Source of the DNA: Chitinophagaceae bacterium
GTDB taxonomy: Bacteria; Bacteroidota; Bacteroidia; Chitinophagales; Chitinophagaceae
NCBI GenBank assembly: GCA_020847395.1
Contig: JADLCD010000151.1
Span: forward strand, 1 to 53,740
DNA: 53,740 nt
Reading direction: 5' to 3'
This document shows positions 1-53,740 of the stretch, piece by piece. Positions within the stretch are counted from its first letter, which is position 1. Each line of letters starts with the position of its first letter. The translations under genes were made by a program, and so were the position numbers. The notes under the pieces are model-generated. The model ran no database searches and was not told the origin of the DNA. It saw nothing but the letters and a program-made list of their open reading frames with translations.

Positions 1-408
1 TACTATTACTGGAGTTTATATACCCCTTATAATCCTGTCCGCAAAAATAAAACAGTCCTCTTTAATTATATACCTGTCAAAGAACTTTTTGTTTATCTTT
101 TTTCTTAAGGAAACGACATTGATTGCTCATTTGCCAATTATATAACAATTAAGAGAGTAACACAATATGCATATGCGCATATGGCATTTAAGCTCAAATA
201 CTAAATATTGACTCAATTGCACCTATTTGAAGTTGCTTTAATACATTAGCCTCTTTTATACCTTCAGATCAGTCTGACATTATCTTTTAGCTTTTTGTTG
301 TTATCTTCAACTACAGTTTTTCAATTATTATTTGTACATGCGGAAGCAATACCAATTCCCGTACCCCGGGAAAGTTCTGTCAGTAAGACCAAAACCTGCA
401 ATTCAAAT
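1..408. other. AT-rich leading intergenic region, no gene seen
   Basis: No convincing coding sequence is visible in the first 408 bases. The region is AT-rich and contains a perfect 14-base palindrome at 170-183 (CATATGCGCATATG), which could be a dimeric-regulator site. The frame of the following permease is open back to a TTG at 295, but the residues before 409 do not resemble the family, so I treat 295-408 as non-coding. Confidence 0.5.
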
Positions 409-1917
409 ATGAAGGATTCTCCAGTTACTGATCATAAAGATCTCGCCAGTTTCGGTTATAAGCAGGAATTAAAACGCTCCATGGGTAGCTTTTCCAGTTT
501 TGCTGCCGGCTTCTCTTATATCTCTATTCTCACTGGTCTTTTCCAGATGTTTCATTTGGGATTTGGCGTTGCAGGCCCGGCATTTTTCTGGACCTGGCCG
601 GCTGTGCTGGCCGGTCAGTTGCTGGTAGCGCTTTGCTTTGCAGAACTGGCTTCAAGGTTTCCTTTATCGGGTGGCGTATATCAATGGGCGAAATTTACAG
701 GGAACCCTTTTCTCGGATGGATGACAGGTTGGATCTACCTGGCTTGCCTAATTGTTACGCTTGCTGCTGTGGCAATGGCGCTCCAGGTAAGCCTGCCCCA
801 AATTTCAAGTTCCTTCCAGATCATTGGAATAGTGGGTGACCCGAAATCAATTGCCGTAAATGCTATTCTCCTGGGCTCTATCCTGATTGTAATAAGTACA
901 ATCATCAACGTTAAAGGCATTAAGCTGCTGGCAGTGATCAACAATATTGGCGTATTTACCGAATTGATCGGCATTATATTGCTGATCGTTTTGCTGTTTT
1001 TAAGCAGCGTAAGATCCCCGGTCGAAGCGGTCGTTCACATTAAAAATACCGGATCGGACTTTACCTCTTTTCCTGATCTGTCTGTTTTAATGGCAGCTAC
1101 CGCTCTTACAGCCTCTTATGTGCTGTATGGATTTGATACTGCAGGAACATTAGCTGAAGAAACACATGATCCCCGCAGAAAGGCTCCCCGTGCCATTTTG
1201 CAGGCGCTGATTGCCGCCGGAGTGGGAGGGTTGCTGGTATTAGTTTTTGCCCTGATGGCAGCGCCTGATTTAGGCTTGCCGGAATTAGGAAATATAAGCG
1301 GAGGATTACCGATGCTGGTGAAATCAGTGCTGGGTGAAACTACAGGTATTCTTTTTCTTTGGATTGTGATTTTTGCCATCCTTGTGTGCACCTTTGCCGT
1401 GCATTCTGGGGCAGTGAGATTAATGTTTGCCATGGGGCGGGATGGGTTACTACCCTTCAGCAAATCCTTATCTGAAGTTTCCCGTAAAACCCAGGTGCCT
1501 GTTTTGGCTACATTGCTTTGTGGATTGGGCGCCATCATTATCCTGGTGATGAATATTCAATTTCCAAAAGTATTTGAGCTCGTAACCTCTATCGCTATAC
1601 TTTGGGCTAATTTGGCTTATTGGATCGTAGTGGCGGTTCAACTAAAAAACAGGATTGTATCGGCACGGAAAGGAGTAGATATGGATGCGAAATTCAGCTT
1701 GGGCAAATGGGGATTTCCGGTTAATATTCTTGCACTGATCTGGAGTACTTTTATGGTTGTAAATGTATCGTGGCCCCGCACAGCAACATATGGTGTGGAA
1801 TGGTATAACCAATATGCAGCATGGATATATACTGTGGGTTTGATCTGTATTGGCGGGTTCATTTATTATTATAAATTACTGAAAAGAAAAAGAATGGCTG
1901 ATAGTGTGCAGGTTTGA
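409..1917 (+). CDS. APC-family amino acid/amine permease
   Basis: Predicted inner-membrane amino acid-polyamine-organocation (APC) transporter of about 502 residues with roughly 12 hydrophobic helices. The amino end has the family-typical segment with SFSSFAAGFSYIS and the later GLFQMF, followed by the GGVYQWAK region of the first helices and a conserved YVLYGFDTAGTLAEETHDPR segment, as in GABA/choline-type permeases. I chose the ATG at 409 because homology begins there; an upstream TTG at 295 would add about 38 residues of unlike sequence. It lies 140 bases upstream of betaine-aldehyde and choline dehydrogenase genes, so choline or another quaternary amine is a reasonable substrate guess, but the substrate cannot be read from sequence. 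The spacer to betB holds its own promoter, so cotranscription is uncertain. Confidence 0.85.
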   Translation: MKDSPVTDHKDLASFGYKQELKRSMGSFSSFAAGFSYISILTGLFQMFHLGFGVAGPAFFWTWPAVLAGQLLVALCFAELASRFPLSGGVYQWAKFTGNPFLGWMTGWIYLACLIVTLAAVAMALQVSLPQISSSFQIIGIVGDPKSIAVNAILLGSILIVISTIINVKGIKLLAVINNIGVFTELIGIILLIVLLFLSSVRSPVEAVVHIKNTGSDFTSFPDLSVLMAATALTASYVLYGFDTAGTLAEETHDPRRKAPRAILQALIAAGVGGLLVLVFALMAAPDLGLPELGNISGGLPMLVKSVLGETTGILFLWIVIFAILVCTFAVHSGAVRLMFAMGRDGLLPFSKSLSEVSRKTQVPVLATLLCGLGAIIILVMNIQFPKVFELVTSIAILWANLAYWIVVAVQLKNRIVSARKGVDMDAKFSLGKWGFPVNILALIWSTFMVVNVSWPRTATYGVEWYNQYAAWIYTVGLICIGGFIYYYKLLKRKRMADSVQV

Positions 1918-1938
1918 AAATTTTACACAAGGTTTTTC

Positions 1939-1992
1939 ACGCGGCGATCGCGGCGGAGCAGCGAATATTATGTTAGGTGCATTGTACCTTTG
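1939..1992 (+). promoter_or_regulatory. Probable promoter and inverted repeats upstream of betB
   Basis: A Bacteroidota -7 element TACCTTTG lies at 1985-1992, about 65 bases before betB. Just upstream is a GC-rich patch with the 8-base palindrome GCGATCGC (1944-1951) and a CGCGGCGGA arm that is repeated inverted as TCCGCCGCG immediately downstream of the -7 box, so the start-site region could fold or bind a regulator. No good -33 TTG was found at the right distance. Confidence 0.45.
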
Positions 1993-2057
1993 CGTCCGCC
2001 GCGGGAAACCATCGCTACAATAAAAATAATTGAACGAAACTTTCGGTTTAATAAAAC

Positions 2058-3521
2058 ATGATCTACACTCAATTTATAGATGGCACATTAACAACAGGCT
2101 CAAACAGGGAGGCCTGGACTAATTATAACCCGGCTGATAATACTCCTTTGGGAGAAGCGTACCAGGCGAACGACCAGGATATCGAGGCAGCGGTACACTC
2201 ATCAGAAAAGGCCTTCAGGGTATGGCGCACCAAAACAGGTGCGGAACGCGGCAGGGTGCTGTTAAAGACAGCCCATATCTTAAGATCCAGGTTGGAACAA
2301 ATCGCTTTGATAGAAACGCAGGACGTAGGAAAACCCATTGCAGAATCGCTGGCAGTGGATATTACGTCGGCTGCAGATGCACTGGAATATTTTGGTGGAA
2401 TGGCCGCTGGCATACATGGGGAATATTTTGATCTGAAAAACGCTTTCGGTTATACACGCCCTGAACCTTTGGGTGTTTGTGCAGGCATTGGTGCATGGAA
2501 CTATCCCCTCCAGATTGCAGCATGGAAGGCTGCACCGGCACTGGCTTGTGGCAACGCCATGATCTTTAAGCCATCTGAACTCACACCCGCAACGGCACTC
2601 GAACTGGCGAAAGCAATAACAGAAGCAGGTGCACCGGAAGGTTTATTTAATATTGTGCAGGGTGATGGCAGGGTTGGAAAAATGCTGGTTGATCATCCGG
2701 GTATAGCAAAAATTTCATTGACAGGTTCGGTAGCCACCGGTAAAAAAATATTTGCAGGGGCTGCCCATCAACTGAAACGCGTCACGCTTGAACTCGGTGG
2801 AAAATCTCCTATCATTATTTTTGAAGATGCAGATCTTAACAATGCAGTATCTGCAGCATTGCTCGCCAATTTTTATACACAGGGAGAAGTTTGTTCCAAT
2901 GGTACAAGGGTATTTGTACATCGCCATATTTATGATGCCTTTTTGAAACAGTTGAAAGAACGTACGGAAAAGATCAGGATAGGAGATCCGGCAGATCCTG
3001 ATACACAATTGGGTGCATTGATCAGCAAGGTGCACATGGAAAAAGTGATCGGGTTTATAGAGGCAGGTAAAGCAGCAGGGGCCACATTATTGACCGGTGG
3101 TTCCCGACCCGAGAAAGATTTTAAAGGGCGGGATATCCGTTCCGGCAATTTCATTACGCCGGCCATTTTTACAGATTGTAGCGATAGCATGGAAATTTGC
3201 AAAGAAGAAATTTTCGGGCCAGTACTTTCCATACTCAGCTTTGACACAGAAGAAGAGGTGATTGAAAGAGCGAATAACAGCGCCTATGGATTGGCGGCGG
3301 GTGTATTTACAAATGATATCAAAAAAGGCCACCGCGTTATTCATCAGTTGCAGGCAGGTACCTGCTGGATCAATAATTATAATATAACGCCCATTGAAAT
3401 TCCGTTTGGCGGGTATAAGCAATCCGGGTTGGGCCGGGAGAACAGCCTTGCTGCTATTCAGCAATATACCCAACTGAAAACAGTGTATGTAGAATTAGGA
3501 AATGTAGAATCCCCTTTTTAA
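2058..3521 (+). CDS. betB: Betaine-aldehyde dehydrogenase (ALDH family)
   Basis: NAD(P)-dependent aldehyde dehydrogenase of 487 residues, the length usual for BetB, predicted to oxidise betaine aldehyde to glycine betaine in the cytosol. Family landmarks are the [17 protein letters not shown] substrate/cofactor segment, the GSVATGKKI coenzyme loop, the general base Glu245 in LELGGKS, the catalytic Cys279 in [11 protein letters not shown], and the EEIFGPVLS motif. It ends one base before the choline dehydrogenase start codon (TAA-A-ATG), so the two are almost certainly one transcript. The pairing with a GMC choline dehydrogenase is what identifies the substrate; on its own the ALDH sequence would allow other amino-aldehydes. 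Confidence 0.9.
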
Positions 3522-3522
3522 A

Positions 3523-5169
3523 ATGGAAAAAATTTTTGACACGATCATTATCGGAGGCGGGTCTGCCGGTTGTGTGCTGGCAAATCGCCTGACTGAAAAT
3601 CCTGACCACAAGGTTTTGGTACTTGAAGCCGGAAGAACAGATGCATGGTGGGATATTTTTATTCATATGCCCGCAGCGTTGACCTATCCGATTGGTAGTA
3701 AATATTATGACTGGCAATACCAGTCGGAGCCGGAACCATTTATGAATAACCGGCGTGTATACCATGCCCGAGGAAAAGTGCTGGGTGGTTCCAGTTCTAT
3801 TAACGGAATGATTTTTATTCGTGGTAACCCGATGGATTATGAAAAGTGGGCTAAGGATCCGGGAATGGAAACATGGGATTATGCGCATTGCCTTCCTTAT
3901 TTTAAAAAGTCTGAAAACAGAACTGCCGGCGTAAATGCATGGCGCGGTGGTGGTGGTCCGCTGCACCTTGAGACCGGTCCTGCCACCAATCCATTATTCA
4001 GCGCCTTTTTTAATTCGGCCAAACAGGCAGGCTATCCGCTCACAAACGATGTGAATGGATTTCAGCAGGAAGGCTTTGGCATGTTCGACCGCAATATCAA
4101 AAACGGAAGGCGTTGGTCTGCATCGGATGCGTATCTGCACCCTGTATTGGGAAAACGAAAAAACCTGGAAGTGATCTGCGGTGCGCTCACTACCAAAATA
4201 CTTTTCTCGGGCAAGCGTGCCGTGGGCGTAGCATATGAAAAAGGAAATAGTTTGCACAAGGTTACCGCAGGAGAGATAATCTGTTGCGGAGGCGCTATCA
4301 ATTCTCCGCAGGTGCTGCAGTTATCCGGTATTGGAGATCCTGCAGTATTAAAAGCTGCAGGCGTTGAAGTGTTGCACGACCTTCCCGGCGTTGGTCAGAA
4401 TTTACAGGATCATTTAGAAGTATATATTCAATATGCGTGCAAAAAACCGGTAAGCGTTTGGCCTGCACTCAAATGGTATAACAAACCCCGGGTGGGTTTG
4501 CAGTGGGTGCTATTTAAAAAAGGACCTGCCTCCACCAATCACTTTGAAGGTGGAGGATTTATCAGGAGTAATGAAACGGTTGCTTATCCTAATCTCCAGT
4601 TTCATTTTTTGCCCGTGGCCATCCGGTATGATGGTAGTTCTCCTTCAGGCGGGCATGGTTACCAGGTGCATGTGGGCCCGATGAATTCAGATGCACGTGG
4701 GTCAGTGCTGATCAGGTCAGCAAATCCAAAAGAAAAGCCTGCTATACTGTTTAATTATCTTTCTACGGAGCAGGACCGGCGGGAGTGGGTGGAAGCCATC
4801 CGCTGTGCACGGAAAATCCTGAATCAGCCTGCGATGGCTGAATTTAACGGTGGGGAACTTTCACCGGGACCTGCAGTTGAAACTGATGAGCAAATTCTTG
4901 AGTGGGTGAAGCGTGATTCAGAAACAGCGTTGCATCCATCCTGCACCTGTAAGATGGGTACGGATAATATGTCGGTAGTAGATCCGCTCACTTTGCGGGT
5001 ACACGGGACTGATGGGTTGCGGGTAGTTGATGGCAGTATTATGCCGTATGTAACTAACGGTAACCTGTATGCGCCAATTATGATGATCGCAGAAAAAGCG
5101 GCTGATATTATTGCAGGAAAGCAACCGCTGGCACCTGAAAAAGTTGATTTTTACAGGAAGCCGGATTAA
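3523..5169 (+). CDS. betA: Choline dehydrogenase (GMC oxidoreductase)
   Basis: FAD-dependent GMC-family oxidoreductase of 548 residues, predicted to oxidise choline to betaine aldehyde. It shows the ADP-binding motif [15 protein letters not shown] at the amino end, the GMC signature around [18 protein letters not shown], a second signature [16 protein letters not shown], and the carboxy-terminal catalytic His in [11 protein letters not shown] followed by [19 protein letters not shown]. The gene follows betB after a single base. Together the two enzymes convert choline to the osmoprotectant glycine betaine. Other GMC enzymes with alcohol substrates exist, but the ALDH partner makes choline the best call. 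Confidence 0.9.
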
Positions 5170-5208
5170 AGGAGTGTAAGATTTTCTTCGCCGTTGTCAT
5201 GCCTCCGG

Positions 5209-5241
5209 AGGGTTCCGAACCTTGGAAAGGTTCGGAACCCT
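5209..5241. repeat. Perfect 15-bp stem hairpin downstream of betA
   Basis: AGGGTTCCGAACCTT at 5209-5223 is followed by a 3-base loop and its exact reverse complement at 5227-5241. There is no T-run, so it is not a standard intrinsic terminator. It resembles the dispersed palindromic elements found between genes in Bacteroidota and is comparable in layout to the element at 33784-33830. Confidence 0.7.
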
Positions 5242-5289
5242 ATAGTTAAAGTATGATTGTGGGTGTGATGGCTGGGGGTATAAACCTGT

Positions 5290-5317
5290 ATAGTTCTGAC
5301 CGGTTGGTCAGAACTAT
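5290..5317. repeat. Perfect 12-bp stem hairpin with GGTT loop
   Basis: ATAGTTCTGACC at 5290-5301, loop GGTT, and the exact reverse complement at 5306-5317. It sits 49 bases after the first hairpin and also lacks a T-run. The two stems differ in sequence, so they are not copies of one element. Confidence 0.7.
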
Positions 5318-5370
5318 CTTCCAAATTTTTAATTCAGTATCTGCTAATAGCAAAATTATAATTAAAGGAA

Positions 5371-6858
5371 ATGCATAATATTAAATGGCTTCTGTTAATA
5401 CTGTCTTTCTATTCCTGTTTAGAGCCACAAAAAGATCTATATAAAAAAGATTTGGCGCCTGCCGGAATGAACAGTCTTGTTGCAAAAGACTCAGTAAAAA
5501 CAGAAAAGTGTGCCACTATTATTGTATCACTTTCAAAAATGAGCAGTATTGCACTAAATTATATTGATGTGAAGAATAAAGAGAGCCCCTCCATTTTATT
5601 CAGAAATTCTACACATAGAGATACCTTGATTTGCAAAACGGTATTCATTGACAGACCTACACACTTTCAACACATTGTTTTAGGAAATTATCAACAGTTT
5701 AGCAATTTTATACTTCTTCCTAATGACACAATATATCTTGCAGTTACTAATTCCTATGTTTTAAATATTGCAAAATATTCCCGTTTTAATGGATTTATTG
5801 ACAGTATTTTTGGAATTAAAGACTATTTTGATTTCAATCGTACAACATCATACGCAAAGGTAGGTAGCAAAAAAGTTAGAGATTTGATTCAGGGTATAGA
5901 ATCATCGTACAACAACTCCCGGAAATTAATAAAAAACTTATTTTACTCAAAAAAAGTTGATTCAGTATATGGAAATTATCTGTCAGATTTTAATCTGATA
6001 TTAAAATATTACAAAATATCCAATATATTTTTTGATCAATCTGACCCTCCTGCTAACATAAATGAATTATTAGGTAAATATTATGAACATACCCTGGATA
6101 ATTTTTCATTATTATCCAATATAAATACGGGTTGTAATTATTCGATTATTTATAATTCAATTCGATATAATGCTTATAAAAAGGGGAAGTTGAGTAATAA
6201 TTTTTGGGATTATTTCAACCTTGTAGATGATTCAATTAAATCAACAAATCTGTATAAGTCATATCTTTTTACATACCTGTTGAATGATGAAACAATAAAA
6301 AATACGGCTTCGCTAAAGAAAAAAATAAGCCAAATAAGTAGTAGCGGTATAGATACTCAAAATTTTGATTCTTTGATTGTGCATCGGGAACAGGCAGAAT
6401 CATTAAAATCTTTAATTGGAGTTGGTATAGAAAATATTTCCGGCGATTCGGGTAGCTATTACACACTGATAAAAAATTTGGAGAGCCACTATGTTTTAGT
6501 AGATTTTTGGGCAAGTTGGTGTGCTCCTTGTCGGGCTCAGATGCCTGCCCTCAGGAAAATGAAGGAGGCGCTCTCTAACCAAAATGTTGCTTTTATTTCC
6601 ATAAGTATTGATAATGATAATCAAAGGGAGGAGTGGATTGCTGCAAGTAAAGACGAAAACCTTTATACTGAAATTCATAATTACAGGTTACTTAAAGGAA
6701 ATAAAAACAAGCTTTTAAAAATGATGAAAATTGAAGCTGTACCTCGCTATATTCTATATGGACCAGATGGAAAAATAATTGATAATAATTTTATTACTCC
6801 AGGCGATAAAGATTTCAAAAAAACATTATTGAAATATGTGTCCCCAAATATTGATTAA
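5371..6858 (+). CDS. TlpA-like thiol-disulfide oxidoreductase, probable lipoprotein
   Basis: Protein of 495 residues with a short hydrophobic amino end and a Cys near residue 16 (LSFYSC), compatible with a Bacteroidota lipoprotein signal although the lipobox is poor. About 360 residues of unrecognised, Asn/Lys/Tyr-rich sequence, including FILLPNDTIYL like the amino domain of TlpA/DUF4369 proteins, precede a clear thioredoxin fold. That fold has WASWCAPC with Cys384 and Cys387, and the cis-Pro region AVPRYILYGPDG near residue 458. It likely reduces or oxidises protein thiols in the periplasm. It stands alone, and the gene is visibly more AT-rich than betBA, which hints at later acquisition. 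Confidence 0.75.
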   Translation: MHNIKWLLLILSFYSCLEPQKDLYKKDLAPAGMNSLVAKDSVKTEKCATIIVSLSKMSSIALNYIDVKNKESPSILFRNSTHRDTLICKTVFIDRPTHFQHIVLGNYQQFSNFILLPNDTIYLAVTNSYVLNIAKYSRFNGFIDSIFGIKDYFDFNRTTSYAKVGSKKVRDLIQGIESSYNNSRKLIKNLFYSKKVDSVYGNYLSDFNLILKYYKISNIFFDQSDPPANINELLGKYYEHTLDNFSLLSNINTGCNYSIIYNSIRYNAYKKGKLSNNFWDYFNLVDDSIKSTNLYKSYLFTYLLNDETIKNTASLKKKISQISSSGIDTQNFDSLIVHREQAESLKSLIGVGIENISGDSGSYYTLIKNLESHYVLVDFWASWCAPCRAQMPALRKMKEALSNQNVAFISISIDNDNQREEWIAASKDENLYTEIHNYRLLKGNKNKLLKMMKIEAVPRYILYGPDGKIIDNNFITPGDKDFKKTLLKYVSPNID

Positions 6859-7156
6859 ACCAAAATGAACAATAATGCTGAGGGTGAATTGAGATTTATA
6901 GCGTCATTATCTTCAAAAGATTGTTTTTTAAAATCCCGAAAGTCGGTTTTGAGTATTAGGTTTTGGAAAAATTAAGACACAAGCACAAGACTGCAGGTGT
7001 GACCATACACAGCGCAATGCTACCAAACCCGCGTAAAAGGTCAATGTTTTTTCTGCCATTAAATCTTCATTTGGATGAATAATGGAGCCAGGATAATAAT
7101 CAATAAAAATTGCTTTATATCTGCTTTATGTATAGTTATGTGAGATCCGCTAAAAG

Positions 7157-8140
7157 CTAATCATACCAGTAGTACTTCCAGCCTGGTATACCTGTATCAA
7201 AGCGGGCAATATGCCCCTTGCTGTAATAGTTGCTGTTTTTAGTATAGACTACCACTTCCTGTGCTGCTCCCATATCCACCCATTGGGTAAACTGTAAAAG
7301 GTATCCGTCGGATACTTTTTCATATGCTATACTTTTTATACCCATATATGCAGGTTCAGGCAATGCATTTTTTATATCCGTGATCTTCTGCGGGTATTCT
7401 CCATGTTTTGCTTTGTGATCTTCAATATTCGTTATCCATTTATTGGCAAGCTGTATAGTATTGTTCCTGCTCTGAGTTGCCAGCTGCGCAGCCATGTACT
7501 TACGGCCGAACATAGCCACAAGGGGTAGAAATATGAAGTACAGGAACAGCCTGCGGTGAGCTATCAGCTTTGTATTCTTTCTATAAAAATAAAATGGCAG
7601 AAGTAACAACAGTCCTGCCATAGTGCTTACGATCAGGGCTTTGCTATCTCCCCGAATAGCCAGCAGTATTAATATGTATACATAGACCAGAACAGCCATT
7701 ACAGTTACAGTTTTATACCACGGTGAATTTCCGGCTTTAGGTATACATATTCCCAATATGCCAACAGGGATCAGTATAGTTGACATAAACCCCAGAATCT
7801 GTACAACGGTGGAGAGCACTACAGAAGCCATACTAAACCGGCCCTGAATATAAGGCAGCCCGGTCATCAGCAATATGCCAATGCACAACAGCAGCATTAT
7901 CAGTATCTGCTTTTTGTTCATAATATAATTATTGTTTAATGGCATATTCAACAGCCGTAGTTTTATCAGTCCCAATATTTCTCTGATCATATTTACCGTT
8001 GCTGCAGTTTTTCCCTTTGATAAAAAATTAGCATGGTATTGTTCTGTCAAATCTCCTTCAATCTCTTCCCTGAAACCGGGATGTATAACATACCTGATAA
8101 AAGCAAGCAAAACACGGGGTGGCTGTATATGACCTTTCAT
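7157..8140 (-). CDS. Membrane protein with permease-prefix-type N-terminus, PadR partner
   Basis: Predicted 327-residue protein. The first ~65 residues, with PPRVLLAFIRYVIHPGFREE and GDLTEQY, resemble the 'permease prefix domain 2' that normally leads FtsX-type ABC permeases in Bacteroidota. No FtsX/MacB part follows. Instead there are about five transmembrane segments and a carboxy-terminal outside domain starting ANKWITNIEDHKAKHGEYP, reminiscent of pilin-like or GspG-like folds. I chose the ATG at 8140 because it overlaps the PadR stop codon (ATGA), a translational-coupling arrangement; a start at 8170 would overlap PadR more. Function is unknown; the PadR gene probably controls it. Confidence 0.65.
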   Translation of the reverse strand: MKGHIQPPRVLLAFIRYVIHPGFREEIEGDLTEQYHANFLSKGKTAATVNMIREILGLIKLRLLNMPLNNNYIMNKKQILIMLLLCIGILLMTGLPYIQGRFSMASVVLSTVVQILGFMSTILIPVGILGICIPKAGNSPWYKTVTVMAVLVYVYILILLAIRGDSKALIVSTMAGLLLLLPFYFYRKNTKLIAHRRLFLYFIFLPLVAMFGRKYMAAQLATQSRNNTIQLANKWITNIEDHKAKHGEYPQKITDIKNALPEPAYMGIKSIAYEKVSDGYLLQFTQWVDMGAAQEVVVYTKNSNYYSKGHIARFDTGIPGWKYYWYD

Positions 8141-8457
8141 CCTATAGTCAATTTTGGAATGGCCTGCCAAAGATTTATCCGCTGGGCTTTGATATGCTGC
8201 AGCACCTTTATACCCATACCCGTTACTTCATACAACCTTTTTCTTTTTCCGCCGCGAACCTGTGAAGCTTCCCCAAACCTGGAGCTTACCATACCCTTGT
8301 CTTCCAGTCGCTTCAAAACCGTTTGTATGGCGCCCAGGCTTACTTTACGGTTTACCCTGGCTTCCATTTCCCGGATGATACTAAGCCCATATCCCTCGCC
8401 ATTCAATATAGTAACGGTAAGCAATACAAGTTCTTCAAATTCGCCCAGCGTTTCCAT
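8137..8457 (-). CDS. PadR-family transcriptional regulator
   Basis: Winged-helix repressor of about 106 residues. The core contains EELVLLTVTILNGEGYGLS, the recognition region with VSLGAIQTVLKRLEDKGMV, and the wing RGGKRKRLYEVT. The start at 8457 gives METLGEFEELV, where family similarity begins; the open frame extends 27 more codons upstream, but those codons overlap the AT-rich promoter with its TAGTAAA repeats. Its stop overlaps the start of the membrane protein gene (ATGA), so the pair is one transcription and translation unit. PadR proteins commonly repress their own operon in response to membrane or small-molecule stress. Confidence 0.88.
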   Translation of the reverse strand: METLGEFEELVLLTVTILNGEGYGLSIIREMEARVNRKVSLGAIQTVLKRLEDKGMVSSRFGEASQVRGGKRKRLYEVTGMGIKVLQHIKAQRINLWQAIPKLTIG

Positions 8458-8471
8458 GTATATAATATTTA

Positions 8472-8520
8472 TAGTAAATGTAGTAAATATTCTCATAAAA
8501 ACAACATTTGTAGTAAAAAT
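8472..8520 (-). promoter_or_regulatory. Repeated TAGTAAA motifs upstream of padR
   Basis: On the + strand TAGTAAA occurs at 8472, 8481 and 8511 (TTTACTA on the gene strand), the first two nine bases apart. They lie 15-64 bases upstream of the padR start codon. Placement and repetition fit an autoregulatory operator, but no experiment or motif database supports this here. Confidence 0.4.
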
Positions 8521-8723
8521 AAAATGAGCTGGCGGCATTATTGGTGGGAAACTGCGGAGAGCCTAAAAGGAAAATTTTTAAAGTAGCGAGCATCACACAG
8601 GTTTGAGAAGCTTGCCACCCTAATGCTACCTGTGCTGTGGAATGTTGTTGGTGATGCCAACACACAACGGGCTATGCACAACACCAATGGCAGCAATATT
8701 GTTGTTCACAACCGCTTTAATCA

Positions 8724-9869
8724 TTACGCTGCTGGGTATTTAACTGATTTTTTCCAGATAACTTTTCTTTGTTTTAAATAATCGAAGATGAACTGCACGG
8801 CTGCTTCGTTTATACCCAGCAATTCAGGAGGGAATACCCCTTTTTCTGTAAAAATCTCTTTTAATATTAAATCCATGGCCGCGGCGCAAGTGTAGCCCGT
8901 GCTTCTCGCCATCGAAGAAGTTTCGCTTTCCCGGTCATATTTATCCAGCAAATCATATTCAATACAAACGGGTTTATTCTTATCCGTTCCCAACAAGCGG
9001 ACTTTCATTATCGTCAGTTCTTCTTCTCCCGGGTTTAATTTCCAGTTATTGATTAATATTTTTGAACAATATTCCAGCGGAGTTATGGATGAGCCGTTTA
9101 TTTCAATTTTTTCTTCCGAAAAAAAACCGGCTTGCTTTAAGGCGATAATCAAATCTATATGCCCGGGATACCGAAGCGTTTTTTCTTTCATATCCCGTAT
9201 ATGCGGCATTGTAAAAAGCAACGATCGTAAACCATCGGTGTTAAAGGCTTCCAGTGTTCCCACTCCGTCGAAATGCAAAAGCTCACGATCGGTAAGCGCT
9301 TCGAATGTTACGATTTTGCCGGCAACCTGCATTCTTGCCGGCCGGGTATATTCTTCAATTACATCAATGGGAGAAAACGGGGCTTTGTAAAAAAATGGCG
9401 GCTGCGGGTGAGCGGGTAACCCGCCCACATAACACTCGAAGTTGTTTACTTTCATACGGGCGTCGTGATAACCCAGTATCAAATTACTCATACCCGGCGC
9501 TACGCCGACGTCCGTTATGATCGTCACATTTTTTTCTTTGGCTAAGTGCTGAAGCTGTAAAACATCCTCGGGAAAAAAAGATATATCTGCGCAGTTTTTG
9601 CCGCTGTTAATTACCGCTTCAAGGCATTTATAACCCATAAATCCCGGCACCGCTGTTACTACCGCGTCAAACGGCTTTAGCCATGCAGGATAATCTTCAA
9701 ATCTCCGGAGGTCTTTTACCTCCACTTGTACTAAGGGGTTTCGCTTTTTGAGCGTTTGCAGGTTTTCACTGTTTATATCAAAACAGTTTACAGTATACTG
9801 ACCTGACAGGTCTGAGGCAATAGCTCTTCCTACCATGCCGGCTCCGAGTACAGCAATTTTCATACGCAA
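8724..9869 (-). CDS. Saccharopine dehydrogenase-like oxidoreductase
   Basis: Protein of 381 residues with an amino-terminal Rossmann fold (KIAVLGAGMVGRAIASDL, acidic residue in NCFDINSE) and the saccharopine-dehydrogenase-family carboxy half with DVGVAPGMSNLILGYHDAR and GTLEAFNTDGLRSL. These enzymes reduce or oxidise imine linkages between amino acids and keto acids (lysine pathway or related). No lysine genes lie next to it, so the exact substrate is open. The next ATG two codons in (MKIAVLG) is an equally good start. The gene stands alone between padR and the toxin-antitoxin pair. Confidence 0.85.
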   Translation of the reverse strand: MRMKIAVLGAGMVGRAIASDLSGQYTVNCFDINSENLQTLKKRNPLVQVEVKDLRRFEDYPAWLKPFDAVVTAVPGFMGYKCLEAVINSGKNCADISFFPEDVLQLQHLAKEKNVTIITDVGVAPGMSNLILGYHDARMKVNNFECYVGGLPAHPQPPFFYKAPFSPIDVIEEYTRPARMQVAGKIVTFEALTDRELLHFDGVGTLEAFNTDGLRSLLFTMPHIRDMKEKTLRYPGHIDLIIALKQAGFFSEEKIEINGSSITPLEYCSKILINNWKLNPGEEELTIMKVRLLGTDKNKPVCIEYDLLDKYDRESETSSMARSTGYTCAAAMDLILKEIFTEKGVFPPELLGINEAAVQFIFDYLKQRKVIWKKSVKYPAA

Positions 9870-10155
9870 AATTTATTACAAATATGGGAAAATACCTCCA
9901 TAGCGGCTATTTACAGGCAAACACTCCGCAGGGTGGAGAAATAAGTAGCCAACGTACCTGTAATAGTTGTGGATGTAAAATACTGTTCGTGTACTGACAG
10001 TAATTGCATTCCCGATTTTTAATTCTAATCAATCAGAACCATACATGTATCGTTTTTGAAAGATTCAATCACAAATTCAAAAACCGGATTTGGAAACAGC
10101 TTACTTCAATTGATTCAACTCTTACCGGTATCAATCTATTATCAATGCTGCTTTA

Positions 10156-10575
10156 TTATCTCCTGTAAAACTTCAACAAAAAATCTTTCGCATTCAACGC
10201 ATCAATTTTAGCGAAATAGAAATCTTTTACATTTTCTGTTACAATGCAACTGCAACCGGCATTTAGTGCAGCAAAATATTGTAATCCATCTTCAAAATTT
10301 TTTACTTTTTTTTCTGTTGCGGCTTGCAATACTTCTGTTTTGCCACAATCGGCAATCATTAAATTACCCGCCATCAGGGCAATACGCTCTTTTGCTGAGG
10401 CTGTGCCGTGTTTTTTTTCTGCAAAATAAAAAGTGATGGCAAGACTTACAGATGTAGTAACAGGTTGATGTTTATTAGCGGTGATCCAACTCAATACACG
10501 GGATGCATACGTATATAAAGGATACTCTTTATTTACAACAGCCACCAATATATTCGCGTCGATAAATACTTTCAC
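10156..10575 (-). CDS. PIN-domain toxin (VapC-like ribonuclease)
   Basis: Small 139-residue PIN-domain protein. Conserved acids are visible: Asp6 in VFIDANIL, the Glu/Asp of NFEDGLQYFAAL, and the Asp of TENVKDF near the carboxy end, which together bind metal in PIN nucleases. It lies eight bases downstream of a DUF6364-type gene on the same strand, the usual antitoxin-toxin order. Predicted role is cleavage of RNA (typically tRNA or rRNA in VapC proteins) when the antitoxin is lost. The RNA target cannot be inferred from sequence. Confidence 0.88.
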   Translation of the reverse strand: MKVFIDANILVAVVNKEYPLYTYASRVLSWITANKHQPVTTSVSLAITFYFAEKKHGTASAKERIALMAGNLMIADCGKTEVLQAATEKKVKNFEDGLQYFAALNAGCSCIVTENVKDFYFAKIDALNAKDFLLKFYRR

Positions 10576-10583
10576 AATAGCAA

Positions 10584-10841
10584 CTATTTTCGGCTTTCGT
10601 AAAAATCTTTTTTCTTCTTTTTTGAAAGTGGTTTGGTTTTATATTCAGCCGGGCCTTCAGCAACCATGCTTACCCAATCTTCTATGGGTATATGCTCTAT
10701 ATTATTATGCTGCCCGGTGCTGATTACTTTTTGCAGAAGTAGTTCGATGAGGCGTGATAAACTCAACCCTTGCGATTCGGCATATGCTTTTGCCTGTTCA
10801 ATTACGGCAGCATTAAAGCTTAAAGTTACTTTGGCATCCAT
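10584..10841 (-). CDS. DUF6364-family antitoxin
   Basis: Protein of 85 residues starting MDAKVTLSFNAAVIEQAK, with a ribbon-helix-helix-like amino half (one strand, then AYAESQGLSLSRLIELLL) and a Lys-rich tail ending KKKKKDFYESRK. This matches the DUF6364 antitoxins that precede PIN toxins in Bacteroidota. The amino half should bind DNA as a dimer and the tail should block the toxin. A promoter with a palindrome lies directly upstream (10861-10890), fitting autorepression by the complex. Confidence 0.85.
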   Translation of the reverse strand: MDAKVTLSFNAAVIEQAKAYAESQGLSLSRLIELLLQKVISTGQHNNIEHIPIEDWVSMVAEGPAEYKTKPLSKKKKKDFYESRK

Positions 10842-10860
10842 TGGTAGCGTTTTTGTACGA

Positions 10861-10890
10861 CAAAGATAAAAAAGTTATACGTATAAACAA
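10861..10890 (-). promoter_or_regulatory. Toxin-antitoxin promoter with internal palindromic operator
   Basis: On the minus strand a -33 TTG (10890-10888), 19-base spacer and -7 TATCTTTG (10868-10861) match the Bacteroidota promoter consensus. The start codon is 20 bases downstream. The 12-base perfect palindrome TTATACGTATAA (10875-10886) sits between the two boxes, where a bound ribbon-helix-helix dimer would exclude RNA polymerase. Confidence 0.65.
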
Positions 10891-10987
10891 GCAAATTTTT
10901 TAGAATGAATAAGGGCATAGGTGCTAATCCTTCAAAGCGTTTATCCAATTTTCAAATATAGGTTTATCAGTGAATCAAATTTATATA

Positions 10988-10995
10988 TACATTTG
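10988..10995 (+). promoter_or_regulatory. Candidate -7 box for the deacetylase gene
   Basis: TACATTTG matches TAnnTTTG and lies 127 bases before the deacetylase start. No clear TTTG is at the -33 distance, so this is a weak call. Confidence 0.3.
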
Positions 10996-11122
10996 CCCGC
11001 ATCACAACCTGTAGTAAGATAGAATCTTACTTTGTGGTTGGTTTATTTCAATCCATCTTCCTTCTAAAGCTGCCCAAAAGCTATTTTCTATCTATTTATT
11101 TTTAATCTTTATTTTAAAACTT

Positions 11123-11962
11123 ATGTATCGTAATGCAGCTCTTGCAGTATTTATTTTTTTAGCCACAGTATCCTGCAAAAAACAAGACATTGTGCAGGAA
11201 CAAAAACAACAACAACTTACGGAGGCTAATATTGATTCAGGTAATGAAATTTCGGGAAGAAAAAGTGATTCGAGAAGCGGTGTTGTATTAACTTTTGATG
11301 ATCGTTCTGTTGATGAATGGTATGATCTGCACAAGTCAATAGCGCCTGCTTACCAATGGAAAGCTACATTTTTTGTTTCTCTCTTTTCTACTTTGAGTGC
11401 TGAAAAAATCCGGAAATTAAGAAACCTGCAAAACTTTGGTCATGAAATTGCAGGTCACGGATTAAATCACATTGACGCGGTACAATATATAAAGGAAAAT
11501 GGAGCACAGAGTTATATACAAAATGAGATAACCCCCATGCTCAGGCTGATGCGTGTAAATGGTTTAAGAGTTGTAGACTTTGCATATCCTTATGGAAGCA
11601 GAGATGAATCAACCGATGAACTGCTGCTTAAATATTTCCAGGTTCTTCGTGGTACAACCTATAGCGATAACGTTGATGAAGTTAAAAACCTCGGTTGCTA
11701 TTATAAATTTAACCAGGTTAGGGTAGTTGATGGACTGGGGATAGATGATATTTATAAAAATCCACTTTCATACATAAAATCAGTTCTCCGGTATGCGAAA
11801 GAAAATAATAAAATAGTTATACTTTATGCCCATCAGCCTGTTCCATTAGCAGGTGTTGATCAATACCAAACCAGTTATTCCACTATAGAGGAAATATGCA
11901 AATATGTGGTACAAAATAAAATGAAGTTTTACAGTATGCAGGATTTGTATGCACTTAAATAA
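11123..11962 (+). CDS. Polysaccharide deacetylase (NodB-fold) lipoprotein
   Basis: Protein of 279 residues with a lipoprotein signal ending at Cys18 (FLATVSCKKQD), so likely anchored in the envelope. The NodB motifs are readable: catalytic/metal Asp pair in VVLTFDDRSVDEW, the metal-binding His pair in GHEIAGHGLNHID, the FAYPYGSRDE motif and the late His in VILYAHQPVP. It should remove N- or O-acyl groups from a polysaccharide such as peptidoglycan, chitin or a biofilm polymer. It is a single-gene unit closed by a terminator at 12034-12064. Confidence 0.85.
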   Translation: MYRNAALAVFIFLATVSCKKQDIVQEQKQQQLTEANIDSGNEISGRKSDSRSGVVLTFDDRSVDEWYDLHKSIAPAYQWKATFFVSLFSTLSAEKIRKLRNLQNFGHEIAGHGLNHIDAVQYIKENGAQSYIQNEITPMLRLMRVNGLRVVDFAYPYGSRDESTDELLLKYFQVLRGTTYSDNVDEVKNLGCYYKFNQVRVVDGLGIDDIYKNPLSYIKSVLRYAKENNKIVILYAHQPVPLAGVDQYQTSYSTIEEICKYVVQNKMKFYSMQDLYALK

Positions 11963-12033
11963 CGTGTAAGGGTTGATGCTAAAATGATAATGCCCGGGAG
12001 TTACCGGCTGTAAAATATTTTTTACACTTTTTT

Positions 12034-12064
12034 GTGCTAAGCGAATACGCTTGGCACTTTTTTT
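12034..12064 (+). terminator. Intrinsic terminator of the deacetylase gene
   Basis: Ten-base-pair stem GTGCTAAGCG / CGCTTGGCAC (one G-U pair), AATA loop, followed directly by seven T residues. On the opposite strand the hairpin is followed by A residues, so it serves only the + strand gene and not glnS. Confidence 0.85.
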
Positions 12065-12100
12065 ATATTGCCTGCCGGAGATATTTTGTATGAAATAAAC

Positions 12101-13765
12101 TTATTTTTTAATCTCCTTAGCCCATGTATCCTTCAACGTAACAGACCTGTTGAATATTAAATTTTCCGGGGTAGAATATTTATCCAGCGTAAAATATCCT
12201 TTTCGGATAAACTGGATTTGCTCACCCGGCTGAGCTGATTTTAATGATGGTTCTACATAAGCTGTTTGTATTACCTGCAATGAATCCGGGTTAATATAGC
12301 TTAAAAAATCTCCTTCTTCTGCCGCAGGGTTTTCTACCTTAAACAAGCGGTCATACAAGCGCACTTCAACTTTTACTGCATGAGGCACACTCACCCAATG
12401 GATGGTGCCTTTTACATGAATGCCTGATGTATCATTTCCACTTTTGCTTTCTGGTATATAGGTACACTGAATTTCAGTTAGGTTCCCGGCTTCATCTTTC
12501 ACAACGTTTTCGCACTTAATAATATAAGCGCTTTTCAAACGTACCATAGCTCCGGGTGCAAGCCTGAACCATTTTTTTGCAGGTACTTCCACAAAGTCTT
12601 CTCTTTCTATCCATAATTCATTGCTGAAAGGAATAGCCCTTGTACCGCCATTATTTTCTGCTTCAGGATTATTCTCACTGTTTACTTCTTCTGTGTGCCC
12701 GGCAGGATAATTTGTTATCACCAACTTTACAGGATCTAACACAGCCATGCGGCGTAACGCCAATTTATTAAGATGTTCCCGCAGGCAATGTTCCAGCAAA
12801 CCGATATCAACAATGTTTTCTCTTTTGGCTACACCAATCCTGTCACAAAAATCGCGGATGCTTTCAGGTGTAAAACCTCTTCTGCGCAAGCCGCTGATTG
12901 TTGTCATTCGCGGGTCGTCCCAGCCGTCCACATATTTATCATTTACCAATTGCAGCAGTTTGCGTTTGCTGGTAATAGTATAGGTAAGATTGCGGCGTGC
13001 AAATTCATATTGTTTGGATGGATAGATTTCCAGCTTTTCAATCAGCCAGTCGTATAGCTCACGGTGAGGCACAAACTCTAAAGTACAGATGGAATGTGTT
13101 ACCGTTTCAATACTATCGCTTTGCCCGTGTGCAAAATCATACATCGGGTATATGCACCATTTGTCGCCGGTGCGGTGGTGACGGGCACGCTTTATACGAT
13201 ACAAAACGGGGTCGCGCATAAGCATATTGGTATGCGCCATATCAATTTTTGCACGGAGTGTTTTGCTGCCATCTGCAAATTCTCCATTTTTCATACGCTC
13301 AAAAAGGTCAAGATTTTCTTCAACGCTTCTTTCCCTGTAAGGGCTGTTTTTTCCCGGTTCTGTGAGCGTACCTTTTAATGCGGCTATTTCTTCAGAAGTG
13401 CTGTCGTCAACATAAGCCAAACCTTTTTTTATAAGCTTAACAGCATATTCATATAAAGTATCAAAATAGTCTGAAGCATATAATTCATTTCCCCATTCAA
13501 AGCCCAGCCATTTTACATCGTGTTTGATGCTTTCCACATATTCTGTTTCTTCCGTTACAGGGTTGGTATCATCAAAGCGGAGGTTGGTATAGCCACCATA
13601 TTTTTTGGTAAGTCCAAAATTGAGGCAAATACTGCTGGCATGACCAATATGTAAATAACCATTAGGCTCAGGCGGAAAGCGGGTTATAATCTGAGGGTAT
13701 TTTTTTTCTTTCAAATCCTCTTCAATAATTTCTTCAATAAAATTCAAGCCTTTTTCTTCGGTCAT
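12101..13765 (-). CDS. glnS: Glutaminyl-tRNA synthetase
   Basis: Class I aminoacyl-tRNA synthetase of 554 residues, the size of bacterial GlnRS. It carries the HIGH signature in [15 protein letters not shown], the second ATP motif in [12 protein letters not shown], and the [14 protein letters not shown] and [14 protein letters not shown] segments specific to GlnRS. The carboxy-terminal beta-barrel anticodon-binding region is present, with WIEREDF and [10 protein letters not shown]. It charges tRNA-Gln directly with glutamine in the cytosol. The upstream region is a long spacer shared with the divergent sucD gene. Confidence 0.96.
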
Positions 13766-14164
13766 TTGTGCAAATCCTTTAATTAAGCAAAATATAAAAG
13801 TGGCTAAAGATACGATAAGGATTGTAATGATGGAAATCAGAGCAGGAGTTTTGAGAGATAAGAAGTGAGTATGAAACGCAAAATAAGTATTTCTGTTAGT
13901 TGATTGTTTTTAGCCTGATCACGGCTCACAACCTATTACATGCCCGCCGCATAGCTGCTACCCGTTTGCAGCAAAATTGAATGTAGAAGTAACGCAACAC
14001 AAGCTAAATAGTAGTGAATGTGGCTGGCTTAATAATATTAAATTGATTATTGAATTATTGGGAGGTTTTTGATACCTCTTTTAAAGCTGTTGACATTCAG
14101 ATTTGAAATAGCATAAATTCCCTTATTTTTGCCCAGCTTTTTTAACAGCAATAATTAATACATC
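13766..14164. other. Divergent intergenic region between glnS and sucD
   Basis: No coding sequence or structured RNA was recognised in this 399-base spacer. It must hold the promoters of both glnS (minus) and sucD (plus); only the sucD promoter (14102-14131) has a clear match. Confidence 0.6.
14102..14131 (+). promoter_or_regulatory. sucD promoter
   Basis: TTTG at 14102-14105, an 18-base spacer and TATTTTTG at 14124-14131 fit the Bacteroidota sigma-A consensus TTTG-N19-TAnnTTTG. The start codon is 33 bases downstream. Confidence 0.6.
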
Positions 14165-15064
14165 ATGCCGGTTTTAGTAAACAAAAACTCCAAAATAATA
14201 GTTCAGGGCTTTACAGGAACAGAAGGAACTTTTCATGCTACCCAAATGATTGAATACGGAACTAACGTTGTTGGTGGTGTTACACCAGGCAAAGGTGGTC
14301 AGAAGCATCTTGACCTTCCTGTATTTAATACGGTAGCTGATGCTGTTAAAACAACCGGCGCTGATGTGTCTATTATTTTTGTACCACCTGCTTTTGCCGC
14401 TGATGCTATTATGGAAGCTGCTGAAGCGGGTATTGGATTAATCATTTGTATTACTGAAGGTATTCCTGTTCAGGATATGGTTAAAGCAAAACTTTACCTG
14501 GCAAGTACTAAATCCCGTCTTATAGGACCTAACTGTCCGGGTGTGATTACTGCCGACGAATGTAAAGTAGGTATTATGCCGGGTTTTATTTTTAAGAAAG
14601 GTAAGATTGGTATTGTTTCAAAATCCGGTACACTTACATACGAAGCCGCAGACCAGGTTGCTAAAGCTGGTCTTGGTATTTCTACCGCTATAGGTATTGG
14701 TGGCGACCCTATTATAGGAACACCAACTAAAGAGGCTGTTGAGTTATTTATGAATGATGATGAAACAGATGGAATAGTAATGATTGGTGAAATTGGCGGT
14801 GGCATGGAAGCTGAGGCTGCGCGCTGGATAAAAGAAAATGGAACCAAACCTGTTGTTGGTTTTATTGCCGGTCAAACTGCGCCTCCCGGCCGCCGTATGG
14901 GACATGCCGGCGCTATTGTTGGCGGCGCTGATGATACTGCTGCCGCTAAAATGAAAATTATGCGTGAATGTGGTATTACTGTAGTTGACAGCCCTGCCGA
15001 TATTGGTAAAACAATGGCTGAAGTAATTGCAAAAAATGCGTTGAAGAAACCGGCTAAAGTATAG
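14165..15064 (+). CDS. sucD: Succinyl-CoA synthetase alpha subunit
   Basis: Protein of 299 residues. The amino half is the CoA-binding Rossmann domain ([15 protein letters not shown], then [10 protein letters not shown]), and the ligase domain carries the phosphorylated His247 in [14 protein letters not shown]. It interconverts succinyl-CoA and succinate with nucleotide triphosphate synthesis in the TCA cycle. The beta subunit gene sucC is not adjacent; in Bacteroidota the two are often separate. It has its own promoter. Confidence 0.95.
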
Positions 15065-15158
15065 TTAATACGGATATTGATTATCGGGTATTAAATTCTT
15101 ATCGGGTACTTTTCTTTTACTGCGCCTTTTATTATCAATTCAGAGAAGAGGCCGGGCT

Positions 15159-15956
15159 TTAAATATCTTTATTTCCATTTGGAGTTTTGCCTTCTGCTTC
15201 CAGCATACGCATTTCCTTTACATCCCTCAAAAACTCTGAAGCAAATATAAAATCATTCAGTTTTTGATTTTTACTATAGATTATTGCTTTATTGCTTCCT
15301 TCCCATTCCTTCACACCCTGGTACATGTAAATAATATGATCGCCAATTTCCATCACGCTGTTCATGTCGTGGGTGTTGATAACCGTAGTTATATTAAACT
15401 CCTTGGTTACCTCGTAAATAAGTTTATCAATAACCAGTGAAGTTTGTGGGTCAAGGCCTGAGTTGGGCTCATCACAAAAAAGATACTTTGGGTTTAATAC
15501 TATTGCGCGGGCAATACCTACACGCTTTTTCATACCGCCACTTATTTCAGCAGGAAATTTTTTATTGGCATCTTTTAAATTTACTCTTTCCAGCACCTCA
15601 TTAACTTTTTTAAGTTTTTCACTGTGGGAGAGATGCGTAAACATATCTAAGGGAAACATTACATTCTGCTCAACGGTTTGGCTGTCGAAAAGCGCAGAGC
15701 CCTGGAAAAGCATACCGATTTGCTGGCGCAATTCTTTTCGTTGTTCATCTTCCATAGTGGTAAAATTTTGACCACTATATATAATCTCTCCTTCATCCGG
15801 CTCAAACAACCCTACCAGGCATTTCATAAACACGGTTTTACCACTTCCGCTCGAACCAATAATAAGATTGGCTTTGCCGGCTTCCATTACTGCACTCACA
15901 TCTTGCAACACTACTTTTTCACCAAAACTTTTACGCAGGTTTTTTATTTCAATCAT
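15159..15956 (-). CDS. MlaF-type ABC transporter ATP-binding protein
   Basis: Cytosolic ATPase of 265 residues with Walker A (IGSSGSGKTVF), the ABC signature EISGGMKKRVGIARA, Walker B YLFCDEPNSGLDPQ and the switch His in INTHDMNS. The signature and length match MlaF/Ttg2A, the engine for phospholipid movement between inner and outer membranes. It follows the MlaE-type permease gene after 12 bases, so they form one operon. An MlaD-type substrate-binding gene is not next to it. Confidence 0.9.
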   Translation of the reverse strand: MIEIKNLRKSFGEKVVLQDVSAVMEAGKANLIIGSSGSGKTVFMKCLVGLFEPDEGEIIYSGQNFTTMEDEQRKELRQQIGMLFQGSALFDSQTVEQNVMFPLDMFTHLSHSEKLKKVNEVLERVNLKDANKKFPAEISGGMKKRVGIARAIVLNPKYLFCDEPNSGLDPQTSLVIDKLIYEVTKEFNITTVINTHDMNSVMEIGDHIIYMYQGVKEWEGSNKAIIYSKNQKLNDFIFASEFLRDVKEMRMLEAEGKTPNGNKDI

Positions 15957-15968
15957 ATAGGTGTTGAT

Positions 15969-16706
15969 TTATAAAAGCAGTGCGGCCAGTATATAATCTG
16001 CAAACAAAATCATAATACAACTGGTTACCACTGCTGTAGTACTTGCCTTTCCTATTTCGAGTGCTCCGCCATTTACAAAATAGCCAAAATAAGCAGGTAT
16101 GCTTGAAATGATGAAGGCAAAAGTATACGCTTTGGATAAAGCGAACGTTACGTTAAATGGTTGAAAGCCGCTGAGCAAACCTTCCTCAAACTCTTCCGGC
16201 GAAAGAATGCCTGATAAAATACCGGCCATTCTTCCACCCCAAATACCTAAAACGCCGGCAATAACTACCAATACCGGTATCATTAAAAAAGAGGCAAGTA
16301 TTTTGGGCATGATGAGATAGGCTTTGGTATTGATGCCCATTATTTCAAGTGCATCAATCTGTTCACTCACCCGCATGTTGCCCAATTCGCTGGCTATTTT
16401 ACTGCCAACAACGCCTGCTAAAACAATGCAGGTAATGGTTGGCGCAAATTCAAGAATTACTGTATCTCTTACAATTTGTGCGATAGTAGATTTTGGAATA
16501 AGATTACTTACCAACTGGTAAGCAGTTTGAAGGGTAGATACCGCACCTATAAATAACGCAACCACCACCACAATGCCTAAAGAGCCTATGCCTATATCCG
16601 AACATTGTTTCATCAGTTCCTTCCAGTACATTCTCCAGTTTTCGGGTTTGGTAAACATGCCCTTAATCATAAGCAGGTACCTTCCGAAATGGTTAAAAAC
16701 CGTCAT
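15969..16706 (-). CDS. MlaE-type ABC transporter permease
   Basis: Inner-membrane protein of 245 residues with about five or six helices and the MlaE-family landmarks ELGNMRVSEQIDALEIMGI and LPKILASFLMIPVL-like segment (here MPKILASFLMIPVLVV). It would form the channel part of the lipid transporter with the MlaF-type ATPase 12 bases downstream. The preceding gene ends 43 bases upstream on the same strand. In proteobacteria this system retrogradely moves phospholipids and preserves outer-membrane asymmetry; direction here is unknown. Confidence 0.9.
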   Translation of the reverse strand: MTVFNHFGRYLLMIKGMFTKPENWRMYWKELMKQCSDIGIGSLGIVVVVALFIGAVSTLQTAYQLVSNLIPKSTIAQIVRDTVILEFAPTITCIVLAGVVGSKIASELGNMRVSEQIDALEIMGINTKAYLIMPKILASFLMIPVLVVIAGVLGIWGGRMAGILSGILSPEEFEEGLLSGFQPFNVTFALSKAYTFAFIISSIPAYFGYFVNGGALEIGKASTTAVVTSCIMILFADYILAALLL

Positions 16707-16749
16707 GTGTAATATTATTATTCAAACAAAAATACCTGAAAATGGCAAA

Positions 16750-17802
16750 TCATGCTTTTTTTAGATGATTAACAACAAGTTCTCTAAGATGAATGCGTAA
16801 AATTTCTGCCATGCCTTTGCATTCTAAAAATCTTTTGTTGTCAAAATATGCAGCAAGTTCACCTGCCAACTGTTCTATTTTTTCAGGCGGCGCTAATTCA
16901 TCTTTATCTACAGATGCTTTCAAATCTCCTAACCTGTGTCGCTGCGCCTTTATTCTTTTAAATAATTGTGCGCGTTCCTCCCGTTGATACTGTTCAATCA
17001 CTTCAGGATTAAGGTGCTGCTGCACCAATTCTACAAAAACCCTGTTTTCTTTAAAAAATTGTGGCAGGTAAAAGTTTTTTCTTCCTTCATACGACTGCTG
17101 GTCAAAGTCTATTGCACGAATGTTGAATTGTATATCATCAAAGTCGGGAGTGATATCAAATACAAAATTATAACTGCGCATATCACCGAGTAATCTTGCA
17201 AAACATCTTTCATTAAACTTTACAAACTCTTTGGCAATGCGTTTGGGGTTATACCCGGCGCGATGCATAAAATCTTTTGCAAAAACATCGCCGGGCACGC
17301 CGGCAATATGCTCCTCAATCAGTGTATTACCGTCAATAAGATAGTTAATGGAATATGGCGATAGAAGATGTTCAAGTTCCAATCCTAAAATGCGGGAAGC
17401 ATCTGCTATTTTAACGTATAAATAGCTGTATACATCATTATAATTATTTACTACTTTAACACGAAATGGCTGCGAATTACCAAATACACAAAAGTCAATT
17501 CGTTCCACATGCAAATGTTCTTCTGCCTGGTTGGCACCTGCTGCTTTTAACAAGGAGTATATTCTAATTAAAGCCTGGTGAATTTCTTTGGTAATTGTGG
17601 GGTTATAAATTACCGTTTCCCAATACGTATCATTGCCTTTAGTATCAAGACAAGGAAAGGAACCGTTGAAATGTTTTAATATGTCGTAGGATAAAGGCAA
17701 TTGCATTTCCCTGCCATAGCGCTTCAGGTATTTTTTAAAAGATTTGCTTACGGCATATACCTTTTTCTTTTTGGAGATATGATTGATATCCTCGTTTGTC
17801 AT
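16750..17802 (-). CDS. Uncharacterised protein with kinase-like features, upstream of mlaEF
   Basis: Protein of 350 residues without signal peptide or membrane helix. I do not recognise it as a named family. The order of features recalls a kinase-like fold: a Lys in YVKIADASR (residue 131), a Glu-bearing helix (residues 139-147), a hinge-like LIEEHIAGVPGDVF (161-174), a catalytic-loop-like LLGDMRSYNFVFD (Asp207, Asn212) and a metal-site-like AIDFD (Asp232/Asp234). The tail from residue 265 is charged and helical. It lies 43 bases upstream of mlaE on the same strand, suggesting a link to lipid transport. Kinase assignment is inference; it may be a pseudokinase or unrelated. Confidence 0.6.
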   Translation of the reverse strand: MTNEDINHISKKKKVYAVSKSFKKYLKRYGREMQLPLSYDILKHFNGSFPCLDTKGNDTYWETVIYNPTITKEIHQALIRIYSLLKAAGANQAEEHLHVERIDFCVFGNSQPFRVKVVNNYNDVYSYLYVKIADASRILGLELEHLLSPYSINYLIDGNTLIEEHIAGVPGDVFAKDFMHRAGYNPKRIAKEFVKFNERCFARLLGDMRSYNFVFDITPDFDDIQFNIRAIDFDQQSYEGRKNFYLPQFFKENRVFVELVQQHLNPEVIEQYQREERAQLFKRIKAQRHRLGDLKASVDKDELAPPEKIEQLAGELAAYFDNKRFLECKGMAEILRIHLRELVVNHLKKA

Positions 17803-17884
17803 GCTTGAATGTAACTATTATATGCACTGCCGGAATAGTAATGAGATAATAAAAGTAAAATGTAAAAGTATTGCTTTCCCCCTT

Positions 17885-20230
17885 CTACACCACTTCATTT
17901 ACTTTTTTATTTTTCTCCCACCATCTTGTGTCGCTTTTCTTTTCCCTTTCCTTTTCAGGGCATTTTTGCTGTGCATCTACAACGGCAATAGTTACCATAT
18001 TTACAATAGCTCTAACAGTACTGCCCAACTGAAGCACATGCACAGGTTTAGCTAATCCCAGTAACACTGGTCCAATAGTATCAAAACCTCCAAGTTCCTG
18101 CAATAAATTATAGGCAATATTACCGGCACTTAAATTGGGGAATATAAGCGTATTCACATCCATATCAACCAAATCGCTGAAAGGATAATTTTCTTTCAGC
18201 AAATCTTTGTTGAATGCCAGTATGCCCTGCATTTCACCATCTACAATAAGGTCAGGATTTTTTTGCTTTAAAATTTCTCTTGCTTTGCGAACAGTAATGG
18301 CTTCTGCTGTATTGCTTGTGCCAAAATTAGAATAGCTGAGCATGGCAATGCGTGGTGTAATGCCAAATGATTTTACTTCTTTTTCAACCAGCAGGGTTAT
18401 ATCTGCAAGCTCCTCAGCAGTTGGATTAAAGTTTACTGTTGTATCGGCAAGAAACATTGGCCCCCTTTTGGTATCAATAATATACATGCCGGCAATTTTA
18501 TTTACCCCTTTTTCTGTGCCAACAATTTCCAGTGCAGGGCGCACAGTTTCCGGGTAAGTGCGGGTAAGTCCGCTGATTACTGCGTCTGCATCGCCGGCAT
18601 TTACCATCATGCAGGCAAAGCGAATGCGTTCTTTTATTGCTTTGCTTGCTTCATACCTGTTAACGCCCCTGCGTTGTCTTTTTTTGAAATAAAGATCTGC
18701 ATATTCATACCGGGTTTGTTTCCATTCATCACTTCTCGGGTCAATAATAGGAATATTTTCAAGATCAATACCATTATCTTTTGCAATAGCGTTTATCCTT
18801 TTTTCTTCTCCTAACAGTATAGGATAGGCGATGTTTTCGTCCAGCACTATTTGCGCGGCTTTTAAAATTTTAGGATTATCTGCTTCTGCAAATACAACCC
18901 TGCGCGGATCTTTCCTGGCTTTGTTGCCAATAACACGGAAAAGTTGATTATCGTTTCCTAACCTGTTATCAAGATCTATTGTATACTTCTCCCAATCTTC
19001 TATGGTATGTTTTGCTACGCCACTTTCCATAGCGGCCTTAGCTACGGCAGGAGAGATGGTAGAGATTAAACGCGGATCAAGCGGTTTGGGAATAATATAG
19101 TTAGGGCCAAAAACAATATTATGCTGATTGTAAGCAAGATTAACGATATCAGGCACAGGCGTTTTAGCCATTTCGGCTAATGCTTTTACGGCAGCCATTT
19201 TCATGGCTTCATTAATTTGTGTGGCTCTAACGTCTAAGGCTCCACGAAAAATATAAGGAAACCCAAGTACATTGTTTACCTGGTTAGGATAGTCGCTGCG
19301 GCCTGTTGCCATTATAATATCCTTACGGGCAGAGGTTGCTTCTTCCCAGGTAATTTCAGGATCAGGGTTTGCCATAGCAAATACGATGGGTTTTTTAGCC
19401 ATCGTTTTCACCATGTCTGAGGTAAGGATGTTGCCGGCGCTAAGCCCGATAAAAACATCCGCATCTTTCATAGCATCCGCTATTGTTAAATCTTTTTTAC
19501 CTGTTGTTGCAAAACGACGTTTGGTATCATCAATATCCGCCCTGTTTTCATGCAACACACCATCTTTATCAAATAAAGTAAAGTTGCTGCTTTTAGCGCC
19601 CAATGCCTCGTATAATTGTATGCAGGCCATAGCTGCTGCGCCGGCGCCACTCACCACAAAGCGAACCTTTTCTATTTTCTTGCCTTGTATTTCCATCGCA
19701 TTCAGTAATGCGGCAGAGCTGATGATAGCAGTGCCGTGCTGATCATCATGCATTACAGGAATATTCATCTGTTCTTTCAACTTCTTTTCTATATAAAAAC
19801 ATTCCGGCGCTTTTATATCTTCAAGGTTAATACCTCCAAAAGTTGGTTCTAATGATTTTACAATCTGTACAAATTTTTCCGGATCTTTTTCATTGATTTC
19901 AATATCAAACACATCAATATCTGCAAAAATTTTGAATAACACACCCTTACCTTCCATTACGGGTTTGCCTGCCTCCGCGCCAATATCTCCCAAACCTAAT
20001 ACTGCGGTGCCGTTGCTTATAACAGCTACCAGGTTTCCCTTTGCAGTATATTTATATGCATTTTCACTGTTCTGTTGTATTTCTTTGCATGGCTCTGCCA
20101 CGCCGGGAGAATAGGCCAGTGAAAGGTCCCGCTGTGTTTTTGCATCTTTTGTTGGAACAACTTCTATTTTTCCCGGTCTCCCTTTTGAATGATAGTCTAA
20201 TGCTTCCTGTTTTCTCAATTCTTTTGACAT
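17885..20230 (-). CDS. maeB: NADP-type malic enzyme fused to phosphotransacetylase domain
   Basis: Protein of about 781 residues. The first ~430 form the malic enzyme: [17 protein letters not shown], the [20 protein letters not shown] segment and the nucleotide fold [15 protein letters not shown]. The last ~340, starting near [17 protein letters not shown], form a phosphate acetyl/butyryl-transferase domain ([20 protein letters not shown]), the MaeB architecture. It converts malate to pyruvate and CO2 with NADPH formation; the second domain usually senses acetyl-CoA rather than catalysing. I chose ATG 20230 ([11 protein letters not shown]); an in-frame ATG two codons earlier is possible. Confidence 0.94.
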
Positions 20231-20270
20231 AAACAAAAAATTACATTACAAGGTAATTAAGATAATGATG

Positions 20271-20293
20271 CAAAAATAACATTACTATATTTG
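20271..20293. promoter_or_regulatory. Divergent -7 boxes for maeB and the CLC gene
   Basis: The minus strand has TATTTTTG at 20278-20271, about 41 bases before maeB. The plus strand has TATATTTG at 20286-20293, 24 bases before the CLC gene ATG at 20317. Both match TAnnTTTG; the two start points lie back to back. The plus-strand box covers the GTG that would otherwise be an earlier start for the CLC gene. Confidence 0.5.
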
Positions 20294-20316
20294 TGACTTT
20301 TATTTTTGAGAGGAGA

Positions 20317-22101
20317 ATGAACCGGTTGATAAAAAAAATATACCAATACTTTTCGCATTTGCTTCGCATAAGGCTGAGCAGGGTGCAATATATGATGGTA
20401 GTTTCAGTAATTGTGGGGTTTGTATCAGGGTTAGCCGCGGTATTGCTTAAAACGCTGGTGCATTATGTGCAACACTGGATTGCAATTATTCCCGTTTCCA
20501 GGTTTTCTTATTTATTATTTCCTGCCATCGGGTTAATACTAACTGTTTTTGTAATAAATCATTTTCTTGGCGGTGCGCTTGAAAAAGGAATTCCGATGGT
20601 GTTGAAAGCCATTGCCAGGAAATCTTCGTTTATTCCATTGCGTCATACATATGCACATATCATTACAAGTTCATTAACGGTAGGCATGGGTGGCTCGGTT
20701 GGGTTAGAGGCGCCTATTGTTGCAACAGGTTCGGCAGTGGGTTCTAATATTGCCAGGATACACGAACTGAACTACCGGGAAAGAACTTTACTTATAGCCT
20801 GTGGCGCCGCGGCAGGTATTGCCGCTGTATTTAATGCGCCGATAGCGGGAGTAATATTCGCCATTGAAGTATTGCTTACCGATGCTTTAGTTGTCAGCTA
20901 TTTTATTCCCTTAATTACCGCTACTGTAACCGGCATATTATGCTCAAAGATTATTTTGAACGAATCTATCCTTTTCAATTTTACGCTTAAACAAAACTTT
21001 AATTATCATAATACGCCATTTTATATTTTATTAGGTGTACTGGCAGGGTTTGTTTCACTTTATTACGCAAGAGTGTATAAAAAAACGGAAGTGTATATTC
21101 ATCACCGTAAGATGAACGCTTATGCAAAGGCACTTTTAGCAGGATTGGTTTTAATGGGGATCTATTTTTTATTTCCACCTTTATTTGGCGAGGGCTATGA
21201 AAACGTAAAATTGATTGCCAACGACAGTATGGATAGCGTGAGTGATAATACAACCGTGCTTTCTTACCTGCAGAAAGATTGGGGTATAATATTGTTTACC
21301 GGGTTGATAGTGCTTTTAAAACCGCTTGCTGCAGGCATTACCAATGGCGGTGGTGGTAACGGTGGCAATTTTGCTCCTTCGTTATTTGTAGGCTCATATC
21401 TTGGTTTCTTCTTTTCAAAATTGTGTAATGTTACCGGCTGGGTAAAATTGCCGGAAGGTAATTTTTCATTAGTGGGTATGGCAGGCGTATTAAGCGGTAT
21501 TATGTACTGCCCGCTTACTGGTATATTTTTAATAGCGGAAATTACTAATGGGTATGAGTTGTTTATCCCATTGATGATTGTTTCGTCTATTGCTTTTTTT
21601 ATTGTGAAGCAATACGAGCGCTATTCAATGGACACAAAAAAGCTGGCAGAAGAAGGACAAATATTCACGCATCAAAAGGAAAAGAATATTCTTACCACCA
21701 TCAGCCTGCAGGATATGCTGCAGGATAATTATGATACGATAATGCTGGATAAAAAACTCGGCGACCTGGTTGACCTTATTAAACGCAGTGAAAAAAATAT
21801 TTATGCTGTTGTTGATAAAAATGAAAAGTTCACCGGCATCATAGAGTTGAATGACATAAAGCAAAAGCTTTTTGAACCGCAACTTTTCGACAGCGTATCT
21901 GTAAAACATTTAATGAAAAAACCTCCGGCGGTTTTATATGAAGATGAGAATATGCTTTCTGTAATGAATAAATTTGATATAAGTCATAGCTGGTATCTTC
22001 CCGTGCTTACTAAAGAAAAAGAATTCGTTGGCTTTATTTCAAAAACCAAAGTGTTTAATAAATACAGGGAGATATTGGGTGAGCAGGGAGATTTGTATTG
22101 A
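20317..22101 (+). CDS. CLC-family chloride channel/transporter with CBS domains
   Basis: Membrane protein of about 594 residues. The CLC pore motifs are visible: EKGIP, GGSVGLEAP with the gating Glu, and GGNGGNFAPS. About ten to twelve helices are followed from roughly residue 445 by a cytoplasmic pair of CBS domains (DKKLGDLVDLIKRSEKNI; VKHLMKKPPAVLYEDENM). It moves chloride, possibly in exchange for protons. Start chosen at ATG 20317 because the earlier GTG (20293) overlaps the -7 box. Its last ~30 codons and downstream bases recur as a direct repeat at 24671-24753. Confidence 0.92.
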   Translation: MNRLIKKIYQYFSHLLRIRLSRVQYMMVVSVIVGFVSGLAAVLLKTLVHYVQHWIAIIPVSRFSYLLFPAIGLILTVFVINHFLGGALEKGIPMVLKAIARKSSFIPLRHTYAHIITSSLTVGMGGSVGLEAPIVATGSAVGSNIARIHELNYRERTLLIACGAAAGIAAVFNAPIAGVIFAIEVLLTDALVVSYFIPLITATVTGILCSKIILNESILFNFTLKQNFNYHNTPFYILLGVLAGFVSLYYARVYKKTEVYIHHRKMNAYAKALLAGLVLMGIYFLFPPLFGEGYENVKLIANDSMDSVSDNTTVLSYLQKDWGIILFTGLIVLLKPLAAGITNGGGGNGGNFAPSLFVGSYLGFFFSKLCNVTGWVKLPEGNFSLVGMAGVLSGIMYCPLTGIFLIAEITNGYELFIPLMIVSSIAFFIVKQYERYSMDTKKLAEEGQIFTHQKEKNILTTISLQDMLQDNYDTIMLDKKLGDLVDLIKRSEKNIYAVVDKNEKFTGIIELNDIKQKLFEPQLFDSVSVKHLMKKPPAVLYEDENMLSVMNKFDISHSWYLPVLTKEKEFVGFISKTKVFNKYREILGEQGDLY

Positions 22102-22110
22102 GGGAAGAAG
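22009..22110 (+). repeat. Direct repeat, copy 1 (3' end of CLC gene)
   Basis: This 102-base stretch covering the last CLC codons recurs at 24671-24753 with one substitution and one 19-base deletion. The deletion endpoints are two CAGGGAGAT copies (22065-22073 and 22084-22092), so copy 2 lost one of them by slippage or recombination. Confidence 0.9.
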
Positions 22111-22244
22111 AAGTGGTAAGGAGTACCTTTACTTTATTAAAATATAATACAGTATCCGGCCTTTGAAAAGGAAGATTAGAATTGGATGAATAAGATAATA
22201 AGGTTGTACTCCTGCAAAATTTTGCGCATCTCTCAAAAAATAGA

Positions 22245-24530
22245 TTATTTGGCTTTATCGTTCTTGATCAAATAAATTGCTTTATCCATTAACTCGTCTT
22301 TTCCTTCCCTAATTCCTTTGATAGTTGGATAACAAAACACATCAATTTTTACCCCTGCTCCTTGAGTTTCTTCACCGTCCGGATAATACACGCCTAAACC
22401 TGAAATGAAAGTTTGTAACCCTCCGGGCAGCATTATTTGAGAAACATTGCCATCAGCGCCTGCGGATTTACTTCCCAATACAACCGCATTGGGAATCGTA
22501 CTAAGAGCCATTACTGTATACTCTGACTGGCTTATGGTAGAAGCATTTACAAGGAAAATAACTTTCCCTTTATAGGTTGCATGTAAATCTTTACTAAAAC
22601 CTTCTGAATAAAAAGAACTATTTGTTGCCTGTTGTCCTCCATTAGCTATTGGGGCTCCATTTAAGACTGCACCAGGAATCTGTATACTGGGTAATGCAAA
22701 TCTGACAAAATTTGAAGACTCAGACTTCAGCCAACTTCCATAAACAAAAGGCATAAATGTAGAAGGATAACACCTGAAATCAAAAATCAATCCTTTTGTA
22801 TCTTTAAATAACACTCGTACAGAATCAATGTCTTTCTCTTTTAAAAGTGCGGGATAGATATAACCAATATTATCATCGATTTTTTCGAAGCCCTTCGTTA
22901 TATTCATATTTCTGCTATCAATAATAATATTAGCAGAACTAAATGGAATATTTTCTATCAAGATTTCGTGAATTTTTTTTCTATCTTCCACTTTCAGCGT
23001 AATGAATTTTTTGCTGCTCCGTAATAAAAATCCGTTAGAAGAAGCCATACTTGCTAATTGGTACTCAAAATTAGACCCGGGCGTATACTTTATATATCTC
23101 TTAATGAGCGTGTCAATATCTACACCATCTATGGCTTTAATAATATCTCCTGGTTTTAAATTGTTCCGTACTTTCTCTGAACTATCATAAAATCCGGTAA
23201 CAACTAATCTATCTTCAATAAACTTTGCCTGAAATGGTGTAATCTGTAATCCTTTAATTGAATCAAGTGTATTCAAATTATCTTTCATGAAAGCATGTCC
23301 ATCCTTAATTCTTGACGCAAGCTCTAAGCAGGTAAGGATATATTGCTGTCTGTTACTTGCGGCTATAAATTTTGGAATAAACTCTGGTAGTATCTTTTCC
23401 CAATTATCTACCAAATGTCTATAGGGATAAAAATATTGTATCATATTCCAATATCGGAACAAGGCTAGTATTCTAACGCCGGCATCTGGATGATAATTGT
23501 TTATAAACCTATTTTCGTTTTTGAATATCGGGTTTCCAATATTAGGAGTGATTCCCACATAATGCTGATCGTTATAACACCCTTTATATGCATCAAGAAT
23601 AGCGAGTAGTTTATTTTCTATTGATTTAGGCAAATGATGATTAAAAATATAACCATACAAAGGTTTGAACTTTATATCAAGCGTAGTTATATCAGGGGCA
23701 TCATTACATTGTTTCACAGGAGGTAAAGAATCGATCCATGCCTCAATAGCGTTATTAAAATTATCAACTGAATTATCCGATGCTGTTTTCGAAATTGCTT
23801 TGAATAATTCTTCATCCCAATCATAATTGCCTTGTATAACAGTAGGATGATGATATTTTAGAAATCCCCAAATCATTGCCAGGTCTGTTAAAAAGCCAAT
23901 TCTTTCTTTTGTGAAATGAATTTCGTTTATGCCTGAACCTTTATAATCAATAGATGAGGAATCTGTCTTTTTTAATTCAGCTTTCTGTATTTGGATATCA
24001 TCGACATACAGTTTAAGATTATCAACCCATACCGATCCACTACCAACTAATAGTGCTCCAAAGAAAATTCTTGCTGCTTTTAATTCGTCAAATTGCACCT
24101 CAACATTATAATTATTCCAACCATGAAAGCCAACAACGCCCTTATTATACATGTTGTCAAAAGCAAGTATGTCTCCGTTTTTATCTTCCACTCTTATCCA
24201 TAAACCGGCAAAGCCATTTTTTACATCTTCAGTTCGCAGATATCCTTTTAGCTTTAATGTTTTACCTTTTAGTGGAGCGTTGATTGTTTTTGTGCAAGTA
24301 GAAAAATCCGGGGACTCTGATGACCTATATAATCTTAATGAATATTTACCCTCGACAGAGAAAAAAGAATCAATTTTTATTTCTCCATGCAAATTCCAAC
24401 CAATCGGATATTGGTTAGTATTTACTTTTTCAAAACCTAAATTAAAAGTATCATCTTTTTGCCTGCAATTACTAAATAAAATAATAATCCCCAAAGACAA
24501 GTCTACCAAAATATTTTTCAATCTTGTCAT
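22245..24530 (-). CDS. S41-family peptidase-like lipoprotein
   Basis: Protein of about 761 residues from the ATG at 24530, which gives a signal sequence ending at a Cys (IIILFSNCRQKDD) typical of a lipoprotein; an ATG at 24584 would add 18 residues. After it comes a ~170-residue beta-rich domain (KLKGYLRTEDVKNGFAGLW) resembling carbohydrate-binding-like modules of Bacteroidota proteases. A PDZ-like part follows (LKPGDIIKAIDGVDI), then the tail-specific protease domain with candidate nucleophile Ser in STISQSEYTVMAL and GSKSAGADGN. Likely a surface or periplasmic protease. The gene is AT-rich and lies inside a direct-repeat bracket, suggesting insertion. Confidence 0.8.
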   Translation of the reverse strand: MTRLKNILVDLSLGIIILFSNCRQKDDTFNLGFEKVNTNQYPIGWNLHGEIKIDSFFSVEGKYSLRLYRSSESPDFSTCTKTINAPLKGKTLKLKGYLRTEDVKNGFAGLWIRVEDKNGDILAFDNMYNKGVVGFHGWNNYNVEVQFDELKAARIFFGALLVGSGSVWVDNLKLYVDDIQIQKAELKKTDSSSIDYKGSGINEIHFTKERIGFLTDLAMIWGFLKYHHPTVIQGNYDWDEELFKAISKTASDNSVDNFNNAIEAWIDSLPPVKQCNDAPDITTLDIKFKPLYGYIFNHHLPKSIENKLLAILDAYKGCYNDQHYVGITPNIGNPIFKNENRFINNYHPDAGVRILALFRYWNMIQYFYPYRHLVDNWEKILPEFIPKFIAASNRQQYILTCLELASRIKDGHAFMKDNLNTLDSIKGLQITPFQAKFIEDRLVVTGFYDSSEKVRNNLKPGDIIKAIDGVDIDTLIKRYIKYTPGSNFEYQLASMASSNGFLLRSSKKFITLKVEDRKKIHEILIENIPFSSANIIIDSRNMNITKGFEKIDDNIGYIYPALLKEKDIDSVRVLFKDTKGLIFDFRCYPSTFMPFVYGSWLKSESSNFVRFALPSIQIPGAVLNGAPIANGGQQATNSSFYSEGFSKDLHATYKGKVIFLVNASTISQSEYTVMALSTIPNAVVLGSKSAGADGNVSQIMLPGGLQTFISGLGVYYPDGEETQGAGVKIDVFCYPTIKGIREGKDELMDKAIYLIKNDKAK

Positions 24531-24655
24531 GTATCTACCGAATTTTTGTATACTACTATTTAGGATGTATAGATTATTACTCAAAATTTTTAATAAAATT
24601 AGGGCTAATAACTTTATTAATATTGGAGCAAAAAACTAAGATCAAACTATTTAAA

Positions 24656-24766
24656 ATGCGCTCAGGAAAAACTAAAGAAAAAGAATTCGTTGGCTTTATT
24701 TCAAAAACTAAAGTGTTTAATAAATACAGGGAGATTTGTATTGAGGGAAGAAGTAAAACGAGCTGA
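24656..24766 (+). pseudogene. Duplicated fragment of the CLC gene 3' end
   Basis: The frame starting at ATG 24656 encodes TKEKEFVGFISKTKVFNKYR, identical to the carboxy end of the CLC protein, then runs out of frame relative to the original because of a 19-base deletion. The homologous part is 24671-24753. It is too short to be functional and marks the second copy of the direct repeat around the S41 gene. Confidence 0.85.
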
Positions 24767-24770
24767 AACC

Positions 24771-25268
24771 TTACAGCTTATCACTAATAGCCGCCTTTAA
24801 ATCAAAATCAATCAGGCAGGTTTCAGTTAACTTAAAGTGGAAGGGCGGAAAGATTTGTTTATACTTATTATCAGTCAACCCATAAACTTCCACAGAATTA
24901 TTATCAGGGTCTGCCATCAAATAATATTTTACCCCGCAAAATTCATAAAGACGGAACTTGGTATTCCTGTCTTTTAACCGGGTGGATTTTGAAAATACTT
25001 CTACAATTAAAGCCGGAGCTTTGGTGATATGCCCGTTTGGGTCTAAATCTCCGCAGACAATTTAAATCTCCGGACGTACAATATTTGTTTCATCTATTAT
25101 CCAATCCTGTTCAAATAAAACGCTACAATTACAGGATAATTTATTTTGCCGTACTGCAATATTGAAATAGGTATGTAAATCTCCACTCATTAATTGCTGC
25201 TTGTTAAATCGAGACGGACTCAAAGCAACCGGTGTGCCTTTTATCAGTTCCCAATCGCCCTCCCACAA
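24771..25268 (-). pseudogene. Uma2-family (PD-(D/E)XK nuclease-like) gene with in-frame stop
   Basis: One minus-strand frame reads the Uma2 fold: WEGDWELIKGTPVALSPS, then NIVRPEI, an in-frame TAA at 25062-25064, and then IVCGDLDPNG, KAPALIVEVFSKSTRLKDR and KFRLYEFCGVKYYLMADP. Reading through the stop gives about 165 residues. The active-site-like acids (Asp of CGDLD, Glu of VEVFS) lie after the stop. No ATG opens the frame; the only candidate is a TTG at 25268, and a stop lies some 20 codons upstream. One nonsense mutation plus a lost start suggests recent decay. Uma2 proteins are abundant and of uncertain function. Confidence 0.8.
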
Positions 25269-25399
25269 TTTCCAATGATTGATAGTTATGGAAAACTTCC
25301 CTTTCTGTGATTTTTTTAATGCGTCTGCGAATAATTAAGCGAGTTGTTGCTAAACAGTGGTTTTATAATACTTAATATTGAGCCGGCAGGACTATACTA

Positions 25400-25897
25400 A
25401 TGAAGGAAGATATTTTCATTTCTGTTGTAGATACGCATAAAGGCATATTGTATAAGATTGCCAACGCATATTGTAAAAGTATGGAAGACAGGGAGGATCT
25501 TATACAGGAAATGGTCTTTCAGTTATGGCGCTCATTTGAGAAATATAATGCAGCATACCAGTATTCAACATGGATATACAGGATCGCATTAAATGTAGCT
25601 ATTTCGTTTTACAGGAAAAGCAAGCCTTTGCCTTTTATCTTGCCTATGGAAGAAGAACATTTATTAAATATTCGGGAATCTGAACCTGCTATTGATAATA
25701 TTGATCAACTAAACCTGCTTAATATATTTATTGCATCACTTAAAGATTTAGATAAAGCGATTATACTGCTGTATCTCGAAGAAAAAAGTTATAAGGAAAT
25801 AGCTGAGATAATGGGCATTAGTGAAACAAATGTGGGAACAAAAATCGGGCGGATAAAACAATTACTTAAACAAAAATTTAATGCAAGTCATGAGTAG
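25400..25897 (+). CDS. ECF-type RNA polymerase sigma factor
   Basis: Protein of 165 residues with sigma region 2 (NAYCKSMEDREDLIQEMVFQLW, shown here in part, and TWIYRIALNVAISFYRK) and region 4 with helix-turn-helix (SYKEIAEIMGISETNVGTKIGR). It should direct RNA polymerase to a small regulon. Its stop codon overlaps the start of the next gene, a four-helix membrane protein, which is the position normally held by an anti-sigma factor. No FecR/TonB genes are next to it, unlike the sigma gene at 47252. Confidence 0.92.
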   Translation: MKEDIFISVVDTHKGILYKIANAYCKSMEDREDLIQEMVFQLWRSFEKYNAAYQYSTWIYRIALNVAISFYRKSKPLPFILPMEEEHLLNIRESEPAIDNIDQLNLLNIFIASLKDLDKAIILLYLEEKSYKEIAEIMGISETNVGTKIGRIKQLLKQKFNASHE

Positions 25898-26555
25898 CAG
25901 TATGGAGCATATAGATATCCTGGCATTATGGAAATCGCAAAATGCTAAATTAGATGAGACTATTAGTATTAATAAAAAGCTTTTAAAAGAAAGCCTTCAT
26001 AATAAAGCTAAGTCGGCACTTGGAGGTTTTAAAGCTACCCGTTGGGTGGGAATTATTTTTGGTGTGCTTTGGTGTGTAGCAATGAGTTTTATATTAATAG
26101 CGTCTTGGAAGTATACCAACTGGTTTTTTAAATCGGCGTTCATTATTCATATTACAGTTTCGCTTATAGCTGTAGGGCTGTATATATATCACCTGATATT
26201 GTTAAAAAATTTTGATAACAGCCAAACTGTGATAAGTGCACAGAGGGAATTAGTAGAACTGAAATTTTCCAATCTGCGAACATTGGGTATACTCTGGCTG
26301 CAACTCCCGGTGTTTAGCACATGGTATATGTCTAATGAGTGGATGCATAATGCTCCTTTTACTTTCTGGTTTATTCAGATGCCAATAGTGCTTGTTCAAC
26401 TTTTTATCGGTTTCTGGTTATACAGAAATCTGAACTATAAAAACCAGCAAAAAAAATGGTTTAAATGGTTTGTTAGTAAAGGAGAATTCGGTAAAATAAA
26501 TAAGGCGAATAGTTTTTTACTGGAAATAGATGAGCTTGATAAAAATAAGCAATAG
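25890..26555 (+). CDS. Four-helix membrane protein coupled to sigma factor, candidate anti-sigma
   Basis: Protein of about 221 residues. Residues 1-45 are cytosolic and charged (IDILALWKSQNAKLDE), followed by four hydrophobic helices and a basic carboxy tail (NYKNQQKKWFKWF). No known anti-sigma domain (ZAS, FecR) is visible. The start at 25890 overlaps the sigma stop codon (ATGAGTAG); starts at 25881 or 25902 are also possible. Tight overlap with the sigma gene suggests it holds the sigma factor at the membrane, as an inference from context. Similar pairs occur widely in Bacteroidota as hypothetical proteins. Confidence 0.7.
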   Translation: MSSSMEHIDILALWKSQNAKLDETISINKKLLKESLHNKAKSALGGFKATRWVGIIFGVLWCVAMSFILIASWKYTNWFFKSAFIIHITVSLIAVGLYIYHLILLKNFDNSQTVISAQRELVELKFSNLRTLGILWLQLPVFSTWYMSNEWMHNAPFTFWFIQMPIVLVQLFIGFWLYRNLNYKNQQKKWFKWFVSKGEFGKINKANSFLLEIDELDKNKQ

Positions 26556-26569
26556 CAATTGTGTAAAAT

Positions 26570-28135
26570 TTACACACTCTTCTGCTTATTTCTTCCCACC
26601 GCTTCCACATATTTCTCTCTCATCACCTCTTGTACCGGCACATTTTTAATTTTACTTTCTAACCAGGAGATGATATCGAGATACATGAAGGAGCGACTTT
26701 CCAGCGGGTTATCTTTATATTTTTCCAGTTTATCTTTTAACACAATAAAGGCGCTTTTTACCTGCTTTTTATCAAGGTGAAATGATTTTTTCAGAAAACG
26801 GAATATCTCTTCTTCCACTATACTCAGGTTTTGCATTTTTGCCATAAAGCGGTAAACGGATTTAATGAGGTATTCCAGCAGGTCGTAGTTACCTAATTCA
26901 TAATGGGCAATCAGGTGCAGCAATCTTGAGTAGCATTGCAGGTCGGTTCTTAAATCAACTTTCCAGTTAATGATACGGTTGAGATATTCAATAGCTTTTT
27001 CATTATCGCCACTGCCGAAATATAAGCAGGCAATTTTATAATAAAACACCAGTATGCGGTGGCGGTCCATTTTCAACCTGTACTCATCTATCTTTTCTTC
27101 AATTTGCGGCACAAGGGTCAAACCTTTTGAAAAACTTCCCTCCAAAAAATGTTTGTTGAGTTTTGAAGTATATAAATAGATAAAAGATTGCACGCGGTTA
27201 TTATCATTGCAGTTTGCCTGCTTCGATTGGTAAAAATGCTCAAATTTTTTCAGGTCGGTAGTAAACCTGTCATAATTCAATAACAAAAAATGCGCATTAA
27301 GCAGGTTGTGCATACCTTTTATATACAACTGCGTATCTACGCGTATCATTATCGGTTCCTGCTCAAATGCGTCCACCCATTTCTGGCAATAGCGGTAATA
27401 CATCAGCAAATCCTGCAGAATAAAACCATACCAGCAAGAGCTTTGATACATGTAATGCCTTTCGTAAAAACCTTTATACAGTTTGGCATTTTGCGGCATA
27501 TTGGTTTCAAAAAATGCTTTCACGGCCATGCGGTCTTTATCATCCCTGGCATGCCCCATATTAATATACCAGCCGTATAGTTGCAGTGAGAGGTTTGATA
27601 GTTTGCCAATCATCACAAGACGGTCATTCGCTTCATCAACTTCTTTTGCCAATACTTCCGCACGGTTTTCCATACTGCGGGTTATATAAAGCGCTTCAAT
27701 TTTTTTCTCAAATATTAATGCCTGAAGCGCGTAAGTAAGCTGGTTATGTTCGCGGGCAAATTCTTTTATGCGTTCCAGTGTTTTCAGGCTTTGCAGGTAT
27801 AAGCCCTTATCGTATAAAATGCGGGCATTATCCATATACTCATGAAGCTGCAATTGAATATTATTTTCATCACGCAAAACACGCAGGCTGGATAAAATTT
27901 GCCGGTATACATGCGATTTAAGGTTAGATAGCTGCTGCTTCTTTATATCCGGATTGCGTTTTAAAAGCGTTTCTTCATCATAATCTTCCAGCTTATCCAA
28001 CGCATCAAATAGCTGGATGGTTTTCATATCGGGCGATGAGGCATTCCGCTGTACAAAAAGCTTAAAATTTCGCTTTTCTGCTTTTTCCAGCGATTTTATC
28101 AATTGAAATAGTTCGTCTGTTGAACGTTTGGGCAT
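26570..28135 (-). CDS. Large helical-repeat (TPR-like) protein of unknown function
   Basis: Protein of about 521 residues, all-helical by eye, without signal peptide or membrane helices. The amino end (MPKRSTDELFQLIKSLEKAEKRNFKLF) resembles a conserved Bacteroidota hypothetical family. Later segments with alternating YxxxC/YxLxxYxxA spacing, such as FYYKIACLYFGSGDNEKAIEYL, look like TPR helices, so protein-protein interaction is likely. I chose ATG 28135 over 28144. It converges with the sigma/membrane pair (14-base gap) and is divergent from leuA. Confidence 0.75.
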   Translation of the reverse strand: MPKRSTDELFQLIKSLEKAEKRNFKLFVQRNASSPDMKTIQLFDALDKLEDYDEETLLKRNPDIKKQQLSNLKSHVYRQILSSLRVLRDENNIQLQLHEYMDNARILYDKGLYLQSLKTLERIKEFAREHNQLTYALQALIFEKKIEALYITRSMENRAEVLAKEVDEANDRLVMIGKLSNLSLQLYGWYINMGHARDDKDRMAVKAFFETNMPQNAKLYKGFYERHYMYQSSCWYGFILQDLLMYYRYCQKWVDAFEQEPIMIRVDTQLYIKGMHNLLNAHFLLLNYDRFTTDLKKFEHFYQSKQANCNDNNRVQSFIYLYTSKLNKHFLEGSFSKGLTLVPQIEEKIDEYRLKMDRHRILVFYYKIACLYFGSGDNEKAIEYLNRIINWKVDLRTDLQCYSRLLHLIAHYELGNYDLLEYLIKSVYRFMAKMQNLSIVEEEIFRFLKKSFHLDKKQVKSAFIVLKDKLEKYKDNPLESRSFMYLDIISWLESKIKNVPVQEVMREKYVEAVGRNKQKSV

Positions 28136-28225
28136 CGTAATCAAATTTCTGTAAAATCCGCTCCAGTAAAGGGTTTTATTGCGAATCAGGGCTTTTACCC
28201 AACGTAATATAAGGCTTAATTTGGT

Positions 28226-28255
28226 TTTGATGAGCCTTAATTACCGGTAAATTCG
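28226..28255 (+). promoter_or_regulatory. leuA promoter candidate
   Basis: TTTG at 28226-28229, an 18-base spacer and TAAATTCG at 28248-28255. The TTCG variant of the -7 box is the same as in the ilv leader promoter at 30814-30821. The leuA start is 87 bases downstream; the untranslated leader shows no branched-chain-rich peptide. Confidence 0.5.
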
Positions 28256-28341
28256 TAGCCTGATTGCAAATATCTGAATTATGAAGCCTGTAAAAGGTTA
28301 AATTCCTTAACATGGACTTTCTAAAGAAATAAAATCCAGCT

Positions 28342-29511
28342 ATGTCTAAGAATAAGATTTATATTTTTGATACAACACTTAGAGACGGTGAACAGGTGCC
28401 CGGTTGTAAATTAAATGCAAACGAAAAGATAGAACTGGCGCTTGCGCTTGAAAATCTTGGGGTGGATATTATTGAAGCAGGCTTTCCTGTTTCAAGTCCC
28501 GGCGATTTCGCGTCGGTAGAAAATATTTCAAAAGTTATTAAAAACGCAACCGTTTGCGGATTAACCCGTGCCATTAAAAAAGATATTGAAGTAGCGGCAG
28601 ACGCGTTAAAAAAAGCAAAGCGGCCACGCATTCATACAGGTATAGGTGTATCTGATCTTCACATAAAAACAAAATTCAATTCAACCCGCGAAGAAATATT
28701 AGTTCGTGCCGTTGAAGCCGTAAAGTTTGCACGCAATTTTGTGGATGATGTGGAATTTTATGGTGAAGATTCAGGAAGAGCTGATTTGGAATTTTTGGCG
28801 AGAGTGGTAGAAGCGGTGATAGCTGCCGGTGCAACAGTGGTTAATATTCCTGATACTACCGGTTATTGCCTGCCGCATCAATATGGTGAAAAGATTGGCT
28901 ATTTAATAAATAATGTACCGAACGTTGACAAGGCGATTCTTTCTTGCCATTGTCATAATGATCTGGGATTAGCCACGGCGAATTCTATTGCAGGTGTAAT
29001 GAATGGTGCAAGGCAAATAGAATGTACCATCAATGGTTTGGGAGAAAGAGCCGGTAACACATCGCTTGAAGAAGTGGTGATGATTATTAAGCAACACGAT
29101 TCATTAGGACTATATACTGATATTAAAGCTGAACAATTGAACCCGATGAGCCGCCTGGTAGCAGATACTATGCGCATGCCGGTTCAACCCAATAAAGCCA
29201 TTGTTGGCAGCAACGCATTTGCACATTCATCCGGAATTCACCAGGATGGGTTTTTAAAGAATGCGGAGAACTATGAGATTATTCGCCCCGAAGAAGTGGG
29301 CGCTGATAGTTCCAAGATTGTTTTAACAGCAAGAAGCGGGCGTTCCGCGCTTGCACACCGTTTTCAAAAGCTGGGTTTTGATTTCAATCGTAACGACATT
29401 GATGCTTTATACCAGGCTTTTTTAAAGGTTGCCGATGTGAAAAAAGAAGTGAGTGATGAAGATTTAAAAGCATTGGCCGCCAATAACCATCCGGAAGTAG
29501 CAATTGCATAA
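28342..29511 (+). CDS. leuA: 2-isopropylmalate synthase (short form)
   Basis: Catalytic TIM-barrel enzyme of 389 residues that condenses acetyl-CoA with 2-oxoisovalerate, the first committed step to leucine. It shows the start motif [28 protein letters not shown], the metal-binding [15 protein letters not shown] and [15 protein letters not shown]. It ends about 120 residues short of the full-length enzyme and lacks the carboxy-terminal leucine-binding regulatory domain, so feedback inhibition through that domain is not expected. Homocitrate or citramalate synthase activity is less likely given the leuB and ilv neighbours. Confidence 0.92.
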
Positions 29512-29514
29512 TAA

Positions 29515-29596
29515 GCAGATGTTTTCTCATGATGCGTTAAGCACTCTGATTGGCGTGGCGCTTCGGCGTCACGCTTCATTTAAAAAAAACATCTGC
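29515..29596 (+). promoter_or_regulatory. Folded spacer between leuA and leuB
   Basis: An outer 11-bp stem (GCAGATGTTTT at 29515-29525 with AAAACATCTGC at 29586-29596) encloses a hairpin GCGTGGCGC-TTCG-GCGTCACGC (29553-29574) with the very stable C(UUCG)G loop. There is no T-run, so it is not a simple terminator. It could be an mRNA-processing or stability element or the remnant of a small palindromic repeat. Confidence 0.6.
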
Positions 29597-29640
29597 GGTA
29601 AAAAGTTTGTCAACCTGAAAACATTTTGCCCTAATAATTT

Positions 29641-30756
29641 ATGAAAAAAAATATAGCGGTAATTTTTGGAGATGGGATAGGCCCCGAAGTAACACAGCAA
29701 TCGATTAATGTATTGAACGCGATTGCCAAAAATTTTTCGCATGAGTTTAACTACACGTATAATCTCATGGGCGCCATCGCAATAGATAAAACAGGAAATC
29801 CATTACCTGATGAAACAATAGAGGCATGCTTAAATAGTGATGCGGTATTGTTTGGCGCTATTGGTGATCCTAAATATGATAATGATCCGGCTGCAACTGT
29901 TCGTCCGGAACAAGGCTTACTGAAACTAAGAAAGCGTTTACAATTATATGCCAATATACGGCCGGTCACTACTTATACTTCTTTGCAGCATCTTTCACCA
30001 CTTAAAGCAAAGAATAGTGAGGGAACCGATTTTGTGATATACCGTGAATTAACAGGCGGTATATATTTTGGTAAGAAAGAATTGAGCGCTGATAAAACAC
30101 AGGCGCTTGATGAATGCGTATATACCGAACAGGAAATTGAACGCATAGCGCATCTTGCCTTTCAGCACGCCGTGCAACGCAGAAAAAAATTAACGCTGGT
30201 AGATAAAGCCAATGTGCTTGAAACTTCAAGATTATGGAGAAAGGTGGTGCAGGAACTGGCACAGCAATATCACGACGTTGCGGTTGATTATATGTTTGTT
30301 GATAACGCTGCCATGCAGATCATCATCAACCCAAAACAGTTTGATGTAATTCTTACGGAGAATATGTTTGGTGATATTATCAGTGATGAAGCAAGTGTAA
30401 TTGCAGGTTCGCTCGGCTTGTTGCCATCAGCATCTGTTGGTGATGGTTCAGCTTTGTTTGAGCCTATTCATGGCTCTTATCCGCAGGCGGCAGGGAAGGA
30501 TATAGCCAATCCGTTGGGTTCAATACTATCTGCTGCAATGATGCTGGATTATTTTAAGCTGAATACAGAAGCTGACCTGGTAAGAGAAGCCGTTGACTGG
30601 ACGCTCAAGCACAATTTTGTTACGAAAGATATTGACCCGGTCAATTTCTATTTAACAACAACTATAGGTGAACTGATTGTGGAATATGTGAGCAATAAAG
30701 TGCCAGGAGAAATTCACCAGACAAATGTGGAGTTGAGAAAATCGACGATAATCTAA
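29641..30756 (+). CDS. leuB: 3-isopropylmalate dehydrogenase
   Basis: Protein of 371 residues that oxidises and decarboxylates 3-isopropylmalate with NAD. It has the amino-terminal IAVIFGDGIGPEVTQQ, the substrate-binding RPEQGLLKLRKRLQLYANIRP (given here in part), the ELTGGIYFGKKE loop, metal-binding Asp residues in TENMFGDIISDEAS, and the cofactor segment GSLGLLPSASVGDG. It follows leuA after 129 bases containing a folded element. The isomerase genes leuC and leuD, which act between LeuA and LeuB, are not in the locus. Confidence 0.95.
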   Translation: MKKNIAVIFGDGIGPEVTQQSINVLNAIAKNFSHEFNYTYNLMGAIAIDKTGNPLPDETIEACLNSDAVLFGAIGDPKYDNDPAATVRPEQGLLKLRKRLQLYANIRPVTTYTSLQHLSPLKAKNSEGTDFVIYRELTGGIYFGKKELSADKTQALDECVYTEQEIERIAHLAFQHAVQRRKKLTLVDKANVLETSRLWRKVVQELAQQYHDVAVDYMFVDNAAMQIIINPKQFDVILTENMFGDIISDEASVIAGSLGLLPSASVGDGSALFEPIHGSYPQAAGKDIANPLGSILSAAMMLDYFKLNTEADLVREAVDWTLKHNFVTKDIDPVNFYLTTTIGELIVEYVSNKVPGEIHQTNVELRKSTII

Positions 30757-30761
30757 TTTCA

Positions 30762-30779
30762 AATTTGAGATCTCAAATT
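30762..30779. promoter_or_regulatory. 18-base perfect palindrome before the ilv promoter
   Basis: AATTTGAGATCTCAAATT reads the same on both strands and ends 11 bases upstream of the -33 element of the ilv leader promoter. It may be an operator for a dimeric regulator. There is no following T-run, so a terminator for leuB is less likely. Confidence 0.45.
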
Positions 30780-30790
30780 AAAAATAGTTC

Positions 30791-30821
30791 TTTGTTTTTT
30801 TGCAGGTGAAATGTATATTCG
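30791..30821 (+). promoter_or_regulatory. ilv operon promoter
   Basis: TTTG at 30791-30794, exactly 19 bases, and TATATTCG at 30814-30821, one base from the TAnnTTTG consensus. Transcription should start near 30828, about 15 bases before the leader peptide start codon. Confidence 0.65.
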
Positions 30822-30842
30822 TGTATAATTACATTTCACTTT

Positions 30843-30941
30843 ATGTTGAAGCGCAGCATATCAAATATTGTCAGCAGCACAGTTCTTGTGGTGGTTGTCA
30901 TTATTATTCCTGCAATTCAGGGAGGTGTAATTTGTATATAA
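30843..30941 (+). CDS. ilvL: ilv leader peptide (attenuator)
   Basis: A 32-codon open frame, ATG 30843 to TAA 30939-30941, too short for usual gene calling. Its core reads VLVVVVIIIPAIQGG: four successive Val codons (30888-30899) and three Ile codons (30900-30908). Seventeen of 32 residues are Val, Ile or Leu. This is strikingly like the enterobacterial ilv leader, which also has a VVVIII-type run. It sits between an ilv promoter and a strong terminator hairpin ahead of ilvE, so ribosome stalling on scarce charged tRNA-Val/Ile would control read-through. Not homologous enough to claim descent; the arrangement is the evidence. Confidence 0.85.
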   Translation: MLKRSISNIVSSTVLVVVVIIIPAIQGGVICI

Positions 30942-30991
30942 AATAAATATTTAAAAATATATAAACCCGCCTCCTGAAGAGGCGGGTTTTT
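30920..30991 (+). terminator. Attenuator: terminator hairpin with competing antiterminator strand
   Basis: The terminator is an 11-bp perfect stem, AAACCCGCCTC (30963-30973) with GAGGCGGGTTT (30979-30989), five-base loop, then a T-rich tract. The competing strand GGGAGGTG (30920-30927), lying within the last leader codons, can pair with CGCCTCCT (30968-30975) over 8 bp including two G-U pairs. A ribosome stalled at the Val/Ile run leaves 30920-30927 free, so the antiterminator can form; a ribosome reaching the stop covers it and the terminator forms. The following ilvE starts 41 bases after the tract. Confidence 0.8.
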
Positions 30992-31032
30992 GTTTTGCAG
31001 AATAATAATTTCAACATTTTAAATCAAACACA

Positions 31033-31959
31033 ATGGCTTCTTATTACAATGATGCGACAGTAATTTTTTTGAATGGTTCTTTCGTAAAAGCCGCAGAGGC
31101 AAAAATGGATTTCTATAGCCAGTCGCTGCACTATGGTTATTCGGTTTTTGAAGGTATCCGTTCTTATAAAACCGAAAAAGGCGATACGAAAATATTTAAG
31201 CCCGTAGAACATTACGAGCGCCTGAAAAATTCTGCACGGGCAATAAACCTGCCTTATACGTGGAATACAGATGAATTGATTGCCGCTACATATGAAGTAT
31301 TGAAATGCAACAACATCCGGAACGCTTACATACGCCCCGTAGTATATGCTCCGGCAAATATGAGTTTTGTAGTGAATACGGAATCCTTCATTGTAATTGA
31401 AGCATGGGAAATGGCGCCATTTCTTGGAGATAAGTTGTTGCGGGTAATGACATCTTCTTTCCAACGCCCTAATCCAAAAGGCTTTAAGATAGAAGCAAAA
31501 GCTGCCGGCCACTATGTAAATTCCATTTTGGCCAGCCAGGAAGCAAAAGCAAAAGGGTTTGATGAAGCGCTTTTAACAGATATGAATGATAATATAGCGG
31601 AAGGCCCCGGAGCTAATGTGTTTTTTGAAAAAGAAGGGAAATTGGTTACGCCGCCTCCGGGAAATATTTTACCGGGCATTACCCGCGCAACGGTTTTTGA
31701 AATTTGTAAAAAGTTAGGAATAGAAGTAGAGGAAAAGTTGTTTAAGTCGGATGAATTAAAAAATGCTGATGCTGCTTTTTATTGTGGCACAGCCGCTGAA
31801 GTAATTGGTTGGGAAAGCCTGGATGATGTGAAGTTTAAAAAAGACTGGAATGAAACGGTGAGTAAAATAGTTCAGGCTGCATATGCGCATTTAATTATTG
31901 AAAAAGAATTTGTGCCGCCGGTACAAGGGGGTGTTAAAAGAAAGGAAATCATTGCATAG
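31033..31959 (+). CDS. ilvE: Branched-chain amino acid aminotransferase
   Basis: Fold-type IV PLP enzyme of 308 residues that makes valine, leucine and isoleucine from their keto acids with glutamate as donor. It has YGYSVFEGIRSY near residues 34-45, the PLP Lys156 in IEAKAAGHYVNS, the NIAEGPGANVFF loop and GILPGITRATV-like segment (NILPGITRATVFE). It is the first structural gene after the attenuator and is followed by ilvD after 39 bases, so it begins the attenuated operon. D-amino acid or aminodeoxychorismate enzymes of the same fold are unlikely in this context. Confidence 0.94.
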   Translation: MASYYNDATVIFLNGSFVKAAEAKMDFYSQSLHYGYSVFEGIRSYKTEKGDTKIFKPVEHYERLKNSARAINLPYTWNTDELIAATYEVLKCNNIRNAYIRPVVYAPANMSFVVNTESFIVIEAWEMAPFLGDKLLRVMTSSFQRPNPKGFKIEAKAAGHYVNSILASQEAKAKGFDEALLTDMNDNIAEGPGANVFFEKEGKLVTPPPGNILPGITRATVFEICKKLGIEVEEKLFKSDELKNADAAFYCGTAAEVIGWESLDDVKFKKDWNETVSKIVQAAYAHLIIEKEFVPPVQGGVKRKEIIA

Positions 31960-31998
31960 TAAAATAAAAGGTTTGTAAAGAATTATAACAATAAAAAA

Positions 31999-33678
31999 AT
32001 GACAGAATTAAATAAGTTCTCAAAAGTATTAACGCAAGACCAGACACAACCGGCAGCCCAGGCAATGCTATATGGTATTGGGTTAACGGATGACGACATG
32101 AATAAACCGCAGGTTGGTATAGCAAGTATGGGCTATGACGGTAATACCTGCAATATGCATTTAAACGACCTGGCAAAGGAAGTTAAGCATGGCGTATGGG
32201 ATAATGGTATGGTAGGATTGATTTTTAATACCATTGGCATCAGCGATGGTATTAGTAATGGTACAGACGGTATGCGTTATTCTTTAGTGAGCCGGGATTT
32301 GATTGCCGATAGTATAGAATCTGTTTGTGGCGGCTTTTATTATGATGGGTTGATCGCTATCCCTGGTTGTGATAAAAATATGCCCGGCTGTATAATGGCA
32401 ATGGGGCGTTTAAACCGACCTTCGATAATGGTATACGGTGGTACTATTGCGCCGGGGCATTATAAAGGACAGGAGTTGAACATCATTTCTGCGTTTGAAG
32501 CATTGGGGCAAAAAATCGCGGGCAAACTGGAAGAGGGGGATTTCAAAGAAATTGTAAAGCATTCCTGCCCGGGTGCAGGTGCATGCGGCGGTATGTATAC
32601 TGCTAATACGATGGCAAGCGCCATTGAAGCATTGGGTATGAGTTTGCCATATTCTTCAAGCAATCCTGCCATAAGCGATGATAAACGAAAGGAATGTCTT
32701 GATGCTGGTAAAGCCATAAAAGTTTTGCTTGAAAAAGATATTAAACCCAGGGATATCATGACGAAAAAAGCATTTGAAAATGCGATTGTAGTTATAATGA
32801 TATTAGGAGGAAGTACCAACGCTGTATTGCATCTTATTGCAATGGCAAAAAGCGTAGGCATTGAGTTAACGCAGGATGACTTCCAGGCGGTCAGCGATAA
32901 AACGCCGGTGCTGGCTGATTTTAAACCCAGCGGTAAATACCTCATGCAGGAGCTGCACTCACACGGAGGCATACCAGCAGTAATGAAATATTTATTGAAC
33001 AAAGGTTTATTGCATGGGGATTGCTTAACGGTTACCGGGAAAACCTTAGCCGAAAATCTTAAAGATATAACTGAGATAAGTTTTGAAACACAGGATATTC
33101 TTTACCCGTTAGAAAAACCTTTAAAAGCCACTGGTCATCTGCAAATACTATATGGCAACCTTGCCGAGAAAGGAAGCGTGGCGAAAATTTCCGGTAAAGA
33201 AGGTGAGCGTTTTGAAGGACCTGCAAGAGTATTTGATGGCGAGAAAAAATTGATTGAAGGCATATCATCCGGCAAAGTAAAGCCAGGCGATGTGGTAGTG
33301 ATTATTAATGAAGGCCCGAAAGGTGCGCCCGGCATGCCTGAAATGCTGAAACCTACCTCTGCTATTATTGGTGCGGGTTTAGGAAAATCGGTAGCATTAA
33401 TTACAGACGGACGTTTCAGCGGAGGAACACACGGATTTGTGGTAGGGCACATTACGCCTGAATCATACGAAGGTGGTTTAATTGGATTGGTGGAAGATGA
33501 TGATATTATTGAGTTGGATGCAATCAAAAACACCATCACTCTCAAAGTGTCTGATCAAGTAATTGCCGAAAGAAAAAAACGCTGGGCGAAACCGGAATTA
33601 AAAGTAAAAAGCGGTGTGTTGTATAAATATGCAAAATTGGTAAAGGATGCCAGTGAAGGTTGTGTGACCGATGAATAA
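31999..33678 (+). CDS. ilvD: Dihydroxy-acid dehydratase
   Basis: Iron-sulfur dehydratase of 559 residues, full length for IlvD, converting dihydroxy acids to the keto acid precursors of valine and isoleucine. Cluster and metal ligands are visible: Cys51 in [20 protein letters not shown], and [16 protein letters not shown]. The carboxy half has [18 protein letters not shown]. In the operon it should be followed directly by ilvB, but about 1.1 kb containing ORF6N genes and palindromes intervenes. Confidence 0.95.
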
Positions 33679-33695
33679 TCTCGGAGATGAATAGA

Positions 33696-33713
33696 GAATA
33701 GCTTCAGCTATTC
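33696..33713. repeat. Small hairpin after ilvD
   Basis: GAATAGC-TTCA-GCTATTC, a 7-bp perfect stem 18 bases after the ilvD stop, with no T-run. It is too weak to be called a terminator. Confidence 0.4.
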
Positions 33714-33737
33714 CTGTTGAAAAATAATATTTATTCT

Positions 33738-33767
33738 ATGAGGTCACAATTTGTGATGATGAAATAA
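33738..33767 (+). pseudogene. Remnant of a third ORF6N copy
   Basis: A nine-codon frame reading MRSQFVMMK matches the MRSQIV part of the 33894 gene at its start and the SQFVMM of the 34210 gene at its end. It looks like a deletion fusion of two ORF6N variants at the shared palindrome (33744-33756). Confidence 0.5.
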
Positions 33768-33783
33768 ATACCGGGATAGAAAA

Positions 33784-33830
33784 CCTATAAGGTTTGCCGG
33801 GCAGCATTGCAGCGCTGCAAACCTTATAGG
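33784..33830. repeat. Palindromic intergenic element
   Basis: CCTATAAGGTTTGC (33784-33797) and its exact reverse complement (33817-33830) flank a 19-base, GC-richer loop. No T-run follows. Comparable to the betA downstream hairpin in design; such elements are scattered in Bacteroidota genomes. Confidence 0.7.
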
Positions 33831-33840
33831 GTTATCAAGA

Positions 33841-34156
33841 GCAGAAACACCCGACATAGACTAACCATTTATTAACCATGAAAAACAACAGCAATGCAAT
33901 TACAGATCATCCAGAATAAAATCTATGAAATACGCGGACAGAAAGTGATGCTTGATTTTGATTTGGCGGAATTGTATAATGTGGAAACGAAGGTCTTTAA
34001 CCAGGCTGTTAAGAGAAATATAGAAAGCTTTCCTGCTGAGTTTATGTTTAAACTTGATAGAGAAGAATGGGAAATGATGAGGTCACAGATTGTGACCTCA
34101 TATACACAAATTATTGATAATCAGGATGTGAACTGGTCACAATTTGTGACCAGATC
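33841..34156 (+). repeat. 316-base tandem duplication unit, copy 1
   Basis: The stretch beginning GCAGAAACACCCGA at 33841 starts again at 34157, giving a 316-base unit that contains the leader and amino half of an ORF6N gene. Each copy also carries an overlapping out-of-frame ATG (MKNNS-like, 13 codons) just before the MQLQII start. Confidence 0.85.
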
Positions 34157-34175
34157 GCAGAAACACCCGATATAA
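33894..34175 (+). pseudogene. Truncated ORF6N-domain gene
   Basis: Encodes 93 residues: MQLQIIQNKIYEIRGQKVML, LDFDLAELYNVETKVFNQAV and FPAEFMFKLDREEWEMM, the ORF6N DNA-binding-like domain, then two SQ(I/F)V segments and a stop shortly after the duplication junction. The carboxy half with the LPYAFTEHGVTML motif is missing. Frame and motif loss point to a copy broken by tandem duplication, although a short active product cannot be excluded. Confidence 0.7.
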
Positions 34176-34209
34176 ACTAACCTTTTATTAACCATGAAAA
34201 ACAACAGCT

Positions 34210-34782
34210 ATGCAATTACAGATCATACAAAATAAGATCTATGAAATACGTGGACTAAACGTAATGCTTGATTTTGACTTGGCTGTATTGTATAATGTAG
34301 AAACAAGAGTGTTTAACCAGGCGGTTAAAAGAAATATAGAGAGTTTTCCGGATGAGTTTATGTTTCGTTTAAGGGGAGATGAATGGAGCATGCTGATATC
34401 ACAACCCATTGTAAATCAAGGTATCCCATCATCACAATTTGTGATGATGGAAAATTTGCCCAAAAACAGAACCGGAAAATACCTACCCTATGCATTCACC
34501 GAGCACGGCGTAACCATGTTAGCCAGTGTGCTAAAAAGCCCGGTAGCGAGGAAAATGAACATCGCAATTATAAAAGCCTTTATCGCCATGCGAAAAACGC
34601 TGATACAATATGCGGAAGTGATAAAAGTGATAGGCGATTTAAAAGAACGAATGGATGGACATGATACACAATTGAACCAGATTTATGATGCACTGGAAAA
34701 TATGCTGGATAGAAAGGTAGCAGAAGAGAATAAGCAGAAAGAATGGAGCGAACGGGAACGGATTGGATTTAAAAGCAAATAA
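34210..34782 (+). CDS. ORF6N-domain protein
   Basis: Complete 190-residue ORF6N protein with the amino-terminal domain (residues ~1-60), a variable middle containing SSQFVMMENL, the conserved YLPYAFTEHGVTMLASVLKS, and a carboxy coiled coil (DLKERMDGHDTQLNQIYDAL). ORF6N/KilA-N proteins derive from phage and are presumed DNA binding; their role in bacteria is unclear. It sits inside the ilv operon on the coding strand, 30 bases ahead of ilvB, so it may be cotranscribed. The SQFV codons form the centre of a 25-base palindrome at 34426-34450. Confidence 0.85.
   Translation: MQLQIIQNKIYEIRGLNVMLDFDLAVLYNVETRVFNQAVKRNIESFPDEFMFRLRGDEWSMLISQPIVNQGIPSSQFVMMENLPKNRTGKYLPYAFTEHGVTMLASVLKSPVARKMNIAIIKAFIAMRKTLIQYAEVIKVIGDLKERMDGHDTQLNQIYDALENMLDRKVAEENKQKEWSERERIGFKSK
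34426..34450. repeat. 25-base palindrome inside the ORF6N gene
   Basis: CCATCATCACAA and its reverse complement flank a central T. The core TCACAATTTGTGA also occurs at 33744-33756 and 34137-34149, and nearly at 34083-34095, each time with different arms. Confidence 0.85.
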
Positions 34783-34812
34783 AAAATTATCTCATTCAAA
34801 ATAAAAAATACC

Positions 34813-36588
34813 ATGAGTAGCGCAACTGAAACAATGAAAAAAGAAAAACCGGCGGGTAAAGAAACCGCAAAAGCTCCGCAAGGCAGAGTTAAACCACAAA
34901 CTTCCATAAGTGGAAGTGTGGCAGTGATGGAAGCATTGATTGCTGAAGGGGTCACGGATTTCTTTGGATATCCCGGTGGCGCAATTATGCCTATATACGA
35001 TGCACTATACGATTATATGGATACGCTCAATCATATACTCGTTCGCCACGAACAGGGAGGAATACACGCTGCCCAGGGCTATGCACGTACATCCGGTAAG
35101 GTGGGCGTGGTATTTGCTACCAGCGGACCCGGTGCAACAAACCTGGTAACGGGTTTAGCCGACGCGCAGATTGATAGTACACCGCTGGTTTGTATAACGG
35201 GCCAGGTATTTGCACACCTGCTCGGCACAGATGCCTTTCAGGAAACAGATGTGATTAATATTACCACACCTGTTACCAAATGGAATTTCCAGGTAACGGA
35301 AGCCAGTGAAATTCCGACTGCGCTGGCTAAAGCATTTTATATTGCTAAAACCGGCCGACCCGGACCTGTGTTGATTGATATTACCAAGAATGCGCAGGTA
35401 CAAAAATTCGATTATAAAGGATATACGCCATGCAATCATGTGCGCAGCTATCGTCCTAAGCCTATTGTGCGTAAAGAATATATTCAGGCTGCTGCTGAAT
35501 TAATTAACAAAGCAGAAAAACCATTTGTGCTTTTAGGGCAAGGGGTTATTTTAGGCAAAGCTGAAAAAGAATTTAAAACCTTTATTGAAAAAGCAGGTAT
35601 ACCTGCGGCATGGACAGTTTTAGGATTGAGCGCATTGGAAACAGATCACCCCTTAAATGTGGGAATGCTTGGGATGCACGGAAATTATGGCCCAAATGTT
35701 TTAACCAATGAATGTGATGTATTGATTGCTGTGGGTATGCGTTTTGATGATCGTGTAACCGGCAGGTTAGATAAATATGCCAAGCAGGCTAAGGTTATTC
35801 ATTTGGATATAGACCCTGCGGAAATAGATAAAAACGTGCAAACTACCGTGCCTGTTTGGGGCGATTGTAAAGAAACATTGCCCATGCTTACCGCGCTTGT
35901 TGAAAAGAAGGAGCATCCTGAGTGGTTAAATAAATTCAGGAAGATGCAGGTAGAGGAAGAGGATGTGGTGATTACAGATGAATTGCATCCCAAAGGCGAG
36001 ATAATGAGCATGGGAGAGGTATTGAATATATTAAACGAACTTACCAAAGGCGATGCTGTTATAGTAACGGATGTTGGTCAGCACCAGATGGTATCATGCC
36101 GCTATGCAAAATTTAATAAAACGAGGAGTAATGTAACTTCCGGAGGATTAGGCACCATGGGTTTTGCGTTGCCAGCAGCTATCGGCGCTAAGTTTGGCGC
36201 TAAAGACCGACAGGTGGTTGCTATTATTGGTGATGGCGGTTTCCAGATGACATTACAGGAACTCGGTACTATTATGCAGTTTGATGTTAACGTAAAAATC
36301 ATCATTCTTAATAACCAGTTTCTCGGCATGGTGCGCCAGTGGCAACAGTTATTCCACGATAAAAGATATTCTTTTGTAAACATTACCAGCCCTGATTTTG
36401 TAATGGTAGCCAAAGGTTACGGCATTGCAGGAAAAAGTATTTCAAAAAGAGAAGATTTAAAATCAGCCTTACAGGAAATGTTGAATCACAAAGGCTCATA
36501 TCTGCTTGAAGTGATGGTAGGTAAAGAAAACAATGTATTCCCAATGGTGCCGCAAGGTTGTGGCGTAGCGGAAATCAGGTTGAAATAA
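34813..36588 (+). CDS. ilvB: Acetolactate synthase large subunit
   Basis: Thiamine-diphosphate enzyme of 591 residues that condenses pyruvate with pyruvate or 2-oxobutyrate. It has the pyrimidine-domain FFGYPGGAIMPIYDAL and HEQGGIHAAQGYAR with the catalytic Glu, and the TPP/Mg motif GDGGFQMTLQELGTI with NNQFLGMVRQWQQLF. About 40 residues of Lys/Ala-rich extension precede the domain. The regulatory subunit gene ilvN follows. It lies 30 bases after the ORF6N insertion in the ilv operon. Confidence 0.96.
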   Translation: MSSATETMKKEKPAGKETAKAPQGRVKPQTSISGSVAVMEALIAEGVTDFFGYPGGAIMPIYDALYDYMDTLNHILVRHEQGGIHAAQGYARTSGKVGVVFATSGPGATNLVTGLADAQIDSTPLVCITGQVFAHLLGTDAFQETDVINITTPVTKWNFQVTEASEIPTALAKAFYIAKTGRPGPVLIDITKNAQVQKFDYKGYTPCNHVRSYRPKPIVRKEYIQAAAELINKAEKPFVLLGQGVILGKAEKEFKTFIEKAGIPAAWTVLGLSALETDHPLNVGMLGMHGNYGPNVLTNECDVLIAVGMRFDDRVTGRLDKYAKQAKVIHLDIDPAEIDKNVQTTVPVWGDCKETLPMLTALVEKKEHPEWLNKFRKMQVEEEDVVITDELHPKGEIMSMGEVLNILNELTKGDAVIVTDVGQHQMVSCRYAKFNKTRSNVTSGGLGTMGFALPAAIGAKFGAKDRQVVAIIGDGGFQMTLQELGTIMQFDVNVKIIILNNQFLGMVRQWQQLFHDKRYSFVNITSPDFVMVAKGYGIAGKSISKREDLKSALQEMLNHKGSYLLEVMVGKENNVFPMVPQGCGVAEIRLK

Positions 36589-36595
36589 ATATTCA

Positions 36596-36673
36596 ATGAC
36601 TACGCAGAAATCAACGATAGAAGAAATAAGCGTTCGTTTTGATAACGATGATTCCACTCAACGAATATTCTGA
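36596..36673 (+). pseudogene. 25-codon fragment, possibly a methyltransferase relic
   Basis: A short frame reading STIEEISVRFDND lies between ilvB and ilvN. The phrase resembles the beginning of class I SAM-dependent methyltransferases I recall from Bacteroidota (TVEEIRxRFDNDVERFSN), after which this copy diverges and stops. It may be the relic of a gene once inserted here, or a chance frame. Confidence 0.3.
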
Positions 36674-36741
36674 ATAAAAATATGTGCTTTGCAGTTGTTG
36701 GCGGAATAAAAATAAAAATATCAAACCAAGTAATTAAAGCA

Positions 36742-37329
36742 ATGAAACACGAATTTACCATAACAGTGTATACTGAAAACCATATTGGTTTACTTAATCG
36801 CATCGCGATTATATTCTCTCGGCGAAAAATAAATATTGAGAGTTTAAATACTTCCCCTTCTGAAGTGGAAGGCATACATCGTTTTACTATTGTGATTAAT
36901 GAAGTAGAAGATGTGGTGAAGAAATTAGTACGCCAGATAGAAAAACAGGTGGAAGTATTGAAGGCATATTATAACAGTAATGATGAAATTGTTTGGCAGG
37001 AATTGGCATTATACAAAGTGTCGACAGATAAAGTAATAACGGATGTTAAGGTAGAACGTTTGTTGCGCCAGTATGGGGCAAGGGCTGTAGTGATTCGTAA
37101 AGATTATACGGTGTTTGAAACATCGGGACACAGAGAAGAAATTGACAAGCTTACGGAAGTATTAGGTCCATTGGGTTTAATAGAATTTGTAAGAAGCGCG
37201 AGAGTGGCTATCATCAATGCGAGCAATGGCTTTTACGAAAAGCTGAAAGAATTTGAAGAAGAAAAACCCGGCGATGAAATTGTAGAAAATGAATTTTTAG
37301 ATAAACAGGACGAGGTGTTTTCGATGTAG
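36742..37329 (+). CDS. ilvN: Acetolactate synthase small (regulatory) subunit
   Basis: Protein of about 195 residues. The first ~80 form an ACT domain (EFTITVYTENHIGLLNRIA, with NIESLNTSPSEVEGI), followed by the carboxy-terminal ALS domain and an acidic tail ending DEVFSM. It binds the large subunit and confers valine feedback. The start at 36742 (MKHEFTITVY) is preferred over 36682, because the 20 residues added by the earlier start are unlike the family. ilvC follows after 162 bases. Confidence 0.93.
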   Translation: MKHEFTITVYTENHIGLLNRIAIIFSRRKINIESLNTSPSEVEGIHRFTIVINEVEDVVKKLVRQIEKQVEVLKAYYNSNDEIVWQELALYKVSTDKVITDVKVERLLRQYGARAVVIRKDYTVFETSGHREEIDKLTEVLGPLGLIEFVRSARVAIINASNGFYEKLKEFEEEKPGDEIVENEFLDKQDEVFSM

Positions 37330-37347
37330 AAGAAAGTTTGTTACAAG

Positions 37348-37384
37348 TTGCAGGTTACAAGTCCCAGGTATTTGTAACCTGCAA
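37348..37384. repeat. 13-bp stem palindrome of a dispersed repeat, copy 1
   Basis: TTGCAGGTTACAA (37348-37360) and its exact reverse complement (37372-37384) around an 11-base loop. The right arm recurs at 38672-38684 in the next spacer. Short CCTGAAAC and GTAACCTG words repeat through both spacers. Confidence 0.75.
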
Positions 37385-37491
37385 CCTGAAACTTTAAACC
37401 TGCAATAAGTTTACAGGATACATTACTTTTGCAGCCCAAAATAAAAAACAATTTTCCAATTTTCAACATATCAAATTTTCAAACTAACAAC

Positions 37492-38541
37492 ATGGCAAAA
37501 TTAAATTTCGGCGGCGTTGAGGAAAACGTAGTAACACGTGACGAATTCCCGTTAAGCAAAGCCCAGGAAGTATTAAAGAACGAAACGATTGCAGTTATAG
37601 GATACGGCGTTCAGGGACCCGGACAGGCGTTGAACCAGAGAGATAACGGTATTAATGTAATAGTTGGTCAGCGTAAAAATTCAAAAACCTGGGATAAAGC
37701 TGTGAAAGATGGTTTTGTTCCTGGTGAAACTTTGTTTGAGATTGAAGAAGCATTGCAGAAAGGCACTATTATCTGCTACCTGCTAAGCGATGCGGCACAA
37801 ATTGAATTGTGGCCTACCGTTAAAAAACATCTTACTGCAGGTAAAGCATTGTATTTCTCTCATGGCTTTGGTATTACGTTTAACGAGCAAACCGGTATTG
37901 TTCCTCCAAAAGATGTGGACGTATTTTTGGTTGCACCAAAAGGTTCCGGTACATCATTGCGTCGCATGTTTTTACAAGGCCGCGGCTTAAACAGCAGCTA
38001 TGCTATTTTTCAGGATGCTACCGGTAAAGCAAAAGATCGTGTAATTGCGTTGGGTATCGCAGTGGGCAGCGGTTATCTTTTTGAAACCAATTTCAAGAAA
38101 GAAGTATATAGCGATTTAACCGGCGAACGTGGTACGCTTATGGGTGCCATCCAGGGTATTTTCGCTGCACAATACCAGGTATTGCGCGATAAAGGACATT
38201 CTCCTTCAGAAGCATTTAATGAAACTGTTGAAGAGTTGACACAATCGTTAATGCCGCTCGTTGCCGAAAATGGTATGGACTGGATGTATGCCAACTGTTC
38301 CACAACCGCTCAGCGTGGCGCATTGGACTGGTGGAAAAAATTCCGTGATGCCACTGCTCCTGTGTTCAAAGAATTATATGAAAGCGTAGCAACCGGTAAA
38401 GAATCTCAGCGTTCTATCGACAGCAACAGTAAAGCCGATTACCGCGAGAAGCTGGAAGGCGAATTAAAAGAATTGCGCGACAGTGAAATGTGGCAGGCTG
38501 GTAAAACAGTGAGAAGTTTGAGACCTGAGAATCAGAAATAG
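37492..38541 (+). CDS. ilvC: Ketol-acid reductoisomerase
   Basis: Enzyme of 349 residues, in the size class of the short (class I) reductoisomerases. The amino Rossmann domain has IAVIGYGVQGPGQALNQRD and the cofactor loop VGQRKNSKTW, whose basic residues suggest NADPH. LYFSHGFGITF and the Mg-binding DLTGERGTLMGAIQGIF follow. It isomerises and reduces acetolactate or acetohydroxybutyrate. ATG 37492 (MAKLNFGGVEENV) is preferred; the earlier in-frame start at 37429 adds 21 unlike residues. Confidence 0.94.
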   Translation: MAKLNFGGVEENVVTRDEFPLSKAQEVLKNETIAVIGYGVQGPGQALNQRDNGINVIVGQRKNSKTWDKAVKDGFVPGETLFEIEEALQKGTIICYLLSDAAQIELWPTVKKHLTAGKALYFSHGFGITFNEQTGIVPPKDVDVFLVAPKGSGTSLRRMFLQGRGLNSSYAIFQDATGKAKDRVIALGIAVGSGYLFETNFKKEVYSDLTGERGTLMGAIQGIFAAQYQVLRDKGHSPSEAFNETVEELTQSLMPLVAENGMDWMYANCSTTAQRGALDWWKKFRDATAPVFKELYESVATGKESQRSIDSNSKADYREKLEGELKELRDSEMWQAGKTVRSLRPENQK

Positions 38542-38635
38542 GGGCAGGGGTTGTGTGAATGGTGAATAGGTGAAACGTGAAAGGTTAGACCTGAGGCAGA
38601 ACCTGTAGCAGATTCCGATACACAAAGTAATATCG

Positions 38636-38700
38636 GGTACAACTTGCAATCGGTAACCTGAAACCAGAAACTTGTAACCTGCAACCGCCTCTGAACTTTT
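38636..38700. repeat. Dispersed 'aacctg' repeat, copy 2
   Basis: The ilvC-ilvA spacer carries CTTGTAACCTGCAACC (38671-38686) and GGTAACCTGAAACC (38652-38665), sharing TTGTAACCTGCAA with the ilvN-ilvC spacer palindrome. Such word repeats produce spurious open frames (QVTSxKLQV) on the minus strand. Confidence 0.65.
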
Positions 38701-38703
38701 AAA

Positions 38704-39990
38704 ATGAAAGACGAAAACAAAAACGAAACGATAAAGCAAAGCCTTCCCGCCTGGTCGGGGAGGCTTAACTTTCATGACGCGGTCTATCGCCTGAAAAAGA
38801 TCGTGAACCGTACGCCTTTAATGTACAACCAAAACCTTTCGCGCAGGTATGGCTGCGAAGTGTATCTTAAAAGAGAAGACCTTCAAATAGCGCGTTCCTA
38901 CAAATTACGTGGTGCGTATAATATGATCTCCAGTCTTAATGCAGATCAAAAAAAACAGGGTGTGGTTTGTGCCAGCGCCGGAAATCACGCGCAGGGATTT
39001 GCCTATAGTTGTAAAAAATTGGGCATCAAAGGAGTGATATTTATGCCTGTGATCACGCCACGGCAAAAAATTAACCAGACAAAAATGTTTGGTGAAGACT
39101 TTATTGAAATAAAACTGGTGGGAGATACATTTGATGATTGTGCCGCTGCCGCAAAATCATTTACGGTTGAACACAATATGGTTTTTATTCCTCCCTTTGA
39201 TGATTATAGTATAATAGAAGGGCAGGGAACCGTAGCGGTGGAAATACTGGAAGACGCTTCTGATATTGATTATGTTTTTATTCCCATAGGTGGTGGCGGG
39301 CTGTGTGCGGGCATCGGCGCTTATTTTAAAACTTTCAGCCCAAATACAAAAATAATGGGCGTTGAACCCGCTGGTGCTCCTTCAATGAAAGCCGCGCTTG
39401 ATGCCGGGCATCCTGTTACGCTTAATGAAATTGACCGTTTTGTGGATGGTGCAGCAGTAAAACGTGTAGGCGATATTACCTACGAAATTTGCAGTAAAGT
39501 TTTGGATGATATCATACTTGTTCCTGAAGGAAGAATTTGTACCACTATCTTAAGATTATATAATGAAGATGCCATAGTGGTTGAACCTGCCGGCGCGCTA
39601 TCTATAGCTGCGCTGGAGCAATGTGCGGAAGAAATTAAAGGCAAAAAAGTAGTGTGTATTGTTAGTGGTGGTAATAATGATATTGACAGGATGCCGGAAA
39701 TAAAAGAAAAGTCGCTGCAATTTGAAGGACTGAAACATTACTTTCTCATCAACTTTGCACAGCGCCCCGGTGCCTTAAAAGAATTTGTAAATAATGTTTT
39801 AGGACCTGACGACGACATTACCAGGTTCGAATTTATGCAGAAAACTAACAAAGAAGCTGGCCCCGCACTGGTGGGCATAGAGCTTCAAAACAGAAATGAT
39901 TATATCAGGTTGATTGAAAATATGAAGCAATACCAGGTTAATTTTTCTGAAATAAATAAAGACAACCAGTTGCTTGCATACCTGGTATAA
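38704..39990 (+). CDS. ilvA: Threonine ammonia-lyase (threonine dehydratase)
   Basis: PLP enzyme of 428 residues that makes 2-oxobutyrate for isoleucine. The catalytic Lys67 lies in REDLQIARSYKLRGAYN, phosphate binding in IGGGGLCAG, and the NHAQGFAYSC segment is standard. One ACT-like regulatory domain follows from residue ~340 (HYFLINFAQRPGALKEFVNN), whereas the E. coli biosynthetic enzyme has two, so the feedback response may differ. It is the last gene of the ilv operon. Confidence 0.94.
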   Translation: MKDENKNETIKQSLPAWSGRLNFHDAVYRLKKIVNRTPLMYNQNLSRRYGCEVYLKREDLQIARSYKLRGAYNMISSLNADQKKQGVVCASAGNHAQGFAYSCKKLGIKGVIFMPVITPRQKINQTKMFGEDFIEIKLVGDTFDDCAAAAKSFTVEHNMVFIPPFDDYSIIEGQGTVAVEILEDASDIDYVFIPIGGGGLCAGIGAYFKTFSPNTKIMGVEPAGAPSMKAALDAGHPVTLNEIDRFVDGAAVKRVGDITYEICSKVLDDIILVPEGRICTTILRLYNEDAIVVEPAGALSIAALEQCAEEIKGKKVVCIVSGGNNDIDRMPEIKEKSLQFEGLKHYFLINFAQRPGALKEFVNNVLGPDDDITRFEFMQKTNKEAGPALVGIELQNRNDYIRLIENMKQYQVNFSEINKDNQLLAYLV

Positions 39991-40101
39991 AAAATTACCC
40001 GGATTTTGATGCGCTTTTGAGATTTGTGGGTTTTGTAAATGAGTTAGTTCCTTCATTACTAAGGCTGGAAAAGTACATAATATTTATCCTGTCCCAATTT
40101 T

Positions 40102-40575
40102 TTAATTGCGTTTAAAGTACCTCTTTGTATCAATACTGTTATACGGGTTGTAAAACAAAGCACTGTCATTGCATAAGTATGGTCTGAAGAATTCTTTTCG
40201 TTGCCCGGTTTGTTTATCAATTATAGAAACAACCGTGGAAGAATCAGCAGGATATGTAGATATTTTAAATTCATAATCTATATTATAAGTATCAATCGTT
40301 TTCAATACCTGATTTTCATAATAAGAAACGGTTCCATTTTTGTTGAAAACATATTTATAATTCATTCCTGTACTTGCTGGGGTTTCAATAAAACTATTGC
40401 TTCCCGGGTAAGTAACGATTGAATAATCCCATGAATAGCTTGCTGGTAATATTCTTTTTACAATGTCAATTGAGTTGGTTTTTTCAGAGCAGGAATTATC
40501 ATTACGCTCTTTTTTGCATGCCACAACAAGCAATACACACCAAAAAAATGCATTAATAGTATTAGTTGTTTTCAT
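40102..40575 (-). CDS. Small hypothetical lipoprotein
   Basis: Protein of 157 residues with a lipoprotein signal ending at Cys20 (VLLVVACKKERND). The rest is a beta-rich domain with YVFNKNGTVSYY and TGQRKEFFRPYLCND, similar in style to small Bacteroidota lipocalin-like lipoproteins, but I do not recognise a family. It is convergent with ilvA and divergent from gltB; no function is suggested by the neighbours. Confidence 0.7.
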   Translation of the reverse strand: MKTTNTINAFFWCVLLVVACKKERNDNSCSEKTNSIDIVKRILPASYSWDYSIVTYPGSNSFIETPASTGMNYKYVFNKNGTVSYYENQVLKTIDTYNIDYEFKISTYPADSSTVVSIIDKQTGQRKEFFRPYLCNDSALFYNPYNSIDTKRYFKRN

Positions 40576-40898
40576 TAATAATATTTAATTATAATAAATA
40601 GACAACCATATTAGTAATATCGTTACAATAAATAAGGTGTGTAATGTATTTTAAGAGGCTATACGAAGGCGCTCTAAGATATTATCTAAAAGTTTAATCG
40701 GGTTGGACCTAAGCCGGAGACCGGTCTAAAATTTCAAATTTCTGTTAAGCTATCCGGATAAGATTTATATAAACCATTTTTAAACAATTTGCATTTTTTA
40801 TCTCTTTTTCCGTATTTTTATCCTCTTGCCTGCCATGTGATTAGAAAAATGTTTAACTTTTCTAAGTTTTATTGATTTTTATTCAAAAAATCTTTTGT
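40576..40898 (+). promoter_or_regulatory. Spacer before gltB with promoter candidate
   Basis: No gene is seen. TTTG (40788-40791), 21 bases and TATTTTTA (40813-40820) form a plausible promoter with the last base off consensus. A 10-base palindrome AGACCGGTCT lies at 40718-40727, about 60 bases upstream of it. Confidence 0.4.
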
Positions 40899-43800
40899 AT
40901 GTTAAGTAAAGGTTTGTACAGACCGGAATTTGAGCATGATTCCTGCGGTGTGGGTTTTGTCGCTAATATTAAAGGTAATAAGTCTCACCAGATTATCTCT
41001 GATGCGCTTACCATACTGGAAAATATGGAACACCGCGGTGCCTGCGGCAGCGAAAGCAATACCGGCGACGGCGCAGGCATTATGATACAGGTGCCACATG
41101 AATTTTTCTTTGCAGAATGTGTTAAGCTTGGCGTTCATTTGCCTGCTTTTGGTCGTTATGGTGTTGGAGTAATCTTCTTTCCAAAAGAACTAAGACTCAG
41201 AGAAGAATGCCGCGAAATATTTGCCCGCGCTGCCGAAAAGCTCGGCCTTGAAATACTTACCTATCGCAAGGTTCCTGTAAATACTTTTGATATCGGCCCT
41301 ACTGCGCTTTCTGTTGAACCGGAAATTGAACAGGTATTTATTGCCTGCCCCGACCACGTAGATAACCCGGAAGAGTTTGAGCGTAAACTTTTTGTATTGC
41401 GTAACTATGCTACGCATACCATAAATAATACCGTAAAGAAAGATGCGATTGGTTTCTATATCGCATCGCTTTCTTATAAAACAGTATCCTATAAAGGTCA
41501 GTTAACCAGCAACCAGGTTCGTACTTATTTTACCGACCTTACCAATAAAAGAGTAGTAAGCGCTTTTGGATTAGTGCATTCAAGGTTTGCTACCAATACC
41601 TTCCCTTCATGGAAACTGGCCCAGCCGTTCCGCTATATTGCACACAATGGTGAAATCAACACTTTACAGGGAAATTTAAACTGGCTTAAAACCAGCGAAA
41701 ATGGTTTCTCTTCCCCATATTTTTCAGAAGAAGAAATGGAAATGTTGCTGCCCATCGTTACGCCTGGTATGTCTGACTCTGCCTGTTTGGATAATATGGT
41801 TGAGTTGCTTACCATGACCGGCAGGTCATTACCACACGTAATGATGATGCTGATACCTGAGGCATGGGATGGCAATGATAAAATGGACCCGATTAAAAAA
41901 GCTTTCTATGAATATCATGCGGCAATAATGGAGCCCTGGGATGGCCCGGCTTCTATTTCATTCACCGATGGAAAAATAATCGGCGCTACGCTCGACAGGA
42001 ATGGTCTGCGTCCTTCCAGATTCTGTGTTACGCATGATGATCGTGTAATTATGGCGTCAGAAACAGGCGCATTACCTGTTAATCCACGTATAGTAAAAAG
42101 CTATGGCAGGCTTCAGCCTGGTAAAATGTTTGTGGTTGATATGGAGCAGGGAAGGATCATCAGCGATGAAGAATTGAAGAGAGATATCTGCACACAAAAA
42201 CCTTACAGCGATTGGTTAAATCAATATAAAATACGTTTGGAAGAATTAGCGCCTCCGCGTGTAACGTTCACCCATTTGTCTGAAGACTATGTATTCAAAT
42301 ACCAGAAAGCATTTGGATACAGCACAGAAGATGTTGAAACCATCATTAAGCCAATGGCGATAGATGGTAAGGAACCTGTGGGTTCAATGGGAACAGATGT
42401 ACCACTGGCGGTATTGTCTGACCAGCCTCAGCACCTCAGCAGTTATTTCAAACAATTATTTGCGCAGGTTACTAATCCGCCTATTGATCCTATCAGGGAA
42501 AGATTGGTAATGAGCCTTGCTTCTTATGTGGGTAATAACGGTAATCTTCTTTCCGAAGATCCAAGACATTGCCATGCGGTGGCGTTAAAGCAACCTATAC
42601 TAACCAGCACCGAATTGGAAAAACTTCGCAGTATAGATACCGGTATTTTCCAGGCAAAAACATTGCAATGTTATTTCAGGGCCGATGGCAAACCGGGTTC
42701 ATTAAAAGCCGCATTAGAAAGGCTTTGCCGTTATGCAGTAGATGCTGTTGAAGATGGTTTTGAAGTAATTATTCTTTCAGACAGAGCCATAGATTCAGAC
42801 CACGCTGCAATACCTTCCCTGCTGGCAGTTGCCGCTGTTCATCACCATCTTATCCGTAAAGGTTTGCGTGGCCAGGTTGGTATAGTGGTAGAAGCAGGAG
42901 ATGTTTGGGAAGTGCATCACTTTGCCTGTTTAATAGGTTTTGGTGCAACAGCCATCAATCCTTACCTGGCATTGGCTACCATACGCACTATGAAGGCCAC
43001 AGGTAAATGGGAAACTGAACTGGAATGGGAATACATGCGCAAGAATTATGTGAAAGCGGTTTGCGATGGCTTGCTGAAAGTGTTCTCCAAAATGGGAATA
43101 TCCACATTACAATCATACCAGGGTGCACAGATATTCGAGATATTGGGATTGAACAATGATGTGGTCAGCAAGTATTTTACCGGCGCTGTGAGCAGGATAG
43201 AAGGAATGGGACTGGATGAAATAGCAAAAGAGGCGCTTGCCAAGCACACGCTGGCGTTCAACCGTAAAAATATACCCGTTGATCGCTTATCTGTTGGTGG
43301 TATATACCAATGGAAGCGTAAAGGAGAATTTCATCTCTTTAACCCGCAAACCATTCACCTGCTGCAATATGCTACAAGAATGAATGATTATAATACTTTT
43401 AAAAAGTATAGTAAAGCGGTTAACGACCAGGGAGAGAAAGCCTGTACATTACGCAGCTTATTCCGTTTTAAAAAGAATCGTCCTTCTATATCTATTGACG
43501 AAGTTGAACCTGCAGAAAATATTTACAAACGTTTTGCAACAGGAGCAATGTCCTTCGGTTCCATTTCATGGGAGGCACATACCACGTTGGCAATCGCGAT
43601 GAACCGGCTCGGTGGCAAAAGCAATACCGGTGAAGGTGGCGAAGATGAAAAGCGCTATGAATTGCTGCCTAATGGCGACTCTATGCGTTCGGCTATCAAG
43701 CAGGTGGCTTCTGCGAGATTTGGCGTTACCAGCCAGTATCTTACTGAAGCAGATGAGCTGCAGATTAAAATGGCGCAGGGCGCTAAGCCTGGTGAAGGCG

Positions 43801-45410
43801 GTCAGCTGCCGGGCGATAAAGTTGATGACTGGATAGGAAGGGTAAGACACTCTACCCCGGGCGTGGGCCTGATCTCTCCGCCGCCGCATCATGATATTTA
43901 TTCCATTGAAGATCTCGCCCAGTTAATATACGATCTTAAAAATGCTAACCGTGCCGCACGTATCAATGTTAAGCTGGTGTCAAAAGCCGGCGTAGGTACT
44001 ATAGCTGCCGGTGTTGCAAAAGCAAAAGCAGATGTAATATTGATCGCGGGATTTGACGGCGGCACGGGAGCGTCACCGGTAAGTTCCATCAAGCATGCAG
44101 GGCTACCCTGGGAGCTTGGCCTGGCTGAAAGCCACCAGACACTGGTGAGAAACAAACTCAGGAGCAGGATAGTATTACAGGCTGACGGGCAAATGAAAAC
44201 TGCCCGTGATATCGTCATCGCTACATTACTGGGTGCAGAAGAGTGGGGCGTTGCTACAGCGGCGCTGGTGGTTGAAGGCTGCATCATGATGCGTAAATGC
44301 CATATGAATACCTGCCCTGTGGGTGTTGCCACGCAAGACCCTGAGTTGCGTAAAAGATTTACCGGCGATCCTGATCATGTAGTGAACTTCTTCAAATTTA
44401 TTACACAGGATCTGCGTGAAATTATGGCTGATCTTGGTTTCCGCACTATCAATGAAATGGTAGGCCAGGCAGATTGTTTGCAAAGAAGGGATGATATCAC
44501 GCACTGGAAATACAGCAAGCTGAATCTTGCACCTGTATTATATAAAGAACCTGCATCAGATTATACCGGGCTTTACAACCAGGAAGAGCAGGATCACGGG
44601 TTGGCTGCTGTATTGGATTGGCAGTTTCTTGAAAAGGCAAAACCCGCGCTGGATCATAAAGAAAGAGTATACGCTGAGTTTAAGATCAGGAATACAGACA
44701 GAACTGCAGGTACAATCCTTTCAAACGAAATTACTAAGCGTTATAAAGCCATAGGCTTACCCGATGATACTATTCATTTCAAATTGACCGGTACCGCAGG
44801 ACAAAGTTTTGGCGCGTTCAATACCAACGGTGTTACACTTGAGCTGGAAGGTGACGCGAACGACTATTTCGGTAAAGGATTGAGCGGCGCAAGGTTGATC
44901 ATATATCCTTCAAAAGAAGCAGGATTTGTGCCTGAGGAAAATAGCATTATTGGTAACGTGGCATTTTATGGCGCTACTTCCGGTGAGGCTTTTATAAGAG
45001 GTAAAGCCGGTGAAAGATTTTGTGTAAGAAACTCAGGCGCTAAAGCTGTGGTAGAAGGCGTGGGTGACCATGGTTGCGAGTATATGACCGGCGGACGCGT
45101 GGTGATATTAGGGGATACCGGAAGAAACTTTGCAGCAGGTATGAGCGGTGGTATTGCGTATGTGTATGATGTAAAAGGACAATTTGCGGAGAACTGCAAT
45201 ATTGAGATGATTGATCTTGATCCTGTAGTGAATGGCGAAGCAGAGGAACTGCATGATATGGTTACAAAGCATTACGCATACACAGCAAGTTCTGTAGCGA
45301 AATTTATACTGGATGATTTTGAAAGCCAGTTAAAGAACTTTGTAAAAGTATTTCCGAAAGATTATAAAAAGGCAGTACAAAAAACAAAGCTGGCTGTTGA
45401 AGGCAGATAA
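40899..45410 (+). CDS. gltB: Glutamate synthase large subunit
   Basis: Protein of about 1503 residues, full length. It begins MLSKGLYRPEFEHDSCGVGF, so Cys16 should become the amino-terminal nucleophile of the glutamine amidotransferase domain after propeptide removal; EHRGACGSESNTGDGAG and HNGEINTLQGN confirm it. The FMN synthase domain follows with the 3Fe-4S ligands in MRKCHMNTCPVG, then the GXGXG barrel (GLSGARLIIYPS). With GltD it makes two glutamates from glutamine and 2-oxoglutarate. Start 40899 is chosen over 40872 because it gives the standard short propeptide. Confidence 0.96.
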   Translation: MLSKGLYRPEFEHDSCGVGFVANIKGNKSHQIISDALTILENMEHRGACGSESNTGDGAGIMIQVPHEFFFAECVKLGVHLPAFGRYGVGVIFFPKELRLREECREIFARAAEKLGLEILTYRKVPVNTFDIGPTALSVEPEIEQVFIACPDHVDNPEEFERKLFVLRNYATHTINNTVKKDAIGFYIASLSYKTVSYKGQLTSNQVRTYFTDLTNKRVVSAFGLVHSRFATNTFPSWKLAQPFRYIAHNGEINTLQGNLNWLKTSENGFSSPYFSEEEMEMLLPIVTPGMSDSACLDNMVELLTMTGRSLPHVMMMLIPEAWDGNDKMDPIKKAFYEYHAAIMEPWDGPASISFTDGKIIGATLDRNGLRPSRFCVTHDDRVIMASETGALPVNPRIVKSYGRLQPGKMFVVDMEQGRIISDEELKRDICTQKPYSDWLNQYKIRLEELAPPRVTFTHLSEDYVFKYQKAFGYSTEDVETIIKPMAIDGKEPVGSMGTDVPLAVLSDQPQHLSSYFKQLFAQVTNPPIDPIRERLVMSLASYVGNNGNLLSEDPRHCHAVALKQPILTSTELEKLRSIDTGIFQAKTLQCYFRADGKPGSLKAALERLCRYAVDAVEDGFEVIILSDRAIDSDHAAIPSLLAVAAVHHHLIRKGLRGQVGIVVEAGDVWEVHHFACLIGFGATAINPYLALATIRTMKATGKWETELEWEYMRKNYVKAVCDGLLKVFSKMGISTLQSYQGAQIFEILGLNNDVVSKYFTGAVSRIEGMGLDEIAKEALAKHTLAFNRKNIPVDRLSVGGIYQWKRKGEFHLFNPQTIHLLQYATRMNDYNTFKKYSKAVNDQGEKACTLRSLFRFKKNRPSISIDEVEPAENIYKRFATGAMSFGSISWEAHTTLAIAMNRLGGKSNTGEGGEDEKRYELLPNGDSMRSAIKQVASARFGVTSQYLTEADELQIKMAQGAKPGEGGQLPGDKVDDWIGRVRHSTPGVGLISPPPHHDIYSIEDLAQLIYDLKNANRAARINVKLVSKAGVGTIAAGVAKAKADVILIAGFDGGTGASPVSSIKHAGLPWELGLAESHQTLVRNKLRSRIVLQADGQMKTARDIVIATLLGAEEWGVATAALVVEGCIMMRKCHMNTCPVGVATQDPELRKRFTGDPDHVVNFFKFITQDLREIMADLGFRTINEMVGQADCLQRRDDITHWKYSKLNLAPVLYKEPASDYTGLYNQEEQDHGLAAVLDWQFLEKAKPALDHKERVYAEFKIRNTDRTAGTILSNEITKRYKAIGLPDDTIHFKLTGTAGQSFGAFNTNGVTLELEGDANDYFGKGLSGARLIIYPSKEAGFVPEENSIIGNVAFYGATSGEAFIRGKAGERFCVRNSGAKAVVEGVGDHGCEYMTGGRVVILGDTGRNFAAGMSGGIAYVYDVKGQFAENCNIEMIDLDPVVNGEAEELHDMVTKHYAYTASSVAKFILDDFESQLKNFVKVFPKDYKKAVQKTKLAVEGR

Positions 45411-45453
45411 CCAAAACTATTCAATTAATAATTAATTCAACTGAGTAAAGAGA

Positions 45454-46968
45454 ATGGGTAAACCAACGGGTTTTATTGAATTTACACGTGAGCTGCCAAC
45501 TAAAAGACCTGTGGCAGAAAGATTGCAGAACTATAATGAGTTCGTAAATCGCTTCTCTGAAAAAGAATTAACCAACCAGGCATCCAGGTGCATGAACTGT
45601 GGCGTTCCCTTTTGCCATAGTAACAATGGTTGCCCGTTGGGAAATGTTATTCCTGAATTTAATGACGCGGTATATCGCAAAAGCTGGAAAGAAGCATACG
45701 ATATTTTAACCTCTACCAATAATTTTCCTGAGTTTACCGGGCGTATTTGTCCTGCGCCATGCGAGAGCGCCTGTGTGCTGGGTATAAATCAACCACCTGT
45801 AACCATTGAGGAAATAGAAAAGCATATTATTGAAATTGCTTTTGAAAAAGGCTTTGTGCAACCGCGCAAACCTAATTTGCAAACCGGTAAAAAAGTAGCG
45901 GTTGTAGGTTCCGGCCCTGCAGGGCTTGCAGCAGCGGCGCAACTGAATTATGCCGGGCATAGCGTAACCGTTTTTGAAAGAGATGATGTGCCCGGTGGTT
46001 TACTGCGTTATGGAATCCCTGATTTTAAATTGGAAAAATGGGTTATTGACAGGAGGGTAGACATTATGCAGCAGGAAGGCATTGAGTTTAAATGCAACGC
46101 TAATGTTGGGGTGAATGTAAGCGTTAATGATTTGTTGCGCGAATACAACGCCGTAGTATTATCCGGAGGTTCTACAAAACCTCGTGATCTTCCAATACCC
46201 GGTCGTAATTTAAAAGGCGTATATTTTGCTATGCAGTTTTTAAAGCAGCAGAATAAGCGTAATGCAAAAAAAGACCCGCTTGCCAATGCTGCTATTGAAA
46301 GCAATATTTTGCCAGAAGAAGTTATGGCTACCGGTAAAAATGTTGTGGTAATTGGTGGAGGTGATACAGGCAGCGACTGTGTGGGTACATCTAACCGCCA
46401 TGGCGCTACAACAGTAACACAGTTTGAACTGATGCCTAAACCGCCTGGTGCAAGAACAGAATTTATGCCATGGCCCACATACCCTATGGTATTAAAAACA
46501 TCCTCTTCGCATGATGAAGGTTGCGACCGCTACTGGGCTATAGCTACAAAAGAATTTGTTGGTGATGATAAAGGCAACCTTAAAGCATTAAAAATTGTTG
46601 ATTTGGAATGGAAGTATTCTGATGACCAACGGCCTTCCCGCTTTGAAGAAGTGCCCGGTTCGGAAAGAGAAATTCCCTGCGAGCTTGCGTTTCTTGCTAT
46701 GGGCTTTGTACATCCTCAACATGAAGGCATGCTTGATGAAATTGAAGTAGAATACGATGAAAGAGGGAATGTAAAAGCAGCAGAAAGATCTTATCAAACC
46801 AATATATCCAAGATATTTACCGCAGGTGATATGCGCCGTGGGCAGTCACTTGTAGTATGGGCTATTAGTGAAGGCCGCGAATGTGCACGCAAGGTTGATG
46901 AGTTTTTGATGGGTAGTTCATTGCTCGAAACTAAAGATGCGTCTTTGGTTTCGCTGGCGGTGGATTAA
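45454..46968 (+). CDS. gltD: Glutamate synthase small subunit
   Basis: FAD/iron-sulfur protein of 504 residues that passes electrons from NAD(P)H to GltB. Two Cys clusters near the amino end (RCMNCGVPFCHSNNGCPLGN; GRICPAPCESACVLG) bind 4Fe-4S centres. The first nucleotide fold is VAVVGSGPAGLAAAAQL and the second VVVIGGGDTGSDCVGT; FTAGDMRRGQSLVVWAI completes FAD binding. It follows gltB after 43 bases in one operon. Its glutamate product feeds the IlvE transamination encoded upstream. Confidence 0.95.
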   Translation: MGKPTGFIEFTRELPTKRPVAERLQNYNEFVNRFSEKELTNQASRCMNCGVPFCHSNNGCPLGNVIPEFNDAVYRKSWKEAYDILTSTNNFPEFTGRICPAPCESACVLGINQPPVTIEEIEKHIIEIAFEKGFVQPRKPNLQTGKKVAVVGSGPAGLAAAAQLNYAGHSVTVFERDDVPGGLLRYGIPDFKLEKWVIDRRVDIMQQEGIEFKCNANVGVNVSVNDLLREYNAVVLSGGSTKPRDLPIPGRNLKGVYFAMQFLKQQNKRNAKKDPLANAAIESNILPEEVMATGKNVVVIGGGDTGSDCVGTSNRHGATTVTQFELMPKPPGARTEFMPWPTYPMVLKTSSSHDEGCDRYWAIATKEFVGDDKGNLKALKIVDLEWKYSDDQRPSRFEEVPGSEREIPCELAFLAMGFVHPQHEGMLDEIEVEYDERGNVKAAERSYQTNISKIFTAGDMRRGQSLVVWAISEGRECARKVDEFLMGSSLLETKDASLVSLAVD

Positions 46969-47251
46969 AAGTAATGCGGAATAGAACTGCATCCTTCAGT
47001 TATAGCAGGTATTGTGTAACCCGTATTTTACGGCTACACCCGCATTTGCAGCATGATTGTTTTTTCTCCCGCCGCCATATGCCTTTGATTCATTACAACC
47101 TGAGAGCGGGATCGGAATGACGAAGGCGGGTTTCTTCATTTCGGTCGCAGTTATTATTCTAAAAGCGATATCCCTGTTTGAAATACACACAAATTGCTGG
47201 TAACAAAAAAAAATATTTAATTTTACCTGCATTGTTTAATTTCTTATTTGC

Positions 47252-47839
47252 ATGTACCAAAAACTTTCTGAGAATGAATTATTGAATCTGCTTCACAATG
47301 ATGATGAAGCGGCCTTCTCGGAAATTTACGATCGGTACTGGGAAAAAATGACCATGCATGTTTTAAAAGTTATTCATTCCCCCGAAGATGCAGGTGATAT
47401 TGTTCAGGAAGTTTTTGTATCAATATGGCGGAGGCGCAGTGAGCTCTTAATAACCGGAGCGCTCGGTGCATATCTTATGAAGTCTGCCAGGAATCTTGCC
47501 ATCAGGCATCTTGAAAAAAATATAAGCAGTCGTAATTTCCTTTCTACACTTTCTTATGCGCTTGAGCATAACAATATCCATACGCAACAGGAGATTGAAT
47601 CTGAAGATATGGAAGATAAAATAGCGCAGGTAGTTTCAAAGCTTCCTCCCAAAATGAGATCGGTTTTTGTTTTAAGCCGTGATGAACAACTTAGTTATAA
47701 GGAGATAGCTAATCAAATGGGGATAGCCGAAACAACAGTTAAAAAACAGGTAAGTAATGCCATTAAAATCATACGCCGCTCGGTTACAGAACTGTCTATT
47801 TCTCTACTATTTTTAGCAGAAATCATGCGCTTTCAATAA
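47252..47839 (+). CDS. FecI-like ECF sigma factor
   Basis: Sigma factor of 195 residues with region 2 (AAFSEIYDRYWEKM, PEDAGDIVQEVFVSIWRRR) and region 4 with KMRSVFVLSRDEQLSYKEIA and a helix-turn-helix (MGIAETTVKKQVSNAI). Followed by a FecR gene after 90 bases and then SusC and SusD genes, so it should switch on the uptake genes when the receptor binds its ligand. Confidence 0.94.
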   Translation: MYQKLSENELLNLLHNDDEAAFSEIYDRYWEKMTMHVLKVIHSPEDAGDIVQEVFVSIWRRRSELLITGALGAYLMKSARNLAIRHLEKNISSRNFLSTLSYALEHNNIHTQQEIESEDMEDKIAQVVSKLPPKMRSVFVLSRDEQLSYKEIANQMGIAETTVKKQVSNAIKIIRRSVTELSISLLFLAEIMRFQ

Positions 47840-47929
47840 ATAATAAATTTTCTTTCATTTTATCTACTACCAACCCCCATGTTCAGGAACATAGTAAAGT
47901 AAGCAGCCATTGCTTTCTAAATATTTACT

Positions 47930-49138
47930 ATGACAAAGGAAGAAGCAGAAGCATTATTAAAACGGTATAGCGCCGGTTCGTGCACACCAGAAGAGAAAAA
48001 GGCAATTGAAGCCTGGTATGCTATGCTGGAAAAAGATAGTGACTGGCAATGGAGTGAAGAGGAGAAACAGGTTTATTCCAGTGCGCTTCGCAAAAATGTT
48101 TTTGAAAGCATTTCAGATGAAAAAGGCAAAACCATTGGTTTCAATAAAAGAAGAGTGGTTTGGTGGTCAGTTGCCGCATCTGTTGCTGTTTTTGCAATAT
48201 CTGCCATCGTATATAAAACAATCAATAGTCATTCCCCTACAAATAATGATATTAAAAATATACCCGTTGAAACAAAAGTTGTGTTGCACGATGATGCCTT
48301 ACCAGGCAAAGCCGGAGCAATGCTAACACTTGATGATGGCTCAACAATTTCACTCGACAGTATTGATAGCAAATCCCTGGCAGTTCAGGGTGGAGCGCGG
48401 GTTTCAAATGAAAAAGGACTGCTTGCATATACTGCAACAGATAATGAATCGGATAAAGCTATTTATAATACAATCAGTACAGCTAACGGTCGCCAGTACG
48501 CGATGGTTTTATCAGATGGAACGAAGCTATGGCTTAACGCGTCTTCTTCTGTTCGCTATCCTGTTATATTTCCGGCAGCAACAAGGGTAATTGAAATGAC
48601 TGGTGAAGCCTATTTTGAGGTGGCTGCCAGGTATGACAAAACCGGGAAAAAGAATCCCTTTATCGTTCGGATAAAACATAAAAATGGCACTATTGAAGAG
48701 GTAGAAGTATTGGGCACACATTTTAATGTAAACGCGTATGATGAAGAACCTAATACAACGGTTACTTTGCTTGAAGGCGCGGTTCGGGTAGGCAGGCAGG
48801 GTGTAAAACCTGTATCAATCAGTCCTGGCCAGCAGGCGCAGATTGGTAAAGATATTATAGTAAAAAACAATGCTGATATAGAAGCAGCAACAGCATGGAA
48901 AGATGGACGCTTTGTTTTTCGGAAAGCTGGCATACAGGCTATTATGCGCCAGGCGGCAAGATGGTATGACATAGAAGTGTATTATCCGCAAAAGATTCCG
49001 TCTGATATATTGAGCGGGGGCTTTTCCAAAAATGTAAAGTTGTCGGAGTTTTTGAAGATTCTGGAGTATAGTGAAATAAACGCGACAATTAACGACAGGA
49101 GAGTTGACATTAGTCCTGTTGAAGGAGATAAACGATAA
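47930..49138 (+). CDS. FecR-family anti-sigma factor
   Basis: Protein of 402 residues. The amino cytosolic part (EEAEALLKRYSAGSCTPEEK) binds the sigma factor; one membrane helix lies at about residues 76-95; the periplasmic FecR domain includes YAMVLSDGTKLWLNASS and TGEAYFEVA, VLGTHFNVNAYDEE and VTLLEGAVRV. A DUF4974-type end follows (WKDGRFVFRKAGIQAIMRQ). It relays the signal from the STN domain of the SusC receptor to the sigma factor. Confidence 0.94.
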   Translation: MTKEEAEALLKRYSAGSCTPEEKKAIEAWYAMLEKDSDWQWSEEEKQVYSSALRKNVFESISDEKGKTIGFNKRRVVWWSVAASVAVFAISAIVYKTINSHSPTNNDIKNIPVETKVVLHDDALPGKAGAMLTLDDGSTISLDSIDSKSLAVQGGARVSNEKGLLAYTATDNESDKAIYNTISTANGRQYAMVLSDGTKLWLNASSSVRYPVIFPAATRVIEMTGEAYFEVAARYDKTGKKNPFIVRIKHKNGTIEEVEVLGTHFNVNAYDEEPNTTVTLLEGAVRVGRQGVKPVSISPGQQAQIGKDIIVKNNADIEAATAWKDGRFVFRKAGIQAIMRQAARWYDIEVYYPQKIPSDILSGGFSKNVKLSEFLKILEYSEINATINDRRVDISPVEGDKR

Positions 49139-49144
49139 ATTTTT

Positions 49145-49207
49145 TAGTTGACAATAAAAAAGCCAGAAGTGGTTGCAACACTACTGGCCGAGTATCTGGG
49201 TCAACTA
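49145..49207 (+). promoter_or_regulatory. Folded spacer between fecR and susC
   Basis: TAGTTGAC (49145-49152) pairs perfectly with GTCAACTA (49200-49207), enclosing an imperfect 10-bp stem GCCAGAAGTG / CACTACTGGC (49162-49171 / 49179-49188). No T-run follows. It may lower or tune transcription or translation between fecR and the highly expressed susC. Confidence 0.5.
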
Positions 49208-49261
49208 TTATAACAAAGTCAGGAAAGACTGTTTATTTATTCACCCAAACAAACCAAAGTT

Positions 49262-52200
49262 ATGCAAATTAATGCGCACTTTGTGAGGGGATTTGTTGCA
49301 AATCCCGGAACAATCACCAAAACCCAAAAACTGTATTCTTTTCGCTGGTGGCGAAATAGCCAGTTAAAAAAAACGCTATTTATTATGAAGCTTACTGCCA
49401 TCATTTTATTGACGGCCTGTTTACAGGTAAGCGCCAAAAGTTTCAGTCAGCAGATCACCCTGAATGTAAAAAATGCCTCACTTGAAAAAGTGTTTGATGA
49501 AATTGGTAAACAAAGTGGCTACCAATTTTTCTTCAATGAAAAACTGCTTAGGAAGGCTGAAAGAGTTTCAATTAACCTGGAAAATGCATCCTTACAGCAA
49601 ACACTTGAGCTTTGTTTTAAAAACCAACCGCTTACCTATGCCATTTTTGATAAGACGATTGTGGTAAGAAAAAGAGAAGATGGCACTCAGGGTTCAGAAG
49701 ATGTGCTTCCGCCGGTGGAAATAAAAGGAACTGTTACTGGAGAAAACGGTAAGCCATTGGATGGCGCTTCAATAAAATTAAAAGGAACTGACCGTGGAAC
49801 GGTTACTGATTCCAAAGGAAATTTTGTATTACAATTACCTGATGCCAGCGGAGTGCTGGTAATTTCTTATATAGGATATGAAACAGTAGATGTGCGGGTG
49901 CCTAAATCAGGATCTCTGCAAATCAATTTAAAGCTGTCAGACTTAAAGACAGAAGAAATTGTAGTAGTAGGATATGGCACACAAAAACGAAAAGAAGTGT
50001 CGGGAGCTGTTGCTTCTGTAAAAATGAATGAGTTGAGCACCAATGCTACCAATAACCTGAGCTCTGCACTACAGGGCCGCGTTGCAGGTGTATCGGTAGA
50101 ATCGAACGGTGGCGCTCCGGGTTCAGGATTATCCATTACCATTAGAGGATCAAGCACCTTAGGAAACAATAACCCATTGGTAGTAATTGATGGTATTCCT
50201 TTCGGAAGTCTTGATGGGCTTAATCCCTCAGATATTCAAAGTATAGATATTCTTAAAGATGCTTCAGCCGCCAATATCTATGGCGCAAGGGCTGCAGGTG
50301 GTGTGATAATGGTGACTACAAAATCAGGCAGGAAAAACACCTCTCCCAAAATACAGTTTAATGCAGTTTATGGACAAAACAGTATTCCCAAAAGAATACC
50401 GGTGATGAATAGCGACCAGATCACTAAAATATTTAATGATAACGGTGGTGCATACCCGCTTGGTAATGGTGTAAATACCAATTGGCAGGATGAAATTTTC
50501 CGCAGTGCACCCAACTTTAAAGCGAATGTTGATTTAACCGGCGGCTCTGAAAACTTTTTGTATAGCCTGTCTGGAAGTTATTTGAAACAGCAGGGCGCCG
50601 TTATCCATTCAAATTATTCTAATGCTAATTTCAGGATAAAATCTGTGTATGAAAAAGGCCGGATAAAAGTGGGCGAAACATTTATCTATAACAAAACCGG
50701 CGGCAGGGATTATGCAGGAGGCAGTGCCGACCAGACACATAGTTCTATCATCACCTCTTTGGTAGCTTCTCCTACCGTACCGGTTTACGACCCGGCTAAT
50801 ACCAATGGCGGATGGGGAATGCGCCCTGCGGCATTAAAAAATCTTACCAATATCGTAGCCTTTCTTGATGCTACCAATAATAATAGCAACAATTCAAGCA
50901 TTATTTTGGATGCATTTGCCGAAGTGAGACTGATTGATCAGTTGAAGTATAGATTAAATGTTGGCTATACTACTTACCGCGGCTATCAGAATAACTACCA
51001 GTACCCTTATGCAGATGGCAGCACTACTATTAAGAATCCGATAACCAATGTGGGCTCTTCCATGAGTAATCAATGGCTGGTTGAAAATATTCTTAGTTAC
51101 GAGAAAACAATCGGCGTACATCATTTTTCAGCGATGGCTGGTTATTCAGCACAAAGGGATAGCTCTAATGGCTTTGGTGTTACAGCATATTACCCTGCAT
51201 TAGACCTATATGGCGTATCTGCTGCCACTTCATGGGACAAGCCTTCAGGGTCAACCAGCTCCAGTTCCAGAACATCGCAGTTTGGAAGGATAACTTATTC
51301 TTACGACAGCCGTTATTCCCTGTATGCATCGCTGCGCCAGGATGCTTCATCTATATTTGATGCTGCTTATAACAAAGGAACATTTTATGGCGTTTCTGCG
51401 GCATGGGATGTAAGCAATGAAGCATTTTTCAAAGAGTCATCACTGGCAAACATTGTTGACTATCTTAAGATACGTGGTGGTATAGGCACACTTGGAAATG
51501 ATCGCATCTCCTTATACACTACACAGGCGCTGTTAAGAACCAACTTAAGTTTCGTAACAGATGGCGGAGTGGTTATCGGCACCATACCAAGCGGCGCTCA
51601 ATCACCTAAAAATCTTACCTGGGAAAAATCGAATACAACCAATATTGGATTTGATGCAAGCCTCCTTGGCAACAGACTGAATATTGTTTTTGACTGGTTT
51701 AAAAAACAATCCAAAGGCGTATTGTTAAACGTTCCTATTCCTTTAAGTACCGGTATCAATGGTGCGCCTGCTGTAAACGCCGGTAATATTGACAACAGTG
51801 GTATTGAACTTAGCTTAAGCTACGGCGATAGAAAAAAAGATTGGTCGTATAATATTGGCTGGAATATGGCCGCAATGAAAAATAAAATGGTGGCTGTAAC
51901 CATTGGTAGCGGCAACCAGCAGTTTGGCGATTTGCAAAGAGGTATTGTAGGATACCCACTCGGTGGATTTTTCCTGATCAAAAACCTGGGTACATTCAAA
52001 ACGCAGCAGGAGATAGACTCATATAAAGGTCACTCCGGTGATAAAATACAACCCAACGCAGCGCCTGGTGATCTTAAATTTGAAGATTATAACAATGATG
52101 GCATTATTGATAATAATGATCAGCAATATGTTGGCTCGCCCATTCCCACTTTTGAAACCGGGCTTAGCGGTAATGCTTCATGGAAAAACTTTGATATCAA

Positions 52201-52648
52201 CATATTATTCCAGGGTGTATTCGGCAATAAAATATACAATGGCCCACGCTACTGGATGGAAAAAATGAATGAGTACACTAACTTTTCAAGCGATGCATTA
52301 AACGCGTGGTCTTCAACAAACAGTAATTCAAATTTTCCGCGTTTTATTTTAGCAGATCCTAACCTGAATGCAAGGCAAAACAGCGACAGGTGGCTCGAAA
52401 ACGGTTCTTATGTTCGTTTAAAACGTTTAGAATTAGGTTATACAGTATCACCCGGGTTTACTAAAGAAAGGTTAGGTATTGAAAGAGCAAGGATTTATTT
52501 ATCTGCAGAAAATTTATTTACGATCACAAAATACAGTGGCTTTAATCCTGACTTGGGCAATGGCGGCAATCCGCTTAGCAGAGGTAATGACTGGGGAGGA
52601 TACCCTATCCAGAGAGCAGTTATGGCAGGCATCACCGTATCCTTTTAA
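49262..52648 (+). CDS. SusC/RagA-type TonB-dependent receptor with STN domain
   Basis: Outer-membrane receptor of 1128 residues. A ~40-residue basic leader precedes the signal peptide (MKLTAIILLTACLQVSAKSFSQ), as often in this family. Then come the STN signalling domain (ITLNVKNASLEKVFDEIGK), a carboxypeptidase-D-like domain (IKGTVTGENGKPLDGASIKL), the TonB box region EEIVVVGYGTQKRKEVSG, the plug (GRVAGVSVES, ITIRGSSTLGNNNPLVVIDG) and the barrel ending in AVMAGITVSF. It imports an oligosaccharide or peptide and signals to FecR. The substrate cannot be inferred. Confidence 0.96.
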   Translation: MQINAHFVRGFVANPGTITKTQKLYSFRWWRNSQLKKTLFIMKLTAIILLTACLQVSAKSFSQQITLNVKNASLEKVFDEIGKQSGYQFFFNEKLLRKAERVSINLENASLQQTLELCFKNQPLTYAIFDKTIVVRKREDGTQGSEDVLPPVEIKGTVTGENGKPLDGASIKLKGTDRGTVTDSKGNFVLQLPDASGVLVISYIGYETVDVRVPKSGSLQINLKLSDLKTEEIVVVGYGTQKRKEVSGAVASVKMNELSTNATNNLSSALQGRVAGVSVESNGGAPGSGLSITIRGSSTLGNNNPLVVIDGIPFGSLDGLNPSDIQSIDILKDASAANIYGARAAGGVIMVTTKSGRKNTSPKIQFNAVYGQNSIPKRIPVMNSDQITKIFNDNGGAYPLGNGVNTNWQDEIFRSAPNFKANVDLTGGSENFLYSLSGSYLKQQGAVIHSNYSNANFRIKSVYEKGRIKVGETFIYNKTGGRDYAGGSADQTHSSIITSLVASPTVPVYDPANTNGGWGMRPAALKNLTNIVAFLDATNNNSNNSSIILDAFAEVRLIDQLKYRLNVGYTTYRGYQNNYQYPYADGSTTIKNPITNVGSSMSNQWLVENILSYEKTIGVHHFSAMAGYSAQRDSSNGFGVTAYYPALDLYGVSAATSWDKPSGSTSSSSRTSQFGRITYSYDSRYSLYASLRQDASSIFDAAYNKGTFYGVSAAWDVSNEAFFKESSLANIVDYLKIRGGIGTLGNDRISLYTTQALLRTNLSFVTDGGVVIGTIPSGAQSPKNLTWEKSNTTNIGFDASLLGNRLNIVFDWFKKQSKGVLLNVPIPLSTGINGAPAVNAGNIDNSGIELSLSYGDRKKDWSYNIGWNMAAMKNKMVAVTIGSGNQQFGDLQRGIVGYPLGGFFLIKNLGTFKTQQEIDSYKGHSGDKIQPNAAPGDLKFEDYNNDGIIDNNDQQYVGSPIPTFETGLSGNASWKNFDINILFQGVFGNKIYNGPRYWMEKMNEYTNFSSDALNAWSSTNSNSNFPRFILADPNLNARQNSDRWLENGSYVRLKRLELGYTVSPGFTKERLGIERARIYLSAENLFTITKYSGFNPDLGNGGNPLSRGNDWGGYPIQRAVMAGITVSF

Positions 52649-52673
52649 TATTTAACAACATTAAATTTAAATA

Positions 52674-53740
52674 ATGATGAATAAGATATTTAAGCTGTCA
52701 TTTATAACCCTTGCGGCAACCATAGCCGTTATAATGGGCTGTAAAAAAAGCTTTTTAGAAACCAGCAATCCTAACCAGCTTACTGAAGATAAGTTTTGGA
52801 AAACAGAAGCTGATGTAAAATCTGCGATTGCTTCTGTATATAGCCCTATGCGATTACCGCTAAGCGGTTACTGGGGTGCTTTCAGAGGTTACCAGGATAT
52901 CAATGCGCTGGGCGATGATGTACTCACTATTCCCGGTGGCGAACCTTCAACTATGCAGGTTGCGTATTTTAATAATGATGCGAAAAACGGAGATACGCAG
53001 GATGTTTTTGCCAAGCTGTACAGTTGCATCTACCGGGCTAATTTAGTAATTGAAAATGCCGGTAGTGCAAACATGGATGCAGCTTTAACTAAGAGCTATA
53101 TTGCAGAAGCGAAGTTTTTGCGCGGGCTGAGTTTTTTCATCTTAGCATCAAATTATGGAGATGTGCCACTTAAAACAAGTGTTGCCAAATCTTCTGAAGA
53201 TGCTTTCCTTTTGGGTTCACCTGCTGCAGATATATATCAGCAGGCTATAAAAGATTTTTCTGAAGCAGCAACAGACCTGCCTGTTACAAGACCAACAGGA
53301 GATAAAGGCAGGGTTACACAGGGCGCCGCGCTGGCATTTTTGGGTAAAACTTATCTTTATGTAAAGGATTATCCCAATGCTGAATCCACTTTGGCAAAGT
53401 TGCTTACCGCGCCTTTTGATTATGATCTTATCAGCAACTACGAGGATAATTTTACCGACCATAATGAATTTAATAAAGAATCGGTTTTGGAATGGGTGTA
53501 TGGGCCTTACAACAGTCAGTATAGCCCGTGGAATGAAGAAAGTGGTGGCAATGCTATGTATAATTACCGCCCGCAGCTTACTGGCAGCAATGGAACAGGC
53601 GGATGGTTTAAATATATCCCGTCTCAGTTTGCCATTAAAGAATTTAAAAAAGAAACCAGGCCAAATGGTTCTGACACAAAATTCGACAAGCGCATGTATG
53701 CTACATTCATTTGGAAATATTCTGATTTTGGTGAAACAGA
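52674..53740 (+). CDS. SusD/RagB-type outer-membrane lipoprotein (partial)
   Basis: About 355 residues are present; the gene runs off the window end without a stop. Lipoprotein signal with Cys23 (IAVIMGCKKSFLET). SusD features are NQLTEDKFWKTEADVKSAIASVY (part), the TPR-like KSYIAEAKFLRGLSFFILASNYGDVPL region (part) and AALAFLGKTYLYVKDYPNAE. It starts 26 bases after the susC stop and would form the lid that captures substrate over SusC. Confidence 0.94.
   Translation, partial: MMNKIFKLSFITLAATIAVIMGCKKSFLETSNPNQLTEDKFWKTEADVKSAIASVYSPMRLPLSGYWGAFRGYQDINALGDDVLTIPGGEPSTMQVAYFNNDAKNGDTQDVFAKLYSCIYRANLVIENAGSANMDAALTKSYIAEAKFLRGLSFFILASNYGDVPLKTSVAKSSEDAFLLGSPAADIYQQAIKDFSEAATDLPVTRPTGDKGRVTQGAALAFLGKTYLYVKDYPNAESTLAKLLTAPFDYDLISNYEDNFTDHNEFNKESVLEWVYGPYNSQYSPWNEESGGNAMYNYRPQLTGSNGTGGWFKYIPSQFAIKEFKKETRPNGSDTKFDKRMYATFIWKYSDFGET

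Follow-up and report, generated by a model that had tools for sequence, protein, structure and literature searches.

Upstream of ilvE, a Chitinophagaceae bacterium of the phylum Bacteroidota carries a short leader region that we read as controlling the ilv operon by ribosome-mediated transcription attenuation, and we put the probability of this reading at roughly 0.9. The region lies in a window of 53,740 nucleotides (contig JADLCD010000151.1, assembly GCA_020847395.1), where it is followed on the forward strand by ilvE, the first gene of the putatively controlled operon (31033-31959), ilvD (31999-33678), ilvB for the large subunit of acetolactate synthase (34813-36588), ilvN for its small subunit (36682-37329), ilvC (37429-38541) and ilvA for threonine ammonia-lyase (38704-39990). 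NCBIfam matches confirm this order, which a first-pass annotation of the window had proposed, and place leuA and leuB upstream of the leader region. The same annotation had suggested attenuation, a reading that now finds support, at the level of sequence and modelling, in the anatomy of the region, its conservation, partner-swap tests, a model of ribosome masking and a control amino acid that matches the operon. The leader is widely conserved and new; its type of mechanism is already known and has a precedent within the phylum. The IlvE protein of the window shows 93% identity to its closest named relatives, from a Chitinophagaceae MAG and Terrimonas sp. NS-102, and the window probably belongs to this group. 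Between ilvD and ilvB lies a gene for an ORF6N-domain protein of 190 amino acids (34210-34782; PF10543, E 5.8e-29), apparently inserted there at a later stage.

All parts of the leader region can be read on the forward strand. A -33-like promoter element TTTG (30791-30794, within AGTTCTTTG) is separated by 19 nt from a predicted -7-like element TATATTCG (30814-30821), and an inverted repeat lies over this promoter, with its left arm GTGAAATGTA at 30806-30815 and its right arm TACATTTCAC at 30830-30839, in the expected 5' UTR of an estimated 8-15 nt or so. The leader peptide gene runs from the ATG at 30843 to the TAA at 30941 and encodes MLKRSISNIVSSTVLVVVVIIIPAIQGGVICI in 32 codons. Its control codons (30888-30908, GTG GTG GTT GTC ATT ATT ATT) specify four Val and then three Ile, with Leu before them, and in relatives too an Ile/Val run occupies this position. 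The final part of the leader frame also forms the antiterminator strand (strand A, 30919-30931), assigned from sequence, pairing tests and the masking model, whose GGAGG begins 12 nt past the last Ile codon; the right arm of the promoter repeat is able to pair with it as well. Its target, strand 3 (about 30963-30975, from sequence and pairing tests), consists of the 5' arm of the terminator and the first bases of its loop. The intrinsic terminator hairpin with its T-rich tail (30963-30996), at which termination is predicted, is recognised from sequence and conservation; the hairpin itself (30963-30989) reads AAACCCGCCTC-CTGAA-GAGGCGGGTTT, with 11 bp, and is followed by TTGTTTT. Between GGGAGGTG (30920-30927) and CGCCTCCT (30968-30975) 8 bp are possible, two of them G-U. 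The first-pass annotation had already picked out the promoter, the 32-codon frame with its Val4-Ile3 run, the 11-bp terminator and the 8-bp pairing, and each of these is borne out by the sequence; the promoter repeat, a pairing of the 5' end with strand A and the ORF6N-domain gene come in addition to what it listed.

The following order of events would account for these parts. We infer that a short transcript begins near 30828 and that the leader is translated while the RNA is being made. With charged Val- and Ile-tRNA plentiful, the ribosome would pass the Val and Ile codons and cover strand A, so that strand 3 and strand 4 would form the terminator and transcription would end near 30991. With charged tRNA scarce, the ribosome would stall within 30888-30908, its leading edge just short of strand A; strand A would then be free to take strand 3 and block the terminator, and RNA polymerase would continue into ilvE-D-B-N-C-A.

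Within the window, runs of at least seven consecutive Ile/Val codons occur once in the three forward frames and never in the reverse frames, and 20 dinucleotide shuffles of the window contained no such run in their forward frames; conservation in 39 of 42 orthologous loci is the stronger argument against chance. Folding of the leader region, which the first-pass annotation had recommended, predicts a stable structure: the fold of 30828-30995 is more stable than all of 200 shuffles (z -4.75), and in it the 5' end (30828-30837) pairs with 30919-30931 while the terminator is kept.

An IlvE protein search (E 1e-80) of 117 genomes of the family yielded an orthologue in 43, and 42 loci were analysed. 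Left out were the ilvE match of G044, which begins at contig base 2, in a genome that does match the covariance model described below, and L002-L004, the IlvE paralogues of the window's own genome (23-30% identity). A promoter, a leader of 27-38 residues with a branched-chain codon run, and a terminator are present at 39 of the 42 loci (with the leader starts of L007, L017, L018 and L023 manually placed at an internal ATG), and the comparison of related Chitinophagaceae spacers that had been proposed thus upholds the leader frame, the Ile/Val run and the terminator. Throughout these 39 loci the -7 box is preceded by AGTTCTTT or a sequence very like it, and a TATATTYG-like box is found 14-21 nt upstream of the leader start in 37, with distances of 30 and 33 nt in the other two. 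The unit is absent at three ilvE loci: in L028 and L029 ilvE follows, as judged by eye, directly after a leuB-like end, and the L042 genome has the unit elsewhere, followed by a small ORF for which NCBIfam gave no match at 1e-10. A second set of 45 ilvE loci came from named genomes, 43 of them with enough upstream sequence. A leader-terminator pair was found by script in 30; of the remaining 13, visual inspection revealed a leader and hairpin in seven (L111, L126, L128, L142, L145, L150, L151), and in six ilvE sits straight behind the preceding gene.

A covariance model built from the 39 leader sequences matches 67 of the 117 family genomes at E 0.001; IlvD is encoded in 84 and, by hand cross-tabulation, both occur in 65, which leaves 19 IlvD-bearing genomes with no model match at that threshold. 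Seventeen further stretches from genomes with IlvD only held no comparable Ile/Val leader with a terminator (the pairs in L153 and L169 were spurious); leuA or leuB lies upstream of ilvD in 11 of them. At E 0.01 the model matches 60 of 248 genomes of the order and 27 of 296 of the phylum, samples that overlap the family. By eye, 18 of the 24 phylum-search loci (L084-L107) are Ile/Val leaders upstream of ilv genes and three (L092, L098, L104) show no leader. A His leader precedes hisG in L089, an Ile/Thr leader precedes an aspartokinase gene in L090, and a Phe/Tyr leader precedes pheA in L103, from the same family as the window; gene names were checked for these three and for L085. In the window's own genome the model finds no further strong copy beyond the window site. 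Five of 13 weaker matches (E up to 10) were inspected away from that site, L048 and L050-L052 by eye and with no matching leader, and none of the five was convincing.

Spacing and pairing potential are conserved together with the parts. Of the 34 loci with GGAGG, 30 have the motif 12 nt past the last run codon and the remainder have it at 9, 9, 11 and 15 nt; five of the 39 loci have a strand other than GGAGG. In swap tests over the 39 loci, uncorrected for shared ancestry, the own partner was better than all 2000 swaps for strand A with strand 3, for the 5' UTR with strand A, and for the promoter spacer with the 5' UTR. For distant loci, the own strand A:strand 3 energy is -12.75 versus -8.87 for swapped partners, and none of 5000 swaps was as low; this comparison covers the 18 of 21 chosen loci with a usable segment, includes an L088 segment from the wrong frame and is likewise uncorrected for ancestry. 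Two genomes of one genus display a compensatory change, CTGTGAGA/TCTCACAG in L095 and GTGTGAGA/TCTCACAC in L102. As to the covarying stems that the first-pass annotation had asked about, the terminator provides them (98.5% of cells paired, four pairs changed on both sides) and the antiterminator does so modestly. Its pairs are standard in 91.3% of cells and in 52-65% if slid by 1-3 columns; two pairs changed on both sides, a number equalled by 76 of 500 shuffles and a score equalled by 6 of 500, formal covariation being modest because the antiterminator is mostly invariant in the family. The terminator loop starts with C in 37 of 39 loci, a base that strand A needs and the hairpin can dispense with. 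The terminator exceeds the strand A:strand 3 duplex in stability, both in the window (-19.0 versus -15.4) and in the medians over loci (-19.1 versus -16.7), so that the choice between them must be kinetic.

A masking model was applied to transcripts ending before the 3' arm of the terminator; the ribosome was assumed to cover positions -15 to +11 relative to the A-site codon. Over the 39 loci, it expects 9.0-9.6 strand A:strand 3 pairs as long as the ribosome occupies one of the last nine run codons, 9.2, 6.0, 2.8 and 0.95 pairs at the first to fourth codon past the run, and 0.2 once it has reached the stop; the window alone gives 11.3-12.6 pairs within the run and 2.0 at the stop codon. The modelled geometry fits a stalled ribosome that would spare strand A and an advanced one that would cover it. 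The simple scheme of the first-pass annotation is upheld in this respect, but it left unaddressed that the antiterminator is predicted in untranslated RNA as well: ribosome-free RNA is expected to form 9.53 strand A:strand 3 pairs, so that an untranslated transcript might read through, while the whole-leader fold instead keeps the terminator. In trp-type attenuators, a protector (1:2) hairpin makes untranslated RNA terminate. A similar role for the pairing of the 5' UTR with strand A would agree with the swap test, in which this pairing beat 2000 of 2000 swaps, but the model of truncated RNA favours strand A with strand 3 when no ribosome is present.

That free RNA can adopt either fold would also suit a protein or small molecule that selects the fold, as in a riboswitch, a T-box or an RNA-binding protein, and the promoter repeat, whose arms fit each other better than swapped arms in 2000 of 2000 swaps, would suit a DNA-binding repressor; we consider such control highly improbable. 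Rfam 15 gave no match at gathering score in the window or in the loci of 12 relatives, which speaks against a riboswitch or T-box, and the leader frame, the run and the exact 12-nt spacing make sense through translation. The repeat is strong (score at least 7.5) in just 11 of the 39 loci, and among these its arm spacing varies from 3 to 15 nt, unlike a fixed operator, for which reason a fixed DNA operator was rejected as the main explanation of the repeat. A known Rfam element was likewise rejected, on the Rfam 15 result and on the absence of the Bacteroid-trp RNA (RF01692) from 38 relatives including the window's own genome, the control Bacteroides ihuae being matched. As there was no Rfam 15 match where this was tested, the element could become an Rfam family and help to annotate amino-acid operons.

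The attenuation reading is further favored by a control amino acid that switches with the operon: His at hisG, Phe/Tyr at pheA and Thr/Ile at thrA. In the window's own genome, a His-rich leader MIYTIHHHHHFLPKG with a terminator lies upstream of hisG (L192), and a Phe/Tyr-rich leader MKISKAYRFFYFYFYFTGRPGLLLLKK lies upstream of pheA (L199) together with a hairpin found by eye, AATCCCGGC-AAAA-GCCGGGATT; both have matching strand A:strand 3 duplexes. Upstream of thrA (L247) there is a Thr/Ile-rich leader MVFSKRYYLSSSAISAAVDTIITTTTTTLS, which includes DTIITTTTTTLS, with no terminator detected. In relatives, a His-run leader lies upstream at 22 of 23 hisG loci, 16 of them with a terminator paired by script, and Phe/Tyr leaders precede 18 of 21 pheA loci; Thr/Ile leaders precede 15 of 19 thrA loci (L247, L250-L258, L260, L261, L264-L266), and an intrinsic terminator was found in none of the 19.

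Codon choice in the run is distinctive. Among the last nine run codons of the 39 loci, ATT accounts for 163 of 179 Ile codons; in their preceding codons these leaders use it for 24 of 92, and 13 genes of the window use it for 236 of 452. Val is GTC in 41 of 140 run codons versus 6 of 451 in those genes; the genes compared are from the window's genome alone and the leaders from 39 loci. The run codons thus favour ATT for Ile and GTG or GTC for Val, a bias that gene usage in the window does not explain. The hydrophobic LVVVVIIIP run, in a frame bounded by promoter, start codon and terminator, might be taken to indicate a small, hydrophobic protein of the membrane that has a terminator of its own and no bearing on ilv control. 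This, too, is highly improbable: the run is almost purely Ile and Val with biased codons, the last codons are at the same time complementary to the terminator and fit their own partner best, the unit stays with the ilv genes, and leaders of the same layout rich in His and in Phe/Tyr stand upstream of hisG and pheA of the same genome. Equally implausible is that the hairpin merely ends or processes transcripts in the leuB-ilvE interval and that the leader is a remnant, a view to which the end of leuB, 55 nt from the -7 box, lends some colour in that leu transcripts may enter the leader. The promoter sits between leuB and the hairpin, the whole unit, its spacing and its codon choice are kept across the family, and G004 has the unit away from ilvE, although the small ORF behind it has no NCBIfam match.

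In enterobacteria, ilvGMEDA and ilvB are preceded by leader-peptide attenuators with a Val/Ile(/Leu) run and an overlapping antiterminator and terminator. The leader described here shares with them the Val/Ile run, the overlapping alternative structures and the ilv biosynthetic genes downstream; it differs in its Bacteroidia host, its 5' UTR of about 8-15 nt and the position of strand A inside the end of the leader frame, and no sequence match is claimed. The ilvBNC attenuator of Corynebacterium, likened here by description alone, shares an ilv operon, a leader frame and alternative hairpins and belongs to another phylum (PMC11857589; PMC10272879). The first-pass annotation, which assigned such attenuation mainly to proteobacteria and actinobacteria, was incomplete with respect to Bacteroidota. 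For Flavobacterium psychrophilum, strong clues for leader-peptide attenuation of amino-acid operons were presented in 2021, including 5' elements upstream of pheA and hisG that are kept in other Flavobacteriaceae genera and have no Rfam hits (PMC9723704). That species belongs to a different family and shares with the present case the phylum, the proposed mechanism and the kind of operon, and no word beginning with "ilv" occurs in the main text of that paper (PMC9723704). Bacteroid-trp, tabulated among Bacteroidota RNAs (PMC2864571), is, like the ilv leader, a cis-regulatory RNA of the phylum and is listed for trp genes. Leader-like short frames are also mentioned for Bacteroides thetaiotaomicron (PMC7366714). 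In view of the F. psychrophilum and Bacteroid-trp precedents, the ilv leader is new but of a known type; a search of open-licence PubMed Central found no paper on ilv leader-peptide attenuation in Bacteroidetes or Chitinophaga. Such switches have been little studied in Bacteroidota, and the present material adds a family-wide set of putative ilv attenuators, and the his, phe and thr leaders of one genome, from a phylum without Shine-Dalgarno pairing, the ribosomes of Bacteroidia being described as failing to recognise Shine-Dalgarno sequences (PMC9976891). If the leaders are read correctly, the leading ribosome must stay close to RNA polymerase in these bacteria.

The promoter spacer in relatives is often GGCGGGTG (GGCGGG in 13 of 39, e.g., L008, L013, L031 and L040). 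It is complementary to the 5' arm of the terminator, although it lies outside the transcript of the ilv promoter; its pairing with strand 3 is weak in the window (-6.8), while the mean of the 39 loci is -11.8, with swaps as low in 13 of 3000. One might speculate, though we think it unlikely, that the promoter adds a second layer, in which the spacer within transcripts reading in from leuAB would hide the leader start and alter or lift attenuation. Addition of the upstream sequence lowers the accessibility of the start site from 0.70 to 0.36, compared with 0.44 for dinucleotide-shuffled sequence and 0.39 for the upstream sequence of other loci; the real sequence lowers it more than the shuffled one in 27 of 39 loci (p 0.0007) and more than the swapped one in 23 of 39 (p 0.08). 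Exemption of leu transcripts was rejected as a main claim, since the shuffled and swapped controls are close and the antiterminator is expected to lose pairs, down to 5.8, rather than gain them. Were the second layer real, one leader would handle two classes of transcript differently, and sister families would extend the same logic by two leader-terminator units in series.

The series units and the complementarity of the promoter spacer are the parts that most deserve specialist attention. Two complete leader-terminator units in series were found upstream of ilv genes in six genomes (L088, L093, L095, L096/L107, L099, L102); they belong to other Bacteroidota families, and the second leader begins just past the first terminator. 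The pheA locus of G006 (L211) carries a pair of Phe/Tyr-rich leaders with a terminator-like hairpin behind each, which may be a series arrangement inside the family itself.
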